Shown here: one piece after another, positions 1 to 64,000 of the stretch
How the letters are laid out: each line of letters begins with the position of its first letter
Numbering within the stretch: the stretch's first letter is position 1
Assembly: GCA_022447225.1 (NCBI GenBank)
Contig: JAKVAZ010000001.1
Coordinates: forward strand, 403,824-467,823
Direction: 5' to 3'
DNA from: Fuerstiella sp.
GTDB taxonomy: Bacteria; Planctomycetota; Planctomycetia; Planctomycetales; Planctomycetaceae
DNA: 64,000 nucleotides
The notes under the pieces: model-generated
The model's input: only the letters and a program-made list of their open reading frames with translations
What the model was told of the DNA's origin: nothing
Databases searched by the model: none
Translations under genes and position numbers: made by a program

Positions 1-515
1 GGTCAGATTACCGATCTGTCACTTGACGATTTTCCAACGTTGAATTCGATTGTGGACTTCTTCGTCGGCCAGGCGGGGTCCGGGGCCGCAGCGGAACCGC
101 TCCCCGTTCCATCAGGCCATACGCCACCTTCCACGATGGCCCCTGTCGCTCCTGCGATTCAGGCACCGACTGCTCCGACTGTTGCTATGCCGGCGATTCC
201 GGCAGTGGCAGTACCTGTGACTCCAATGGTCCCCGTAGTTGAGACTGCACCCAAACCGGTTCCGGCAATACCGGTGGCATCAACCGACGTGAGTGTGTCG
301 AAAGATGAACTGATGACATTCGCAATTGCTTTTGTCGTCGAACAGACCGGCTACCCGGAAGAGCTGGTTGAACCGAATGCCGACCTGGAGGCCGACCTGG
401 GTATCGACAGCATTCGCAAAGCGCAGCTGCTTGGCGAAATTGCAGAACACTATCAGATGACAGGTCTGGCAGGTCAGATCACCGATCTGTCACTGGATGA
501 TTTTCCGACGCTGGA
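1..515 (+). repeat. Tandem carrier-protein repeat, 471-bp period
   Basis: Bases 1-44 and 472-515 match at 38 of 44 positions, and all six differences are silent or conservative. They encode the last helices of two successive ACP domains (GQITDLSLDDFPTL in both). The 471-bp period (157 codons) is one ACP plus linker. More copies may lie upstream of the window. Confidence 0.85.
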
Positions 516-3500
516 GGCAATTACCGATTTTTTTTTCGCAGCTGCAGGACGCACAACTGAACACGGAGCAGACACAGTAATCGACGATGTTGCGGCACCC
601 GGACTCGATACATCAACAACCAAAAATACCGTCCCCGCAGTTGCGGGTTCGGCGGATCTGACATCTGTCGATCGACTGCCGGAGAACGATCGGATCATGC
701 AGCGGTATATTGTCCGCTCCATACCCGAATCCCTTCGTGAGGCTTCCGATGCCGTCGGGACCACGTTTGCCGGTAAGGTCGTGATTCTGGGAGAAGATCG
801 TGATGCTCAGGCACTCGTCCAACGGTTGCAGTCTGCAGGCAGTCTGGTCGAGATCCTTCCGGCATCCATTCATGCTCAATCAGCGGTTGCAGCGTTTGAA
901 ACAAGCTGGAAACAACAGGCTGTTGATCATTTGATTGTAATGACTTCAAACGGTGATCAGCCGGCCGACTGGGATACACTGCGTGATCAACAACTTCTGG
1001 TTCCGTACTTTGTGATCCAGAAATGGGTGCAACTCCGAACACAACTTTACGGAAAAGATTCTCCACCGGCAGGAAATCTGGCGGCAATCACACGTCTGGG
1101 TGGCGATTTTGGCATTGGCGGTCGTATTGGCAACGTTTCGGGTGCAGGACTCGCCGGGCTATTCAAAGCAATTATTCGGGAGCACGCTGAGCTCAATGCA
1201 ACGGTTCTCGACGTTCCGGCTGACGAACCCGTACGACTTGTGATCGATGCTTTGTGTCGGGAAGCGGCGGCCGCTGGACCGCACGTGGAAATCGGCTGCA
1301 TTCGCGGCAAACGGCATCGCCTGCACATGATCCCGCAGCCCGCTTCCGGCATCTGTCCGTCCGACGTCAGTCTGGCCGGACCGTGGGTCGTCACGGGCGG
1401 GGCTCGTGGCATCACTGCGCGTATCGCAGCAGCACTCGGTCGTTCATCCGGTGTTCGCCTGCATTTGGTTGGTCGCAGTTCGGAATCGGAAGTGGATCCA
1501 GCCTGGGTTGCGTTGGATGAAACCGGACTGGGAGAACTGAAGAAGGACGTGATGAGAAAGGCGGCAGCTGAAAACCGTAAACCAATCGACGCCTGGAATT
1601 CATTAAACAGCAAAATTACTCTGGCAAAATCGCTCCGGAAACTTCGTGAACAGGGATTGGATGTAACATACCACGCATGTGATGTGAGTCAGCGTGACTC
1701 TGTTGGCAATATGCTGCAGGCTGTTCGGCAAATGCACGGGCCAATTACCGGAGTCATTCACGGTGCCGGTGTCGAAGCGGCTGCTCGTTTTGAACGCAAG
1801 CAGGCCGATTCGGTGCGTCTGACAGTGACATCGAAAGTTGACGGGGCTCGCTGGCTGTGGGAACACACTGCGAACGACGACCTGTCGTACTTTGTGTGCT
1901 TCGGTTCCACCAGTGGCCGATTCGGTGGACTTGGTCAGACTGATTATTCTATGGCGTCCGATCTGCTGTGTCGTATGGGTTGGCAGTTTGGGATTGAGCG
2001 ACCTGCCTGCCGAACGGTTGGCTTCCACTGGCCGCCATGGGGTGAAGTGGGCATGGCTGCCCGACCGGAAAGTCGCTTTGCACTGGAATCTGCCGGGTTG
2101 AAATTCGTTGAACCGGATGAAGGTGTGTCACATTTACTGGATGAACTGGATATCCGGTCCAGTGAGGGCGAAGTGGCGGTGGTCGATCGAGTCTGGGGGA
2201 TGTCCGAAGAAGACGAACTTCAGGACACGAAGTTCATTGAACTGGCACACAGCACGAAATCGCGGGTTAGAAACGCGGCATTTGTCGACGCAATCATCCG
2301 GCAGTCTGAAAATTCTCTGACGACGGAGGTCGTTTTTGATCCGCTGACCCATCCGATGCTTCGTGATCATAAAGTAGACGGCATTGCCGTGGTTCCCGGG
2401 ACAGTGATGCTGGAAACATGCCAGCAGGCTGCGGGTTTGCTGGATCGCGAACGTCTGATTATCGGTGTACGAGATTATCAGATTCTCAACGGTGTGCGAT
2501 GTCGCAGTGGTAAACAGCGACTGGTGGTTCATGTTGTTCGAGAGACCGATGGTGTGATCCGGTGTGAAGTTACGGGTGCATTTACGGACCAGGAGGGTTG
2601 CATCGTTGATCCTGCTCGTGTGTATGCATCAGCAACAATTCTGACGGGGGCTGCACCCGTTGCCGGAACTGTTTCCAAAGTACCGCTACCTGAGAAGTGG
2701 GAAATATTACAGCAAGCCGCCGGGCCGAATGACTTCAGGTCGAATCATGTCGGTACGGTATACCACGGACCATCACTCGGGCGTCTGCGAGGTATTGCCA
2801 ACATCGAAGGCAGCAGCGGGTGGTTCCGGGTCGCCGATCCGGACGGGACCTGTACTCCGGAGGGAATGGCTCGACCGGCTGTCCTGGACGCTTTCCTGCA
2901 GGGCATCGACATTATCCTGCACAGGTCTCGCGGTACCAGCCAGTTACCAACTGTTATCGGTCAGGCAGATCTGCACACGGATCAGCTGGACCAGGATGAA
3001 CTGATTGTCCGTGTTGCCATGACACATGAAGCCGACGATACCAGCTACTGGACGATCGACTGCTTTTCACCGGCCGGTATTCCCGTTGTCAGCATGAAGG
3101 ACGTTGAGTTCCGCAGAATGAAGTCTTCGCCGGCGACCGTACCGGTCGGTGGTGTCCGACCGGTACCTGTCGCACCGCCAGGCACGCCCTCGGTGGAAAA
3201 GATCATTCGACCAATGATGCTGCGAGCCGGTATCAATGTTGACGGCAATGCGGCCGCAGTTGCAGTTCCCGTGAATCCGCTGACGGATCGATTTTTATCC
3301 GAACACAAACTGCACAACGTACCGCTTTTGCCGGCCGTCATGGCCATCGAAATCATGGCCGAGGCAGGTGAAGTTCTTGCTGAGCCTGGAGAACGAACAA
3401 TTGCGATCCGTGACATGCAGATCCTGAGCGGAATCAAATGCACGGGGACGAATGTCCGGACACTGGTGGTTCGCTGTCTGCGATCGGGGAATGATGTCAC

Positions 3501-4071
3501 CGTACAGATGTTCAAGTCTCCGGAAGCAGAAAAACCTTCGATGACCGCAACCATCGCACTGGGGATGGAGACGCTGCCGATGGAGTCCGGATTCTCTCAG
3601 CCGCATGGCGAATTCATGGATTATCCGTATCCGAAGGATGCGCCGATTCAGCACGGACCCTCGTTCCAGACACTCCGGAAGCTAGCACCGTGGAGATTCC
3701 TGGGCACAGCTCATCTGCAGATTGGCGAGTCCTGTCTGGCAGATGACTTCCCGGCAGAAGCACAGTGGGTGATCGATCCAGCGATTCTGGACGGGGCCCT
3801 CGTGGGATGTGGATCAGATGCCTGGTTGTATTATGGATTTACTCCGGAATTACCGCATTCCTTCGATGAAATTATCGTGGGAAAAATGATCAGACCCCGC
3901 GAAGTCTGTACGGCTGAATTCAAATGCTGCACAACATTTAAGGAAGACACCACAACCTACAACATTGTTATGCAGGATTCGAAGAATCGAACGTTTATGC
4001 AGGTGAAAGGATTCTCTCTGAAGCGACTTATGCCGGTGAAACCAGGCTGGTTAACCATGGGAGGGTACTAA
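1..4071 (+). CDS. Multidomain polyketide/PUFA-type synthase, 3' part (ACP-ACP-KR-DH-DH)
   Basis: The reading frame is open from base 1, so the 5' end, presumably with ketosynthase and acyltransferase, lies outside the window. It begins inside a carrier-protein domain. A Pro/Ala-rich linker (about nt 70-290) leads to a full carrier domain (about nt 300-535) with its phosphopantetheine serine in GIDSI (codon 409-411). A ketoreductase follows (about nt 1378-2060): TGGARGI cofactor loop, serine in GSTSG, tyrosine at 1945-1947; the residue four after the tyrosine is Ser, where PKS ketoreductases usually have Asn. Two double-hotdog dehydratases come next. The first (about 2330-3120) has HKVDGIAVVP and a C-half DAFLQ. 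The second (about 3220-4050) has HKLHNVPLLP and DGALV, so Gly and Gln of the motifs are lost and it may be weak or structural. The architecture resembles PfaA or HglE-type iterative synthases. Confidence 0.88.
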   Translation, partial: GQITDLSLDDFPTLNSIVDFFVGQAGSGAAAEPLPVPSGHTPPSTMAPVAPAIQAPTAPTVAMPAIPAVAVPVTPMVPVVETAPKPVPAIPVASTDVSVSKDELMTFAIAFVVEQTGYPEELVEPNADLEADLGIDSIRKAQLLGEIAEHYQMTGLAGQITDLSLDDFPTLEAITDFFFAAAGRTTEHGADTVIDDVAAPGLDTSTTKNTVPAVAGSADLTSVDRLPENDRIMQRYIVRSIPESLREASDAVGTTFAGKVVILGEDRDAQALVQRLQSAGSLVEILPASIHAQSAVAAFETSWKQQAVDHLIVMTSNGDQPADWDTLRDQQLLVPYFVIQKWVQLRTQLYGKDSPPAGNLAAITRLGGDFGIGGRIGNVSGAGLAGLFKAIIREHAELNATVLDVPADEPVRLVIDALCREAAAAGPHVEIGCIRGKRHRLHMIPQPASGICPSDVSLAGPWVVTGGARGITARIAAALGRSSGVRLHLVGRSSESEVDPAWVALDETGLGELKKDVMRKAAAENRKPIDAWNSLNSKITLAKSLRKLREQGLDVTYHACDVSQRDSVGNMLQAVRQMHGPITGVIHGAGVEAAARFERKQADSVRLTVTSKVDGARWLWEHTANDDLSYFVCFGSTSGRFGGLGQTDYSMASDLLCRMGWQFGIERPACRTVGFHWPPWGEVGMAARPESRFALESAGLKFVEPDEGVSHLLDELDIRSSEGEVAVVDRVWGMSEEDELQDTKFIELAHSTKSRVRNAAFVDAIIRQSENSLTTEVVFDPLTHPMLRDHKVDGIAVVPGTVMLETCQQAAGLLDRERLIIGVRDYQILNGVRCRSGKQRLVVHVVRETDGVIRCEVTGAFTDQEGCIVDPARVYASATILTGAAPVAGTVSKVPLPEKWEILQQAAGPNDFRSNHVGTVYHGPSLGRLRGIANIEGSSGWFRVADPDGTCTPEGMARPAVLDAFLQGIDIILHRSRGTSQLPTVIGQADLHTDQLDQDELIVRVAMTHEADDTSYWTIDCFSPAGIPVVSMKDVEFRRMKSSPATVPVGGVRPVPVAPPGTPSVEKIIRPMMLRAGINVDGNAAAVAVPVNPLTDRFLSEHKLHNVPLLPAVMAIEIMAEAGEVLAEPGERTIAIRDMQILSGIKCTGTNVRTLVVRCLRSGNDVTVQMFKSPEAEKPSMTATIALGMETLPMESGFSQPHGEFMDYPYPKDAPIQHGPSFQTLRKLAPWRFLGTAHLQIGESCLADDFPAEAQWVIDPAILDGALVGCGSDAWLYYGFTPELPHSFDEIIVGKMIRPREVCTAEFKCCTTFKEDTTTYNIVMQDSKNRTFMQVKGFSLKRLMPVKPGWLTMGGY

Positions 4072-4241
4072 TTGCCGGTTTCAAACTTTTGCAGGTGAGA
4101 ATTATCAGTCGCTGAAATCCGGGGATGACCGAACTCTGTTCGGACCGGCTGAAGGTCTGGAAATTTCCTGCCGTTGTGAATGAGAGTGTCAGTCCTGTCA
4201 ATTCAATTGCTTTGCTTGTCTATTTTGTTATGTCATTTTCA

Positions 4242-4934
4242 ATGTTCACCAGTCCAGCCGCAGTCGACGCCGTTCAGGTGTGGCTGTCTTACGGGTTTCA
4301 GGATGTCGATCATTCTGCGTCCGGTCTGACAGCATCGGAACGGGAACTGGCAGAACGATTGACGTCGAACCCGCGTCGCCGATCATTCGAAATGGGGCGC
4401 CGACTCGGTAAGCGGGCAGTACAGGAGTTCACAGAACCGTCTGGTATCGATGCTGAACGGGTTGAAATACTGTCTGAGGACCCGGCTGCCATTACCTCGC
4501 GACCGGTAATCTGCGAGGACGGCACTCCCGTGGATTTGAAGATCTCGATCACTCACCTGGATCAGACAGTTGCCGTAGCAGTTGCCGACGGCGAACACGT
4601 CATAGGTATTGACCTGGCACGTATTCAACGGCCGTCTTCCGCTTTCAGAGATATCTGGATGAAGACTCATGAGCAGTATCAGGTCTCTCAAAGTGAGGAT
4701 GTGGCACTCACTGCAACCATGAACTGGTCTGCACGAGAGGCGGCTTTCAAGGCAACGGGTATTGACAGTCACTTTCGTCCTGCACACTGGTCCGTAGCGT
4801 TTGAAGGTGATCGAGCGACATGTTTCTACCGTGGACAGCAACAGCCGGTACAACTGAGCTTTTATCGAATTCATCAGGAAATGTTGCTGACTGTGGCCGG
4901 TGACGGAACCGATGTCACGTTTCGCACCAGGTAA
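4242..4934 (+). CDS. Sfp-type 4'-phosphopantetheinyl transferase
   Basis: This enzyme would move phosphopantetheine from CoA onto the carrier-protein serine of the upstream synthase. The family signature is clear: GIDLARI (magnesium-binding Asp) and, about 40 residues on, WSAREAAFKA (magnesium-binding Glu and catalytic Lys). The N-terminal half has the usual SxxERELAERL and RRRSFEMGRRLGKRAV stretches. The frame is open from an ATG at 4125 (269 aa), but the extra 39 residues look unlike the family. An ATG at 4242 gives 230 aa, the usual size, so it was chosen; neither start has a good Shine-Dalgarno. The gene lies about 170 bp after the synthase, on the same strand. Its position points to a dedicated, HetI-like role. 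Confidence 0.87.
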   Translation: MFTSPAAVDAVQVWLSYGFQDVDHSASGLTASERELAERLTSNPRRRSFEMGRRLGKRAVQEFTEPSGIDAERVEILSEDPAAITSRPVICEDGTPVDLKISITHLDQTVAVAVADGEHVIGIDLARIQRPSSAFRDIWMKTHEQYQVSQSEDVALTATMNWSAREAAFKATGIDSHFRPAHWSVAFEGDRATCFYRGQQQPVQLSFYRIHQEMLLTVAGDGTDVTFRTR

Positions 4935-4981
4935 ACCCAAACACAATACAAATTCATTTTATCTAATCGGGAACTCTGACA

Positions 4982-5746
4982 ATGATCGACCTGAACGGCC
5001 AGACGGCGCTCGTGACGGGCAGTTCACGTGGAATCGGAAAAGCAACAGCAATCCGACTGGCAGAAGCCGGCGCTGACCTTGTACTGAACTATGCGAAGTC
5101 AAGGGCCGCTGCAGAAATGGTTGCGGAATCAATCGCTCAAATGGGGCGGAACGTTCTCGTCGTCAAAGCAGATGTTTCGGCCCGCGACGACGTTGACAGT
5201 ATGATTGAAGCGGTCGACAGCGAGTTCGGCAAGCTGGACATTATTGTCAGCAATGCGGCTTCCGGCGGGTTTCGTGACCTAATGAAATCCACTGAGACGC
5301 AGTTTGATCAGACCATGAGTACCAATGTGAAGCCACTGATTTCACTTGTCCAGGCCGCCCTGCCGCTGTTCAGCAGGAGCGCCGGCTTCTCGCGAGTGAT
5401 CGGTTTGAGTAGTCACGGTTCACACAGGGCACTGCCCTCCTATGGACTCATCGGCGGATCAAAAGCGGCGCTGGAAAGCGTGGCTCGTCATCTGGCTCTG
5501 GAACTGGGTGACCATGATATTCGTGTGAACATTGTTCAGGCGGGCCTGGTAGAAACAGATTCGGCCCGAATGATTCCGGGTGTCGAGGAAATGTTTGCCC
5601 ACGTGGAGTCCAGAACGTGTGTTGGTTCGCGTCGCCTTCAGCCCGAAGATGTGGCGAACGTGGTCACATATCTTGCCAGCCCGATGAGTAACATGATTCA
5701 GGGACAGACGATCATTGTCGATGGCGGCGCGACAGTGTTTGCATAG
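4982..5746 (+). CDS. FabL-like enoyl-ACP reductase (SDR family)
   Basis: Short-chain dehydrogenase fold of 254 aa with a GSSRGIGKATAIRLAEAG cofactor loop, SNAASGG, and the C-terminal MIQGQTIIVDGG. The active site reads SYGLIGGSK, a Tyr-x6-Lys spacing, which is the mark of enoyl-ACP reductases such as Bacillus FabL rather than the Tyr-x3-Lys of ketoreductases. The upstream synthase shows KR and DH but no ER in the visible part, so this protein could supply the enoyl reduction in trans. It lies 47 bp after the PPTase gene, with GGAA about seven bases before the ATG. A house-keeping FabL role is the main alternative. Confidence 0.82.
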   Translation: MIDLNGQTALVTGSSRGIGKATAIRLAEAGADLVLNYAKSRAAAEMVAESIAQMGRNVLVVKADVSARDDVDSMIEAVDSEFGKLDIIVSNAASGGFRDLMKSTETQFDQTMSTNVKPLISLVQAALPLFSRSAGFSRVIGLSSHGSHRALPSYGLIGGSKAALESVARHLALELGDHDIRVNIVQAGLVETDSARMIPGVEEMFAHVESRTCVGSRRLQPEDVANVVTYLASPMSNMIQGQTIIVDGGATVFA

Positions 5747-5873
5747 CCGGTATGAATGACCCGTCAGTGCGATTCCGATGGTGAGGCATGTGTCCGTTAC
5801 GACTTCGGGATCGAATGAAACAATCATGTTTGACTGACAGATTTCGGCCGTACGAGACCAGGGACCTCAGTTC

Positions 5874-6992
5874 ATGAGTTGTATTCTTTTGACCGGAGCC
5901 ACGGGGCTGCTTGGTCGCTATATCATTCGCGATCTGGTTCTTCAGGGACATTCACTGGCTGTGCTGGTACGACCGGGCAGAACGCTTTCGGCGATCGAAC
6001 GCGTTGAAGAAGTGATGAAGCACTGGGAGCCGACTACCGGTCGCCTGCCGACACCCAAAGTCCTTGAAGGGAATATCACGCAGCCGAATTTGGGCCTGTG
6101 TGAAGATGATCTTAAATGGGCGAGCGGCAACTGTTCGGCCGTCATACACTGCGCGGCCAGCCTGAAATTTCAGCTCGCGGGTGATGAACCATGGAATTCC
6201 AATCTCAACGGGACACGTAACGTTGTCGAATTTTGCGAAGGAATCGGGATACCACAACTGTTTTATATTTCCACAGCATATGTCTGCGGCAAGGTTAATA
6301 CTGTTGCCTACGAAACACCCGTGCCCGGGGATACGGAACCTCGCAACGTTTACGAAGCAAGCAAGCGGCAGGCCGAACAACTGGTTCTGAGCGCTGATCT
6401 GCAGATGCCACCTACGATTTTGAGGCCCAGCATCATTGTCGGGGATTCAAAAACCGGTTACACGAGTACATTCCATGGTCCGTATCTGCCGCTGCGGCTG
6501 TCGATGTCGATGCTGGCTCCCGCTGCTGAAGCCACAGGCATTCGCATTGCTCCCGATGCTTTGAAAATTTTCAAGATGATGGGACTGGAAGGTGGAGAAC
6601 GCAAGAATCTGGTTACTGTCGACTGGGTCAGTCGAGGAATCACTCATGTGATCAACTCAACTGAACTTCACGGTCAAATTTACCACCTGACAACAGACCA
6701 TCCGATGTCTGTACTGTCGCTGACAAAGACAACTGTAGAGTTTCTGGATGAAATGTACGGCTTTGAGGATACGGATGTCGTAGAGTTTGATGACCAGATG
6801 GAACAGTTCTTTACCGCTCAAATGGGGGTCTATCGGGAATACTGGAGGGATGACCCGGACTTCGATGCCACGAACCGAACTCTGGCAATGCCCGATGATC
6901 CTCCACCGGTCATCGATGATGCGATGCTGCGAATTATGTTTCAGTACGTCTGGGACTACGATCAGCAGCAACGAGCCGTTCCGGCCGGCTGA
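5874..6992 (+). CDS. Thioester-reductase-like NAD(P)-binding protein
   Basis: Extended SDR of 372 aa, of the NAD_binding_4 (Lys2/CarA/HglB terminal reductase) type. TGATGLLGRYIIRDL is the nucleotide loop, VIHCAASLKF and YISTAYVCG are typical of the family, and VYEASKRQAE carries the catalytic Tyr-x3-Lys. Such domains reduce a carrier-bound acyl thioester to an aldehyde or alcohol and so release the chain. In heterocyst-glycolipid clusters the same activity is the C-terminal domain of HglB; here it stands alone, 127 bp after the enoyl reductase. I infer that it ends the pathway of the upstream synthase. A sugar epimerase is less likely given the sequence around the active site. Confidence 0.8.
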   Translation: MSCILLTGATGLLGRYIIRDLVLQGHSLAVLVRPGRTLSAIERVEEVMKHWEPTTGRLPTPKVLEGNITQPNLGLCEDDLKWASGNCSAVIHCAASLKFQLAGDEPWNSNLNGTRNVVEFCEGIGIPQLFYISTAYVCGKVNTVAYETPVPGDTEPRNVYEASKRQAEQLVLSADLQMPPTILRPSIIVGDSKTGYTSTFHGPYLPLRLSMSMLAPAAEATGIRIAPDALKIFKMMGLEGGERKNLVTVDWVSRGITHVINSTELHGQIYHLTTDHPMSVLSLTKTTVEFLDEMYGFEDTDVVEFDDQMEQFFTAQMGVYREYWRDDPDFDATNRTLAMPDDPPPVIDDAMLRIMFQYVWDYDQQQRAVPAG

Positions 6993-7001
6993 TTTCTGTC
7001 G

Positions 7002-8252
7002 TCACCACTTGTCGATCGGTCCTGAGGGGACGGGTATGTGTGCATCTGTCAGTACGCCCGTGCGATTGCCGTCCACCGGGCCTTCCTCACGAATCTGTCT
7101 CAGTGCATCATCAAATTCCGGACGAGTGCGCACAAACTGAAAGTTTCCTCGCAACCGCTTGCGTACACGCATGCCTTTAAGATACCAGTGAGCCATTTTA
7201 CGAAACTGCACAATTGCCCGTTGGCTGCCATATCGTTCTTCAAGAAATTCAAATTGACCAACCATCAACTGCAGACGTTCGTCAAATGTTCCCGCCGGTG
7301 CATACTGACCAGTACGTTCCCACTCGTCCAGCTGACGAAAAATCCAGGGGTTGGCCAGTGCCGTCCTGCCGATGGAAACGGCATGGCAGCCGGTTTGTTC
7401 GATCATCCGGGCTGTGTCGCCAACAGAACGAATATCTCCATTGCCAATCACCGGGATTTTATCGACAGCCTTCACCACCTCCCGAATTCCCGCCAGCGAA
7501 ACAGAACCACTGAATCCCTGTTCCCGTGTACGCCCGTGAACGGCAACAGCGCAGACGCCGACCTGTTCGAAGGCACGAGCGAAGCTCGGCGCTGTAAGCT
7601 GCGTTTCATCCCAGCCCAGTCGCATTTTAACGCTCACCGGAATTCCGACAGATTCCACCACCTGCTGTACAAGTGAGACGGTGCTGTCGATATCACACAT
7701 CATTCCGGCTCCTGATCCTGTGCCGGCGATGCGGCTGACCGGACAGCCCATATTGATGTCAATGGCATCAACGCCGTGTTCCTCCAGAAACCGGGCTGCG
7801 TCCGTCATCGCCTCCGGATCACTGCCGAAAATCTGGACAGCAAACGGTTTGTCACGTGGATGCGATTCGATCATGGCCATCGTGCGTTCGTTCCGGGCAA
7901 GTAACGCACGGCAGTTCACCAGGTCGGTTGTCGCCAGCCCAACACCACCTAAAGTCCGCACGATCACACGAAACGGTAATGTTGTAAAACCGGCCAGAGG
8001 CGACAGCAGGTACCGTGTCGGCAGGATCAACGATCCGAACCGTACTTCACCGCGAAATTCAGGCCGTGGAATGACCACGTCGGCTGAGGAAGAATGTTCG
8101 TCAACCGATTGTCGAAAAGTATTGGGGATGGCACTTTTGATTACCCGTACTCCTGCACGTGGCGTCCGCAAGGACTCCTTGATAACGAACTTACAGGAGC
8201 GTTGTCCAGAGCGAAGCCCGGCCAAAGCACGGAGTACTGCATCTCGCATCAC
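7002..8252 (-). CDS. tRNA-dihydrouridine synthase (DusB-like)
   Basis: Flavin enzyme reducing uridines in the tRNA D-loop. The TIM barrel begins near residue 75 with LSPLAGFTTLPFR (FMN site), then AVQIFGS, DINMGCPV with the catalytic cysteine, GSGAGMM, VSVKMRLGW, VHGRTREQGF, IPVIGNGDI and the phosphate-binding AVSIGRTALANPW. The C-terminal helical tRNA-binding domain follows. At 416 aa it is about 70-90 residues longer than typical Dus proteins because of a basic N-terminal stretch; a later start is possible but no other ATG stands out before the barrel. It converges on the thioester reductase gene with nine bases between them. Confidence 0.92.
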   Translation of the reverse strand: MMRDAVLRALAGLRSGQRSCKFVIKESLRTPRAGVRVIKSAIPNTFRQSVDEHSSSADVVIPRPEFRGEVRFGSLILPTRYLLSPLAGFTTLPFRVIVRTLGGVGLATTDLVNCRALLARNERTMAMIESHPRDKPFAVQIFGSDPEAMTDAARFLEEHGVDAIDINMGCPVSRIAGTGSGAGMMCDIDSTVSLVQQVVESVGIPVSVKMRLGWDETQLTAPSFARAFEQVGVCAVAVHGRTREQGFSGSVSLAGIREVVKAVDKIPVIGNGDIRSVGDTARMIEQTGCHAVSIGRTALANPWIFRQLDEWERTGQYAPAGTFDERLQLMVGQFEFLEERYGSQRAIVQFRKMAHWYLKGMRVRKRLRGNFQFVRTRPEFDDALRQIREEGPVDGNRTGVLTDAHIPVPSGPIDKW

Positions 8253-8731
8253 TGCCAGTGATCAGTAGAGTGACGTATGCGGATTTTGGTAACGAGTCGG
8301 CCAAGTCCGGTTTAAATTTTAAAACGACGCGGAGAAATATCGGCTGGAATGACTCGTCTCGACCATACTGGTGCAGCAGTTACGGATTGTCCAGCCAATC
8401 ATGCTGCTCGACGTTAACGGACCACACAAACCAGGAGGATGAACGTTCACCGAGAACACAACCATGTCGTGGGACATTACCTGTTTGTATCCCCGGGAAC
8501 CCGATGACGCTGTTTCACAGACTGTAACAAAGGAGTTAGTTGAGTTCTCTTCGCCGTCCCCTGCAGACGAAACAAGGACCATGCCCGCTCTCCGGAAATT
8601 CTCTGACTGCAACCCGGACGCTCTGTGAATAGCGGAATAGCTGCACTCAGCAGGACACGAGCACCCGGCTGATTCGAAATCACAGATCCTTTTGTACTAC
8701 GCGGATATTCGTCGTTGGTGCTTTTTTCCGT
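8253..8731. other. Intergenic region, no convincing gene
   Basis: These 479 bp separate the kinase (minus) from the dihydrouridine synthase (minus). Short open frames occur on both strands, but none has a recognisable motif, hydrophobic pattern or good ribosome binding site. No strong hairpin was seen. Confidence 0.5.
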
Positions 8732-10411
8732 CTAGGGTTGTTCCTGTGCGGCGTTGACTGCCGGAATTTCGGCGTCCTGACCTCTACAGCGCAGCATGGC
8801 ATAACGCAGAAAATCAGAGACACTGTCGACGTTCTGATAGAGTCTTATGGTCACATCCCAGATTTTCTGAGCCTGTTCATCTTCACCGTCGGTGGCCAGT
8901 TGTTCGGCTTGTTTCATTCGAGTGGCAAACAGGCCACGCAGACGCAGGCGATCACTGTTGAGCAGTTGTGTCCGAGCCTCCTTGCGTCGTTTGGCAAAGA
9001 TAACATTCCAGATCCTGAACTCATCCATCGTGAGTGCATACGGCGGACTTTCCGTCTCCAGTCGTTCCGGCGTGAATGCGTCCAGCTGCTGAATCACGTT
9101 GTCATAACGTTCAATGGCTGCCAGTGGGTTTGGATCGATGTCCTTTTCCAGTTTGTATGCCCTTACGTATTCCCGTTCGAAGGGGTTTTCCAGATCTCCG
9201 AATCCGTCAGCCTTCTTCTCCATCTGGTGTTCTTTGATTTCCAGATTGATTTCGTCGATCCAGATGCGGGCATCGGCTGCATATGGTCCGTCAGGAGCGC
9301 GCTCAACGATTGCCAAACAATCGCCGCGTGACTCTCTTCTGACGTTCCACTCCGTGGTGTCGGCGTTCATAACCACTTTTACTCTGGCGTGGATGGAAGC
9401 GACACTTTCCGGCCACAGCAACCAGGTCGTCACTCCGATGAGTGCGAGCAGACAGGTTGCAAGGAACCATGTTTGCTCATGCACCGGAACGTTTTCCCTC
9501 CTTTTCTTTTTCTTTTTGCGAGGATGAACCCTGTCGATGCGCGTGTCAACCTGTGAGGCAGGGACTGTGGCAGTCACGCTGTTTCCTGCAGCGATTTTTT
9601 CGCGAATCTCGCCAAGTTCGGTATGGACGGCAAGTGCATCAAACGGGCGGTTGTCAGGATCTTTAGACAGCATTCGATCTACAAGACGGTCCAGCCAGAT
9701 CGGACAGTCCGGAGCAAATTCTGTCACATTGTGTGGATCGTCATTGATGTGCTGCATGAGCATCTCGGCCGGGTTATCCGATACAAACGGCGTCTCACCA
9801 ACCAGTACCTCATACAGCAGACACCCAAGTGCATAGAGGTCCGTTTTGCCGCAGATCGGATGTGCCCCGTTGATCTGTTCCGGGGCCATATAAGCGTACG
9901 TTCCAACGGTTTTTCCGGCCGCCGTCAGTGCGGTGGCTTCGGTGTCACGTGCAATCCCAAAATCGCCCAGCATCAGGCGGCCTTTGCGTGACAGAAACAG
10001 GTTGGCCGGTTTGAGATCCCGATGAATGATACCGGCATTGTGCGCGTGTTCGAGAGCCGAACAGACCTGACGACCCACATGAATCGCCTGTTCCCAGGTG
10101 AGTCGTCCCCGCTGTTTAATCATTTCCTGCAGTGACCCGCCATCGATGAACTGCATGGCGTAGTACCGTTGATTATTTTCTGTGCCCCCTCCGTAGTACT
10201 TAACAATATTGGGATGACTGAGCCGTTTGAGAATTTTGATTTCTCGTTCGAAACGGCTGAGGAGTTTCGGATCTTCTATCAGGCCTGGTGACAGGATTTT
10301 GACAGCAACCTTCTTATTACTTTTCGGGTAGTTCGCCCGATACACCACCCCCATTCCTCCGATACCGATCTGCTCCTCCAGAATAAACGGTCCAATTTGT
10401 CGTTTGTCCAT
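8732..10411 (-). CDS. Transmembrane Ser/Thr protein kinase (Hanks type)
   Basis: 559 aa. The N-terminal kinase domain (about 1-275) is complete: GIGGMGVVY glycine loop, VAVK lysine at 38, HRDLKPAN at 130-137, DFG at 150-152, and APE at 176-178. A lysine/arginine-rich juxtamembrane stretch (about 298-305) precedes one membrane segment at about 314-334. The outer region of about 220 residues is helical, rich in Glu, Arg and Gln, with no recognised domain; it ends with a string of short helices that may be repeats. The layout is that of a receptor-like kinase. The substrate is unknown and no phosphatase gene lies nearby. Confidence 0.93.
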   Translation of the reverse strand: MDKRQIGPFILEEQIGIGGMGVVYRANYPKSNKKVAVKILSPGLIEDPKLLSRFEREIKILKRLSHPNIVKYYGGGTENNQRYYAMQFIDGGSLQEMIKQRGRLTWEQAIHVGRQVCSALEHAHNAGIIHRDLKPANLFLSRKGRLMLGDFGIARDTEATALTAAGKTVGTYAYMAPEQINGAHPICGKTDLYALGCLLYEVLVGETPFVSDNPAEMLMQHINDDPHNVTEFAPDCPIWLDRLVDRMLSKDPDNRPFDALAVHTELGEIREKIAAGNSVTATVPASQVDTRIDRVHPRKKKKKRRENVPVHEQTWFLATCLLALIGVTTWLLWPESVASIHARVKVVMNADTTEWNVRRESRGDCLAIVERAPDGPYAADARIWIDEINLEIKEHQMEKKADGFGDLENPFEREYVRAYKLEKDIDPNPLAAIERYDNVIQQLDAFTPERLETESPPYALTMDEFRIWNVIFAKRRKEARTQLLNSDRLRLRGLFATRMKQAEQLATDGEDEQAQKIWDVTIRLYQNVDSVSDFLRYAMLRCRGQDAEIPAVNAAQEQP

Positions 10412-11248
10412 GATCAGGGATCACTAAGTGCAGCCTGCCCCGAACGAGGGCGAATCTGAAAAACACGACATGAATCAACAATTGCTGAATCAAATGTCCA
10501 TACAGTAAATCTGGTATGATTTTGAAAAGTCGAGCCCCCCCGACGGGTATCTGCATCGCACCGAAACTGGTATCTCTTTCATAGTCGATCTCCGGTTTCT
10601 TTCTCAGGAATTTCATTCATAGACGGTGATGAACGCTGTGGTAACACAGATTGAGCTGCATCGTCAAAACCATAGTCAGCAGGGGCCACACGGCTCTATG
10701 ATCAAAATCGCTGTTACCGCGGGCACTGGTGAATTTTAGATTGTTTAGTCACTGTGCAACTCTTCACCCGGCTGATTGGATCCTGAGCAGCCTTCAGGTA
10801 CTGCACTTGCAGAACCTCAGGGCCATGGTCGGGCGAAAAAAATTCTTCCACCGTTGAATCGGCGTCACAAATGGATGCGAAATGTCATCGGTTACCTCCG
10901 GGGAGATAAGCACTATTCCTGCAAACCCTGCAGCAAAGCAATACAAACCCGGCCGCTTCATGCTGTTTCTGCTGCCGAATCACAGAGGTAATGCAAATTG
11001 AATGCCGGAACGTGCCATGTTTCCATGTTACTCTCCATGAGTCAGCATTGTCCAATCGGCAGTTCTCTGCTGACTGGCTCCTGCACCGAAGCGACCGTCA
11101 CGGTATATCAGATCCACGTCTGATACCTGATTGAGGCCCACCCCAGGTGCCCTGACCGAAACGGAATTGCGATTTTACTTTAAACTCGTCACCATCCGAC
11201 TGCGGCAATGTGACCTGTCTCCGATCTGCTCTGAACTGGGGGCCAGCT
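10412..11248. other. Long intergenic region between divergent genes
   Basis: 837 bp between a kinase on the minus strand and DUF1501 on the plus strand, so it must hold both promoters. I see no supported gene; a 71-codon frame at 10776-10991 has no motif. A near-perfect dyad lies at 11102-11127 (arms GGTATATCAGA and TCTGATACC, with a two-base bulge), about 120 bp before the DUF1501 start. It could be an operator or a leader hairpin. Confidence 0.45.
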
Positions 11249-12601
11249 ATGCTGACCATCAGCGGTAAATCGAACCGAAGTCTTTGTGATGGGATTGAAC
11301 GTCGAAGATTCCTGCAGGTTGGCGGACTGAGCGTGTTTGGTCTTTCGCTGACTGACCTGTTACGGGCAGAACAGCATGTTTCGGATGGCCAACCAAAGCG
11401 ATCTGTCATTCTGATCTGGATGCACGGCGGTCCTTCTCAGCTTGATACTTTTGATATGAAGCCGCTGGCCCCGGCGGAGGTGCGAGGTCCCTGGAAACCT
11501 GTTGCGTCCGCTTTGCCCGGGCTTGATGTGTGCGAGCTGATGCCGGAACACGCCAAAGTGATGCAGCACTGCACTGTCATACGAAGTCTTTCGCACGGAA
11601 ACGGAGAGCATTGGGCGGCCGCACACTGGATGCTTACCGGACGACGTGGTTCTACCAGTACTGACCGCAAACCGCGTCAACCTTCAATGGGTGCCGTCAT
11701 TTCTCACCTGCTGGGTCCGACTCAGTCAGGGTCGTTGCCGGCAGTCAACATGAACGACGGAGGATTCGGTTTTCACGGTGGTGCATGGCTGGGAGTCGAT
11801 GCAAATCCTTTCCGCTGCGGGGAATTCAGTTACGGCAATGAGGCCGGCAGACTACCGGCCGGCGACCACAAAAGCTTTTCACTTGTTGACGGGCTCAGTA
11901 ATCAGCGACTGATCAATCGCGTACAGCTCCAGCGACAGTTTGATGTTCTGAGACGTCGAGTGGATTGTCATACTGATTTTGATGCCGTTGATTCTGTCGG
12001 TCAGCAGGCTCTGGATATCGTGCTTTCCGGTCGTGTTCGCCAGGCCTTTGATCTGGCCGGTGAAGACCCCGGGCTCAAGGAACGTTACGGTCCTGGCTGG
12101 GGGGAACAGGCACTGCTGTCCCGAAGGCTTGTGGAAGCCGGTGTCCGTTTTGTCTCACTGAACACCGGTTATTTCGATGATCACAGCAACATAGAAAATG
12201 CACTCAATGATAAGTTGCCCCGACATGACAAATGCGTAGGGGTTCTGATCCAGGACCTTGCAGACCGCGGGATGCTTGAGGATACGCTGGTGGTAACGGC
12301 CGGTGAGTTCGGGCATACACCGCGGATCAACAAAAAAGCGGGTCGTGATCACTGGCCTCTGGCTCAGAGTATTCTGTTTGCGGGAGGTGGCTATCGCCAT
12401 GGTCAGGTCATTGGGACTACCAACGACAAGGCAGAGCATCCCACGTCACGGAAGATCGGCGTTGAAGACTTTTGCGCTACAGTCTATCACGCCGTCGGTC
12501 TGAGAGCTGATGATACGATGAATGATCTGTCCGGGCGACCCGTTCATCTGGTTCCGGGGGGAGAGGTGCCCCGCGAGATGCTGCCGGCCGGAGTGTCGTG
12601 A
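11249..12601 (+). CDS. DUF1501 protein, Tat-exported sulfatase-like
   Basis: 450 aa. The N-terminus has an RRRFLQVGGLSVFGLSL Tat-like signal. The body has the features of the planctomycete DUF1501 family, a relative of alkaline phosphatases and sulfatases: WMHGGPSQLDTFDMKP near the start, HWAAAHWMLTGR, and VVTAGEFGHTPRINKKAGRDHWP near the C-terminus with likely metal-binding His and Asp. Its biochemical function is unproven. In planctomycete genomes it usually pairs with a DUF1549/DUF1553 cytochrome-like gene, which is absent here. The ATG at 11249 has a GGGG stretch just before it; an in-frame start at 11210 would put 13 odd residues ahead of the signal. Confidence 0.9.
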   Translation: MLTISGKSNRSLCDGIERRRFLQVGGLSVFGLSLTDLLRAEQHVSDGQPKRSVILIWMHGGPSQLDTFDMKPLAPAEVRGPWKPVASALPGLDVCELMPEHAKVMQHCTVIRSLSHGNGEHWAAAHWMLTGRRGSTSTDRKPRQPSMGAVISHLLGPTQSGSLPAVNMNDGGFGFHGGAWLGVDANPFRCGEFSYGNEAGRLPAGDHKSFSLVDGLSNQRLINRVQLQRQFDVLRRRVDCHTDFDAVDSVGQQALDIVLSGRVRQAFDLAGEDPGLKERYGPGWGEQALLSRRLVEAGVRFVSLNTGYFDDHSNIENALNDKLPRHDKCVGVLIQDLADRGMLEDTLVVTAGEFGHTPRINKKAGRDHWPLAQSILFAGGGYRHGQVIGTTNDKAEHPTSRKIGVEDFCATVYHAVGLRADDTMNDLSGRPVHLVPGGEVPREMLPAGVS

Positions 12602-12706
12602 AAGTATCGTGAAACAGATCCCGGTTCCCACCATTATGCCACCGATCTACAATCATCAGTCGCCGTTTTCTGCAGATTGTTACCGCGACTCACCGGACAG
12701 GATGTG

Positions 12707-13870
12707 ATGGCCCCGCAACTGACAACGTCACGTGCTTCGCGCAATCGTCGGCTGGTTGCGACTTCGATCTGGCTTTGCCTGGTTCTGACGGCGATGCTTT
12801 TGTGGAACAGCCGGACTCAGAACACGGACATTATTGACCCGTCTGAACCGATTGCATTCCTGCTGGCCGCGTTTACCTCTTTTGTCAGCCTGTTTGCCTG
12901 GATGCTGTTCAATCCTGCTCGTGGTGTATCTGCCGAAACGACTACACTCATGGCTGCGGGGGCGGCCACGCTGTTTCCTCCGTGTATTATTGCCTTCTGT
13001 GCAATGCCACTTGGGTCTCCACTGAGCTGGTGGCTGACGGCCGGGTTGTTTGTACTGCTGGTCATTGCCGTAATGAGTCCGGTACCCGAAGAATTCTTTG
13101 GTATACCGCGAGATCGGCACAGTTATTTCCGGCAGGCCAGCATGGCCGGGTTGGGTGACCAGTCTCTACTGGAACTGAATTCGGACTGGTTGCGGTCCAC
13201 AGACCTGACAATTGTGGTTCCGGAGTCGGATCGACCGTCTCTGGCTCCCAGTAGGTGGCGCGATCAGGAACAACTTCTTCCACGAAGTAAACGAAAACGC
13301 AGATTCGAATCCGCAGCGGTGCCCGACGAACCTGCTGTTGAACCTCAGCCGGCAACGAAGAAGGTTTCAGTTCCAGATCAATTGACCGGGCAACAGTCAA
13401 CCGTTCAACACGATGTCTCTCGAACTAACCGGATTCCACCTGTTCCGTATGACGGGCCAGGCACGTCCGGCGTGACGCGTCAGAGTATTCCGCCGACAGT
13501 TTCGTTTAAAACTGAAAAACAGGGCCAGGTCGGTTCTCGTAAAAACAGTAACGATGTTCAGGATACGGATGCGCTGAGCCGGACCACCTTCGAGCGGGTT
13601 ACCGACGAGTTCGGCGGGGAATTAATCGAAGGAGTTGTTGCCATTCGATTTGACCCGGGACAAAAACGAGCCAACGTTCATGTGCCGTTTTCGCCACCCC
13701 TTTCCGGCGTTCCCGAAGTTGAGTGCGATACTGTCATTGATGAGTCGGTCCGTGTCAAAGTTCCGGAACGGAGAGCCTGGGGGCTTCGTATTGAAGGTCG
13801 TCGTACAGACACCAGCGCAGCTCAGGAGTCCGATATTTCGTTTTCAGCCGTTTACGTTCCGTCTCCGTGA
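12707..13870 (+). CDS. Four-helix membrane protein with long soluble tail, unknown function
   Basis: 387 aa; family not recognised. Four hydrophobic segments fill about residues 10-130, then a proline- and charge-rich linker (about 190-290), then a compact C-terminal segment of about 95 residues (FERVTDEFGGELIEGVVAIR to the end) that looks like a beta-rich domain. The start at 12707 has AGGA nearby upstream; a TTG at 12677 is in frame but less likely. The 3' end overlaps the convergent CorC-like gene by 27 bp. It follows the DUF1501 gene by about 105 bp on the same strand. Confidence 0.72.
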   Translation: MAPQLTTSRASRNRRLVATSIWLCLVLTAMLLWNSRTQNTDIIDPSEPIAFLLAAFTSFVSLFAWMLFNPARGVSAETTTLMAAGAATLFPPCIIAFCAMPLGSPLSWWLTAGLFVLLVIAVMSPVPEEFFGIPRDRHSYFRQASMAGLGDQSLLELNSDWLRSTDLTIVVPESDRPSLAPSRWRDQEQLLPRSKRKRRFESAAVPDEPAVEPQPATKKVSVPDQLTGQQSTVQHDVSRTNRIPPVPYDGPGTSGVTRQSIPPTVSFKTEKQGQVGSRKNSNDVQDTDALSRTTFERVTDEFGGELIEGVVAIRFDPGQKRANVHVPFSPPLSGVPEVECDTVIDESVRVKVPERRAWGLRIEGRRTDTSAAQESDISFSAVYVPSP

Positions 13871-15193
13871 ACGCACGCTTGCGTCCGAATCCGCAAACTG
13901 TACAGACGAATCCAGCTGTTCCAGTCGTACGCGTTTCAGTTGCCGTTCATCGGCTTCCAGAACTGTAAGCCGTAAATTGCGCCACTGGTAAGTTTCACCC
14001 TGCCCCGGAATTCGCCCAAAACGAGACAACAGAAACCCGTTGAGTGTGTCAAAGTCAGTACCTTCGGGCAGTCCCAGCAGAAAATGTTCATTAAGGTCAT
14101 CAATATGAACTCGCGCATCGGCTTCGATCACACCATCCTTCTGATGCATGAGCGTTGGTTCGTCGCGGTCAAATTCATCAGAAATCTCGCCGACGATTTC
14201 TTCCATGATGTCTTCCATCGTGACGACGCCGGCAACCCCGCTGTATTCGTCAACTACGATCGCCAGCTGGATCTTCTTTTCCTGCATTTCATCGATGAGT
14301 GCGTCAATTCGCTGAGATTCGGGTACGTAAACTGCCGGCCGCGCCACGCTCTCCACGAACTCGTTCGCCATATTGGCTCCGTCCGCCACACTTCTGAGCA
14401 AATCCCGCGCGTAAAGAACCCCGATCACATCGTCAATTCCCGCACGAATAACTGGAAATCGGGAGTAGCCACATTGCATGATCAGATGAACTGCATCGTG
14501 CAGTGTGGTGTCGGCCGATATCGTGATCAGGTCAGTACGAGGAGTCATAATGGAGGAGACGTCCGTATCGTGCAGACTAAGCAAGCCGTGGATCATGCGG
14601 GAACCGCCGGTCCAGATCACGCCGTTCCGCTGCCCTTCATTAACAAGCGTTAGTATTTCGCCGGCAAGTTGGTGCCTCGGCTGTGCTCCAGGGTCCTCAA
14701 GACCTGCGGTGCGGTATACAAGTTGATCGATGCGGCCGGCGAGGTTCCAGACCGGACTCGTCAGCCGACGAGTCACTTCAAGAACTCCCCAGCAGCGGTA
14801 CAGCAGTACTCCTCCAAGGGCCCCAGCGATGGAGCGGGGAAGTGCGATCCAAAACAGAAATACCAGCAGCGCGATGCCGGCCAGTCGTAATCCCCAGGCT
14901 ACGACGACGAGTGGTTCCTGTGATGATGGCCATTGAAACGACTGAAATGCCGGCAGTTGAACGGCAAGCCAGCAGCCGCAGATGATGGTCAGAATCAAAA
15001 GGAACTCAAATATCAACAGCGACGACTGACGCATTGCCAGAATCTGTCCGACGCGGTTCGGGCGTTTACGATTCCGACACACCTGTTCCAGCTGATGCAT
15101 TGAGTCAACTCGAAGAGCGAAACACATCAGAGACAGAAAAAAAATGAAAGCGACAAAAGAAAACGTCGGCAGTATCCTGAGCAGTCCGCTCAC
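13844..15193 (-). CDS. HlyC/CorC family transporter-associated protein (CNNM-CBS-CorC_HlyC)
   Basis: 449 aa. Several N-terminal membrane helices (about 1-130) form a CNNM-like domain, two CBS domains follow (SIMTPRTDLITISADTTLHD; second half through VVDEYSGVAGVVTMEDIMEE), and a C-terminal CorC_HlyC domain (about 355-435) ends the protein. Members are linked to magnesium/cobalt efflux or ion homeostasis. The start codon overlaps the stop of ybeY by four bases (ATGA type), so the two are translationally coupled. The ybeZ-ybeY-ybeX order of Escherichia is thus preserved in part. Confidence 0.93.
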   Translation of the reverse strand: MSGLLRILPTFSFVAFIFFLSLMCFALRVDSMHQLEQVCRNRKRPNRVGQILAMRQSSLLIFEFLLILTIICGCWLAVQLPAFQSFQWPSSQEPLVVVAWGLRLAGIALLVFLFWIALPRSIAGALGGVLLYRCWGVLEVTRRLTSPVWNLAGRIDQLVYRTAGLEDPGAQPRHQLAGEILTLVNEGQRNGVIWTGGSRMIHGLLSLHDTDVSSIMTPRTDLITISADTTLHDAVHLIMQCGYSRFPVIRAGIDDVIGVLYARDLLRSVADGANMANEFVESVARPAVYVPESQRIDALIDEMQEKKIQLAIVVDEYSGVAGVVTMEDIMEEIVGEISDEFDRDEPTLMHQKDGVIEADARVHIDDLNEHFLLGLPEGTDFDTLNGFLLSRFGRIPGQGETYQWRNLRLTVLEADERQLKRVRLEQLDSSVQFADSDASVRSRRRNVNG

Positions 15194-15738
15194 TCGAGAA
15201 TATCCTGGGTTAATTCGGTAGACTGTATGGCCGTATCCGGATCTCGCGGGATTTTTGGGATTCCCAGTTGTTCGAGAATGAATGTTTCTCGTGCACGCAT
15301 GATCTGTTGTTGCACGATTTCCTGGTCATCATAACCACAGACGTGCAGCATTCCATGAACGGAATACAGCGTTAACTCTGACTGCAGTTCCCATCCAAGT
15401 CGTGCGGCTTCCGATTCGGCGTATTCGACGCTCACCATAATTTCACCTTCAATGTGAGCCCCTGCTGCGCGTCTCTCCGCATCGCTTTTCGGAGAGTTGC
15501 GTGTCGGGTGTCTCCAGTCCAGCTGGAAGCTGATCACATCCGTGGGGAAATCGTGCTGAAGATATGCGTGATTGACTGCATGGATTGTCTTGTTGTCGAC
15601 CAGGCTGAAACTCAGTACCGCCCCCGCAACGGACTCAATGTGGAGCGCCTGGACAACAGCGTGTCGCAGCACACTGAGGTCCACGTCGAGAAATTGTGGT
15701 GTTGCGGTGATATCGACTTCATACGTCATATGCGGCAA
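15190..15738 (-). CDS. ybeY: Endoribonuclease YbeY (16S rRNA maturation)
   Basis: 182 aa. YbeY is a zinc-dependent RNase acting in 16S rRNA 3'-end maturation and ribosome quality control. The signature here is HGMLHVCGYDD: His128 and His132 are kept, but the third ligand, usually His, is Asp138. The rest of the fold is typical (DVISFQLD; GEIMVSVEYA). Asp can bind zinc, and the family tolerates change at this place, so I do not call it inactive. It overlaps the CorC-like gene by four bases and lies 23 bp after the 7TM-HD gene. A C-terminal tail of about 25 residues goes beyond the usual domain. Confidence 0.93.
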   Translation of the reverse strand: MPHMTYEVDITATPQFLDVDLSVLRHAVVQALHIESVAGAVLSFSLVDNKTIHAVNHAYLQHDFPTDVISFQLDWRHPTRNSPKSDAERRAAGAHIEGEIMVSVEYAESEAARLGWELQSELTLYSVHGMLHVCGYDDQEIVQQQIMRARETFILEQLGIPKIPRDPDTAIQSTELTQDILE

Positions 15739-15761
15739 TCCGGAACATTTCGGATGAAAAA

Positions 15762-18107
15762 TCAGGCGGTTTTTTGATCTGGGTATTTGATACGACTGTG
15801 ATGGACTGCCAGCAGTGTCTTAACGACTGATTTCTGAACGATTCGCAGTTCACTCATGGTGAGTCCGCACTCATCAAATTGGCCATCCAGCAGACGTTTG
15901 AGTGTGATTTCCCGCACAAGCGTCTGAATTCTGTTGGGAGTCGGCTCGCTGAGCGTCCGACTGGCACTCTCCACGGCATCAACCAGCATCATGACACCGG
16001 TTTCCCTGGACTGAGGTTTTGGTCCCGGATAGCGAAAGGTTGATTCGTCCGCATCCGTACGATGGTCCTCGTCCGCGCGGGCCGCGGCTTCATGATAGAA
16101 ATACTCTACCAGTGTGGTGCCATGATGTTGTTCAATGAAGTCGATGAGTTGCTGTGGAAGGTTATGCTGTTCGGCAAGCTCCGAGCCGTCTTTGACATGT
16201 CCGATGATAATGAGGGCACTCATTGCGGGCGTCAGATTGTCGTGCTGGCTTTCCTGCCCCTCGATCATGTTCTCGATAAAATATTCCGGCTTCAACATTT
16301 TTCCGATGTCGTGAAAATAAGCTCCAACTCGGACCAGGAGTCCGTTAGCTCCGATCGCATCCGCAGCAGCTTCGCCGATTGTTGCTACACTCAGTGAATG
16401 GTTGTAACTCCCCGGTGCCCGACGCGCCAGTTCCTGCAGAAGCGGATGGGATACATCCGTGAGACCCAGCAGGCTGATGTCGGTCACAATTCCGAATGCG
16501 CGTTCAATAAATGTCAGACTACCATGGACTACAAAGCAGCAGACCAGTGACCAGCAGGCAAGCCTGAGACTGTCCCACAGGATGGCACTGTTTTGCCAGA
16601 CACCGGCCAGAGAGTTCGCCTGGAGCAGATTGAGACCCCACACCGACAGGAAACCGACAGCCGCAGCCACGAATCCGACTTTGATAATCGTTGCCTGCGA
16701 CGAGATTCTGTTCAGCGGAATAGTCACAGTAACGCACAGCAGCATCAGGCAGGCAAACTGGTCCAGGCGTTCCAGTGTTGCAAATGCCACCAGAAGGGAC
16801 AGGCAAAATCCGGTCACGAGTGCCAGGCCCCGACTGTAAACAATGGCCACAATAATTACTGTGGCCATTACCGGAATGACTTCCGCATGCCAGATACTCA
16901 GGATTTTCCCGGTGCCGACAGCAGCGCCGCAGATTGCGATCAAAGCCAGGAGTTGACCAGGGTCATTCAGCAGTTCCGGTTGAGAGCCGGCGAGATACAT
17001 GCTCATCAGAATCACGAGCGCTACCAGCAACAGCGCAGCACCCAGTATGTGCAGGATACGCTGGCCACTCGTGATCAACGTTTCGTAAGCTTCAAATTCA
17101 TGAACCAGCAGCCGCATGTATTCGCGAGTGACCCGGGCACCAGCCGGCACAATTATGCTTTCGGCAGGAAAAAAATCGTACTGAGGTTCTTCTCTTTCGG
17201 CTGCCTGCTGACGGCGTTCGTTTGTCAGTTTTTCATTGTAAACCAGATGACCATTCAGACTGGCCGAAATCCATGTCTCCACCCACGATCGAATCGGCTG
17301 AAGTGTCTCATAATTTGTCCAGGCCTTACCTAGTGTTCCGGTATCCCGAAGCTGCTCGTCAAGTTTTACACTGGACAGCGGAGCATAGCTTAGCGACGGG
17401 TGTGGATCGTCGGGACCCACAATCTCGATTCGGGTCTGTTCCCGCTGAGCAATTTGTAGATTTTCCTGACCGGTCTGCAGGTTGTAACGCCAGTTGTCCA
17501 GATCGTCTGCTGTCAGGATGCCAACGACACGAGCTTCACCCAGCCACTGAGAAAAATCAAGTGCCAGCTGATCTAGCAGCTCGCCGATGGACACAGTATC
17601 CCTCAACAAGGTGTGCAGCTGTTCAAAATTTGACTCATTCCGTATCACACCAAATGCCTGAGCCACTGACGGATCGAGCTCAGCTGATGATCCAGCATTG
17701 GCAACTGCGCTCAGATGACCGCGAAACGTTGCTGTCAGATCGTCAATCACATTGTCGTGCCTGACAAAAACCGGGTCAGCATTTTCTTCGGCATTGAGCC
17801 TTGCCTGCCGTGTTTCCAGCACATTCTCAACGCTGAAGTCGACCCGAGACAGCACGCCGTCTCTGACGAACTGCCCTTCACGATACGGAAAACGCGATTT
17901 CCACGCCTGTAGTGAAACCAGCAATACAACAACAGCAGCCACGCCGATGAGCAATTGCTTGATGGTTCTGTAGTCCCACAGGGACTCCAGCAGTCTTTCC
18001 CACCGTGAATGTGCCGGACGAAAGACTCGTGTTTGTCGGGCACGCCGTGTCCCAAAGAACGTCATTGCGTTAACTGCTGACGGAGTGACGTCCGCCTCGC
18101 TGGCCAA
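15762..18107 (-). CDS. 7TM-HD family phosphohydrolase (PgpH/YqfF-like)
   Basis: 781 aa. One N-terminal membrane segment (about 50-70), a large outer 7TMR-HDED domain, a block of about seven membrane helices (about 345-520), then a cytoplasmic HD domain with NHSLSVATIGEAA, YFHDIGKMLKPEYF and GHVKDG metal-ligand motifs. PgpH of Listeria degrades cyclic di-AMP, and that activity is the best guess here. The order phoH, yqfF-like, ybeY matches Firmicutes. An internal Met at residue 15 (18065) is an alternative start. Confidence 0.92.
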   Translation of the reverse strand: MASEADVTPSAVNAMTFFGTRRARQTRVFRPAHSRWERLLESLWDYRTIKQLLIGVAAVVVLLVSLQAWKSRFPYREGQFVRDGVLSRVDFSVENVLETRQARLNAEENADPVFVRHDNVIDDLTATFRGHLSAVANAGSSAELDPSVAQAFGVIRNESNFEQLHTLLRDTVSIGELLDQLALDFSQWLGEARVVGILTADDLDNWRYNLQTGQENLQIAQREQTRIEIVGPDDPHPSLSYAPLSSVKLDEQLRDTGTLGKAWTNYETLQPIRSWVETWISASLNGHLVYNEKLTNERRQQAAEREEPQYDFFPAESIIVPAGARVTREYMRLLVHEFEAYETLITSGQRILHILGAALLLVALVILMSMYLAGSQPELLNDPGQLLALIAICGAAVGTGKILSIWHAEVIPVMATVIIVAIVYSRGLALVTGFCLSLLVAFATLERLDQFACLMLLCVTVTIPLNRISSQATIIKVGFVAAAVGFLSVWGLNLLQANSLAGVWQNSAILWDSLRLACWSLVCCFVVHGSLTFIERAFGIVTDISLLGLTDVSHPLLQELARRAPGSYNHSLSVATIGEAAADAIGANGLLVRVGAYFHDIGKMLKPEYFIENMIEGQESQHDNLTPAMSALIIIGHVKDGSELAEQHNLPQQLIDFIEQHHGTTLVEYFYHEAAARADEDHRTDADESTFRYPGPKPQSRETGVMMLVDAVESASRTLSEPTPNRIQTLVREITLKRLLDGQFDECGLTMSELRIVQKSVVKTLLAVHHSRIKYPDQKTA

Positions 18108-18175
18108 ACTTCGTCAGACGTCTGACGAATCAGAAAACAGTCCCGGAATCCTTTTTCAGTAAAACAGCACTGCTG

Positions 18176-19189
18176 CTATCGGGTGGAACCGGAACCATCG
18201 TCATAGGCCGAAACAATCTCACGAACGAGTCGATGACGCACAATATCCTTTCCTGTGAGCCGAACAATGGCAACCCCCTCAATTTCGGAAAGTCGCTCCA
18301 TTCCGTCAATCAGACCGCTGCGGGTTCCCTGTGGAAGATCATTTTGAGTCGAATCGCCGGTGACTACCATGCGGGAATTTACCCCCATTCTGGTCAAAAA
18401 CATCTTCATCTGCGTCACTGTTGTATTTTGACCTTCATCCAGAATCATGAAGGTGTCATTCAGTGTCCGGCCTCGCATGAAAGCCAGCGGTACTACTTCA
18501 ATTACATCGTTGCTCATGTATCGCCGGACCTGATCAAATTCAAGCATTTCGTTAATGGCATCCAGCAGGGGACGCAGGTACGGATTGACCTTGGCCTGCA
18601 TATCACCCGGCAGAAACCCCAATTTCTCACCTGCCTCAACTGCCGGTCGTACCAGGACGACTTTGCGCACCTCTTCCTCCTGCAGTGCCTGGAGAGCCAT
18701 TGCAACGGCCAGATACGTTTTTCCGGATCCGGCCGGGCCTTCACTGAATACGAGTGCATTATCCTGCATCGCTTTCATGTAGTGCTGCTGACCACTCGTT
18801 TTTGGCTGGATCGACCCGACGTGTACACATGTATGCCGTCGTGTTATTGTCGGGTCGCGAAGAGGCCCTGCGTCCGACGGGGCACTGGTACGAAGAACTT
18901 CTTCAGCTGAAATTTGTTGAGTGGTGGCGTCATTCACGTCGGGATTCAAGCTCCTGATGACATCGCTTTGCAGAAGTTCTCCGCTGCTGGCAAGAACACC
19001 CTGCCATTCCGAAAGAATCAGACAGCAGTTACTGACCTGTGACTGCGTTCCGAATACCCTGATCTCGTTTCCTCGCAGTACAATGCTCGCTTCCGTTGCC
19101 GCGCGCACGCGGCGAACATATTCATCCTGCGGCCCAAACAGTGCCCGAGCTTCATCCTGACTGCTGAGACGAATGGAAGCTTCTGCCAT
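18176..19189 (-). CDS. PhoH-like ATPase (YbeZ)
   Basis: 337 aa. The N-terminal 70 residues resemble a KH-like RNA-binding module, and the ATPase core has Walker A GPAGSGKTYLAVAMAL, a Walker B region in FMILDEGQNTT, and VTGDSTQNDLP. PhoH/YbeZ proteins act with YbeY in RNA metabolism. The ATG at 19189 is preceded by GGTGGAA at good spacing; a GTG at 19201 would add four residues. This is the first gene of a minus-strand operon phoH, 7TM-HD, ybeY, corC-like, with short gaps (68, 23 and -4 bp). Confidence 0.93.
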   Translation of the reverse strand: MAEASIRLSSQDEARALFGPQDEYVRRVRAATEASIVLRGNEIRVFGTQSQVSNCCLILSEWQGVLASSGELLQSDVIRSLNPDVNDATTQQISAEEVLRTSAPSDAGPLRDPTITRRHTCVHVGSIQPKTSGQQHYMKAMQDNALVFSEGPAGSGKTYLAVAMALQALQEEEVRKVVLVRPAVEAGEKLGFLPGDMQAKVNPYLRPLLDAINEMLEFDQVRRYMSNDVIEVVPLAFMRGRTLNDTFMILDEGQNTTVTQMKMFLTRMGVNSRMVVTGDSTQNDLPQGTRSGLIDGMERLSEIEGVAIVRLTGKDIVRHRLVREIVSAYDDGSGSTR

Positions 19190-19636
19190 ACATGTTTCCA
19201 CCCAGCTGAAGAAGATTCAGATTCCACGGGAGAACGAACAACCTTGTATGGATGTTGAACAGTGTTGACAAGAAAAAATTCCTGTGCTCATTAAGTCATC
19301 CGTATATTCGCTACGGCGAATTTATGCGCCAGTTCTCCGATTCCCGATGACGCGGCAGAGTGAATAGTGGATTCTGAGATCATACCGATGTGCTGCGGCG
19401 AATGAGAATTCATCTGGGGTTGCACGACTGCAACAATGGATACGCTGCGCAACTGTCCAGCATCAATTGTTTCAGAAACGAAACAGATGGCAACACAGAC
19501 TCATTTTGAACTATAACGCTGCAGACGGCGTAAACTGTTGTCCTGTAATATGTTCAGTTAATTTCGCCATGTTCCTGCAGGTGTGGTGCAGTGTTTGCGT
19601 TGCTGCCTTCAGACAAACCTGACAGGGAGCGGCGGA
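19190..19636. other. Intergenic region with a UACG-loop hairpin
   Basis: Between divergent phoH and the STAS-like gene. At 19306-19321 a perfect six-base stem ATTCGC/GCGAAT closes a TACG loop, the C(UACG)G tetraloop class that is very stable in RNA. A TTGACA box lies at 19265-19270 on the plus strand, but I find no good -10 partner. No gene is supported. Confidence 0.45.
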
Positions 19637-20098
19637 ATGAACTTAAAGAAACGACAACGACTGAACATTCATCTGGACGACAATACTGCGGTCGTGGGAC
19701 TCGAGCGTATTGAGATCTGGGACGGTGCAGATCTGGCACTCCTGCGAGAGGTATTGTCCGAACTGATTGAAGGTGACGGGTTTCGTTCGGTTGGTGTGGA
19801 CCTAGCACCTGTAAAATATATCCCGAGCGGTTTCTTTGGAATGCTGTTCGAGTGGTACGAAACGGGAATTGAGATCCAGTTGCATTCACCTCAGAAAAAT
19901 GTGGAACGGATGTTGTGGTTTCGCATGTTTTTCACTGTTCGTCCCGACGGACATTTCCAGCTTTCAGATGAAGAGGTTCGGAATCACACTCCGAACCAGC
20001 AGGTGGAATACCACAAACGGGAATTCATGGACCGGACGAGGCCTGAAGAGGATGGCACCGATTCCGTGCGCTACGGCGTTTCAACGTCCGGGAACTGA
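19637..20098 (+). CDS. STAS-domain-like protein
   Basis: 153 aa. The pattern RSVGVDLAPVKYIPSGFFGM with IEIQLHSPQKNVERMLW matches the STAS fold of anti-sigma-factor antagonists: a beta strand, the conserved loop (usually DSxGLG, here PSGFFG), then helix and strand. Because the phosphorylatable serine motif is atypical, regulation by phosphorylation is uncertain. The C-terminal 45 residues are polar and probably disordered. The ATG has AGGGAGCGGCGGA just upstream. No kinase or sigma partner is adjacent, so it is an orphan in this window. Confidence 0.68.
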   Translation: MNLKKRQRLNIHLDDNTAVVGLERIEIWDGADLALLREVLSELIEGDGFRSVGVDLAPVKYIPSGFFGMLFEWYETGIEIQLHSPQKNVERMLWFRMFFTVRPDGHFQLSDEEVRNHTPNQQVEYHKREFMDRTRPEEDGTDSVRYGVSTSGN

Positions 20099-20651
20099 TG
20101 CAGCATCCATCGATAAAATTTTGGACGCACGACTGTCCCGGAGGCTTGTTCAGCGTTCAGTTCCGGAGTCGAACGGCTGAGTCATTGCAGCGAAGTAACA
20201 ACTGCAGTTGATGCGGGGCTGTCATCGAGAAGTACTCTCCGTCAATCGGTACTGCAATTCGCCGTGCTTTACGAGTCTTCCTGCTGAGACAGGGCCATCG
20301 AAACTAAATTATACATCGGACCATTGGTTGCCAAAAACAACAGATCGCGAACACAGAAGTCAGGATTGGATCGTGTGTGTTATTTAGAAGGCAAACTTGA
20401 GGACTTTTTCCGGAATTTTCTGTTATTCCAAAGTCTGTACGCTGAGCCCCGTCAAATCCTTGCACGAGTACGCTGATACCGTGATTTGCCGAAAACGCAG
20501 TTATTGGGCGCGAACCGGAAGCGATTCCTGAAGTCGACCAATCACGGTTTTTCCAATCAGCGTTGAATTGACGATCATCCAGTTAGGTCATTTCGTTGGG
20601 TGAATGCTGCGCAGTTTGGCTTTCATGCGTGAATTGTGGAAAGTTTGAGCG
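20099..20651. other. Intergenic region, no gene seen
   Basis: 553 bp. Two dyads were noted: 20151-20179 (CAGCGTTC pairing with GAACGGCTG, one bulge), soon after the STAS gene end, and a 12-bp perfect palindrome CAACTGCAGTTG at 20199-20210. Neither is followed by a T-run, so these are not simple terminators. Confidence 0.45.
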
Positions 20652-22016
20652 ATGTCCGTTTCCAGACTCCTGCTGATCCTGCCCCTGGGGTTGCTGATCA
20701 GTGTTTCCGGCTGCTCCGGCAACCGTTTGCGGTATGTTTTTGCATCAGACCGTGAGTTTATGAAGCTTTCTGAACTCGATGAGTACAACGCAAAACGCGA
20801 AGCAGACTCGGATCAGGTCGAAGTGTCCGACGGAATGCTGGCGTCCGTTTCTGAAGATTCCAGCAACGAATCCAGTGAACAGGAACACGTAGATGTTTTG
20901 AGTATCAGCCGCTGGCTCAACCCAAAGCTTGAGCATGCGGTTTCACCGGATCCGTTTCTTGAAGACGAACCTGTTGAACCTGTTGATGAAAACGCAGACA
21001 GCGGTTCTGTGATGGTCGTGGGACACCCGAATGAACTGTCGGAAGAGCTGTCTTCGGGAGATGAAGATGAACAGGGTAAACAACGAACCAGGCAGGATAA
21101 TGCGGATACAGTGTCATTCAACGAGCAGGAACGTCTGCCCACGTTCGCCGACATTTTGGCCGAATTTGAAGAAGACGCTGAGAAACCTGACGACCTGGAT
21201 GCACAGGCGGAAGAATGGCTCGCGAACTTGAACCAAGATCAGAGTTCGTCAGCGGACGAATTCGAACCTCTGACTGGAGAGGCAATTGAGGAATCCGATC
21301 CAGCCGATGAATTCGGTGACAGTACTTCGTTTTCCGCAGTCGCCCCTTCAAAGGAACCCTCTCCTGTGCGTGATGAGGGGGAATCTCAGTTTGATCTGGT
21401 GGATATCATTGATGATTCCTCAGAGACTGTGAGCGAGGATGAGGGAGATGTCGACGACGATTTTGGGAATGAATATTTGCATGATTCTCAGAATCAGCCC
21501 GCCGGGAAAGACGTAATCGTTGACAATGAACCGTTGATCGAAGACAGCCTCTGGCACCCATCGGGCTCAATCTCCGGCTGGCGGGACACCGAGTCAATAA
21601 TTGACAAGACGAAAAGTGAGCTTTCGTTTGACGAGGAGACCGGATTTCCTGATGTGACGAGGTTCAATGCAGAGCCGGTAAACCCGGTCTCCGTCAGCCG
21701 GTTGTCTTCCGTTACTCAGTCGTACGACCACACTGGTTCGGCTACTGATGTCATTACATCTGTGGATGTTGACAATGTTCCACACGGGACTCCGCAGCTC
21801 GCAATGACAGCCGAATTCCATTCTCATCTGCCGGATTCGGATCCTTTTCTCAGTGATTTTGAGTCTCAGTCTGTCGCAGGACCTGCCGGGTCAAAGACGG
21901 GAATTGTTGCCGCACTGTCGGTACGGACCTGGCTGATGCTGCTGGGGGGAGTGGTCATTGCGTATCTGCTGATTGCTCCTGAGAGACAAAATCTGCGGAA
22001 CCGGAACAATCGGTGA
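20652..22016 (+). CDS. Acidic lipoprotein with C-terminal membrane segment, unknown function
   Basis: 454 aa; family not recognised. The N-terminus is a lipoprotein signal (LLLILPLGLLISVSGC, lipobox Cys at about 21). Residues 40-400 are very rich in Asp, Glu and Ser, low in hydrophobics and probably disordered. Near the C-terminus WLMLLGGVVIAYLLI is a clear membrane segment followed by a short basic tail. A protein with a lipid anchor at one end and a helix at the other could bridge two membranes or lie as a loop on one. The sequence PDPFLEDEPVEP and the later DSDPFLSDFES are weakly repeated. Confidence 0.75.
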   Translation: MSVSRLLLILPLGLLISVSGCSGNRLRYVFASDREFMKLSELDEYNAKREADSDQVEVSDGMLASVSEDSSNESSEQEHVDVLSISRWLNPKLEHAVSPDPFLEDEPVEPVDENADSGSVMVVGHPNELSEELSSGDEDEQGKQRTRQDNADTVSFNEQERLPTFADILAEFEEDAEKPDDLDAQAEEWLANLNQDQSSSADEFEPLTGEAIEESDPADEFGDSTSFSAVAPSKEPSPVRDEGESQFDLVDIIDDSSETVSEDEGDVDDDFGNEYLHDSQNQPAGKDVIVDNEPLIEDSLWHPSGSISGWRDTESIIDKTKSELSFDEETGFPDVTRFNAEPVNPVSVSRLSSVTQSYDHTGSATDVITSVDVDNVPHGTPQLAMTAEFHSHLPDSDPFLSDFESQSVAGPAGSKTGIVAALSVRTWLMLLGGVVIAYLLIAPERQNLRNRNNR

Positions 22017-22336
22017 AACACAGGGCTCCGTGTAGGTCAAGTCGCCAAGTGGAAGATGCCTGGAGCCGGAACTCGACATAGAGTCTGGCAGTCGCTGCTA
22101 TTTTGGTTTTCTGTTCATGGTGCATTGACGGGTAGCCCGATTTCTGAAACCGGATGGCGTCTGAACCATTGCTGATTTTCCGTTCAGGCCAACGAAATCC
22201 GGTTTTCCGGCACGAGTTGGAAGCAAGTGCCGGCCCGGCAAAGCAGAACAGCCATACCCATTTTCAGGCGACTGCAAGCTCACTCGCGGCCGTGGGAGTT
22301 TTCTGATTCGGCCCACAATTGTAACCGGAGCCAGAC
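22017..22336. other. Intergenic region with one hairpin
   Basis: 320 bp between the acidic lipoprotein and PilZ genes. A perfect seven-base stem CCGGCAC/GTGCCGG spans 22207-22233 with a 13-base loop and no T-run. No gene is supported. Confidence 0.4.
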
Positions 22337-22681
22337 ATGTCGGATCCCTTTAGCCGTCCAACCATTGATGACCTGCGCACGGTGCTGGATAGTATCGGCA
22401 ATCCCGATTGCACGAACCTGCGAGCTCATGAACGCCTGGAATTGTCTGTTCCCGCAGAAATCAAGACCCAGCGAGGAAATACGGTTTCCGCCATGACACG
22501 TGAAATCAGCAGAACCGGTATCGGAATGTTGCATCGCGGATCCGTTTCCCCGGGAGTTGTAACAGTTCGAATGGCCAGTGAAAGTCGCCAGTTTGAGTAT
22601 CAGGTTCAACTTGAATGGTGTACTCCGTGCGATAACGGATTGTTCATGAGTGGCGGTCAATTTATCGCTGATGCGAGCTGA
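22337..22681 (+). CDS. PilZ-domain protein
   Basis: 114 aa, a single PilZ domain. The cyclic-di-GMP-binding RxxxR is present (RAHERLEL), followed after about 25 residues by REISRTGIGM, the counterpart of the D/NxSxxG motif with Glu in the first place. EWCTPCDNGLFMSGGQFI is the typical closing strand. I infer a c-di-GMP receptor; no diguanylate cyclase, flagellar or cellulose gene is near. The Glu substitution may lower affinity. Confidence 0.85.
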   Translation: MSDPFSRPTIDDLRTVLDSIGNPDCTNLRAHERLELSVPAEIKTQRGNTVSAMTREISRTGIGMLHRGSVSPGVVTVRMASESRQFEYQVQLEWCTPCDNGLFMSGGQFIADAS

Positions 22682-23135
22682 GCACAGGCTTATTTTACGT
22701 TTTGGATCCTGGAAGAGCACAACCGGCAATGGTGCTGCTGTCGAGCTGGGTGCTGCGTTTTTGTAAAAAATGAGTAGACCGAAGTTCCGCGGGACACACG
22801 GTTTGCCTTGTTCCGCCCGAGCGATACTGCTCATTTTAGACCGGGTGTCGAGCAGTGTTGGAAACGATCGCAAATTTGTGCCTCTGCAGCATGATCAGAT
22901 TATTTGTTGTTACCTGTCCGATTCCCATCTTGCTAGCGGTTCTTGCTCGTGCAGCCGGCAATCGGGGTACATTAAAAATGATTCGGTTGACGAGGTGTCG
23001 GTTTCCTTCATAATCTTGGATCGTTCTGTTAGACAAAATCTGATGGGCACGGTGCAGCAGGCCAGTGTGGGCATTGCAGATATCTTGCAGGACGTGACAA
23101 TTTGACAAATGCGGCAGTTGTCGTGTTTTTGAGAT
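22682..23135. other. Intergenic region upstream of tRNA-Gly
   Basis: 454 bp between pilZ and the tRNA. A plus-strand open frame at 22770-23105 has no motif and I do not call it. The stretch probably holds the promoter for the tRNA and perhaps for the trigger factor gene. Confidence 0.4.
22987..23014 (+). promoter_or_regulatory. Candidate sigma-70-type promoter for tRNA-Gly
   Basis: TTGACG (22987-22992) and CATAAT (23009-23014) stand 16 bases apart, matching the consensus at five of six places each. The expected start near 23021 is about 115 bases before the tRNA. Confidence 0.4.
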
Positions 23136-23207
23136 GCGGGTGTAGCTCAGTGGTAGAGCACCACGTTGCCAACGTGGATGTCGAGGGTTCAAATCCCTTC
23201 GCCCGCT
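23136..23207 (+). tRNA. tRNA-Gly (GCC)
   Basis: A complete 72-nt cloverleaf: acceptor GCGGGTG pairs with CGCCCGC (one G-U), D-arm GCTC/GAGC, anticodon stem CCACG/CGTGG around TTGCCAA (anticodon GCC), T-arm GAGGG/CCCTT with loop TTCAAAT. The discriminator is T, and CCA is not encoded. A run of seven Ts follows within two bases and may end transcription. Trigger factor starts 74 bp downstream. Confidence 0.97.
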
Positions 23208-23280
23208 CTTTTTTTGTGGCCTTGATGATGTCCTGTATCAATGTTGGATTGTTACGGAATCAGGCGGAAAAGGGACAGGC

Positions 23281-24771
23281 ATGAGTGAAGGGCAATCGAC
23301 AGTCGCTGATCCGGGAGTTCAGGACGACGCGGAGGAATCCGGCAGACTGAATCTGGATGTTCAGGTCTCAGAGGTCGGTCCCTGTCGCAAACATGTGGTT
23401 GTAACGGTGTCCGAGGCCGATATCGCGACTGTCCGCAGTGAAGCCATCAATGAGTTGGCGGAAAAGGCAGAGGTGCCCGGTTTTCGTATCGGGCGAGTTC
23501 CGTCTGCGCTGCTGGAAAAGCGATTTCGTGATGAAATCGTCAGTGATGTGAAGCAAAAGGTGCTGCTGCAGAGTCTCGAACAGTTATCTGACGACAACGA
23601 TATTGATCCGATCAACCAGCCTGAGATCAATGTTGAGAGTCTGGACATACCGGATTCCGGCGATTTTCGTTATGAGTTTGACGTCGAAGTTCGGCCTGAA
23701 TTCGAACTCCCTGATTACTCGTCACTTACTATTGAGCGTGCGTCCGGTGAAGTTTCCGATGAGGAATTCGCAGCCTACCGGACGCAATTTCTGTCGTCCC
23801 ACGCGGAGCGGGACCGGGTTGATCGCGCAGCCCGGAAAGGTGACTTTATCGTTTGCGATATTGTCTTCCGGTACGATGGTAGAGAGCTCAGGCAGTCTGA
23901 TTCCGTGTCTTTGCAGCTGCATTCGGAACTGCGGTTTCAGGACAGTGAGTTCAGTGGATTTGATGAATTGATGGCGGGAGCCTCCGTTGGGGATGTCCGC
24001 AGTGCCAAATTAACAGTTTCACTGCAGTCTTCAACGGTTGAAATGCGTGGTGAAACGGTTGAGGCAGAGTTCACTGTAAAGGAAGTCCAGCAGCAGGTCC
24101 TTCCGGTAATGGATCGTGAGTTTCTTGAACGATTGGACTGTGAATCGGAAGAAAGTCTGGACGAACGACTGCGCGAAGCGCTCGAGCGTCAAATCGAATA
24201 TCAACAGCGTCAGTCGACTCGACAGCAGGTACTGGACCGGATTACTGAAGCCGCCGACTGGGATTTGCCTGAGTCACTCGTCAAACAGCAGACGGACAAC
24301 GCTCTTCGGAGGGAAATGCTGGAAATGTCGCAGGCCGGGTTCACACGTGAACAAATCATGGCTCGTGAGAATGAGATTCGCCAAAATGCAATTGAGAATA
24401 CCCGGCAGGCGCTCAAGGAACATTTCGTGCTGGACCGAATTGCGACTGCTGAAAATATTGAATGCGAGGACTCTGACATTGAAAATGAGCTGGCATTAAT
24501 GGCGTTTCAAAGCGGCGAGTCACTACGTCGGATTCGCGCTCGTCTGATCAAGTCCGGAATGATGGACAATATGGAAGCTCAGCTGCGGGAACGCAAAGCC
24601 GTTGATCTGGTTACCGAAAAAATCTCGTTCACTGATGTTGCACGTAAGCCGTTTGCAGAAAACGACGTGGCTACGGCCGCTATTGCGATTTGCGGAAACA
24701 TCACCACGACAGAGGTGGCAGACAGCGACGCGACGAGTGACGATGATGTTGACAGCGGGGACGGTTCCTGA
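23281..24771 (+). CDS. tig: Trigger factor (ribosome-bound chaperone / PPIase)
   Basis: 496 aa, somewhat longer than the usual 430-450. The N-terminal ribosome-binding domain holds the signature VPGFRIGRVP (GFRxGxxP), a PPIase-like middle domain follows (about 170-265), and a long helical C-terminal chaperone domain after it. The first 20 residues and the last 40 are extra and acidic (ends in Asp/Ser-rich DATSDDDVDSGDGS). AAAAGGGA lies seven bases before the ATG. Two clpP genes follow on the same strand, the common tig-clpP arrangement of bacteria; clpX is not adjacent. Confidence 0.94.
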   Translation: MSEGQSTVADPGVQDDAEESGRLNLDVQVSEVGPCRKHVVVTVSEADIATVRSEAINELAEKAEVPGFRIGRVPSALLEKRFRDEIVSDVKQKVLLQSLEQLSDDNDIDPINQPEINVESLDIPDSGDFRYEFDVEVRPEFELPDYSSLTIERASGEVSDEEFAAYRTQFLSSHAERDRVDRAARKGDFIVCDIVFRYDGRELRQSDSVSLQLHSELRFQDSEFSGFDELMAGASVGDVRSAKLTVSLQSSTVEMRGETVEAEFTVKEVQQQVLPVMDREFLERLDCESEESLDERLREALERQIEYQQRQSTRQQVLDRITEAADWDLPESLVKQQTDNALRREMLEMSQAGFTREQIMARENEIRQNAIENTRQALKEHFVLDRIATAENIECEDSDIENELALMAFQSGESLRRIRARLIKSGMMDNMEAQLRERKAVDLVTEKISFTDVARKPFAENDVATAAIAICGNITTTEVADSDATSDDDVDSGDGS

Positions 24772-24925
24772 ATAGAAGCTCCTCTTACGCATTACACAGC
24801 GGCAAGCCCTGCCGTGTGCGAATGCCGCCAAATCCGGCTAATCTTCCGGCTGACGGTTTCAGATGCTTTTGCGGTCACAGACATTCATGAATGCACACGA
24901 TGCACGGAGTAAAGGAAGACAGATA

Positions 24926-25540
24926 ATGCAGGACTCGCGTACCGACTATAGTCCCATGCTCGCCCGCGACTATACCGCTCAGCGTCAAATGGGTGTCGGT
25001 GATCTGCTGCTGGACAACCGGATCATTTTTCTGGATGGTCCGATTCATGACGGCAGTGCAAACCTGGTTGTGATGAAGCTGCTGTTCCTGCAGTCAGAAA
25101 ATCGGCACCAGGATATTCATCTGTATGTGAACTCACCCGGCGGATCGGTCACGGCAACACTGGCGATTTATGACATCATGCAGTTCATCGAATGTGACGT
25201 TGCCACGTATTGTGTGGGGATGTCAGCCAGTGGAGGAGCGATCCTGGTGGCCGGAGGCGCCCCAGGAAAACGATTCGCGCTGAAACATTCCAAAATGATG
25301 ATTCATCAGCCCCATGGTCAGGTTGGCGGTCAGGTATCAGATATTGAAATTCAGGCGAAAGACATTCTTGAAACACGTGCACTGCTCAACGAACTGCTGG
25401 CCGGTCACACCGGCAGGTCCGTGGAACATATTGCCGATGACACACAACGCGACCATTACCTGACATCACAGGAAGCGAAGGACTACGGTCTGGTGGATGA
25501 AGTTCTGGACAAACCCGCCGGAACAAAGAAGAAGACCTGA
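24926..25540 (+). CDS. clpP: ATP-dependent Clp protease proteolytic subunit, first paralogue
   Basis: 204 aa serine peptidase. The catalytic triad is in place: Ser in GMSASGGA, His in MMIHQP, Asp in DDTQRDHYL. The motif differs from the usual GQAASMGA, which marks it as the divergent paralogue. The ATG at 24926 has AAAGGAAG about eight bases upstream; ATGs at 24863 and 24887 are in frame but lack that. It lies 154 bp after tig and 50 bp before the second clpP. The pair may build a mixed ring, as two-ClpP bacteria do. Confidence 0.93.
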   Translation: MQDSRTDYSPMLARDYTAQRQMGVGDLLLDNRIIFLDGPIHDGSANLVVMKLLFLQSENRHQDIHLYVNSPGGSVTATLAIYDIMQFIECDVATYCVGMSASGGAILVAGGAPGKRFALKHSKMMIHQPHGQVGGQVSDIEIQAKDILETRALLNELLAGHTGRSVEHIADDTQRDHYLTSQEAKDYGLVDEVLDKPAGTKKKT

Positions 25541-25590
25541 TCGGTTCCAGTTGATCTCATTATTCTCCAGCTCACCGGATGGATTCCTTT

Positions 25591-26178
25591 ATGACTGCCT
25601 TGGTGCCCTACGTCATCGAAAAGCACGGCCGTGAAGAACGTGCGATGGACATTTACAGTCGCCTGCTCAAGGATCGGATCATCATCCTTGGCAGTGGTGT
25701 GAATGACGATGTGGCAAACAGCATTGTTGCTCAGCTTCTGTTTCTTCAGTTTGATGATTCGAAGGCAGACATTCACTTTTACATCAATTCTCCTGGCGGG
25801 TCGATCACGGCCGGCATGGCGATCTACGATACCATGCAGTACATCAGCTGTGATGTTGCGACTTACTGCATTGGTCAGGCTGCCAGTATGGGGGCTGTTC
25901 TGCTGACTGCGGGTGCTCCTGGTAAGCGTCACGCTTTACCTAATGCGCGGATTATGATTCACCAGCCTCTGGCGGGCATGGAAGGCACGGCGACAGAACT
26001 GGAAATTCATGCCAAAGAGGTGCTGCGTGTGAAACAGCGGATGAACGAAATACTGCTGAAGCACACCGGTCAGACACTTGAAAAAATTCAGGAAGACACT
26101 GACCGCGATAATTTTATGACCGCGGAAGAGGCTAAAGAATACAGCCTGATCGATGAAGTACTCGAATCACTTGCTTAG
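25591..26178 (+). CDS. clpP: ATP-dependent Clp protease proteolytic subunit, second paralogue
   Basis: 195 aa with canonical ClpP sequence: LVPYVIE near the N-terminus, [35 protein letters not shown], catalytic Ser in GQAASMGA, His in IMIHQP, Asp in DTDRDNFM. The ATG at 25591 has GGATGGA about eight bases upstream and gives the usual family start; an ATG at 25579 would add four residues. It ends four bases from the convergent DUF1015 gene. It would form the degradation chamber worked by ClpX or ClpA/C encoded elsewhere. Confidence 0.94.
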
Positions 26179-26182
26179 GCAT

Positions 26183-27412
26183 TTAATCGAGTGAATGGAC
26201 GAGCAGTCCGCTGCGAAGTTTGGGTTCAAACCAGGTGCTTTTTGGCGGCATGATCCGTCCAGCATCCGAAACGTTCATCAACTGTTCCATGGACGTAGGG
26301 TACATTGAAACAGCAACTGCCCAGTTGCCTGAGTCGACCAGCTTTTCCAGTTCGTCAGTACCGCGAACTCCTCCGACAAAGTCGATGCGACTATCCGTTC
26401 GCACGTCCTGAATTCCAAGAATTGGTCGTAAGACACGATCTTCCAGAATCGCCACATCCAGTGATGCAACCGGATTTGATTTGTCGATGGATTCGTCAGG
26501 TATTGTGAGGCGATGCCACTGGCTGCCGAAGTAAATACAAAAACTTCCTGCAGCGGCAGGTACCGCCGAACTGGTTTTTTCCAGCAGTCCCGTTTCAGTC
26601 AGTTGCGACTGAAATTCGGTTGCTGTCAGGCCGTTGAGATCCCTGACAACCCGATTGTACGACAGAATTCTCAGCTGATCTGACGGAAATAACACGGAGA
26701 GAAACCAATTATATTCTTCAGTGCCGGTGTGTTGCTCATTTGTATTGCGACGCAGTGTTGCAGCACGCATGGCGCTGGCTGATCGATGGTGGCCGTCTGC
26801 AACGTAGAACACCGGGACTGCCGAAAAGGCCGCCAGGTAAGGATCAGGTTCAGTGATTTTCCAGACGGTATGCTCCACACCGTCTTCCGCTGTGAAATCG
26901 TACAGTGGTTGAGTCTGTACGACCGTTTCAATCAGGGTGTTGATATTCGGGGCACTGCGGTAACTCAGGAACACGGGCCCCGCGTGAGCGTTCAGGGTCA
27001 TCACGTGGCGTGTACGGTCGTCCTCTTTGGCTGGCCTCGTTTTTTCGTGTTTGCGAATCAGGTCATTTGTGTAGTCGTCGACGTGACAGCAGCAGACAAG
27101 TCCCACCTGTGGCATCCCGTTCATTATCTGGCGATACGCGTAGAGACAGCGGTCCGGATCACGCTGCAGGACAGATTCCGAAAGTAATCGGTCGAGGGCG
27201 GCCCGACCAGCAGCGTAGACCTCGTCAGCGTACGGATCTGTTTTTTCAGGGAGATCAATTTCCGGACGAATGACGTGCAAAAAACTGAGGGGATTGTCTT
27301 TGGCCATTGCAACAGCCTCGGACCGACTCACCACATCATAGGGCACTGAAGCGACGCTGGCTGCGTGTTCGCGAGCAGGGCGAATGGCATTGAATGGCTG
27401 GATGCGAGGCAT
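26183..27412 (-). CDS. DUF1015 family protein
   Basis: 409 aa. The N-terminus IQPFNAIRP and SVPYDVVSRSEA, the middle YRQIMNG, and FYVADGHHRSASAMRAA are the conserved blocks of DUF1015 (often annotated as phosphatase or SpoOJ-like, without proof). The His-His-Arg motif suggests a nucleotide or phosphate site. No partner is evident; it converges with clpP and diverges from the ABC transporter. Function unknown. Confidence 0.88.
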   Translation of the reverse strand: MPRIQPFNAIRPAREHAASVASVPYDVVSRSEAVAMAKDNPLSFLHVIRPEIDLPEKTDPYADEVYAAGRAALDRLLSESVLQRDPDRCLYAYRQIMNGMPQVGLVCCCHVDDYTNDLIRKHEKTRPAKEDDRTRHVMTLNAHAGPVFLSYRSAPNINTLIETVVQTQPLYDFTAEDGVEHTVWKITEPDPYLAAFSAVPVFYVADGHHRSASAMRAATLRRNTNEQHTGTEEYNWFLSVLFPSDQLRILSYNRVVRDLNGLTATEFQSQLTETGLLEKTSSAVPAAAGSFCIYFGSQWHRLTIPDESIDKSNPVASLDVAILEDRVLRPILGIQDVRTDSRIDFVGGVRGTDELEKLVDSGNWAVAVSMYPTSMEQLMNVSDAGRIMPPKSTWFEPKLRSGLLVHSLD

Positions 27413-27594
27413 AAATAAGATCCGGTGTATTATTAGTTGAATGAGACAAATGACGGCTGATCGAGATGACTCAATCGGAACAGGCGAGCCCTGACAGTAT
27501 CACATTCATCTGGTTTGTCTGTTGCTTTTCTGCCAAGTTACCTGTCAACATCGATGTCGCGGGTTTCTGGATCGTCAGGGATGGATTGTTATGA

Positions 27595-27619
27595 TGTTCT
27601 GATTCTCTTTGACAGAACA
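27595..27619 (+). promoter_or_regulatory. Dyad before the sugar ABC transporter
   Basis: TGTTCT (27595-27600) and AGAACA (27614-27619) are perfect inverted arms 13 bases apart, ending 33 bp before the binding-protein start. A TTGACA box overlaps the right arm side. This suits an operator but is short. Confidence 0.3.
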
Positions 27620-27652
27620 CCAACGTGATGAACTCTCTGGTCGGAAAAAACG

Positions 27653-28684
27653 ATGAAACATTGTCTGCCGTTTTTGTTTGTAACGCTGATCGGACTGGTC
27701 CATTGCGGCTGTACAGATCCAGGTTCAAATGGCAGGGAAATGTCTGATTCCGGCAGTGCGGAATCGACCGCGGCCGATTCCAGGGGCACGATCGGCTATT
27801 CAGCACTCTCGCTGACAAATCCATTCTTTCAGATTATCGCCGATACCATGACTGATGAGGCTCGTGAGCATGGCTATCAGGTGACTGTCGTCTCAGCGAA
27901 TGAGGACGTTGTCCGTCAGTCTGAACAGATTGACGAGTTCATTATTCAGGGCGTGGCCGCGATTGTGCTGAATCCGGTCGATTCGGCTTCGATCGGCCAG
28001 GCAATCAAAAAAGCCAATGACGTCGGCATTCCGGTGTTTACCAACGACATTAAATATACAGGCGATGGCGGACGAGTGGTGAGTCACGTGGCCACTGATA
28101 ACCTGCAGGGCGGGCGACTGGCGGGTGAGGCCATGGTGCGACTGCTTGGTGAATCCGGTGGCAAAGTCGCGGTTCTGAATTATCCGGATGTTGAATCCTG
28201 CCAGATGAGGACACAAGGTTTTCACGAGATCATTGACGCTCACAATGTGGCGACCGGTGCAGCTCAGATTGAAGTTGTTTCAGAGCTGAACGGGGGAGGT
28301 AAACGTGACGTTGGTTATGCCAAGACCCAGGACATTTTGACAGCCCACAGTGACCTCGCGGCAATTTTTGCTATTAACGATCCGTCTGCATTAGGTGCCT
28401 GTTCTGCACTGGAGGAAGCCGGCCTTCAGGATCAGATTACGGTCATCGGATTTGACGGTGAAAAAGCCGGAAAAGAAGCCATTCTTGCAGGCAGAATACT
28501 TTGCGACCCCATTCAGTTTCCAAAGAAAATGGGTCGTCGTACGATTGAGTTGATGATGCAGCACTTCGATGGCGAAGATGTGCCGGAAGAAGAGTTGATT
28601 CCCTCCAGACTGTACTACAGGGCTGATGCAGAAAGCGATCCGGAACTGCAGACCGGCAGCAGCCATGAGGACAGCAGTGTCTGA
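27653..28684 (+). CDS. Sugar ABC transporter substrate-binding lipoprotein (RbsB-like)
   Basis: 343 aa. A lipoprotein signal ends in LVHCGC, so the mature protein is anchored by Cys21 or so. The rest is a Peripla_BP_4 domain like RbsB: TIGYSALSLTNPFFQII, IVLNPVDSASIGQAIKKA, NDIKYTGDGG, ATDNLQGGRLAGEAM, and VIGFDGEKAGKEAI. It would bind a pentose, hexose or similar small polyol. It is the first gene of a plus-strand set with the ATPase (24 bp on) and permease. GGAAAAAACG precedes the ATG. Confidence 0.92.
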   Translation: MKHCLPFLFVTLIGLVHCGCTDPGSNGREMSDSGSAESTAADSRGTIGYSALSLTNPFFQIIADTMTDEAREHGYQVTVVSANEDVVRQSEQIDEFIIQGVAAIVLNPVDSASIGQAIKKANDVGIPVFTNDIKYTGDGGRVVSHVATDNLQGGRLAGEAMVRLLGESGGKVAVLNYPDVESCQMRTQGFHEIIDAHNVATGAAQIEVVSELNGGGKRDVGYAKTQDILTAHSDLAAIFAINDPSALGACSALEEAGLQDQITVIGFDGEKAGKEAILAGRILCDPIQFPKKMGRRTIELMMQHFDGEDVPEEELIPSRLYYRADAESDPELQTGSSHEDSSV

Positions 28685-28708
28685 CGTCACGAGAAACTGA
28701 TTCTCAAC

Positions 28709-30214
28709 ATGGACCCTTCAGGGCTGCTCCATATTTCAGGGATCAGCAAGTCGTTTCCCGGTGTGCGTGCGCTGGAGAATGTGTCTCTTCGTGTCCACGC
28801 CGGTCAGGTTCTTGGCCTGGTCGGTGAAAATGGAGCCGGCAAGAGTACCTTGATCCGAATCCTTGCCGGCGCTCATCAACCGGACAGCGGCAGGCTGCTC
28901 ATGGACGGGCAGCCCGTTGTGTTTCGGGATCCTGTCAGCGCCATTCGAGCGGGAATAGGAGTCATCTATCAGGAGTTCAACCTGGTGCCTGACCTGTCAC
29001 CCGTTGAGAACCTGTTTCTGGGTCGTGAATCGTGGCTGCTGAATCACCGGAATGAACGACAGCACGCAGAAAATGTTTTTGACCGGCTGGGCGTTTCAGT
29101 TCCGCTGGACTCACCGTGTCGAGATTTGTCAGTAGCTCAGCAGCAGATTGTTGAAATCGCCCGGGCTCTCCTGCGGGACGTTCGCCTTCTGGTGATGGAC
29201 GAACCAACCGCCGCACTGACGCCGCGGGAAGTTGACAGCCTGATGCAGATTATCCGTGAACTCACGGTGCGCGGAATCGGCATCATTTATGTCAGTCACC
29301 GTCTGGACGAAGTCTTCGCGATCTCAGACACGATCAGCGTATTGCGTGACGGCAGCCATATTTCCACAAAACCAGCCGCAGATTTTTCACGTGAGTCGCT
29401 GATTGAAATGATGGTGGGTCGTACGATCATTCACGAATATCCAAAACGCAGTGTACAGGCGGGAGATGTTCGTATGCGTGTCCGCGGGCTTACACGGCAA
29501 AAAGTCGTCAATAATGTGAGTTTCGATGTGAGTGCCGGGGAGATTCTTGGGATTACAGGACTTGTCGGTGCCGGCCGCACCGAATTACTGCGTCTGATTT
29601 TTGGAGCAGATCGTCCGAATGCAGGGACCATTGAAGTCGACGGGCAGCTGCTGAACATCAGGTCGCCGCGTGACGCAATCCGCAGCGGGATCTGCCTGTT
29701 GACCGAAGACCGGAAAAGTGAAGGACTTGTGCCGGGCCGCAGTGTGCTTGAGAATTTCTCTTTAGCCGCTCTTCCGGCATTCTCTCGGAACGGATTCATT
29801 GACAGCCGCAGGGAACACACAGCGTTTTCGAAATACACTGAGTCACTTCAGATCAGGATTGCCGGTTCCCGACAACCGGCATCCAGTCTTTCCGGCGGCA
29901 ACCAGCAAAAAATTCTGCTGGCGCGATGGCTTGAGTGTGAGGCCAGAATCGTTGTGTTTGATGAACCCACTCGCGGCATTGACGTTGGCACGCGCCATGA
30001 AATATACCAACTGATGAATTCACTGGCCGCGGACGGTCGGGCGATCGTAATGGTCAGCTCAGAGTTACCGGAAATACTTGGGATGAGTGACCGGATTCTT
30101 GTGATCCATGAAGGTCAAATTGCCGGTGAAGTCAGGGACGTGTCCGCAGCGACGCAGGAACAGCTGATGACTCTGGCCATTGGCAACTCGTCAGGGATGT
30201 CCGTGTCTTCTTAA
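28709..30214 (+). CDS. Sugar ABC transporter ATP-binding protein (RbsA/MglA-like)
   Basis: 501 aa with two ATPase halves. The first has Walker A GENGAGKST, signature LSVAQQQIVEIAR, and Walker B LLVMDEPTAAL; the second has the degenerate GLVGAGRTELLRLIFG, LSGGNQQK and IVVFDEPTRGIDVGT. This is the standard carbohydrate-uptake class 2 form, in which only the first half is fully canonical. It powers the permease gene that starts 28 bp after it. Confidence 0.95.
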   Translation: MDPSGLLHISGISKSFPGVRALENVSLRVHAGQVLGLVGENGAGKSTLIRILAGAHQPDSGRLLMDGQPVVFRDPVSAIRAGIGVIYQEFNLVPDLSPVENLFLGRESWLLNHRNERQHAENVFDRLGVSVPLDSPCRDLSVAQQQIVEIARALLRDVRLLVMDEPTAALTPREVDSLMQIIRELTVRGIGIIYVSHRLDEVFAISDTISVLRDGSHISTKPAADFSRESLIEMMVGRTIIHEYPKRSVQAGDVRMRVRGLTRQKVVNNVSFDVSAGEILGITGLVGAGRTELLRLIFGADRPNAGTIEVDGQLLNIRSPRDAIRSGICLLTEDRKSEGLVPGRSVLENFSLAALPAFSRNGFIDSRREHTAFSKYTESLQIRIAGSRQPASSLSGGNQQKILLARWLECEARIVVFDEPTRGIDVGTRHEIYQLMNSLAADGRAIVMVSSELPEILGMSDRILVIHEGQIAGEVRDVSAATQEQLMTLAIGNSSGMSVSS

Positions 30215-30242
30215 AAGCGACAGGACGCTTTGGATTGAATTC

Positions 30243-31571
30243 ATGATGTCTGACCAGCGACCAGATCGACTTCACCGGTTTATCTCCGGATACGGGATGA
30301 TCTTCGTCCTGTTGCTGTTGATGCTGCTGTTCACGATTCTTACGTGGAAAGAGCAAACACCTGTCGGCAGTGATGCAGGACGCGCAGTTGCCGAAATGAT
30401 TCTGGCTCAGAATGATCAGGCGGTGGTGATCGTGGCAGCCGGAGTGTCCGACGTGGAACAGGCCTTTGTTCAGGCCGCCGAACAACATCTCAGTGCCGGC
30501 GGGGCGACTGTCGCACGGACTGTTTCGGGCGAGCCGTCCGACGCCCGTCGCACTATTACGGATGCACTGAATGACGGGGTGTCTCCGACGCACCTTGCGA
30601 TTTCCGGAATCGCTGAACGCTGGACCGTTTTCGATCGGTTTGAGGCCGGCCGTCTGGGTCAGAGGGTTTCACCACAGCCTTACAGCTGGCCGGTGTTTGC
30701 CCAGACAAATAACTTGCTGAGTGTGGCGAATCAAACAGCGATCTATGCCGTCATTGCGGTGGGAATGACTATGGTCATCATCACCGGAGGAATTGATCTG
30801 AGTGTTGGTTCGCTGGTCGCTCTGGCGTCTGTGACGGCCGCGATCGTTATTCGTAAACTGGGTGGAGTAAACGCCGGTCCGGGGGCCATGCTGATCGGAG
30901 TGGCGGCTGCCCTGGGTGTCTGCAGTACTGCAGGCGGGTTTCACGGTATTATGGTGACTCGATTTCGCATTCCACCGTTTATCGTTTCACTCAGCATGAT
31001 GATGATGGCCCGGGGGCTGGCGTATTTGATTGCCGATGGTGCATCGATTTCTGCTCTGCCACAAAGCTGGACGGCAGTCGGGTCCGGAACCGTCCAGGGA
31101 ATTCCGATACCTGTATTGATGATGATTGTACTCTACGGCCTCGCCCATATTGTGATGACTCACACGGCGCTGGGACGGTATGTTTATGCTGTCGGTGGTA
31201 ATCAGGAAGCAGCTCGGCTTTGTGGTGTACCTGTTCGACGTGTGCTGGTTACGGTCTACGTGACCTGTGGAACTCTGGCCGGAGTGGGTGGACTCATACT
31301 GTCGTCCAAACTGGCGACCGGAGACCCCAAGCTGGGCGTGATGTACGAACTGGAGGTAATCGCCGCCGTGGTTGTCGGTGGCACGTCACTGATGGGTGGT
31401 GAAGGTCGAATTCTGGGAACACTGATTGGAGCGTTCATTATCGCGGTGATTAAGAATGGAATGAATCTGCTGAATGTCGGTGCGTATGAACAGCAAATCA
31501 TTCTGGGCGCCGTGTTGCTGACAGCAGTGCTGATCGATAATCTCAAGCGACGGCGTTCCGGAGGGATGTAA
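30243..31571 (+). CDS. Sugar ABC transporter permease (RbsC-like) with periplasmic insert
   Basis: 443 aa against about 320-340 for RbsC. The core is standard: AVGMTMVIITGGIDLSVGS, RFRIPPFIVSLSMMMMARGL, YAVGGNQEAARLCGVPVRR and the final LLNVGAYEQQIILGAVLL. Between the first membrane helix (about 17-34) and the usual NLLSVANQTAIYA block (about 157) lie roughly 110 extra residues with a beta-alpha-beta-alpha-beta look (AVVIVAAG, DVEQAFVQAAEQHL, ATVARTVSG, DARRTITDALNDG, HLAISGI). The first in-frame start would be at 30180, but the ATG at 30243 matches family starts. Confidence 0.92.
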   Translation: MMSDQRPDRLHRFISGYGMIFVLLLLMLLFTILTWKEQTPVGSDAGRAVAEMILAQNDQAVVIVAAGVSDVEQAFVQAAEQHLSAGGATVARTVSGEPSDARRTITDALNDGVSPTHLAISGIAERWTVFDRFEAGRLGQRVSPQPYSWPVFAQTNNLLSVANQTAIYAVIAVGMTMVIITGGIDLSVGSLVALASVTAAIVIRKLGGVNAGPGAMLIGVAAALGVCSTAGGFHGIMVTRFRIPPFIVSLSMMMMARGLAYLIADGASISALPQSWTAVGSGTVQGIPIPVLMMIVLYGLAHIVMTHTALGRYVYAVGGNQEAARLCGVPVRRVLVTVYVTCGTLAGVGGLILSSKLATGDPKLGVMYELEVIAAVVVGGTSLMGGEGRILGTLIGAFIIAVIKNGMNLLNVGAYEQQIILGAVLLTAVLIDNLKRRRSGGM

Positions 31572-31628
31572 CACGCTTCAGTGAGCAACTGTGAATTGCT
31601 CACTGACGGCCAGCCACAGGGATTCTGC

Positions 31629-32813
31629 ATGCCAGCTAACAATCGATTTCGGCATCAATCATATCCGACGACGCCCCAAATTACGCCAACCCGTCACGTT
31701 TTGAATATGGATCCCGGTCCCGTCGATTTTGGCCGACTGCACACTCACCATTCGGTACGCCAGGTTATTGTCGTTCCCGGAACATTTGTCGGCAGCGATC
31801 CCTTTAACATTGCAGGTACTCTCAGATCTGTCCCTCGACAACTGCCGGTGATTGGTCCGCGGATTCATGCCGTTGCCGACCGAATCGAAAGAAGAATACA
31901 GGAAATCATTGATAAGGTGGCCGATGACACCGGGAACTACACAGAGGAATATACTCAGTATTTCGAGAGACTGGTCGGCGGCGATCCTGAAGTCCTCCTG
32001 CTTGATCCATCCTGGACAGGGCAGAATCACCATTTCGCCCGAGCAGACCTGGCTGTTCGGTTATTGAATCACATTGTGAGCCTCAATCTTGTTCTGCCGG
32101 AACAGGTGCTGTTGTGGGGGCATTCTCACGCCGGCAACGGTTTTGCTCTGTTGTCAAATCTGCTGGCAAATCATCGCCATTCCGTTGACCGTTTCTTTGA
32201 GGCGTGTGGCCGTCCCGATGAAGAACACTGGCGAGTTGCTTATCAAACCCTGAAGAGCAGTCAGTCACCTCACCCTCTGGCCGGAAACGTGACGGTTGCT
32301 GCCTTCGGAACACCGGTGAGGTATGGCTGGGATACAGATGGAATCAACCGGCTGTATCACATTCTGTTTGATCGCGGAGCGGACAACCCGATACAGGCCA
32401 CGACACAGCCGGTGTTTCCTCCGGTTGTCAAGGACATCATCGAGGCTACCTATGGCGACTGGGTTCAGGCATTTGCCATTGCCGGAACCGATGTTGTCCC
32501 GCCGACACCTGGACAGATTGAACGGAACAGGCAAATTGCTGAACTATTAATGAACGGTCTGGAAGATCCTGCTCTTACGACCGATACAAGTTTGATTCCC
32601 GTCAGACGGTTCCGGCACCTTTGTGCGCGCTGGAAGACGGGGACACGTTGTCATACGGACGGTCAAAACCTGCTGGTGGACTATCACCCCGGTCACCCGC
32701 AGCAACTACCGGACGTCGCTGATGTCTTTGGCCACGGGATTGCCACAAAGCTTCAGTGGCTGCCCGCTCATTTGGCCCTGTTGCTGAATCGCATGGACGT
32801 TAATGCCCTGTAG
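31629..32813 (+). CDS. Alpha/beta-hydrolase-like protein, unknown substrate
   Basis: 394 aa. QVIVVPGTFVG resembles the first strand and oxyanion loop of a lipase, and WGHSHAGNG is a GxSxG-type nucleophile elbow with Ser at about residue 166. DVFGHGIATKLQWLPAHL near the C-terminus may hold the catalytic His. I see no signal peptide. The ATG at 31629 follows CACAGGGA; a GTG at 31581 is in frame. It starts 57 bp after the sugar permease, on the same strand, and may use the imported compound or sit there by chance. Confidence 0.68.
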   Translation: MPANNRFRHQSYPTTPQITPTRHVLNMDPGPVDFGRLHTHHSVRQVIVVPGTFVGSDPFNIAGTLRSVPRQLPVIGPRIHAVADRIERRIQEIIDKVADDTGNYTEEYTQYFERLVGGDPEVLLLDPSWTGQNHHFARADLAVRLLNHIVSLNLVLPEQVLLWGHSHAGNGFALLSNLLANHRHSVDRFFEACGRPDEEHWRVAYQTLKSSQSPHPLAGNVTVAAFGTPVRYGWDTDGINRLYHILFDRGADNPIQATTQPVFPPVVKDIIEATYGDWVQAFAIAGTDVVPPTPGQIERNRQIAELLMNGLEDPALTTDTSLIPVRRFRHLCARWKTGTRCHTDGQNLLVDYHPGHPQQLPDVADVFGHGIATKLQWLPAHLALLLNRMDVNAL

Positions 32814-32816
32814 CCA

Positions 32817-33197
32817 TCAACCGTCATCCTGGATTCGCATGACAGCCGACTGCAAAGTCAGCTTCCGATCTTTGTGACTGCGAATGCTGAGTGTATTGAA
32901 TGGTTTCAGCACGGTTGTGATCTCCAGTGAAATCTCGAACCATGACCCGGACTGTCGGCAGTCAGCGGCCGGAACGGACTGCCCGTTCACAGTGGCGTCG
33001 AACAACGTGGTGTCCACGGTGATGACGATGTGAACCTTACTTCTGTCAGTGAGTCCGCCGGGTTGATGGAATTTCCGGATCAGTGCTGCCGGTGGTCTGT
33101 CAGTGGAAACAGAGCACGGAAGCACAATCCGCACGGCATCGGTGCCCGCCGTTTGCTGTTCCCACGGGCCGGCAAGACGGATCGTATGAACAGTCAT
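32817..33197 (-). CDS. Small beta-sandwich protein, GH2 sugar-binding-like
   Basis: 126 aa, no signal peptide. The pattern IRLAGPWEQQ, VRIVLPCS, IRKFHQPGG, FDATVNGQSVP, WFEISLEITTVLKPFNTLSI fits the N-terminal sugar-binding domain of glycoside hydrolase family 2, without any catalytic domain. A free-standing carbohydrate-binding or regulatory role is a guess. It converges with the hydrolase-like gene, with three bases between them. Confidence 0.6.
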   Translation of the reverse strand: MTVHTIRLAGPWEQQTAGTDAVRIVLPCSVSTDRPPAALIRKFHQPGGLTDRSKVHIVITVDTTLFDATVNGQSVPAADCRQSGSWFEISLEITTVLKPFNTLSIRSHKDRKLTLQSAVMRIQDDG

Positions 33198-33280
33198 GGC
33201 AATGTGACCTGGAAAATTTCTTAGTGCTGATAATGCGGGGGAACGGTGCCCTTCTTTTGACTGCGTAATGGTCCGTCGGT

Positions 33281-34847
<1,567 letters not shown>

Positions 34848-35849
34848 CTATCTCTGTATGCGGCGGTACTCACCTCTGGTTTCACTTGCGAGCAACTGAA
34901 GCCACGTCGGGTCCCGTAATTCAGGGTTTCCCGCTGCAAATTCCACGACATGAATACGAGCACCACTCGAATTTTTCCGCAGGAGCTTCCGTAGATCTGC
35001 TTTGGTCAGGCTGGCGTCCTGTCCGTCGGTTAAAAAATACACCACATCCGGATTCAGCCGAAGAGCGGCCAGCAGCGCCGGAAGATGCATCGTCCCTCCT
35101 CCGGAATCGACGGTTTCAATCGCGTCCTTTGCCAGATTGAGATTCGCAGCGGTCGCCTGATAAATGCCCTTTGTCCGACCTCTCAAACGCATTTGAATTG
35201 GTGCATCACCGTAAAAAATAACCTGAAATTCCTGATGCGCTTCCAGCATTCGAAGACTGGCCAGCAACTGTGACTGAGCCAGTTCCATGCGGCCACCATT
35301 GTTCATACTGCCCGACGTATCAATCAGATACACAAATCGCCGTCCGCTGTCGGTTATGTTCATGAAGGCCGTTCTGTCCGGACCCGAGTCGGCTGATCCT
35401 CCTGTGGAACGTCCTCCGGATGGTGAAACTAACCGGACAGGTGCATCAGCACCGGACATCAGTGTCCCGATTCCGATCAAATTTGGGATTTCCACGGATC
35501 CTGTAGGATCGACGGAGCGATGGTCCGAAAGCAATTCATCAACACTGGGAGGTGTCTCGGGGACTGCAGGATCGATTTCACCATCCTGTGGGGTAGTGAA
35601 TTCGATCGATGCCGGCAGGTCTGAATCTTTGTGGACAGTCGGTTCTTCAGGAAGAAGCTGTACCAGCCCGACTGTGTGATATTCTTCGCCTCCGGCGTCT
35701 GCCGGAACTCCCTGTTGGCACCCGCGAGCTATCAGAAGGGTGGATGCGATGGCCAGGCCATGAAGCACGATGGACGCCACGCTGCTTGGAAGCAGGGACT
35801 GCAGAAACCTCGTCTCGGACGTTTTTGCCTCCGAAAGCCGGGATGGCAT
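34848..35849 (-). CDS. Membrane-anchored von Willebrand factor A protein
   Basis: 333 aa. One membrane segment (about 24-42, SIVLHGLAIASTLLIARG) anchors the protein; a Pro/Ser-rich linker follows; the vWA domain starts near residue 165 with FVYLIDTSGSM (complete MIDAS DxSxS), then ALLAALRLNPDVVYFLTDGQ. Such proteins mediate metal-dependent protein contacts at the cell surface. The next gene on the same strand (35887-36963) lies 37 bp upstream, so the two may be co-transcribed. Confidence 0.88.
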   Translation of the reverse strand: MPSRLSEAKTSETRFLQSLLPSSVASIVLHGLAIASTLLIARGCQQGVPADAGGEEYHTVGLVQLLPEEPTVHKDSDLPASIEFTTPQDGEIDPAVPETPPSVDELLSDHRSVDPTGSVEIPNLIGIGTLMSGADAPVRLVSPSGGRSTGGSADSGPDRTAFMNITDSGRRFVYLIDTSGSMNNGGRMELAQSQLLASLRMLEAHQEFQVIFYGDAPIQMRLRGRTKGIYQATAANLNLAKDAIETVDSGGGTMHLPALLAALRLNPDVVYFLTDGQDASLTKADLRKLLRKNSSGARIHVVEFAAGNPELRDPTWLQLLASETRGEYRRIQR

Positions 35850-35886
35850 TGCTGTGTTTCCAGGTCACCTGGTGCCAAAAAGCAAT

Positions 35887-36963
35887 TTATTGCGTGGATT
35901 TATCCGAATCGACGTCCTGAACCTGATTCGGGACTGAATTGGGCGCCGTGGACGTCGGGGCAACCGGCTGGCTGGCAGCCTGCTGAATCAATTCAATTGT
36001 GCGACCCGTCTCATCCAGTTCCAGTTCACCTTCGGGTGCTTCAAAGTGGAACCGACTTTCGTCCACCGTGTCGTCGATTGTCATCTCAAGAAAATCCAGC
36101 GTAATCAAGGGACGGACTTTATTCTCTTCCGGAATGGGATGGCGTTTGAGGTACTGAATCCTTCGTGGCAGCATCGCTTCTGCATCTATGTAGACACGTA
36201 CATATTCGGGCATCCAGTGCGGTCGTGGAGCAGTACGATCTTCAACATTGAAATACTTCTTAAGAGATTCAGCGGTCCATCTTCCCGAGACAACCAGCAG
36301 CCTGGAATTGCCAAGCGTCTGTTCGCGGACTTTTCCAAACTCCATACCCAACTGCAGCCGGGCGATCAGTGACTGCAGACCACCCGTACCCAGATCTGCC
36401 AGCATATGATCAGGATCAAACTGCTCTGATTCTCCTGCCACTTTGAGAATTTCCTGGATATCCCGACGCGTCAGACGGGTTGAGTCTCCATTTTTCCAGT
36501 AAGTCCACAGGGCATTGCCGTCGCTGACCTGTGTCAACTCACCGGTTGGCTGCTGCTTTCCGGTGTCTTCCGGTTCCCCGTCAAGTTTGAGTGGTGCTTC
36601 ATCCGTTCGGCGAACTCCGCGAATCGGAAAGATCCTGAATTCCACACGTACTCTGTTGTTGCTGGCCTGGGCATACTGCCCCCGGGCGTAGAACCTCAAG
36701 TCTGACAAATGGACGTACTCGTATAGGTTGCACTGAAGATACTGCAGGCCTTCCAGACGTTCGCGCACACTATTGAGCACATCCAGAGCGTTGAGGTCGT
36801 TGACAATAGATACAGCAGAGCTGACCGTTCCTGTTGCAGACTCTCCTGCATCATCCTGTGCGGACAAAGAAGCGGAAAAGCTGAACACCCAAGTGATAAC
36901 GGCGAAAATTGCCGCAGTAAAGAGCGCTCGACAGTGTGTGAATTTGTGCAGTTTATGCTTCAT
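35887..36963 (-). CDS. Secreted protein, LolA-like fold suspected
   Basis: 358 aa. A signal peptide (ALFTAAIFAVITWVFSFSASLSA) ends near residue 38. The mature part includes NVLNSVRERLEGLQYLQCNLYEY, then YAQASNNRVRVEF, WTYWKNGDSTRLTRRDI, and VYIDAEAMLPRRIQYLKRH with TLDFLEMTIDDTVDESRFHFE, the strand pattern of the LolA/LppX half-barrel (compare lipoprotein-sorting proteins) found in many planctomycete secreted proteins. Binding of a lipid or hydrophobic ligand is inference. The Met at 36963 gives a proper signal; the frame extends to 37014. Confidence 0.65.
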   Translation of the reverse strand: MKHKLHKFTHCRALFTAAIFAVITWVFSFSASLSAQDDAGESATGTVSSAVSIVNDLNALDVLNSVRERLEGLQYLQCNLYEYVHLSDLRFYARGQYAQASNNRVRVEFRIFPIRGVRRTDEAPLKLDGEPEDTGKQQPTGELTQVSDGNALWTYWKNGDSTRLTRRDIQEILKVAGESEQFDPDHMLADLGTGGLQSLIARLQLGMEFGKVREQTLGNSRLLVVSGRWTAESLKKYFNVEDRTAPRPHWMPEYVRVYIDAEAMLPRRIQYLKRHPIPEENKVRPLITLDFLEMTIDDTVDESRFHFEAPEGELELDETGRTIELIQQAASQPVAPTSTAPNSVPNQVQDVDSDKSTQ

Positions 36964-37233
36964 GTTTGGAAAGTACTGGTTTTGCCAAAGAATTGGGTCG
37001 TTCTTACCCGACATCTAGGAGTGACAGACCGTCTTCTGTCCGCTGATACACTCCCTACATCATTGTTTTGGGTGCCGGACAGACTGCGAATTCTATCTCC
37101 AGAGGCGAGTTCTGGTCGACAGCAAACTGTCGGATCACGTCCTGATCTGTGATTCAAGTCTTCATATTCAGGTACGGTGATCTGGTCAGTAAACGTTGGT
37201 GCGAACAATCAACATCTCACGGAAGGGGTTCCA

Positions 37234-38406
37234 ATGAGGTTTAAAATTTTGGCTTTGGGCGCCCTAACGGTTGTCTCAATGGGGTGTGCCGGCCTGGACG
37301 GAAGTGGAAGCGCCGTGCTGAAACCAAACGATTACGTTAACCCGCCGGCTGAGAGGCTTGCGCGACCAGGGCCCGGTGTAGACGGTCCTGGACCGGGTGT
37401 GCTCCAGTATACGTCCCATTCAGCTTCCCTGTTGGCTGGTCATGGACACCCGGCTTTGGCGACTCAGGTGAAATTTACCGGACAGCCAGGAATGGTTATT
37501 GGCTGGAAAGTGTCCGACGGCTGGGCCAATGACCAGTTGTTTTCCGGGAATCGCTATGATTTTCCGCAAAATGCGGTCTATCAGCTGAAATTCAGCGGGT
37601 TCTCCATGGAGGGCTATGAGGGACTACAGCTGTACCCAACCCTGGAAGTCCGTGGCACAGACCCGAACACGCGGGAATACCTTGAACACAGCGTTGTACC
37701 GGTTGAAGTCACCGAAGAAGATCTGGAACACGTCATCCATAACAATATGGTGACAAAGGTCATCTATCTGCCGGATCCAAAACATCAGTCCCGGGCGATT
37801 GCGGGTGTAGAAACATTGATTTCTACAAGACTTGCCCCTGGTGTGGACCCCGTTCAACAGGCTGAACGTATGGGCACGATCATGGCTGTGCTGCGATTCG
37901 GCAACAAGGATTTGGAAATGCCAACAGCAATGATGGCTGAAAACGGTAGTTTCCAGCAGGTCTCTCACACAGTTTACAGTGGTCAGAATGGTCAAAACGT
38001 ACCACCAACGCCAATTGCGATGCTCCCGGCAGAAATTCACGGTGTACCAGGGGCTATGATTGCTGCTGGTGGTCGAGGACTTCCTGGACAGCCGGTTGGA
38101 CCGGTTGCCGGAATGGGTATGACTCCTCCGTGGGGTATGACAAGTGTTGGCACACCGATCGGACTGCCCGGTCCACCTCATTTGCCTCTGGGCAGACCGG
38201 CAGGACTGCAGTCACTGACGATTCGGGACCGCAGCCACAATCAAATCTCAGCACCTGTGGACGATATGCTGATTGATGTAAAACGCAATCCGCCGATCAG
38301 GACTGTGGACCCGGTGCGACACATTCAGTACGAAGAAACTCACCCGACACACGCTCCTGGCGAATTAGCCCATCCAGGTTCAAAGACCTCGCGGGTTCTC
38401 TATTGA
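37234..38406 (+). CDS. Envelope lipoprotein, planctomycete-type, Gly/Pro-rich tail
   Basis: 390 aa; family not recognised. Lipobox VSMGC at about residue 20. A central domain of about 170 residues (VKFTGQPGMVIGWKVSD to MVTKVIYLPDP) is shared with the product of the next gene. The C-terminal region is rich in Gly, Pro and Met (PVGPVAGMGMTPPWGM). AAGGGG lies six bases before the ATG. A strong terminator closes the gene at 38467-38500. I infer a structural role in the outer envelope. Confidence 0.78.
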   Translation: MRFKILALGALTVVSMGCAGLDGSGSAVLKPNDYVNPPAERLARPGPGVDGPGPGVLQYTSHSASLLAGHGHPALATQVKFTGQPGMVIGWKVSDGWANDQLFSGNRYDFPQNAVYQLKFSGFSMEGYEGLQLYPTLEVRGTDPNTREYLEHSVVPVEVTEEDLEHVIHNNMVTKVIYLPDPKHQSRAIAGVETLISTRLAPGVDPVQQAERMGTIMAVLRFGNKDLEMPTAMMAENGSFQQVSHTVYSGQNGQNVPPTPIAMLPAEIHGVPGAMIAAGGRGLPGQPVGPVAGMGMTPPWGMTSVGTPIGLPGPPHLPLGRPAGLQSLTIRDRSHNQISAPVDDMLIDVKRNPPIRTVDPVRHIQYEETHPTHAPGELAHPGSKTSRVLY

Positions 38407-38466
38407 TCTGAAAGTAGCAGTATTGATAGATCCTTTATGGGTCATCACAACTAAATAAACGCAGAG

Positions 38467-38500
38467 GGGCGAATCAGGGAATTCCCTGTTCGCCCTTTTT
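38467..38500 (+). terminator. Rho-independent terminator
   Basis: GGGCGAATCAGGGAA pairs with TTCCCTGTTCGCCC (14 pairs, one bulged T), followed by TTTTT. It ends transcription of the lipoprotein gene; the next gene starts 21 bp later. Confidence 0.88.
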
Positions 38501-38521
38501 CTACTTCACGGACCGCAACCC

Positions 38522-39265
38522 ATGGCTGACCGTTTCTTCCGACTGCTGACACTTGCTGTCGTATTCGTGACCGTGTTGCTGCTCGCCGTACCGGTCTGTG
38601 CCCAGCAGGGAAAGTTTTATCAACCGCTGAACCAGCGAACTCCGCCTGGACAGTCAGCGGCGTGGTTGACCCGTATCTGCGGCCATCAAAGCAACTGGCT
38701 TCAGCCGGTACAGATTCAGGTTCCTGGTGGCGGCCAAATTTCTATCTATTCCGGCCCGGGCAAACCTGCGGCAGTCTCATCATCTCCCGCAAGTGTTGCC
38801 GTCAATCCGGGACACGTCTACCGACTTCGGCTGGCACACATGCCTGAATTTCCGGATGCCGAACTCTATCCTTCCATCGAGATCCTCGATCGACTGCATC
38901 CACCGGCAGGGCAGGAGCATAAGTATCCGGTGCCGGTTCCGTTTTCCGGGGATGACATTCGTCTGGCATTGACCGGTCGACTGGTTACGCGAGTCATCTA
39001 TCTGGAACAACCACAGCTGGCGCAACAGCTGGATCCGCTCAACCGGGAAGTCCCTCAGACTGTTCTTCCTTCGGAGAATGTACTGCAGGAGGCTGATCGT
39101 CTGGGCCGGCCGATGATCATTGTGCGACTTGGAGCACGCCGTCCATCAAAAATCCAGTCGTCTCGAATGTTCTTCGGAACGGGTGGAGCCGCACAACTGC
39201 TGGCAAATGACGAATCAGAGCAACGGTTTTCCCAGGTTTCCGTAACGGCCGAGCGCACACAGTGA
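38522..39265 (+). CDS. Secreted envelope protein, paralogue of the preceding lipoprotein domain
   Basis: 247 aa. A signal peptide (LTLAVVFVTVLLLAVPVCA) ends near residue 28. The mature part matches the central domain of the 37234-38406 product in order and motif: VQIQVPGGGQISIY, HVYRLRLAHMPEFPDAELYPSIEI, GDDIRLALTGRLVTRVIYLEQP. Here it is Ala-Gln-cleaved rather than lipidated. Two copies of one domain in adjacent genes suggest duplication and perhaps hetero-assembly. The start is set by the signal; the ribosome site is weak. Confidence 0.78.
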   Translation: MADRFFRLLTLAVVFVTVLLLAVPVCAQQGKFYQPLNQRTPPGQSAAWLTRICGHQSNWLQPVQIQVPGGGQISIYSGPGKPAAVSSSPASVAVNPGHVYRLRLAHMPEFPDAELYPSIEILDRLHPPAGQEHKYPVPVPFSGDDIRLALTGRLVTRVIYLEQPQLAQQLDPLNREVPQTVLPSENVLQEADRLGRPMIIVRLGARRPSKIQSSRMFFGTGGAAQLLANDESEQRFSQVSVTAERTQ

Positions 39266-39302
39266 CAGCGGTCCGGATCAATTCACATAAGCTGGCATAA
39301 CC

Positions 39303-40706
39303 ATGATGAAATACGACACAACTTTGATCTGTCCGAAATCGGAACGGAAATATAAACGGGCGGCGGCAGGAATCGCTGTGGCTGTGTTGTTGTTCCTGCC
39401 GGCCTGCAGCTCCCGGACGGCATTTGTTAATCAACTGCAATCAGCCATTGTCAGTGACATCGAAACGAGTTCCGAACCGCAGACGGCGTTCCCGCATCAG
39501 GCGAATCCGGCACTCGTCACTCCCACAGACTCTTCTGACACTTTGAAAAATGTTGAATTAAGTGAAACACATGTCGTAACAGCCGGCCTGGTTCGAATGA
39601 GTAATTCACCTTACCATGATTCTTCTGTGATAACGGCCTTGTCCACGCAGGACCTGGATGATGAAGTATCAGGCGTAAAAATCATTCCGTTGTCACACAA
39701 AGTCGTTTCCGATGTCCGCCATGATCCTGTCCAACACTTTACGCCCGCCGAAATGCGAATCGATGCGGCATTTGGACGCATGTCCCCGTCTGAGTTGTAT
39801 CCGGATGAATATTTGGCTGACGGCGGCGATCGTCGATTGCCGACGCACTACTTTGGCGGTAGTCGCAGGGGATTGGATACAGAAGATACGATCGCGGAAT
39901 ACACCGATCACAACGGCAGATCTCATGTTCGTGCGTCGAATCGTGTTGCCGTTTACTCACCTCGATTTGGTTCGGTGCGAGTGATCGAAGGCGCCAGTTC
40001 CGGGACCAGAGTTCACCATGCGGTCCAGGCGAAAGAGTTTTCTTCTGTTGGCAGTATGAACCGGCAGAACGGGATTCGTCAGACGATCACGGACGAGCAG
40101 TTTGTTGCCGTCGCTTCTCGTCGGCGTGCAGACGGTGCCGAGGCGCAGCAGAATTCGATTGAGTCCACAGCCACGATTCGGCCACAGCGAAATGACAAGG
40201 TTGATCAGGGTCTGCAGGCGGAATCGATCAGAGGACGACAGATTCTGGAGCGGGAACAGGGCCCCGGTTTCCATCAGGAACTGGCAAACGCTGCTGTCTG
40301 GTCACGTGATCTGTTTCCGAAGCTGTCGGGAACAACATCTCAGGCGGCCCAGACACATCGACGTGTGACAGTTCAGGCTACTGTTGGTATTGAGGATCAG
40401 CGAGCTGAGAAGAGTGAGATACACATTGTCAAACTGGCTGATCGTGAGACAGCTGAAGTCGGCGACACAATTCGCTTCACCATTCGATTTATCAACACCG
40501 GTGATTACGATCTGCATGACGTCCGCATTGTAGACAATCTGACTCCACGCCTCCGGTTCATCCCGGATAGTTTGCAAACAGACCGCAAAGGTGATGTCAT
40601 CACCGAGCCTAACGGTGAAGGCAGTGAGGTGCTCACGTTTGTCCTGGACGATGGACTGGGAGCTCACGAATCCGGTACGGTCGAATTCGAAGTCCGTGTG
40701 AAATAA
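39303..40706 (+). CDS. DUF11-domain lipoprotein
   Basis: 467 aa. A lipoprotein signal ends in LPACSS (Cys about 36). Residues 40-370 are low in hydrophobics with no recognised domain. The C-terminal 100 residues form one DUF11 repeat (LADRETAEVGDTIRFTIRF, IRIVDNLTPRLRFI in pattern, FVLDDGLGAHESGTVEFEVRV), a surface-protein beta-sandwich. It starts 37 bp after the paralogue gene and probably belongs to the same envelope set. Confidence 0.8.
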   Translation: MMKYDTTLICPKSERKYKRAAAGIAVAVLLFLPACSSRTAFVNQLQSAIVSDIETSSEPQTAFPHQANPALVTPTDSSDTLKNVELSETHVVTAGLVRMSNSPYHDSSVITALSTQDLDDEVSGVKIIPLSHKVVSDVRHDPVQHFTPAEMRIDAAFGRMSPSELYPDEYLADGGDRRLPTHYFGGSRRGLDTEDTIAEYTDHNGRSHVRASNRVAVYSPRFGSVRVIEGASSGTRVHHAVQAKEFSSVGSMNRQNGIRQTITDEQFVAVASRRRADGAEAQQNSIESTATIRPQRNDKVDQGLQAESIRGRQILEREQGPGFHQELANAAVWSRDLFPKLSGTTSQAAQTHRRVTVQATVGIEDQRAEKSEIHIVKLADRETAEVGDTIRFTIRFINTGDYDLHDVRIVDNLTPRLRFIPDSLQTDRKGDVITEPNGEGSEVLTFVLDDGLGAHESGTVEFEVRVK

Positions 40707-40847
40707 CTCTCCGGCCCTCACAGGCGCGTAACGCAACCGGACTCTTTGAAACGGCAAAATAATGAGTTGCCGATTGAAAACCGGGACTTCCTGAACAAGG
40801 TCGAACTTTTTCGAGCTTGAATCCGGAAATTTATTGCGGTGCAGTCT

Positions 40848-42140
40848 TTATCCACTGACGAAGGACTTCGACAGGTCCAGATGTGGCGCATGTGGATAGT
40901 TGACAGCTTCGTAGTTGATTCCAAGCTCCGGCGTCAGCAGCTTTTTGCCATCGTTCGCACGTGAAGTCAGAAGCTGGTCCAGCAACCCTGCGGTCAACAG
41001 CGAGCGCTCGACAGGATAGGCCGGTTGTCCGGTGTGAACCATTTGCTCAATGCCCTTAAGCAGATATGAAAAATGCGGATAGCGGGGCATAGCTCGCTCT
41101 TCACCGATTCCACCGACAGGCTTTTCACCGCGGACCTTGACGACGGCCGCTATCCCGCGTGAGTATCTTGGCAACATCAGAACAGGAGCAAGCAATCCGT
41201 CTGTGTACTGAATCAGAAAAATTGTGAAGCCCTGTGGGTCGACTTTCAGCAGGTCCTGATCGGCCGTTGGTGTGACTTCCAGAATCAGCTTCAGCAGATC
41301 CGGACGAATGATATTGTTGCTGATAAGTTCCTTCAGGCGGGATCCCGGCAGACACTGCACCCAGTCGACACCCTGATGCTCACACTTTCTGCGTTCAATA
41401 ATGCACTGCAGATAATCCAGTGTGTGAAAGCCATAGATATCGAGTCCTGAATATCCAATTGCAAGACAGGCTTCCAGGTCACTGCCCATCGGCAGCGTGA
41501 AATCGGGCTTCCGAAACGTCACCGGCAATGACGATCCGGCCATGAAGGGAATCTTTAGCTGTTGAGCCCGGTTGTACATCCACTTTGCGTCTTTCCACAC
41601 AGGTCCTGGATGTTTGTCGTTAAACACGGGAACGATCTGATTGTACTTTTCCAGTGTATTCGTAATCTCTTCAAAGAATCGTCGCCGTGGGTAAAGGTGC
41701 TGTTCCTTTTCATTCCACGGATATTCGCCGTGCTCACCCACACTGATGATTCCATCCACGGCAACTTGGCCCTCGCCCAGGGAGATCGCCTGTTCAATCG
41801 AATCGCAGATCGGAAAGCCGTGTTTCACTGACATCTCCCGAGAGATGTCTCGAGCCATCTCTCGGTCGGGAAACTGATCAACATACATCGACGCCAGTTC
41901 CAGATCCGGTCCGGGTCCACCAGCCTGATTCCAGCCTTCCAGGATCTTGCCGATCAACACGTCTGTGTGTGAATTCTTGATGTAGATAGTAACGACTGCC
42001 GCAATCCGCTTCCTGACGCGAGGTGTGATCGTGTCGGCACCTGCGAACGGCACCATACCAAAACCCAATGCAGCCGCACTGGTCTGGATAAATGATCTAC
42101 GGTCGACTGAATACCGTCCGTCGTCGGATTGTTTCATCAC
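40848..42140 (-). CDS. Tat-exported protein of unknown function
   Basis: 430 aa. The N-terminus VDRRSFIQTSAAALGFGMV is a clear twin-arginine signal. After it, RIAAVVTIYIKNSHTDVLIGKILEGW and further on DGIISVGEHGEYPWNEKEQ and FNDKHPGPVWKDAKWMYNRA are typical of an uncharacterised family I associate with Planctomycetes and Verrucomicrobia. No catalytic motif can be named. It lies 141 bp from the DUF1559 gene upstream on the same strand. Confidence 0.8.
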   Translation of the reverse strand: MMKQSDDGRYSVDRRSFIQTSAAALGFGMVPFAGADTITPRVRKRIAAVVTIYIKNSHTDVLIGKILEGWNQAGGPGPDLELASMYVDQFPDREMARDISREMSVKHGFPICDSIEQAISLGEGQVAVDGIISVGEHGEYPWNEKEQHLYPRRRFFEEITNTLEKYNQIVPVFNDKHPGPVWKDAKWMYNRAQQLKIPFMAGSSLPVTFRKPDFTLPMGSDLEACLAIGYSGLDIYGFHTLDYLQCIIERRKCEHQGVDWVQCLPGSRLKELISNNIIRPDLLKLILEVTPTADQDLLKVDPQGFTIFLIQYTDGLLAPVLMLPRYSRGIAAVVKVRGEKPVGGIGEERAMPRYPHFSYLLKGIEQMVHTGQPAYPVERSLLTAGLLDQLLTSRANDGKKLLTPELGINYEAVNYPHAPHLDLSKSFVSG

Positions 42141-42281
42141 TATCCATGTCCAGCTGAAATAAGTAGTTCGGTGGCGTGGCTGCCGGTGCGAGTCACGGTT
42201 TTCGATACGGCCCTCGTGAGAAGGGGCGCCCTTCAGACATCCCTGGACATCGAGGGAGGGAGTCGCTCGTGTGAGGGAGAG

Positions 42282-43298
42282 TTATTCAACTCCAACGGGC
42301 ATGCCATCGTTGCGTATTCCCAGTTTTTGGTATACACCCAGTTGTTGTCGGTCATAGTCCACTTCATTTGTCAGCTCAGACTGACTTAGACCTCCGTTAC
42401 TAAAGTGAATTTCATTGCTGATGAAACGCACCGAGCTGTCGCAAAAGACGAACCAGGCTCCGCCGCTGTGAGCGCTGCTGAACCCTTCACTACAGCTGTC
42501 GCATTGGTTCGGTGACTCACGCGTAACGGGTGAATTAAGCTCTTCACTGACCCGACCTCGGTTTTGGTAAACACCCCAGTTACAACCGCCAGGCGGATTC
42601 CGACAACCTGCCCATACACCGGAAGCGCAGCGCATATCCCGTTCGCCGAGCATGAACGTGTTGCTGGTTCCGTCCCTGATGTCTTGCAGCCCGGTGACAC
42701 TGCCGTTGTAGAAGACTCCGTTATTGCTGAACGAGCCACCTTTGTCATAGAGTCCTTGGCAGGCCACATAGTTCGCCGTGCCCAATTCGAGTTTTTCGGT
42801 ATTGCCATCACCGTTGAAATGACGGAGTTCGGCTGGCAGCTGATCCGGGGTCGAGTCAGAGGGACACCGAAAGACCGCAATCGGAGTTTGTACCAAGCGG
42901 TTTATCCCGGGATCCTGCAATATTTCGGTCAGTCGTCGGTTCGTTACGTCGAGTTGTTCGTACAGCTGGTTTTGCTCAATTTGGGGCAGAATGAACGTTC
43001 CCCACCCCCATGATTCCTGTCTGTGTTCGTCGTCCATACAGCCTGGCGGAAACGAGCCGTGACAATCGTGATAATAATGGATGGCCAGCCCCAACTGGCG
43101 GAGATTGTTGGCGCACTGGATCCGTCGAGCGGTCTCCCTCGCTGTTTGTACGGCCGGCAACAATATCGCGATCAACACACCGATGATCGCAAAGATCACC
43201 AGCAGCTCAATCAGTGTATAACCATATCTGACTGTTTCGCCTGGGATTCCCCGCACCGCACGATGGCGATCTTGAAACAATCGTGGCCCATTGCTCAT
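42282..43298 (-). CDS. DUF1559 protein with pseudopilin N-terminus
   Basis: 338 aa. The N-terminal GYTLIELLVIFAIIGVLIAI is a type IV prepilin-like helix with cleavage before or after Gly. AVQTARETARRIQCANNLRQLGLAIHYYH, FRCPSDSTPD, NTFMLGERDM and the closing FCDSSVRFISNEI are the hallmarks of the DUF1559 family, greatly expanded in planctomycetes and used in large numbers per genome. The helix precedes an extracytoplasmic domain. Role unknown; pseudopilus-like assembly is a guess. Confidence 0.93.
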   Translation of the reverse strand: MSNGPRLFQDRHRAVRGIPGETVRYGYTLIELLVIFAIIGVLIAILLPAVQTARETARRIQCANNLRQLGLAIHYYHDCHGSFPPGCMDDEHRQESWGWGTFILPQIEQNQLYEQLDVTNRRLTEILQDPGINRLVQTPIAVFRCPSDSTPDQLPAELRHFNGDGNTEKLELGTANYVACQGLYDKGGSFSNNGVFYNGSVTGLQDIRDGTSNTFMLGERDMRCASGVWAGCRNPPGGCNWGVYQNRGRVSEELNSPVTRESPNQCDSCSEGFSSAHSGGAWFVFCDSSVRFISNEIHFSNGGLSQSELTNEVDYDRQQLGVYQKLGIRNDGMPVGVE

Positions 43299-43336
43299 AA
43301 GAGATTCTCAATCTGTCGTAATTCTTCTGTTAATGA

Positions 43337-43990
43337 TCAAAGCACCCCGTATTTTTCGTACGCAGCCACCGCCTTCATCCCGTCGCGAATCTCATCGCGT
43401 ATTTTGTTTTCAGTGTGGACTTTGTCCCACGCGATTTGAATTGCCTTCCCTTCGATTTCCTGAGGGACCACGACCACGCCGTCAATGTCTGCGATTACCA
43501 GATCACCGGAACAGAACTTCACTCCGGCGATCTCTACCGGCACATCAGTCTCAATCACTCGCTGCCGATTCAGACTGTCGTACACACTGGTGCCCCGAGC
43601 GAAAACCGGAAAATTCATATCACGGATTTTTGTGACGTCACGTGTTGCTCCGTCCACAATCGCACCCACGCAGCCGGAATTTTGTGATGCGGTGGAAAGG
43701 AGTTCCCCCCAAAGAGCAGCATGCATGGATCCTCCGGCCGCACAAATCAGCACGCTGTCCTCTGAGCATTCATCAACCGCTTTTAGCTCAAGTTCGTATG
43801 GATTCGGATCGTTGTGATACATGTCTGCCCACAAGGTTGTCTTGCATCGACCCACCAGAACCCTTGGGGAAGTATAAGGCGTTAACGTTACGCGTGGTGA
43901 CTGATGACAGTATCCAAGTCCGTCCAGGGCATCCGCAACGACCGCGGCGTACAGCGACTGTCGCATCATTTTCAGTGTAATGTTACTCAT
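43337..43990 (-). CDS. RraA-like protein
   Basis: 217 aa. The motif AALWGELLSTASQNSGCVGAIVDGATRD and the closing GDLVIADIDGVVVVPQE are the RraA/4-hydroxy-4-methyl-2-oxoglutarate aldolase signature. The Arg and Asp in DGATRD bind metal and substrate in the aldolase branch. Either an RNase E regulator or an aldolase is possible; without RNase E in view, the aldolase-like class is preferred. GGAA sits before the ATG. It diverges from the M81 peptidase gene over a 79-bp gap. Confidence 0.88.
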   Translation of the reverse strand: MSNITLKMMRQSLYAAVVADALDGLGYCHQSPRVTLTPYTSPRVLVGRCKTTLWADMYHNDPNPYELELKAVDECSEDSVLICAAGGSMHAALWGELLSTASQNSGCVGAIVDGATRDVTKIRDMNFPVFARGTSVYDSLNRQRVIETDVPVEIAGVKFCSGDLVIADIDGVVVVPQEIEGKAIQIAWDKVHTENKIRDEIRDGMKAVAAYEKYGVL

Positions 43991-44069
43991 GTTATTTCCG
44001 ATTCGAGTTTCCTACGATATTCACCGGCCAGTACGATTGTCCTGTTTCAGTTCGTTTCACAGGTGTTCT

Positions 44070-45563
44070 ATGCGCGTCGGTATCATTGGTCTGCTGCATG
44101 AATCCAATACGTTTATTGCAGAAAAGACTACGCTTAAGCACTTTCAACACGACACCCTGCTGACGGGTCCGGCAATTCATGATCGATTTGCCGAAACAGG
44201 TCATGAACTGGGTGGATTTTTCGCCGGGCTGCAACAGGAGTTGATCGAACCTGTTCCGATCTTGGCAGCAAGGGCTGTCCCGTTCGGACCGATTCTCACC
44301 GAAGTATTTCAGCAGTTGCTGGAGATGATGCAAACCGAACTGGCGGGTGTCGGCCCGCTGGACGGAATTCTGGTGGCTCCGCACGGAGCGACAGTTTGTG
44401 AGTCTGTGGGTGACGCAGACGGATACTGGCTGGCAAAACTGCGTGAACAGGCCGGACCAAAAATGCCGATTATCGGTACGCTCGACGCCCATGCAAATTT
44501 GTCTCAACAAATGGTTGATGCGACCGATGCTCTGATTGCGTACCGCACCAATCCGCATTTGGATCAATTTGAGCGAGGCGTGGATGCAGCCCGACTGATG
44601 GCTCAAACGCTGCGCGGAGAAGTGTGCCCTGTTCAACGTGCACAGTTCCCGCCGCTGTCCATCAATATGGAGCGTCAGATGACGTCCGAACCGCATCTGA
44701 CACCTCTATATGAAGCACTGGAAGAGTCGCACGGCAAAGCAGGAGTACTCGCCGGCAGCATCCTGCTGGGGTTCCCGTATTCCGATGTTGAGGAAATGGG
44801 CTCTTCTGTGCTGTTTGTCACTGATCGCGACCTTCAGCTTGCCGCCGATGAGTCAGAAAAGCTTGCCGAACAAATGTGGCAGAGCCGTCAGGAACTGGAT
44901 GGACGGTATCTCAGTATGGATCAGGCAGTTCGCCAGGCCGCCGGCATGGACGGACCGGTGTGCCTTCTGGATATGGGCGATAATGTGGGAGGTGGGTCAC
45001 CGGGTGACAGCACTCATCTGGCTCATGCCATCCGCCGGTCCGATGTTGCCAGTGCCTTGATTTGTGTCTTTGATCCCGACGCGGTCCGGGAATCGGTTGC
45101 TGTCGGGGTTGGTGGAACAGTCGAACTGAAAATCGGAGGAAAGACAGACGACCGGCACGGTGTTCCGCTCACCGGTACCTGGACGGTTCATGATATTGTT
45201 GATGGTGAGTTTACTGACAGGCAGATCCGGCACGGTGGATTTACACGATACAATCAGGGACGTTCTGCTGTGATACAAAGCACTGACGGACAGCTCACAG
45301 TTTTGTTGAATTCCAGACGAACACCGCCATTCAGCCTGGTGCAGCTCACCAGTTGCGGTCTGAATCCGACACAATACCAGATCATTGTGGCCAAGGGGGT
45401 AAACGCACCTGTGGCGGCCTATGCACCCGTTTGCCGGCACCTGATTCGCGTCAACAGTCCGGGGTGTACTACGGCAGAGATGACACAGCTGGAATTTCGA
45501 TATCGAAGGAGGCCAATGTTTCCTTTTGAAAACGATGCCCTGTTCAGGTCCCGCACGGATTAA
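44070..45563 (+). CDS. M81 family metallopeptidase (MlrC-like)
   Basis: 497 aa. RVGIIGLLHESNTFI at the start, IGTLDAHANLSQQMVDA in the middle, DMGDNVGGGSPGDST and the C-terminal half are M81/MlrC features; MlrC cleaves linear microcystin, but family members occur in many bacteria with unknown peptides. The zinc ligands probably lie in His and Asp of DAHAN and nearby. The ATG at 44070 follows AGGTG; the frame is open to 43980. It is divergent from the RraA-like gene and may share control with it. Confidence 0.9.
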   Translation: MRVGIIGLLHESNTFIAEKTTLKHFQHDTLLTGPAIHDRFAETGHELGGFFAGLQQELIEPVPILAARAVPFGPILTEVFQQLLEMMQTELAGVGPLDGILVAPHGATVCESVGDADGYWLAKLREQAGPKMPIIGTLDAHANLSQQMVDATDALIAYRTNPHLDQFERGVDAARLMAQTLRGEVCPVQRAQFPPLSINMERQMTSEPHLTPLYEALEESHGKAGVLAGSILLGFPYSDVEEMGSSVLFVTDRDLQLAADESEKLAEQMWQSRQELDGRYLSMDQAVRQAAGMDGPVCLLDMGDNVGGGSPGDSTHLAHAIRRSDVASALICVFDPDAVRESVAVGVGGTVELKIGGKTDDRHGVPLTGTWTVHDIVDGEFTDRQIRHGGFTRYNQGRSAVIQSTDGQLTVLLNSRRTPPFSLVQLTSCGLNPTQYQIIVAKGVNAPVAAYAPVCRHLIRVNSPGCTTAEMTQLEFRYRRRPMFPFENDALFRSRTD

Positions 45564-45642
45564 CTGTCAGCGGCTGCTGCCGCGGGGAGCAGCTTCCACG
45601 TCACAAACTGAGAGTTGCCCCGTTTCAATGCAGCTGTTTGTC

Positions 45643-46731
45643 TTACAAATTGGTAAGGCACTCCTGCAAAGCACTCAGCAGCTGATCAATTTCCTGATCG
45701 GTGCCAATCGTAATTCGCAGTCCGTCCATTGTACTCTGACCAGATCCCGTCCCGGGAAAACTCATGTAACGTACGAGCACACGCCGCTGTTTGAGGCCAA
45801 GGTAGATCGACTCATGCTGACCGGACACGTGTTGTGTCCAGACGAAATTTGCCTGACTGGGATACACATTAAAACCAAGCTCCGTCAACGCGGTTGCCAG
45901 ACGGCCACGCGTTGACAGAATTTTTGCACGGTTGGACAGCATCCAGTCCTGATCCTGGATGGCGGCAGTGGCTGCTGCAATCGATACGGCGTCACAATTG
46001 TAGCTGTCTTTGGCCTTTTGCATCTGAGATGTGAGGTCAGGATGAGCGATCGAAAACCCAAATCGAATTCCTGCGAGGCTGTACGACTTGCTGAGTGTTC
46101 GTGTGATCACCAGGCGTCGATCAAAGCGTTCGTCCTGCAGTAGTTCGCCTCGGTGCGGCGCATCCGTAAAGTCAGCGTAAGCTTCATCCAGCACCAGAAG
46201 TCCGTCGTCAGGCAGTAACTGTGCCAGCATGTCAGGCGGCCAAACATTACCGGTTGGCGAGTTGGGATTGGGAACAAAAAATACGCGTGAACGCATTCGC
46301 AGTTTTGCCGCATCTTCCGGCGACCATACGAAGGACTCATCCAGCAACAGTCGTTCCAGCCGACAGTCCTGGATCTGAGCGAGTGCTTCGTACAAAACGT
46401 AACTTGGATACGGGTACGCAATCAAATGACCTGAATCACAGGCGGTGCGTACGATGACCGTCAGATTTTCATCGCTTCCGTTGGCCGGGAGGATCCATTC
46501 GGGATCCAGATCAAAGAGTTCTGCGGCCGCAAGGCGAAATGGAGTTGCCAGAGCGTCAGGATAGATGTTCAGTCGGCTGCCGGCGGCCTGCTTAATCGCT
46601 TCGACCACATGAGGCGAGGGAGGATACGGGTTTTCGTTGGTATTCAGCTTGACCCAGCCGGATTCCTGAGGCTGTTCGCCGGGAGTGTATCCTGCAATTT
46701 GACAAATGGTATTTCGGACTGGCAAAGACAT
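45643..46731 (-). CDS. hisC: Histidinol-phosphate aminotransferase
   Basis: 362 aa, fold type I PLP enzyme of histidine synthesis. WVKLNTNENPYPPSP is the family start; the PLP lysine lies in TRTLSKSYSLAGIRFGF, and VLDEAYADF carries the cofactor-ring Asp. The Met at 46731 is used because it sits just before the conserved start; the frame opens at 46806. No other his gene is nearby. A general aromatic or imidazole aminotransferase role remains possible. Confidence 0.93.
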   Translation of the reverse strand: MSLPVRNTICQIAGYTPGEQPQESGWVKLNTNENPYPPSPHVVEAIKQAAGSRLNIYPDALATPFRLAAAELFDLDPEWILPANGSDENLTVIVRTACDSGHLIAYPYPSYVLYEALAQIQDCRLERLLLDESFVWSPEDAAKLRMRSRVFFVPNPNSPTGNVWPPDMLAQLLPDDGLLVLDEAYADFTDAPHRGELLQDERFDRRLVITRTLSKSYSLAGIRFGFSIAHPDLTSQMQKAKDSYNCDAVSIAAATAAIQDQDWMLSNRAKILSTRGRLATALTELGFNVYPSQANFVWTQHVSGQHESIYLGLKQRRVLVRYMSFPGTGSGQSTMDGLRITIGTDQEIDQLLSALQECLTNL

Positions 46732-46860
46732 AATCCGGATGGTGACAATAATTAAAGACGGGCAGATGAAAGACTGAGCATACCGCCTGTTACGACGCTC
46801 ATGCATTCCTGCTGCTGACTATTTCGGTGGAAACCTGGAACACTTGCGTGGAACAGAATT

Positions 46861-47118
46861 GTGGAACAGTTCATAGGACAGGACGTCGTGATCGATGTGG
46901 AGTCACAGTACGTCTTTCTGGGACGCCTGGTATCACTGACGTCCGGTTGGCTGACACTGAGGCAGGCGGATGTCCATGATCTTCGGGATTCCCAGACGAC
47001 ACGGGAGTTGTATGTGCTTGACTCACGCACAGACGGCATCCGTGTTAATCGCCAAGAGGTGCTCATTCCCACTGATCAGATCGTCAGTGTGTCTCGACTG
47101 GATGACGTGATCGAATGA
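46861..47118 (+). CDS. Small Sm-like protein, unknown function
   Basis: 85 aa from a GTG start with GGAA upstream. The sequence FIGQDVVIDVESQYVFLGRLVSLTSGWLTLRQADVHD, then VLIPTDQIVSVSRLDDV resembles a strand-rich Sm/LSm-like fold (GQxVxID ... FxGxLxxx ... LxxADVHD). RNA binding is a guess; I recognise no exact family. It diverges from hisC. Confidence 0.62.
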   Translation: MEQFIGQDVVIDVESQYVFLGRLVSLTSGWLTLRQADVHDLRDSQTTRELYVLDSRTDGIRVNRQEVLIPTDQIVSVSRLDDVIE

Positions 47119-47250
47119 TGGCACATTTTACGAACGCTGTCGGACTGTCGCCAGAAAACGGTACTGCAGCGATTTGTGAAACCGCAGTCCGACTGATGCC
47201 GTGTTGACGGATTACTGGTCTTTGCCGGTTTGAGTTACTATTGGCTATCG

Positions 47251-48768
47251 CTACGGTTCAGGAGAATCGATATCCAGTCCGTCAATTCCGTCGTCCGATT
47301 TCGATTCCACCCACTCCTGAAAATTGGTGCCGATATTATCCCAAGTCGTTGATACCAGTAAATAGACGACACCAAACAGGATTGAGACTGCGATCAGCCA
47401 GATGAGCAGTCCCACGCCGCTTACCAGACCACGAAGTCTGTCGCGGCCCCAGCGCCAGCGAAGTCGTGACCGTTCTGCCCGATCTACCTGCTTGTAAAGA
47501 CTCTGCATGTCTTCGTTCTTACCGGTGGCCGCCTTTCGGGCCAGTTGACGTTCGATGGCATCGGCGAACTCCGGAAACCCGGCCAGCGGAAGATACGATC
47601 CGTCTGACGAAGCCTTGGCGCGTGCTTTGGGTGTCAGCATTCCGGCATTGATCATTTTCACAACCCGACGTGATGAAAATTTTTCCATCATTGATTTGCC
47701 GTTGGGTGTATGGTACTGCACGTACCACGTTCGGGCAGACGAACCGGTTTGCCCGCCGGACGGCAGCCTCGTGAGTCCGGTTGGCTTGTTGCCCAGTGTG
47801 CTTCCCATGGCAGCAGCAGTTGACGACTGAGTCCGTCCCCCTCCAGCCGGTGGTTCCGCTCCCTCAATAAAGCTCAACGGCTCACCGTGCATCCCCAGGG
47901 CAGACAGGTCGAGCAGAACCTCTTCACACGTCTTGTAACGGTGGTTGGGATTTTTCGCCATCATTTTGTCAATGATGAGGTCAAGTCGTTCGGGGATGTC
48001 CGCTTTCAGTTTTTTCGCCGACGAGTAGATTCCTTTCTCTTTGGCAACGATCAGTTCAAGAGTCGACTCCCCCTCAAAAGGCAACTGGCCTGTCAGCAGG
48101 TGGTACAAAGAGGCGCCCAGAGCGTAAATGTCACTTCGTTGATCCACGTGTTTTGCGCTGCGTGCCTGTTCAGGAGCCATATACAGCGGTGTTCCCAGTC
48201 CCTGACCACTTTGGGTCATTGACAGGTCTTCATCCATGACCTTGGCCAGCCCAAAGTCAGCAACTTTCACGACACCCCTGCTGGTAAGCAGGATGTTATC
48301 CGGCTTAATATCACGATGAACCATGTTCTGTGAATGTGCATGACGGAGGGCTTCCGCGCACACGACGGCGATATGCACAGCGTCGGGGACAGACAGATGG
48401 GCCATTTTGTCCAGCCAGTCCTGGACACTCTTGCCATCGACGTATTCAATGGCCACGAAGTGAAGGCCCTTATAGGAATCAACCGCATAAACCTTGACCA
48501 CGTTGGCATGGTCAATCTTTGCCATGGATCGGGCTTCACGCTGAAACCGTTTAACAAAATCCGGTTGCCTGGCCAGTTCCTTAGTGAGCGTCTTCAATGC
48601 GACGTTGCGATCCAGACTGACCTGTCTGGCAAGATAGACTTCCCCCATCCCGCCTTTGCCCAGACGGCGTTTCAGTTCAAAGTCACCCAGCCGGGTCACG
48701 GATTTCTTCTTTTTGACCGGGGGCGATGTCTTTTTCGGATTGTCAGTCACGCGATCAGTTCCAGCCAT
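47251..48768 (-). CDS. Transmembrane Ser/Thr protein kinase with GYF_2-like domain
   Basis: 505 aa. Complete kinase domain (about 30-290): GKGGMGEVY, VALK (Lys59), HRDIKPDN at 151-158, DFG at 171-173, APE at 198-200. A linker leads to a roughly 60-residue GYF_2-like module (about 347-405: TWYVQYHTPNGKSMM to SYLPLAGFPEFAD), then a membrane helix at about 451-472 and a short acidic tail. The module lies on the same side as the kinase and may recruit proline-rich partners. The membrane helix is C-terminal, unlike the receptor-type kinase at 8732-10411. Confidence 0.93.
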   Translation of the reverse strand: MAGTDRVTDNPKKTSPPVKKKKSVTRLGDFELKRRLGKGGMGEVYLARQVSLDRNVALKTLTKELARQPDFVKRFQREARSMAKIDHANVVKVYAVDSYKGLHFVAIEYVDGKSVQDWLDKMAHLSVPDAVHIAVVCAEALRHAHSQNMVHRDIKPDNILLTSRGVVKVADFGLAKVMDEDLSMTQSGQGLGTPLYMAPEQARSAKHVDQRSDIYALGASLYHLLTGQLPFEGESTLELIVAKEKGIYSSAKKLKADIPERLDLIIDKMMAKNPNHRYKTCEEVLLDLSALGMHGEPLSFIEGAEPPAGGGRTQSSTAAAMGSTLGNKPTGLTRLPSGGQTGSSARTWYVQYHTPNGKSMMEKFSSRRVVKMINAGMLTPKARAKASSDGSYLPLAGFPEFADAIERQLARKAATGKNEDMQSLYKQVDRAERSRLRWRWGRDRLRGLVSGVGLLIWLIAVSILFGVVYLLVSTTWDNIGTNFQEWVESKSDDGIDGLDIDSPEP

Positions 48769-49065
48769 AATCGGCGTTCCGCAGATCGGTCAGCCGGGAT
48801 ATTGGGGGACGAAATTGGACCGCACGTCGTGAAATTTCCGGTACGTCAGCTGGTCAGTGCCGGACGTTCAGGACACCCAGTACTATATGACGTTCGACGC
48901 AGCTCTTCACTCTGACAAGGGGCAGATTTCCGGGCAATGGCAAATCAGCGAAAAGCCGGTGACACCCGAAATCGGTCATTCTCTGCGGCTGAAGCCGTGG
49001 TATGTCCGATCGGTCTGATCAAAATGACGCTGCGGAAGCCCTGAAAAATGGCCTGTTCTCCGATT

Positions 49066-51057
49066 TTACTCGCCAGGAACCGCGGCTGAACCGGGTGTTT
49101 CCCCTTCGAGATCCTGTCTCAGCCGGACCAGTGCAGCGGGATAGTCCTCAACACGGGTTTCCGGATAGTCGTGAGTCATCCAGCGGACTAACAGATCCAG
49201 TTCCATCTCTCCCAGTTTTTCCACGCTGTATGCCGGCATCCGGTTTTTAATACCGTAGTGCCGCTCCGCGTCCGGGTAACGAATGAAATCTTTCAGCCAG
49301 GCGACGGAACCGTATTTTGCCAGAGTTGGATATCCATAGGTGTCATCCGTGTCGCTAGCTGCAAACTCCTGACCGATCGTACCGTGGCAGGTTGCGCAGG
49401 ATTCCAGACTCCAGTCACCGTCGATGGCGACGGCACTGCCCCGAGCAACTTTTTCAGGGTCGACATTCATGTCTTCCCGTCCGGTTTCCGCAACAAGGAA
49501 CTCAATCAGGGCATCGACATCGGCTGCATTTTCCTGAGCAGTCAGCGCAGCGCTGTCTCCCGACCAGTCAGCCATTTCTGAGTTCTCGGGATCCAGTCCA
49601 TCCTCATCACCATCTCTGTACCATTGTGCGTTCTTTAGCCAGGCGAAGTGTTCCGAATAGTTCAGGATGACACTTCGCATCCAGTCACGTGTTCCGAAAT
49701 TTCCAAGATCGGCTGCCGTGGGCACAGCTGTATACGACTCGAATCGCTGCGGATCGTACGAATCTCCGTCCGGTGTCTTCTGTTCCCGACGATCCAGCAC
49801 CATCACGCCGCGACCGTTGTGTCCGTTCCAGCGGTGGCAGGACGCGCAATGCTTCGCAAACAATCGGGGGCCTTGTGTGAACGGATCATTCCGCATCATT
49901 TCCATTGCCCCGTCTGAGGATATCCTGGATCTTCCCTCAGGTCCTGTGGCCAGTTCGTGTGCGCGATGTGCTTCGCGTTCGGCTTCGGCGAGCGCTGACT
50001 GGTGACTGACATCGGCCTGGTCTTCAAAGACGGCCAGTGCTGTCAGTCCCACAATTACGGCTGTCATGCCCCAGGTAAATGCCTTGTTCAGTCGATGACC
50101 GGATTCCCCCAGGAATTTTGCTGTCAGTGGCATTGCGGCCAGAATGCCCATGATGATACCGGGAACGATGATCGCACCAAAAGTAACTCCCAGAGCTTCA
50201 ACCGCATGAAATCGCAGGAACCGAAACAGAAACAAGTAGTACCATTCCGGACGAGCAGCATCAAATTTGACGACAGGGTCTGCCGGAGCACCAAGTTCAG
50301 CTCCCCGAAAGACTGCAAACAACAGAAGCACGGTTAGAACACCCAGGCAGGCCACAGCATCTTTCAATACCTGATCCGGCCAGAACGTGGTTTCCGGAGC
50401 GTGATTTTTATCAGCCACCGTGAGCCCCTGCCGACGGAAACAGTAAATGTGCAGCGCCAGAAAGGCCACAAGCAGTGTCGGTAGAATTCCCGCATGCATG
50501 GCAAAGAATCGCGTCAAAGTCAAATGCCCGTACTGTGGTCCGCCCTGCGCCAGAATCTGGGCCGCCGGGCCGATGACGGGTGCTGAACTGACAATGTTGG
50601 TGGTCACTCTTGTGGCGTAATATCCCTTTTGGTCCCATGGAAGCAGGTAACCGGTGAGTGATAAACCCAACACAATGTTCAGCAGAATAATGCCCAGCCA
50701 GAAATTGATTTCCCGCGGTGCACGGTAAGCTCCGTCAATAACCACCTGAATCAGATGAATTCCAATCAGTACGACCATTGCCTGAGCCGCATAGTGGTGC
50801 AGTCCCCGGACAACACTCCCCAAAAACACTTCATGCTGAATGTAGTGAACACTCTCCCAGGCGCCGCGCGTGTTGGGACTGTAGAACATCCACAGCATGA
50901 AACCGGTAAGCACCTGCAGCATGAACACAAAGACCAGCGTACTGCCCCACACATACCTCCAGCGAGCTCCCCCAGGAACACGCTCATAGAGCGCTTCATG
51001 CATCACGGACCGAAATCCGGTGCGGTCATCCAGCCACTTCATCAGAGGTGTCATCAA
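49066..51057 (-). CDS. Cytochrome b6/subunit IV fused to di-haem cytochrome c
   Basis: 663 aa. Residues 1-335 are the membrane part of a cytochrome bc complex with both halves in one chain: haem ligands His87/His101 and His188/His203 (the spacings of cytochrome b6) and the Qo motif PEWY at 270-273. The b6 cysteine that carries the extra haem is Val here. The C-terminal 300 residues hold two CxxCH sites (404-408, 554-558) with MPAY at about 607 as a possible sixth ligand. The chain would carry quinol electrons to the c-haems. The Rieske gene lies upstream on the same strand (129 bp). Confidence 0.94.
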   Translation of the reverse strand: MMTPLMKWLDDRTGFRSVMHEALYERVPGGARWRYVWGSTLVFVFMLQVLTGFMLWMFYSPNTRGAWESVHYIQHEVFLGSVVRGLHHYAAQAMVVLIGIHLIQVVIDGAYRAPREINFWLGIILLNIVLGLSLTGYLLPWDQKGYYATRVTTNIVSSAPVIGPAAQILAQGGPQYGHLTLTRFFAMHAGILPTLLVAFLALHIYCFRRQGLTVADKNHAPETTFWPDQVLKDAVACLGVLTVLLLFAVFRGAELGAPADPVVKFDAARPEWYYLFLFRFLRFHAVEALGVTFGAIIVPGIIMGILAAMPLTAKFLGESGHRLNKAFTWGMTAVIVGLTALAVFEDQADVSHQSALAEAEREAHRAHELATGPEGRSRISSDGAMEMMRNDPFTQGPRLFAKHCASCHRWNGHNGRGVMVLDRREQKTPDGDSYDPQRFESYTAVPTAADLGNFGTRDWMRSVILNYSEHFAWLKNAQWYRDGDEDGLDPENSEMADWSGDSAALTAQENAADVDALIEFLVAETGREDMNVDPEKVARGSAVAIDGDWSLESCATCHGTIGQEFAASDTDDTYGYPTLAKYGSVAWLKDFIRYPDAERHYGIKNRMPAYSVEKLGEMELDLLVRWMTHDYPETRVEDYPAALVRLRQDLEGETPGSAAVPGE

Positions 51058-51186
51058 GCTATTATCTCCCTCGGCACTCGCTGCTGTCGTGCATCAGAGC
51101 CCTGGTCACGTTTGGTTGTATGTTCACTGATGATATTTCAAGCTGAATTACGTCGACAAACACAGTTTCACCAGCTGGCCAGTGCT

Positions 51187-51750
51187 TCAGACTGGTTTCT
51201 TCTGTTCAGTGCCACCGAGGAATTCCTGGTAGTTCACCAGCAGTTGCCCTGAATCATCCGTCCGGATGTCGAGTTCGTCCATTCCCCGCGGAGGAATCAC
51301 GTTTTTCTTCGCACCATCCAGATCGAAGGCACTGGTATGGCACGGGCAATAGAAATCATTATTGCTGGCCCGGTAATCAACAGAACAACCAAGATGCGGG
51401 CAGGTTGAGCTGAAAGCAACCAGACTGCCATCGTTTTTTTTGCGTACCCAGATGCTGCCGACGGGAACATCTTTGTACAAATTCCACGCATCCGACTGAT
51501 CCGCAATCACGGTCACGGCCACGGGGGATCCATCGTTCGGAATCGTATCGCTTGTAATCCCCAGGGGGATGAAATCACCTTCTTTGCGACGACGAAACAA
51601 CGGATCCAAAAAAAACATTCCGCCCAGGGTGGCCGGAATTACGTTCAACAATAGTCCCAAAAGGCCGGTCAAAATCTGTACGAAGGTACGTCGGTTCTGC
51701 GGGGTGGTTTCGAGAGTTGGATCAGGCAATGTGGGTTCATCAGCAGGCAT
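51187..51750 (-). CDS. Rieske iron-sulfur protein of the bc complex
   Basis: 187 aa. The cluster-binding boxes are CPHLGC and CPCHTS, with a Tat-like N-terminus (NRRTFVQILTGLLGLLL) that serves as signal and anchor. It forms the high-potential arm of the quinol oxidase complex with the cytochrome b fusion downstream. The Met at 51750 begins the usual start (MPADEP); the frame is open to 51840 but those residues lack family features. Confidence 0.92.
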   Translation of the reverse strand: MPADEPTLPDPTLETTPQNRRTFVQILTGLLGLLLNVIPATLGGMFFLDPLFRRRKEGDFIPLGITSDTIPNDGSPVAVTVIADQSDAWNLYKDVPVGSIWVRKKNDGSLVAFSSTCPHLGCSVDYRASNNDFYCPCHTSAFDLDGAKKNVIPPRGMDELDIRTDDSGQLLVNYQEFLGGTEQKKPV

Positions 51751-52691
51751 AGTGAGACTCAGGCAACAAGGCAGGACGTCTTGCAGAAAAAGACGTATTG
51801 AAGTGGCACGAGCATTTGAATCGCTTCCGAGAGGAATCACAAGTGATCAACGCATTCGGCAAAGCTGATCCGTTGTGGGGAATACCGGAGCAATTTTATG
51901 AATCACATCAAAAATGGTGTGTTCGGTCGCAGGTGGAAATTCTTATGGATCTTCTAGGGCACTGTGGCTCTCAGTCGCGGACGGTGATTTGTGCAGCAGT
52001 TGGCGAGCGGGAACAGCACACTCTTCGGCAGCGCACAAGGAAAGGCTCCACCATTGACATGGTGGAGCCCCGTAGAATCGTGCTCGCAAAGACAGATGCT
52101 CAGGAGAACCGGTAAGCTCACCTTCCTATGAATATAAATGCGAGCGACATCTTGGGGAGTCTCGAAGTCGGGAATCCCTTCGACGGAAAATGACTGCGGA
52201 ACACATTCCGACAGTGAAATAATGCCAGACAGAATGCTGCCTGACGGGTGTGATTCATTGGCACATTTTGTACCAATGTTCTGGGCCCATTCCCATGGTT
52301 CGTTTTTTTTGCGGAGTCGCAATTGAAATTGCTTTATTGGACTGGCGATTTTTCAAAAATGTTTGCAGACAAGGCTGATGTCCAGTGGCCGTAGCGTTGA
52401 CCCGATAAGAAAACGTTCGCTCCGTCCTTGTCTCAATCGGCTGCGGTGGATGTATCAAACCTGTACATCTGGCCTCGTATGATTCGGTCTGTTCTTAAGG
52501 CAGACTGTTTAATATCAGTGAACCGGCCACTACTCCCGCGTTATACGCAAAGTGAAGAAACGGCATGTGATTGAGAAGCCGAACGGTTGGGCAACGGAAC
52601 GGCTGAACCACGTCCCATACTGGGTTTGGTCTGCCAGCTGCTGACGTCAATGGGGAACGGCAGTGGCTGTTCTGTGGTACCGCAGGACAAC
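51751..52691. other. Long intergenic region with strong dyads
   Basis: 941 bp on the minus-strand side between slyX-like and the Rieske gene. Several weak frames were seen and rejected. A perfect 11-base stem lies at 52044-52069, and a six-base stem TCGAAG/CTTCGA at 52161-52182. The region may hold the bc promoter and a leader, or a small RNA not recognised. Confidence 0.45.
52044..52069 (-). terminator. Perfect hairpin, possible terminator or leader element
   Basis: GGCTCCACCAT pairs with ATGGTGGAGCC around TGAC. On the minus strand it is followed by TTTCC, a weak T-run, so it may end the trpB-slyX transcript or act in the bc leader, about 300 bp before the Rieske gene. Confidence 0.5.
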
Positions 52692-52907
52692 TCAATAATG
52701 CGGTGGTCTTTCCAGACGCGGGTCTCGTTGTTCGGCCGGCTGCTGAATCAATTCAAGTTCGCGTTCTATGCGGGCGATCCGCAGATCCGTCTCCTGCAGG
52801 CGTTCAAGATGATGTGTCAGTGACGTGTTGATCTGTTCAATGTCCTGCTGCAAATGAGCCAGCAGGGTTTCTATTCGGACCTGGCGGTTTTCTCTGTCAG
52901 TTGTCAC
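52692..52907 (-). CDS. SlyX-like coiled-coil protein
   Basis: 71 aa, one long coiled coil (heptads over about residues 10-60) with the C-terminal PPHY ending typical of SlyX. SlyX is of unknown function. Its ATG overlaps the trpB stop by four bases, so it is coupled to trpB translation. No other slyX context genes are near. Confidence 0.78.
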
Positions 52908-54133
52908 AGTTGCTGTCCCGACAATCGTGCAACTTCGTTCACGTCTTTGTCACCTCGTCCTGACAGGCAAACGACGACGATGTCCTCCGGGCTCCGTCGA
53001 GCGGCCACGTCGAGCGCATGCGCGATGGCATGTGACGACTCAATCGCCGGCAGGATGCCTTCGGTACGGGCCATCGTATGAAACCCCCGAAGTGCTTCAT
53101 CATCGGATACACTGGTGTAGCTGACTCGACCGGACTCTTTCCAGTATGCGTGTTCGGGGCCAACGCCTGGATAGTCAAGTCCGGCTGAGATCGAATGCAC
53201 GTCCTGCGTCTGGCCGTCATTGTTCTGAAGAACGTAACTGAAGCTGCCGTGAAGAATCCCTGGCTGTCCTGAAGTCAAAGTGCTGGCATGTTCCCCCGGG
53301 GCTTTGCCGCGGCCTCCGGCTTCGACTCCCGTCAGAACAACAGACCTGTCATCAACAAACGGATAAAACATTCCCGCAGAGTTTGAGCCGCCGCCGACAC
53401 AGGCAATGATTTCGTCCGGAAGTCGCCCTGTTTGTTTGAGACATTGTTGCCGGGTTTCGATTCCGATCACGGACTGAAAATCACGGACCATGGCCGGGAA
53501 CGGATGAGGTCCAACCACACTCCCCAGAATGTAATGAGTGTCTCGAACTGATGACATCCATTCCCGCATGGCTTCGTTGACTGCGTCTCCCAGAGTCCTC
53601 GATCCTGTCGTTACTGGTCGAACTTCAGCTCCCATCGTCTGCATATTGAACACATTGAGTTTTTGCCGACGAACGTCTTCTTCACCCATATACACAACAC
53701 AGGGCAGTCCAAAGCGGGCACAGGCAGTAGCCGTGGCCACACCGTGCTGACCTGCTCCGGTTTCGGCGATGACTCGTGTTTTCCCCATGCGTTTCGTCAG
53801 CAGGATCTGACCAATTGTGTTGTTGATCTTGTGGGCGCCGGTGAGGTTCAGGTCTTCCCGTTTGAAGTATATTTGGGCTCCGCCTGAACTTTTCGTTAAT
53901 CGTTCCGCGAAATAAAGCGGGTTAGGTCGGCCCACATAGTCGCGCAGCAAATCTTTGAATTGTCGATCAAATTCAGAATCATTCTTTGCGGACTGCCAGA
54001 CGTCCGTGAGCTGATCCAGAGCATACATCAGTGTTTCAGGAACATAGCGGCGGCCGAATTGACCGAACCGCCCGCGTTCATCAGGAACAGAGGCAAAAGA
54101 ATTTGCAGGGCTGGTTGCCATATAAGGCGTCAT
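52904..54133 (-). CDS. trpB: Tryptophan synthase beta subunit
   Basis: 409 aa. Makes tryptophan from indole and serine with PLP. The cofactor lysine is in [29 protein letters not shown] and [13 protein letters not shown] are the family motifs. Normal length, TrpB1 type. TrpA is not adjacent. The upstream leader holds nested dyads (54183-54256). The first residues before FGRFG vary among relatives, so an alternative start is possible at Met5. Confidence 0.95.
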
Positions 54134-54182
54134 TCTGATGGAGGACGGATTGCGAGGGCCATCATCATGTGCATTTTCCGGT

Positions 54183-54256
54183 CATGAACAAGGATTGGCT
54201 AGACAGAGCCGGTAAATTCACGATTCGGCTCTAATACACCCAGTAATCCTGTCATG
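54183..54256 (-). promoter_or_regulatory. Nested dyads in the trpB leader
   Basis: An inner perfect seven-base stem AGAGCCG/CGGCTCT (54205-54211, 54226-54232) lies inside an outer stem formed by CATGA...AGGATT (54183-54196) and AATCCTGTCATG (54245-54256). On the minus strand the structure ends 50 bases before trpB. No T-run follows. Confidence 0.45.
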
Positions 54257-54327
54257 GCTTTGGGCGCTAAAAAACAGCTGTCTGTCGGAGCAAAACTGGC
54301 AACAACTCCTGTTGAGGGAGCTGGCAC

Positions 54328-54477
54328 TCATTTTTGCAGCAAAAGTTTGTTATTTCGTGTCACAACTAAGCGATAGATTTCGCCATCGTGTTCGATTAAC
54401 ACCTGTCTTTGACCCTGAAGCAATGTAGACGAGTCGATGGGCACCGCAGTGCCTTTCGGCTTCGGCTTGTCGGACAT
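54328..54477 (-). CDS. hemP: HemP-like hemin uptake protein
   Basis: 49 aa, too short for usual minimum-length gene calling. The C-terminal half EHDGEIYRLVVTRNNKLLL matches the HemP/HmuP family pattern (HxGExYRLxxTRxxKLxLxK), and QRQVLI precedes it. The ATG has AGGAAGA four bases upstream, a good Shine-Dalgarno. Such small proteins go with haem uptake genes in other bacteria, but the haem transport system is not in this window. trpB follows on the same strand after 194 bp. Confidence 0.85.
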   Translation of the reverse strand: MSDKPKPKGTAVPIDSSTLLQGQRQVLIEHDGEIYRLVVTRNNKLLLQK

Positions 54478-54706
54478 TCTTCCTGCCTAGTCTTAATTGG
54501 GGCAACAACGGACTGAGGAGCATGATTTAACTTTGTAAGAATTCACGGCAAAAACATGGTTCTAGCCTTGTGATTCATTACATCCCTGTACCATACTGAT
54601 ATTGAGACTCAGTCGCAATGGTGGTGGCTGGGTCTTTCTCAACTTTCTTTCACGCCAGCCAGCCTCGATGGGGGGTCAGCCAGCAATGATCTCAGAAGGC
54701 TTACTG

Positions 54707-55708
<1,002 letters not shown>

Positions 55709-55755
55709 CGCATAGTTTTCCTTTGCCGTCGCTCGACGGCATTGTGTTGACTGTG

Positions 55756-55788
55756 AAGGCCGGTTTTATCAGGGAACCGGCCTTTTTT
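55756..55788 (+). terminator. Rho-independent terminator
   Basis: AAGGCCGGTT pairs with AACCGGCCTT (ten pairs, nine-base loop) followed by TTTT. It closes the DUF1559 gene. Confidence 0.92.
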
Positions 55789-55836
55789 ATGCGCTCGTTG
55801 AGCCGGCCCAGTATAACGTCCATTTGATTTGTACAG

Positions 55837-57303
55837 CTACTGATGTCGGAACGGTGCTTCTGCAGTTCGCTGTTGTGGTTCCTGAAGCCACCGCTCTGCT
55901 GCTTCGCGCATCCGTTTTCTGTCGCGATCGTCGGGCTGACACTCCAGCAGGGCCTGCTGCAGAGTACGAACCGCCTGACGATTCCGTCCGCTGTCGTGAT
56001 ACGTCAGTGCGAGTTGCATTCTTACGACAGGCAACTGTGGTGCTTGGGTCATCGCATGATCCCACAGTGTGAATGAATTTCGCCAGACGGGTAGATGCAG
56101 TGTCGTTGCCAGCAATGCGGCCCCAACCAGTCCCAGACTCAGTGACCACCGAGTGATTTGCTTATAGCGATCTGCCGGACTGTTATGATGTTTCATGGGG
56201 CCACGGAGAATGCGATCAAGTAAGGTCGCTCCGGCAGCAAAGAACAAAATGCAGGGTAGATACAAATATCGATCGTTCATCAAGGTGGTGATGCGGAAGA
56301 AATTAAGTACAGGCAGCAACAGCAGCAGGAAGCACGACAGACACCACAACAGCGTCGGACTGCGGTATCTCAAACGCCACGCTACCATGGCCACCAGAAT
56401 CCAGGCCGCTCCGGAAACAACAATGGTGCCGGCGATCCCCGACGTCGGTGGGTCGTACAGAACGCACAGACGGGTCGGCCAGATCATCATGCCGACGTAT
56501 TGCCACAGTATCGTGGCGTCCACGCCAATGATCTGCAGGAGGCTGAGATCAAAATGTCCGCGAAGTCCACCCAGGACACTCTGCTGTGAGGCCATGGTTC
56601 TGAACAACAGGATCAGGCTCATCAAACCTGGAATAATCTGCCGTACCAGGGCATCACTGAATTTACGGCGAGCAATTAATACATCATACAATAGTACAAT
56701 CGGCGGAACGATGACCGCCAGTGCCTTGGAAAGAAGTGCTGCCGCCAGCCAGATGATGTACCACAGATCCTGCATTGGATCGGTGTCAGCCGTTCCGGCT
56801 ATAGTGGCTGGTTTCAGTCGAACGATCAAAGCGGCGAGTATGAATGTCGCCGATAACAGCCCTTTGCGTGACGATATCCAGGCAACTGTTTCGATTTGCA
56901 CCGGATGGACCAAAAACAGAGCTGCGGTGAGCCATCCGACGAAGCGGTTTCGGGTTAGCTGATGCGTTAATACGTAAACCAGAATCCCGTTGAGCAGGTG
57001 CAGCAGTACATTTGTGGCATGGTAACCGCCGGGCTGCATACCCCATAAAGTATGATCAATAAGCAAGGTGCCGATCGTCAGAGGAGCGTAGTTCCGCGTG
57101 ACTGTTTCCGTGGCCACTCCGTACAGCGTGGATGGTGACCAACTTTTGATCAGGTCGTTGTTCCAGACATAGGCCGGATCATCCCAGTTGACAAAGTCGA
57201 ACCACACACTTGGCCAGAAAGCGAGCAGACCAATGAAAACCAGTGTTCCCCACGCCGTCCACTCCGGTCGGAGGTCCCGCAGACCGGGTTTCGGTGAATT
57301 CAT
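55837..57303 (-). CDS. TMTC-like multi-pass membrane protein with TPR
   Basis: 488 aa. About ten membrane helices; the outer loop NWDDPAYVWNN near the start and HPVQIETVAWISSRKGLLS are marks of the TMTC/DUF1736-type proteins, related to C- and O-mannosyl or oligosaccharyl transferases. A single TPR-like repeat lies near the C-terminus (LALTYHDSGRNRQAVRTLQQAL). A glycosyltransferase activity is inferred and not proven. The Met at 57303 is used; the frame opens at 57351. Confidence 0.85.
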   Translation of the reverse strand: MNSPKPGLRDLRPEWTAWGTLVFIGLLAFWPSVWFDFVNWDDPAYVWNNDLIKSWSPSTLYGVATETVTRNYAPLTIGTLLIDHTLWGMQPGGYHATNVLLHLLNGILVYVLTHQLTRNRFVGWLTAALFLVHPVQIETVAWISSRKGLLSATFILAALIVRLKPATIAGTADTDPMQDLWYIIWLAAALLSKALAVIVPPIVLLYDVLIARRKFSDALVRQIIPGLMSLILLFRTMASQQSVLGGLRGHFDLSLLQIIGVDATILWQYVGMMIWPTRLCVLYDPPTSGIAGTIVVSGAAWILVAMVAWRLRYRSPTLLWCLSCFLLLLLPVLNFFRITTLMNDRYLYLPCILFFAAGATLLDRILRGPMKHHNSPADRYKQITRWSLSLGLVGAALLATTLHLPVWRNSFTLWDHAMTQAPQLPVVRMQLALTYHDSGRNRQAVRTLQQALLECQPDDRDRKRMREAAERWLQEPQQRTAEAPFRHQ

Positions 57304-57600
57304 GCGATACATCCTGCCACAGGGAATTGACTTTCCGCACTCTGCAAGCATGTCATCCGGATTGCCTCCGGGCGTTGCGAATGCGCAGTAGTCTGCTGGT
57401 TTTGTGCCGCCAGTGATCAGCAGAACCGATGCAACCGTTACAGAAAGCCTGTCGGATCGGAACCGCCAACAGAAAATCCCGTTCGGGCGGCTTCACCGAC
57501 TACTGGTGGCGTGACCGGGCATGCTGGTTCGGGCATCGTTTTGACTGGGAAAATTTTCCTACTGCAGTCCGGTCACGGTCGGTATGCAGCTGACCACGCA

Positions 57601-58803
57601 CTAATCAGCAGGCTGGCTGCGCGGGTAGGATCCGAGAATCTCAAGTCGGTCCGCCATCCTTTCCAGTTCTCGAATTGCCTTGCGGATTTTTGTGTCGCTA
57701 ACGTGCCCTTCGAAATCCACAAAGAACAAATAGCCGGATTCCGGAGCACGGAGTGGAAAGGATTCAATCCAGGTCAGGTTCACTCGACACGTTTTGAAAA
57801 CGGTCAGGGCGTCGGACAGTGCTCCTGGTTTATGTGAAACCTGAAGCAGGACCGCGGTTCTGTCTCGGCCGGTTGCCTCGGCGATCGTATCACCAATTAC
57901 CGCGAATCGTGTGATGTTGTTCTGGTTGTCTTCAATATTTGCGGCGACGATCTGCACTTCGTACTGCACGGCTGCCTGGTGACTGGCCACAGCCGCAGCT
58001 CCCGGCTTTTCACGGGCCAGCTGAGCTGCGGTGGACGTGCTGGTTACTTCAATCAGCCGAGCCTGCGGCATATTTCGGGCCAGCCAGTCTCGACACTGTG
58101 AGAGTGCCTGTGGCTTACTGTATATTTCGTTGATTTCACTGCGATCGCAGCGAGCCAGCAGATTGTGATGCACGTGAAGCTGGATTTCACCACAGATCCG
58201 CAGCGGCAATCGGGTAAACATGTCCAGCGTATCAACAATCCTGCCGTCGGTACTGTTTTCAATCGGGACCAGGCCAAAGTCGACATGTCCTCGATTCACT
58301 TCGTCGAAGACCGTGGCAATTGTGCTGACAGGAACCAAATCTGCCGAATGTCCAAAGCGATTAATTGCGGCCAGATGTGTGAAGCTGTACGCGGGGCCCA
58401 GGTAGGCAACACGTGTGCGACGCACGCGTTGTCGGCCGGCACTCAGTAAGGTGCGGAAAACCTCTTTTAATTCAGTTGATTCCAGCGGTCCCTTGTTGGA
58501 CTTTTCCAGATGCTGCCAAAGTTGAGCGTCGTCGCTCAGGTCGAAAACAGCCTTGGTCGGAATCTCTGACTCACCAGCTTTTCGAAGAAATAAAGTCGTC
58601 CGCTCATTGAGCAGTTCGACAAGTAGTCGGTCAACCTCAGTAAGTCGTTCCTCGGGAGTCTGAACGATTTTCTTCGGTCGGGATGATGCCGAACTGGTCC
58701 GCTGCGTTGTTTTCTTCTTCTTGGCAACCGGTTTTTTGCGGGCGACTTTCTTTGCGGGTGCCTTAGCTCGAGGAGACCGTTTTGTTGTTTTTTTCTTTGT
58801 CAT
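57601..58803 (-). CDS. pheA: Chorismate mutase / prephenate dehydratase with lysine-rich N-tail
   Basis: 400 aa. The first 45 residues have 15 Lys and 5 Arg with Ala, Pro and Thr, resembling the tails of histone H1-like proteins. The chorismate mutase helix follows (about 50-120: [19 protein letters not shown]). Prephenate dehydratase spans about 130-305 with the catalytic TRF at 298-300, and an ACT domain (about 318-390, with ESFPLR in place of ESRP) should give phenylalanine control. It makes phenylpyruvate. Upstream and divergent lies dnaK, with a dyad-packed stretch between. Confidence 0.93.
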
Positions 58804-58967
58804 CGTCGTATCCGATCAAATCACACGGCCGCCTCACGTGAATTAAGGGAACCGACAACCAACAGGCGTCCTTTTCGAGCTTGTACTGCTCCCCAAATCG
58901 AGTGTCAAGTACCCTGTACTCAAGCGCCGGTTGATGCATCTAAATGCAGCCTGCCAAATGGTTTTAG

Positions 58968-58994
58968 TCAACCTGGTTGATCTAACCAGATCAA
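58968..58994. promoter_or_regulatory. Overlapping perfect dyads upstream of dnaK
   Basis: TCAACC-T-GGTTGA (58968-58980) is a perfect 13-bp palindrome. It overlaps TTGATC-N6-GATCAA (58977-58994), a perfect six-base-arm dyad. Confidence 0.6.
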
Positions 58995-58999
58995 TCCGC

Positions 59000-59047
59000 T
59001 GCCACAGTGGCACAGCAGGAATGCCGGGAGGAGCTGCCACTGTGGCA
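59000..59047. promoter_or_regulatory. Pair of 13-bp palindromes, also one large inverted repeat
   Basis: TGCCACAGTGGCA (59000-59012) and TGCCACTGTGGCA (59035-59047) are each perfect palindromes about one centre base, and each is the exact reverse complement of the other. They can act as two operators 35 bp apart or fold as one 13-bp stem with a 22-base loop. Confidence 0.65.
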
Positions 59048-59079
59048 TGTAAAAATGAAGGTTGTGCAGGGCCAGCCAC

Positions 59080-59092
59080 TGTCAGTCTGACA
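59080..59092. promoter_or_regulatory. 13-bp palindrome upstream of dnaK
   Basis: TGTCAG-T-CTGACA is perfect, with the same 6-1-6 build as the elements at 58968, 59000 and 59035 but a different half-site. Confidence 0.5.
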
Positions 59093-59125
59093 CCATGATG
59101 ACAGGCTAAGGTCGATCCGTATGTT

Positions 59126-59245
59126 ACAAGTCATTTTAGAGAAAAGACTTGTGGCATTCTGTCGAGTTTCGGCACGGCGGATGCTAATCGAGGGTCTACT
59201 AAGCGGTTTGTGGTCTGCCGACACTGATCTTATTCGGCGGAATAA
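59126..59245. promoter_or_regulatory. Further hairpins in the dnaK leader
   Basis: ACAAGTC/GACTTGT (59126-59132, 59146-59152) has seven-base perfect arms; TCGGCA/TGCCGA (59169-59174, 59216-59221) could close a larger stem; TTATTC-GGCG-GAATAA (59230-59245) has six-base arms with a tetraloop. Confidence 0.45.
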
Positions 59246-59348
59246 AGTTGAACAATTTTCACGGTGAATGATTGTCTGGAGCAACGCCGCTGACGCGCGG
59301 TTTCATACAACGTCGAAGTCATAATTCGTGTGCCGGGAGTAAAGAGTC

Positions 59349-61247
59349 ATGCAGGGTGAAAAAATCATTGGGATTGACTTGGGAACAACCAACTCTGTGG
59401 TTTCGGTCATGGAAGGTGGTGAGCCGCGTGTGATTGCAAATCAGGAAGGCGCACGAACCACTCCCAGCGTGGTGGCGTATACGGACAAAGGTGAGACTCT
59501 TGTCGGGGATCCTGCGAAGCGTCAGGCCGTTACGAATCCAACAAACACAATTTACTCAATCAAGCGGTTTATGGGCAGACGCCACAGTGAAGTTCAGTCA
59601 GAAGAAAAGATAGTTCCTTATACAATCGTTGGTGGCGAAAGCGACTACGTCAAGGTTGATGTTTCGGGCAAGGATCAGACTCCCCCGGAAATATCTGCAC
59701 TGATCCTGCGTAAACTAAAACAGGCAGCGGAAAGCTATCTGGGTCACACTGTCAACAAGGCTGTCATCACGGTTCCCGCCTACTTCAACGACGCCCAGCG
59801 ACAGGCTACTAAGGACGCCGGACAAATCTCCGGACTTGAAGTGGCGCGTATTATTAACGAGCCAACCGCAGCCGCACTGGCATATGGCCTGGAAAAAAAA
59901 TCGGATGAAAAGATCGTTGTTTTCGATCTGGGAGGCGGAACGTTCGACGTCTCCATCCTCGAAGTGGGAGACGAACTGGTCGAGGTGTTGAGTACAAACG
60001 GTGATACTCATCTTGGCGGAGACGATTTTGATGAGGTGTTGATCGATCATCTGGCCACGGAGTTCAAAAGAACGGATGGTATCGATCTTCGCAGTGATCC
60101 GATGGCTCTTCAGCGACTTCGTGAGGCAGCGGAGAAAGCCAAGAAGGAACTGTCGACCCAGCAGACAACGGACATCAATCTTCCGTTCATTACGGCAGAT
60201 GCGTCCGGCGCCAAACACCTGCAGCTGTCCATTACCCGATCTCAATTTGAAGAGCTGATTGATCCGCTTGTGGAGCGTTGTCGGCAGCCGGTTCAGAGTG
60301 CACTCAAAGATGCAAAGCTCGACCCGTCACAGATCAATGAAGTTGTTCTGGTCGGCGGGTCCACTCGTGTTCCCAGGGTGCAGGCCTTTGTACGGGAAAT
60401 GTTTGGTAAGGATCCTCATCAGGGTGTCAATCCTGATGAAGTGGTTTCACTGGGTGCTGCCATTCAGGGTGGGATCATTGCAGGTGATGTTAAAGATGTT
60501 GTATTGCTGGACGTTACGCCGCTGTCACTCGGCATTGAGACTGAAGGGGGCATCATGACGACACTCGTCGAACGCAATACGACGATCCCGACGACCAAGT
60601 CAGAGACCTTTTCCACCGCTGCAGACAATCAGCCGGCCGTCACGGTGCGGGTTTTTCAGGGTGAACGTCGAATGGCTGCAGACAACCGACTGCTGGATCA
60701 GTTCGACCTGTCGGATATTCCTCCGGCTCCGCGAGGCGTGCCGCAGATCGAGGTGAAATTCGATATTGATGTGAACGGGATTCTGAATGTTTCCGCGAAA
60801 GATAAGGCAACGGGCAAGGAACATTCTATTCAGATTAAGCAGTCCAGCGGACTTTCGGACGACGAGATCGACCGAATGAAGCAGGATGCTGAAGCCCACG
60901 CCGAAGAAGACAAGCAGAAGGAAGAACTGGCGACGGCAAAGAACCAGGCATCAACACTGGTCAGCGCTACCGAGAAGACACTCAAAGAACACGCCGACAA
61001 GCTTGATGATGCCTCAAAATCGGCCATTGAAGCGTCGATTGAGAAAGTGAAATCTGTTTCTGCCGGTGACGATGCTGCTGCGATCAACAGCGCCCTGGAG
61101 GAACTGTCACAGGCTGGTCAGGCCCTTTATCAGCACATGGCCGCCGATGGCGAAGCCGGTGCAGAATCACCGGAGGCAGCTGCGAGCACCTCCGCAACAG
61201 ATGATGATGATGTGATCGACGCGGAGTTTGAAAAGAAAGAAGCGTAG
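59349..61247 (+). CDS. dnaK: Chaperone protein DnaK (Hsp70)
   Basis: 632 aa. ATPase domain from [16 protein letters not shown] to about residue 385, including [14 protein letters not shown] and [14 protein letters not shown]; a substrate-binding domain follows with [16 protein letters not shown]; the C-terminal tail ends [15 protein letters not shown]. The ATG is set by the family start; GGGAG lies upstream. grpE and dnaJ are not adjacent; clpB follows after 208 bp, and the two machines cooperate in protein disaggregation. Confidence 0.97.
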
Positions 61248-61455
61248 GCACCGATTTTCACCGCTGTGTTTTCCTGATTCGGGATTTCTGCAGCGGCGAA
61301 CCGTCCTTGTTTCTTTTTCGAATCCCAGCTGCACGATCGTTCCGACGTACCGTGCCCTGCACTGACGACACTGTTTCCTGGGCAGTCGTGTTATTTGCTG
61401 CGCCGTGTGCAGTCTTCTGCGGAATTCTTCTGACCTGACGAAGGGAGAAAAACTG

Positions 61456-64000
61456 ATGGCATTCAATCCGGAAAAGCTGACCGTAAAAGCGCAGCAGACG
61501 CTGCAGCGGGCTCAGGAACTGGCGGAATCAAAACAGCATGCCATCCTGCGGCCACTTCATTTACTGAAATCACTACTCGATGAATCCGATGGCATCATGT
61601 CTCCTCTGCTGCATCGAATTGGAGCAAACAAAGACCAGTTGTGTGGAATCGTTGATACCGAACTAAATCGTTTGCCGCAAAGCGGTGGTCAGTCTGATTC
61701 GCCCGGTGCCGGACCGGAAACTGTCAAAGTCCTCAATGCTGCACAGGATCAGGCTCGTCTGATGAAGGACGAGTTTCTGTCCACCGAGCATCTGCTGATT
61801 GCATTGACGCAGGTCGATGATCAGGCAAAACGTATTCTTGAGATGCACGCCGTGGACGAAATGGACATCCTCGCAGCTCTGAAGGAAATTCGTGGCAGTC
61901 AGACGATTACGGACGCACATCCGGAAGACAAATTCATGGCTCTGGAAAAATACGGTCGTGATCTGGTGGAGCTGGCTCGCCAGGGGAAGGTCGATCCTGT
62001 GATTGGTCGCGACACAGAAATTCGTCGGGTGATTCAGGTGTTATCGCGCCGGCGAAAAAACAATCCGGTTCTGATCGGAGAACCAGGTGTCGGGAAGACC
62101 GCAATTGTAGAGGGACTGGCTCATCGGATCGTGCTGGGGGATGTGCCGCAGAACCTGAAGGATAAACAGGTGTTTGCACTGGATATGGGGTCACTGATTG
62201 CCGGTGCAAAATTCCGGGGTGAGTTTGAAGATCGACTGAAAGCCGTTCTGAAGGAGGTTCAGGAATCGAACGGCCAAATCATCATGTTTATTGATGAGCT
62301 GCATACAGTGATCGGAGCAGGCGCCAGTGAAGGCGCGATGGATGCATCCAATCTCCTGAAGCCGACACTGGCCCGGGGGGATTTGCACTGCGTGGGCGCA
62401 ACCACTCTGGACGAGTATCGAAAGTACATCGAAAAGGATGCTGCTCTGGAACGTCGGTTCCAGCCTGTCATGGTTCAGGAACCCACGGTGGAAGATACGA
62501 TTTCCATTTTGCGCGGGCTGAAGGATCGATACGAAAGCCACCACGGTGTCCGAATCACCGACGATGCCATCATCGCGGCAGCCTCCATGTCCGATCGATA
62601 CATCGGCGACCGGTTTTTGCCGGACAAAGCCATCGATCTGGTTGATGAGGCTGCGAGCCGTCTGCGAATGGAAATTGACTCAATGCCGGTGGAGATTGAT
62701 GAGGCAACCCGTCTGCTGACCCGAATGCAGATTGAGGCCACAGCTCTGGAGCGGGAAAGCAGCGATGACAGCCGAGCCCGGCTGGACGAACTGCGAAAGC
62801 AGATCGCCGAGAGCAAAGAAGAAACCGACCAGCTCAAAATGCGGTGGGAAGCCGAAAAAGCGGTGCTGTCCGGACTGAGACCGCTGAAGGAGGAGATCGA
62901 ACAGCTTAGATCCGCCTACACCCGCGCCTTTTCACAGGCTCAGCAGACCAACCGCAATGAAGATTTTCAACAGGCGTTCGAGGCCGAGCAGGCGCTCAAG
63001 GTCAAGGAAGCCGAACTGACCGGGCTGGAATCGAGATCGCTTGAACTCGCTGAAAGTCAGGATGAGCGTTTGTTGCGTGAAGACATCACTCAGGAAGATA
63101 TCGCCCGGGTGGTCAGTTTGTGGACCGGGATTCCGGTGGCCCGGATGATGCAGGGAGAACGGGAAAAACTGCTGCGGATGGAGGAAGAAATCCACAAACG
63201 AATGATCAATCAGCACGAAGCCGTGACGGCTGTGGCCAACGCGGTCAGACGAGCGAGATCCGGCATGCAGGATGCCAGTCGGCCGATCGGATCATTCATC
63301 TTTCCCGGACCAACTGGTGTGGGTAAGACCGAATTGTGTCGGTCCCTGGCCGAATACATGTTTGATGACGAACGGAATATGGTGAGGATCGACATGAGCG
63401 AGTTCATGGAACCTCATTCGGTCGCCCGACTGATCGGAGCCCCCCCCGGCTATGTGGGTTATGAAGAAGGAGGTCGACTGACAGAAGCCGTGCGGCGAAA
63501 TCCTTACTGCGTCATCCTGCTGGATGAGATTGAGAAAGCTCACCGGGACGTGTTCAACGTACTGCTGCAGGTGCTGGACGACGGGCGACTGACCGATGGT
63601 CAGGGACGAACCGTGGACTTTACCAACACCATCGTGGTGATGACGTCCAATATCGGCAGTCAAATTATTATGGAGAAGGCCGAATCCGATGATCATGAGT
63701 CCATTCGCAGCAGCATCGACGAAGCCTTGCGCCGTGAGTTTCTTCCGGAATTTCTGAATCGAGTGGACGAAATCATCGTGTTTCATCCGCTGGGGCGTCG
63801 GGAAGTTCGGGAGATTGTTGATTTGCAGATCGAGCGACTCAGAAAGCAGATGGAAGCAGCCGGTTATCATCTGAGCGTCAGCGACAACGCGCGTCAGCTG
63901 GTCGCTAATGAAGGATACGACCCTCGCTACGGGGCACGTCCGGTGAAACGAGTCATTCAGCAGCGTCTGCAGAATGCTTTGGCCGGTGAGATTCTTTCGG
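61456..64000 (+). CDS. clpB: ClpB disaggregase, C-terminus cut by the window
   Basis: 848 complete codons are present and the frame is still open at base 64000; the full protein is usually about 860-870 aa, so only a short end is missing. The N-domain (1-145) is followed by AAA1 with Walker [10 protein letters not shown] and Walker [11 protein letters not shown], the long coiled-coil M-domain (about 400-530, [18 protein letters not shown] after it), and AAA2 with GPTGVGKTE and [18 protein letters not shown] stands nine bases before the ATG. It works with DnaK, encoded just upstream. Confidence 0.97.

Follow-up and report, generated by a model that had tools for sequence, protein, structure and literature searches.

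We consider it likely that a four-gene operon of the planctomycete Fuerstiella sp. encodes an iterative secondary-lipid synthase system, whose product would be a long, largely saturated chain released as an aldehyde or alcohol. The operon opens the window, by which we mean the whole stretch of 64,000 nucleotides that was analysed (G000:C1:403824-467823, on contig C1 of 608,954 bp, from a genome of 97% completeness and 1% contamination). Four open reading frames on the plus strand (1-4071, 4125-4934, 4982-5746 and 5874-6992) code for the 3′ part of a type I synthase, a phosphopantetheinyl transferase (PPTase), a FabL-type SDR and a stand-alone thioester reductase (TR). The gaps between them measure 53, 47 and 127 bp, in agreement with an earlier note on this DNA, made from the letters alone, that had described a co-directional cluster with gaps of at most 170 bp. 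The PPTase (4125-4934) is of the Sfp type and matches Pfam ACPS; its true start may lie somewhat downstream. The first gene 3′ of the operon is a tRNA-dihydrouridine synthase on the opposite strand, and on the upstream side about 1.5 kb separate the operon from a divergent metal ABC transporter operon. The operon therefore comprises the synthase, PPTase, SDR and TR only, with no transporter, resistance or regulator gene among the four. The flanking genes given to Pfam include a metal ABC transporter, Mur ligases, ArsM, Dus, CBS and others, and none of them is a glycosyltransferase or a DevBCA-type exporter.

The synthase and its KS1-KS2 pair

The synthase reading frame in the window (1-4071, plus strand) is open at the window edge and represents codons 1755-3110. 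As read from the flank, the whole gene starts with GTG at G000:C1:398562, 5.26 kb before the window, and extends over 9.3 kb of the plus strand (G000:C1:398562-407894, equal to L005:4563-13895), encoding a type I iterative synthase of 3,110 aa. Pfam and motif searches of the full gene gave the domain order KS1-KS2-AT-ACP-ACP-ACP-KR-DH1-DH2: KS1 covers residues 7-474, KS2 begins at residue 494 and the AT spans residues 1060-1334 with a GHSYG motif. The KS and AT that the earlier note had proposed to look for in the 5′ flank, and on which its reading depended, are both present; separate HglC or HglD genes, sought there as well, were not found. Three tandem ACPs follow, a feature of Pfa/PUFA synthases, with the motif LG[VI]DSI (LGVDSI at residue 1592, LGIDSI at 1730 and 1887). 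The window begins within the second of these, whose tail occupies nt 1-63 (codons 1755-1775 of the whole gene), and contains the third in full (301-513, LGIDSI at nt 397). Pfam found one whole ACP, the KR and two DH domains in this part of the synthase, so that the ACP-ACP-KR-DH-DH end originally proposed holds for all but its first ACP, which is merely a tail. The KR region lies at 691-2148 (Pfam KR 1384-2040, synthase residues 2216-2434), with GGARG at 1396 and the catalytic-type Tyr within TDYSMASD at nt 1939. DH1 (2251-3138) carries HxxxGxxxxP at 2368 and DxxxQ at 2884, its His being residue 2544. In DH2 (3181-4038) the His is kept (HKLHNVPLLP at 3304, residue 2856) and the motif is degenerate: the Gly is lost and DxxxV stands in place of DxxxQ/H. 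All of these domains are on the plus strand, and no other type I KS was found elsewhere in the host genome.

The two KS domains differ in their active-site residues. KS1 keeps Cys209, His341 and His381 (alignment numbering) in all 44 planctomycete sequences compared; in none of the 44 does KS2 retain the Cys, which is replaced by Asp, Glu or other residues, or the first His, and its second His is retained in 26/44. Similar losses, Cys to Glu and His to Tyr, served to identify the chain-length factor (CLF) of the zeamine cluster (PMC3547906). An AlphaFold2 model of KS1-KS2 was built from the 44-row alignment (pLDDT 91.4, pTM 0.94). Its top PDB match in Foldseek was the crystal structure of the PfaC KS-CLF (6riw), covering both domains with TM 0.77/0.79, and the remaining listed chains had query-normalised TM values of at most 0.43. 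With phmmer, 6riw was collinear with synthase residues 7-883. In VIA-align, matches to one domain take up the whole listing, most of them single KS chains, and the pair match rests on Foldseek. The predicted structure thus arranges KS1 and KS2 as a KS-CLF-like pair. The residue losses in KS2 and the 6riw match over the whole pair together indicate that KS2 is probably a catalytically dead, CLF-like partner in cis, which may set the chain length.

In order to place the pair among known enzymes we calculated a tree of 64 KS domains, including 19 planctomycete KS1 and 19 KS2. References for PfaA and PfaC were taken from Persicobacter, Streptomyces, Rhodococcus and Azospirillum plasmids. No HglE was among the plasmid records that PfaC or PfaA queries retrieved, and PfaA stood in for it as its published relative: hgl islands have been placed close to PUFA synthases (PMC11804610, PMC3098273). 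Several cyanobacterial and Agrobacterium plasmid matches proved to be NRPS/PKS clusters. Planctomycete KS1 and KS2 formed one clade each with full support (100, starred), apart from PfaA, PfaC-KS, PfaC-CLF, the type P, M and O references (types M and O were assigned by reading plasmid loci and not from the original strains), modular PKS and FabF. In the best tree KS1 stands beside modular PKS with a non-starred support of 90. Approximately unbiased (AU) tests gave p values of 0.49 for grouping KS1 with PfaC-KS, 0.26 with PfaA-like types, 0.083 with PfaA alone and 0.54 with KS2; as none of the four groupings was rejected, we make no claim on the deep position of KS1 or on common descent with PfaC. 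The CLF-like pairing could have arisen independently or mark an ancient branch within the PUFA/heterocyst-lipid synthases.

Recurrence of the gene set and the FabL-type reductase

An alignment scan with KS1-KS2 across 84,980 species genomes yielded 78 loci among the best 80 of 198 confirmed stretches. All 78 appear to be planctomycete, two of the records being titled only ‘bacterium’. The planctomycete origin suggested in the earlier note is supported. Carriers include Blastopirellula marina DSM 3645, Bythopirellula polymerisocia, Rhodopirellula sp. SM50, Stieleria sedimenti and a Gimesia MAG, and the closest among the matches listed is Fuerstiella sp. ALOHA_ZT_14. Most related loci are MAG contigs. 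For linkage we picked loci by KS similarity alone, 23 of which show at least 2.5 kb past the synthase, and surveyed them by BLAST with the window's own domains, a procedure that misses divergent ones. A FabL-type SDR is linked to the synthase in 22/23 loci and a TR occurs in 15 (upstream in 8 of them and downstream in 8, one being counted on both sides). A PPTase was seen in at least 11, a lower bound because PPTase proteins are divergent, and a Rieske oxygenase in 8. Such a recurrence of the gene set in related genomes is far beyond chance. The fixed core, kept across many planctomycete families, is the synthase with the FabL-type reductase, usually joined by the PPTase and TR; some loci add Rieske oxygenases, sulfotransferase or GH3-like genes.

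The SDR (4982-5746, plus strand; Pfam SDR) probably acts as an enoyl-ACP reductase in trans, as had been proposed from its Tyr-x6-Lys motif (YGLIGGSK, residues 154-161). Its sole PDB match at E ≤ 1e-40 is Bacillus subtilis FabL (3oic, 1.9e-58); as it scores 274.5 bits against the NCBIfam FabL model NF005975, below the cut-off of 328, we call it FabL-type rather than FabL. Its distribution follows that of the synthase: 14 of 392 genomes of the phylum have a KS2 match below 1e-80, and a FabL ortholog (E < 1e-80) occurs in 13 of these 14 and in none of the 378 others (Fisher p = 2e-23 by genome and 5e-13 by genus, kinship being ignored in both). Weaker FabL matches, near 1e-62, are found in ten genomes from a single further family. 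A FabI-like reductase is encoded elsewhere in the host genome, on C2 (302 bits), so the FabL-type enzyme is probably a dedicated one.

Proposed mechanism, chain release and alternative readings

These observations fit the lipid-type iterative synthase that had been suggested at the outset. In the mechanism that we propose, the PPTase would load the three tandem ACPs and the AT would provide extender units, presumably malonyl. KS1 would carry out the condensations, paired in cis with the dead KS2 as chain-length factor. In each cycle the KR and DH1, perhaps with DH2, would process the beta-carbon and the FabL-type SDR, acting on the synthase ACPs, would reduce the enoyl intermediate in trans, so that the chain becomes long and largely saturated. 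The TR would then detach the chain from its ACP by reduction, yielding an aldehyde or, via a second hydride transfer, a primary alcohol. The product may serve in the membrane or envelope.

The 372-aa TR (5874-6992, plus strand) was recognised by Pfam as NAD_binding_4 (144.6 bits vs 20.1) without any ACP domain, confirming that it is stand-alone as first described, and it carries Tyr-x3-Lys as YEASK at residue 160. Against TIGR01746 it scores 115.3 bits, below the cut-off of 213. The best structural matches of its model (pLDDT 90.1) are thioester reductases: the R domain of MxaA (myxalamid), with Z 34.2 and an rmsd of 3.1 over 328 residues, and the reductase DPW of rice, with Z 33.4 and an rmsd of 2.6 over 340 residues. 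Sugar-nucleotide enzymes trail near Z 28. MxaA R and DPW both yield alcohols, and by this analogy an alcohol is somewhat likelier than an aldehyde as the form in which the TR would release the acyl-ACP chain. The TR is missing within the visible flank of 8/23 loci, so reductive release is not universal, and relatives of the TR occur without a synthase in other planctomycetes. The TR could thus be a fellow traveller serving another acyl-ACP while the chain leaves by transfer or hydrolysis. We regard this as unlikely: in the TR tree a single branch (98, starred) parts synthase-linked from stand-alone TRs, and the gene is co-directional with the SDR and lies 127 bp behind it.

A polyunsaturated chain, as made by PUFA synthases, would result if the enoyl reductase acted in some cycles only; it could be released as an acid or passed to hydrocarbon synthesis. 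The synthase resembles Pfa in its tandem ACPs, its KS-CLF pair and its two successive DH domains, and the PfaA model TIGR02813 matches it with 785 bits. This score, however, is below the cut-off of 1010, a TIGR02814 search detected no PfaD anywhere in the host genome and the FabL-type reductase is almost constant among the loci, which makes a polyunsaturated product quite unlikely. With respect to hydrocarbons, an OleD-like gene at C15 adjoins a Cys/Met-metabolism gene; it has no ole neighbours, and we rejected this route.

The best tree, with KS1 beside modular PKS, and the Rieske oxygenase, sulfotransferase or GH3-like genes at some loci would suit a diffusible polyketide with bioactivity, such as a reduced aldehyde, instead of a structural lipid. 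Against this stand the single iterative module with tandem ACPs and KS-CLF pairing, an operon free of transporter, resistance and regulator genes, and the fact that the genome's sole type I synthase belongs to a core set common to many families; we therefore judge a bioactive polyketide distinctly improbable. A true heterocyst-glycolipid-type system, the family to which the earlier note had likened the cluster and in which a long-chain diol is glycosylated and exported, would account for the HglC-like KS-CLF-AT order and for the PPTase, SDR and thioester reductase, but is very unlikely given the separate KS1 and KS2 clades, a TR without ACP, no glycosyltransferase or DevBCA-type exporter among the flanking genes given to Pfam and a gene number far below seven hgl genes.

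Returning to the saturated-lipid system, we tentatively propose a wider reading: the loci may represent a line of one-chain KS-CLF lipid synthases peculiar to planctomycetes, in which a FabL-type reductase was recruited to replace PfaD and the chain is released reductively. Such synthases would make undescribed long-chain aldehyde- or alcohol-derived lipids, varied between families by Rieske oxygenases and sulfotransferases. Planctomycete ‘type I PKS’ or ‘hglE-KS’ clusters (antiSMASH) are often reported without products (PMC13190842), and our search of the literature for planctomycete long-chain hydroxy lipids or Fuerstiella lipids gave nothing usable. Our analysis joins one such set into a lipid-synthase system that is coherent and has a fixed core. 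As it recurs in many planctomycetes it offers a source, open to direct testing, for a bacterial lipid yet to be characterised, and the four cultured carriers, B. marina DSM 3645, B. polymerisocia, Rhodopirellula sp. SM50 and S. sedimenti, can be named for a product search.

Comparison with known systems

The operon shares with the Pfa synthases (PfaA/PfaC; types A, B and L of PMC3098273) the tandem ACPs, a KS-CLF in one chain (6riw), tandem DH domains, a linked PPTase and an iterative logic. It differs in its single fused KS-CLF-AT-ACP-KR-DH-DH chain, its FabL-type SDR, the reductive release that we infer, KS domains in clades of their own and a PfaA score under the cut-off. The FabL-type SDR itself resembles Bacillus FabL in sequence and in its Tyr-x6-Lys motif, but it is tied to a type I synthase in a genome with a separate FabI-like enzyme.

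HglB is a fusion of an ACP with a thioester reductase, unlike the 372-aa TR found here. The hgl islands (type F) otherwise have a like set, with PPTase, SDR and thioester reductase, and a long reduced chain is expected in both. HglC begins with KS-CLF-AT (PMC3098273), the order seen in our synthase, where it is fused to ACP-KR-DH-DH. An hgl island is defined by at least 7 of 19 Anabaena hgl genes in a cluster (PMC11804610); with only four genes the operon falls outside this definition, and it also differs in having no glycosyltransferase or exporter and KS domains outside the PfaA clade. Type R secondary-lipid synthases (KS-MAT-CLF-ACP(3-6)-KR; PMC3098273) are likewise single large proteins with KS, MAT, CLF, several ACPs and KR and a PPTase downstream; there the CLF follows the MAT, whereas here it precedes the AT, and DH-DH, FabL and TR are not described for this type.

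The zeamine cluster is the closest in layout. In Zmn10-Zmn14 a Pfa-like synthase with CLF is directly followed by a 255-aa SDR and a 412-aa stand-alone TR (PMC3547906). Zeamine also has PfaD, an aminotransferase and NRPS partners, all missing here, and its SDR is described as a ketoreductase; the two systems agree in a CLF with Cys and first His replaced and in the set of synthase, SDR and stand-alone TR. The operon is not filed under Pfa or hgl because of the PfaA cut-off, the missing PfaD, the hgl-island definition and the lack of an ACP-TR fusion. Judged on the sequence features tested, it would work by a PUFA-, heterocyst-lipid- and zeamine-like mechanism while belonging to neither the Pfa nor the hgl family.

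Domain divergence and ACP repeats within the synthase

The first dehydratase domain (DH1, window positions 2251-3138) shares only about 40-50% identity with that of the sister species (locus L026), and the KS, AT and DH2 parts beside it are about 70-95% identical between the same two synthases. The L026 DH1 is nearer to the DH1 of a further related locus, L027 (54-62%), than to that of the window. Judged from these sequence comparisons, DH1 has either been swapped out or evolved rapidly in the window's lineage. The number of ACP repeats also differs: three are found in the window genome (ACP region of L005, the stretch holding the full synthase gene; window positions 1-513) versus two each in L026 and L027, and the repeat copies are 73-81% identical at the DNA level.

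Record titles and FabL-like genes in other planctomycetes

The synthase is present in six stretches titled 'Candidatus Kuenenia stuttgartiensis' (L105, L110, L125, L128, L131 and L136). Where tested in KS and TR trees, sequences so titled cluster with Planctomycetia or Planctomycetaceae MAGs, and the titles of these synthase-bearing MAGs are probably wrong.

One distant planctomycete family (f65) includes ten genomes, G288 and G236 among them, that carry a FabL-like gene at 45-48% identity; among the matches listed, none was to the synthase KS2 at E ≤ 1e-30 for these ten genomes. The gene may be the enoyl reductase of fatty-acid synthesis in that family.

Genes adjoining the window synthase and its relatives

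Related synthases are accompanied by a sulfotransferase gene in a Gimesia MAG (L123:14454-15578), a GH3-type adenylating enzyme gene (L069:19983-21065) and, in Bythopirellula, a run of AMP ligase, metallo-beta-lactamase and MMPL transporter genes (L079:3670-8343). Upstream of the window's own synthase, a divergently oriented operon for Zn/Mn uptake encodes a fusion protein that joins a metal ABC permease to a metal-binding domain of the iron-dependent-repressor (DtxR/MntR) type (L004:8876-10240, minus strand).

Rieske oxygenase genes were detected by BLAST in 8 of the 23 synthase loci. In three related loci such genes follow the PPTase gene: at L101:21375-22535, and at L029:6102-7262 and L077:18715-21134 (two genes in L077), where they also precede the FabL-type SDR gene. 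These oxygenases could add hydroxyl groups to the synthase's lipid.

Follow-up and report, generated by a model that had tools for sequence, protein, structure and literature searches.

The intergenic region upstream of dnaK

The window, i.e., the whole stretch of 64,000 nucleotides analysed here, ends with the chaperone genes dnaK and clpB (Table 1), the latter located 3′ of dnaK and possibly co-transcribed with it. The closest DnaK from a named genome, that of a Fuerstiella sp. MAG, is 97% identical. The gap between the prephenate dehydratase gene and dnaK holds all four perfect 6-1-6 palindromes of the original prediction, and re-checking of the sequence located them exactly at 58968, 59000, 59035 and 59080. 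The chance expectation of about 0.03 per 125 bp is likewise correct (125/4096 = 0.03), with the reservation that the base rate of such palindromes is about 2.4 times higher in this window, since 38 were found versus 15.6 expected. Nowhere else in the window do four fall within 125 bp; other stretches of this size hold at most two.

Three of the four palindromes are copies of TGCCA-N3-TGGCA (half-site TGNCA), which we designate predicted upstream activating sequences (UAS). The two palindromes previously described as exact reverse complements of each other (59000 and 59035) do have identical arms, but they correspond to one site present twice because only the centre base differs. In the genus relative L003, the left half of the second copy is retained and the right half is degraded. 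The third copy lies 91 bp ahead of the GG of a putative −24/−12 element, and L003 carries TGCCAGTCTGACA at the identical spacing. The palindrome at 58968 is unrelated to the other three and decays in L003, the nearest relative, where one arm base is altered.

Table 1. Features of the dnaK locus (window coordinates).
Feature	Position	Strand	Description
Prephenate dehydratase gene	57601-58803	minus	Upstream border of the gap
Fourth palindrome	58968..58980	.	TCAACC-T-GGTTGA; not TGCCA-like, outside the UAS array
Predicted UAS copy 1	59000..59012	.	TGCCACAGTGGCA, perfect palindrome, TGCCAC-A-GTGGCA; a single spacer base differs in L003
Predicted UAS copy 2	59035..59047	.	TGCCACTGTGGCA, perfect palindrome, TGCCAC-T-GTGGCA; 35 bp from copy 1
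Predicted UAS copy 3	59080..59092	.	TGTCAGTCTGACA, TGTCAG-T-CTGACA; 45 bp from copy 2
Intermediate inverted element	59126..59153	+	ACAAGTC...GACTTGT, between UAS and promoter
Putative sigma-54 −24/−12 element	59169..59185	+	TCGGCACGGCGGATGCT; GG 59171-59172, GC 59183-59184, GG-N10-GC
Predicted dnaK 5′ leader	59196..59348	+	Assuming a transcription start some 12 nt 3′ of the −12 GC
dnaK	59349..61247	+	632 aa; HSP70 and prok_dnaK matches above cut-off
clpB	61450..64000	+	Continues beyond the window end; TIGR03346 chaperone_ClpB, 1269.8 bits, above cut-off

The three predicted UAS are located about 90-170 bp upstream of the −24/−12 element. The latter contains, at 59171-59184, the GG-N10-GC of sigma-54-dependent promoters, and the palindromic sites, within the 80-200 bp upstream expected for such promoters, are in helical phase with it. 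This element has two mismatches to TTGGCACG-N4-TTGC, and matches of this quality are no commoner in the window than by chance (6 versus 7.6 expected). We call it a sigma-54 element because it is conserved in L003, which retains GTTTCGGCAC-R-GCG-R-ATGCTA and the exact spacing to the UAS sites, and because its position matches that in other relatives. From the geometry of sigma-54 promoters, dnaK transcription would start about 12 nt past the −12 GC. As a candidate sigma-70 promoter, a single weak match (9 of 12 positions, 59098-59125) was detected and rejected.

The additional complementary arms noted around the palindromes are all present in the window and differ in their fate. The pair TTGATC/GATCAA (58977-58994) is lost in L003, TCGGCA/TGCCGA includes a TCGGCA that belongs to the −24 element, and ACAAGTC/GACTTGT, the intermediate inverted element, retains its core in L003. 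The pair TTATTC/GAATAA lies at 59230-59245, in the predicted leader, where TTATTCGGCGGAATAA is replaced by TTGTTCGGTGAAACAA in L003, one pair being changed on both sides; a small hairpin may be maintained there, as far as two compared sequences suggest.

Recurrence of the module before dnaK and other chaperone genes

We compared 79 dnaK upstream regions including the window, drawn from a set of 80 loci from named genomes from which L011 and L014, with less than 250 bp upstream, were left out. In most of these regions, TTGGCACG-N4-TTGC is preceded by one, two or three TGCCA-N3-TGGCA-like sites. Defining a module as a UAS site and a sigma-54 element scoring at least 6 of 8, located 75-125 bp apart, we found it with up to two UAS mismatches in 70 of the 79 regions, versus 0.30 per shuffled set, and with up to one mismatch in 55 (0.05 when shuffled). 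It is missing from nine regions (L013, L015, L017, L023, L036, L068, L075, L077 and L082), and none of the 79 control tracts from dnaK coding sequences contains it. Dyads with up to one mismatch number 115, compared with 1.95 in shuffled regions and 2 in equal tracts within dnaK. Their commonest spacing is 45 bp (35 cases), followed by 46 bp (10) and 35 bp (7). The distances from the nearest UAS to the −24 GG are helically phased across 64 modules (Rayleigh Z of 11.9 at 10.5 bp and 13.8 at 11 bp, kinship being ignored). The array is kept before dnaK in relatives, in both position and spacing. At the dnaK loci of Pirellulales-like L064, L065, L067, L069, L071, L072 and L082, TGACA-N3-TGTCA replaces TGCCA-N3-TGGCA. 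The third base of the half-site is the loose one, since some Pirellulales-like loci have TGACA, and these loci offer a natural test of activator specificity.

Gibbs sampling of the intermediates between UAS and promoter recovered a motif, GYAAcT..TTg...TTACg. In 47 of the 62 non-redundant intermediates, this motif begins either 54-56 or 44-45 bp ahead of the −24 GG, its two registers differing by about one helical turn. The core recognised by IHF is YAA-N4-TTG, which the motif of the 59126-59153 type may resemble. A strict YAA-N4-TTG core is present between UAS and promoter in 20 of 70 cases, versus 7.3 when shuffled. The element at 59126-59153 is a possible bend site of the IHF/HU type.

Genomes were also scanned with patterns that join the UAS and the −24/−12 element and are blind to genes, with the reversed pattern as control. 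The looser pattern matched in 45 of 59 relatives (18 of 59 for the control) and the stricter one in 78 of 294 genomes of the phylum (4 of 294 for the control), so that the exact module was not matched by the stricter pattern in 216 of 294; both exact patterns miss the promoter of the window itself. A pattern with N11 for N10, which served as an unplanned negative control, matched in 6 of 21 genomes, and its seven loci (L083-L089) were left out. Among the matches listed, we surveyed 60 loci, 30 from each scan: the first ORF encodes Cpn60 in 23, Hsp20 in 13, Hsp70 in 10, ClpB in three, a receiver-only response regulator in four and another protein in seven, all of the latter from the looser scan. 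Hence 49 of these 60 listed loci open with GroEL, Hsp20, DnaK or ClpB. The four receiver-only regulators directly follow the module (L230, L250, L251 and L242) and groES comes next in three of them, continuing with groEL in two and with hsp20 in one.

In the Fuerstiella genome itself, we inspected 50 of 53 strict palindromes. A suitably placed sigma-54 element accompanies two of them, before dnaK and before an hsp20 gene (contig C7, L302), a count close to the 1.3 or so expected by chance (50 sites × 2 strands × 0.0127). This hsp20 gene is preceded by two UAS sites 35 bp apart, a layout repeated at the hsp20 gene of G002, a genome of the same genus; gene identity and this match are what argue for an hsp20 module.

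Repressors, sigma-54 and candidate activators

A search for HrcA returned nothing in 59 relatives, while the identical search, as positive control, matched in 7 of 14 control genomes. The CIRCE element (TTAGCACTC-N9-GAGTGCTAA) has no match in the window at up to three mismatches, which bears out its reported absence. The HspR-HAIR element CTTGAGT-N7-ACTCAAG was rejected as well, with two window matches versus 2.6 by chance; the best HAIR-like match of the region, GTCAAGTACCCTGTACTCAAG (58904-58924, three mismatches), is at chance level.

The sigma-54 gene was detected in 57 of 59 relatives, the two misses being genomes that are 79% and 88% complete. Both rpoN and enhancer-binding proteins are encoded in the genome of the window: PF04552 is located at C11:245828-246301, and ten proteins contain PF00158 (E up to 1e-30). 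Among the activator types, L090 alone is linked by reciprocal best hits across the ten genomes compared, two of which have only five enhancer-binding proteins. It is an NtrC-like protein with receiver, AAA+ and HTH_8 domains. In L090 (227-3323), a kinase gene precedes the regulator, and the next ORF resembles dapF by sequence; a kinase gene lies beside the regulator in 6 of the 10 loci examined. No sensor domain was detected by Pfam in the L090 kinase. With a presence cut of E up to 1e-28, set after the values had been seen and thus not blind (every genome matched at the first threshold), the module is present in 67 of 171 genomes with the L090 type versus 11 of 123 without it (p = 1.5e-9, relatedness ignored), and outside the set bearing the L093 type (see below) in 48 of 150 versus 11 of 123 (p = 2e-6). 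This association is suggestive only, because several families have the L090 type without the exact module. Neither proximity nor structure narrows the choice: UAS sites near activator genes, a sign of self-control, amount to two scattered matches in one comparison and none in the other, no activator gene adjoins module loci by motif, and the DNA-binding parts of the candidates match the solved structures of NtrC, ZraR and Fis, which reveal no site specificity. We tentatively put forward the kinase and NtrC-like response regulator pair of contig C2 (L090 type) as the best candidate, one that may well turn out not to be the activator.

The sigma-54 module could be correctly identified and yet be served by a different activator, the L093-type PspF-like protein of contig C12, a sensorless protein with AAA+ and HTH domains, perhaps held inactive by a chaperone. 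This protein looked best at first: reciprocal best hits link it to each of the six comparison genomes, its 11-residue recognition segment LGINRNTLHKK is identical in 7 of 7, and the module is present in 19 of the 21 genomes with a strong match. These strong matches (E up to 1e-28; 21 of 294 genomes), however, all fall within three families of the class to which the window belongs, and the protein is absent from 59 genomes that bear the module; its DNA-binding part resembles Fis itself. We rejected it as a phylum-wide activator, and its role at the window appears distinctly unlikely. In L093 (994-2031), GAFTSA replaces GAFTGA in genomes of the same family, and the DNA-binding end is Fis-like.

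A sigma-54-dependent reading and its relation to known systems

The site, its tandem spacing and helical phasing, the sigma-54 element, the sigma-54 gene, the failure to find HrcA and the recurrence before groEL, hsp20, dnaK and clpB across the phylum, all read from sequence, point to a common explanation: the palindromes are very probably the UAS of an enhancer-binding protein that drives a sigma-54-dependent heat-shock promoter of dnaK, as part of a regulon. An AAA+ activator with a Fis-type helix-turn-helix would bind as dimers to the three tandem TGCCA-N3-TGGCA sites. A DNA bend between these sites and the promoter, for which an IHF/HU-like protein at 59126-59153 might be responsible, would allow the activator to contact the RNA polymerase-sigma-54 complex and, when misfolded proteins accumulate, to open the dnaK promoter. 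We infer that the sites are bound by a regulator, that this regulator acts positively, that heat is the signal and that a bend protein sits between UAS and promoter.

The original prediction considered instead an array of operators for some unknown repressor of the heat-shock response. Such a protein would bind the dyads and be released by heat, as HrcA and HspR are. Tandem palindromes ahead of a chaperone gene would suit such a repressor, the more so as neither HrcA nor CIRCE is there for the job, and the notion of an operator array as such stands, because its position and spacing are conserved before dnaK and it recurs before groEL, hsp20 and clpB. Its geometry is that of activator sites, not of a repressor operator, since the array lies upstream of the −24/−12 element in helical register with it. 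The operators of repressors tend to cover the promoter or the start, whereas these sites are located about 80-170 bp upstream, with the 75-125 bp spacing to −24/−12 kept in 70 of 79 regions, and sigma-54 promoters require an activator. A repressor is thus very unlikely.

Still less credible is a structured leader or antisense RNA in which the inverted repeats would fold in the transcript. On either strand, the stretch does fold more stably than shuffled sequences (z of −2.03 and −2.65), but the predicted leader does not (z of +0.68), and transcription is predicted to start only downstream of the dyads. Covariation fails too: the arms vary independently, all five pairs being kept in only 68/159 (+) and 75/159 (−) dyads of non-redundant relatives. 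Apart from a tRNA elsewhere, the Rfam search gave no match. The leader-RNA reading is consequently not supported. A functionless chance cluster, for which the 2.4-fold excess of 6-1-6 palindromes in the window might speak, is refuted by the retention of the sites in relatives and their reappearance ahead of chaperone genes, and can be practically dismissed.

If sigma-54-dependent activation is right, sigma-54 would run the general heat-shock response in much of a phylum. In its widest form, this positive control would involve the L090-type pair reading TGCCA-N3-TGGCA before groESL, dnaK, hsp20 and clpB in much of Planctomycetota, in place of HrcA, with the receiver-only proteins of groES operons feeding back on the phosphorelay; we offer this as a speculation, rather unlikely to hold in full.

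Known sigma-54 promoters with NtrC-type UAS share with this locus the GG-N10-GC −24/−12 element, tandem palindromic sites, helical phasing and, possibly, a bend-type element in between; IHF commonly sits between UAS and promoter in such systems (PMC7962754). They differ in that the genes controlled here would be general chaperones, and in the site itself, TGCCA-N3-TGGCA, which one of the candidate proteins would bind. In Myxococcus xanthus, the NtrC-like regulator of the HsfB-HsfA phosphorelay activates the heat-shock gene lonD (PMC9109919), and in both systems a heat-shock gene would be controlled by an NtrC-like activator of the two-component type, here as a candidate suggested by sequence. 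HsfB, however, is a hybrid kinase, and the targets given in that source are lonD, pili and secondary metabolism, not groEL, dnaK or hsp20 (PMC9109919); the candidate kinase here has no Pfam sensor domain. With HrcA-CIRCE, the likeness is limited to inverted repeats ahead of dnaK/groE, the window having no CIRCE and HrcA being found in 0 of 59 genomes.

In Rhodopirellula baltica, DnaK, GroEL, Hsp20 and ClpB are reported as heat-induced while rpoH, rpoE and rpoN are not heat-regulated, and a different cascade was suggested (PMC2754498). An rpoN that is not itself regulated is compatible with the sigma-54 reading and lends it no support. A survey of sigma-54 regulons reports chaperone COGs enriched in Planctomycetia and predicted sigma-54 promoters before GroEL, IbpA, GroES, GrpE, DnaJ and DnaK in Planctomycetota (PMC12316311). 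Sigma-54 control of planctomycete chaperones is therefore not new, having been predicted there in bulk; the main text of that survey contains no upstream activating sequence, UAS, palindrome or TGCCA, and no assigned activator was seen in it. Our literature search, with most subscription papers outside its coverage, returned no TGCCA site in print. The present analysis adds the predicted activator site and its layout, the chaperone regulon that it marks across the phylum, and a ranking of candidate proteins; together, the site, the shared promoter layout and the short candidate list make chaperone induction without HrcA testable in planctomycetes.
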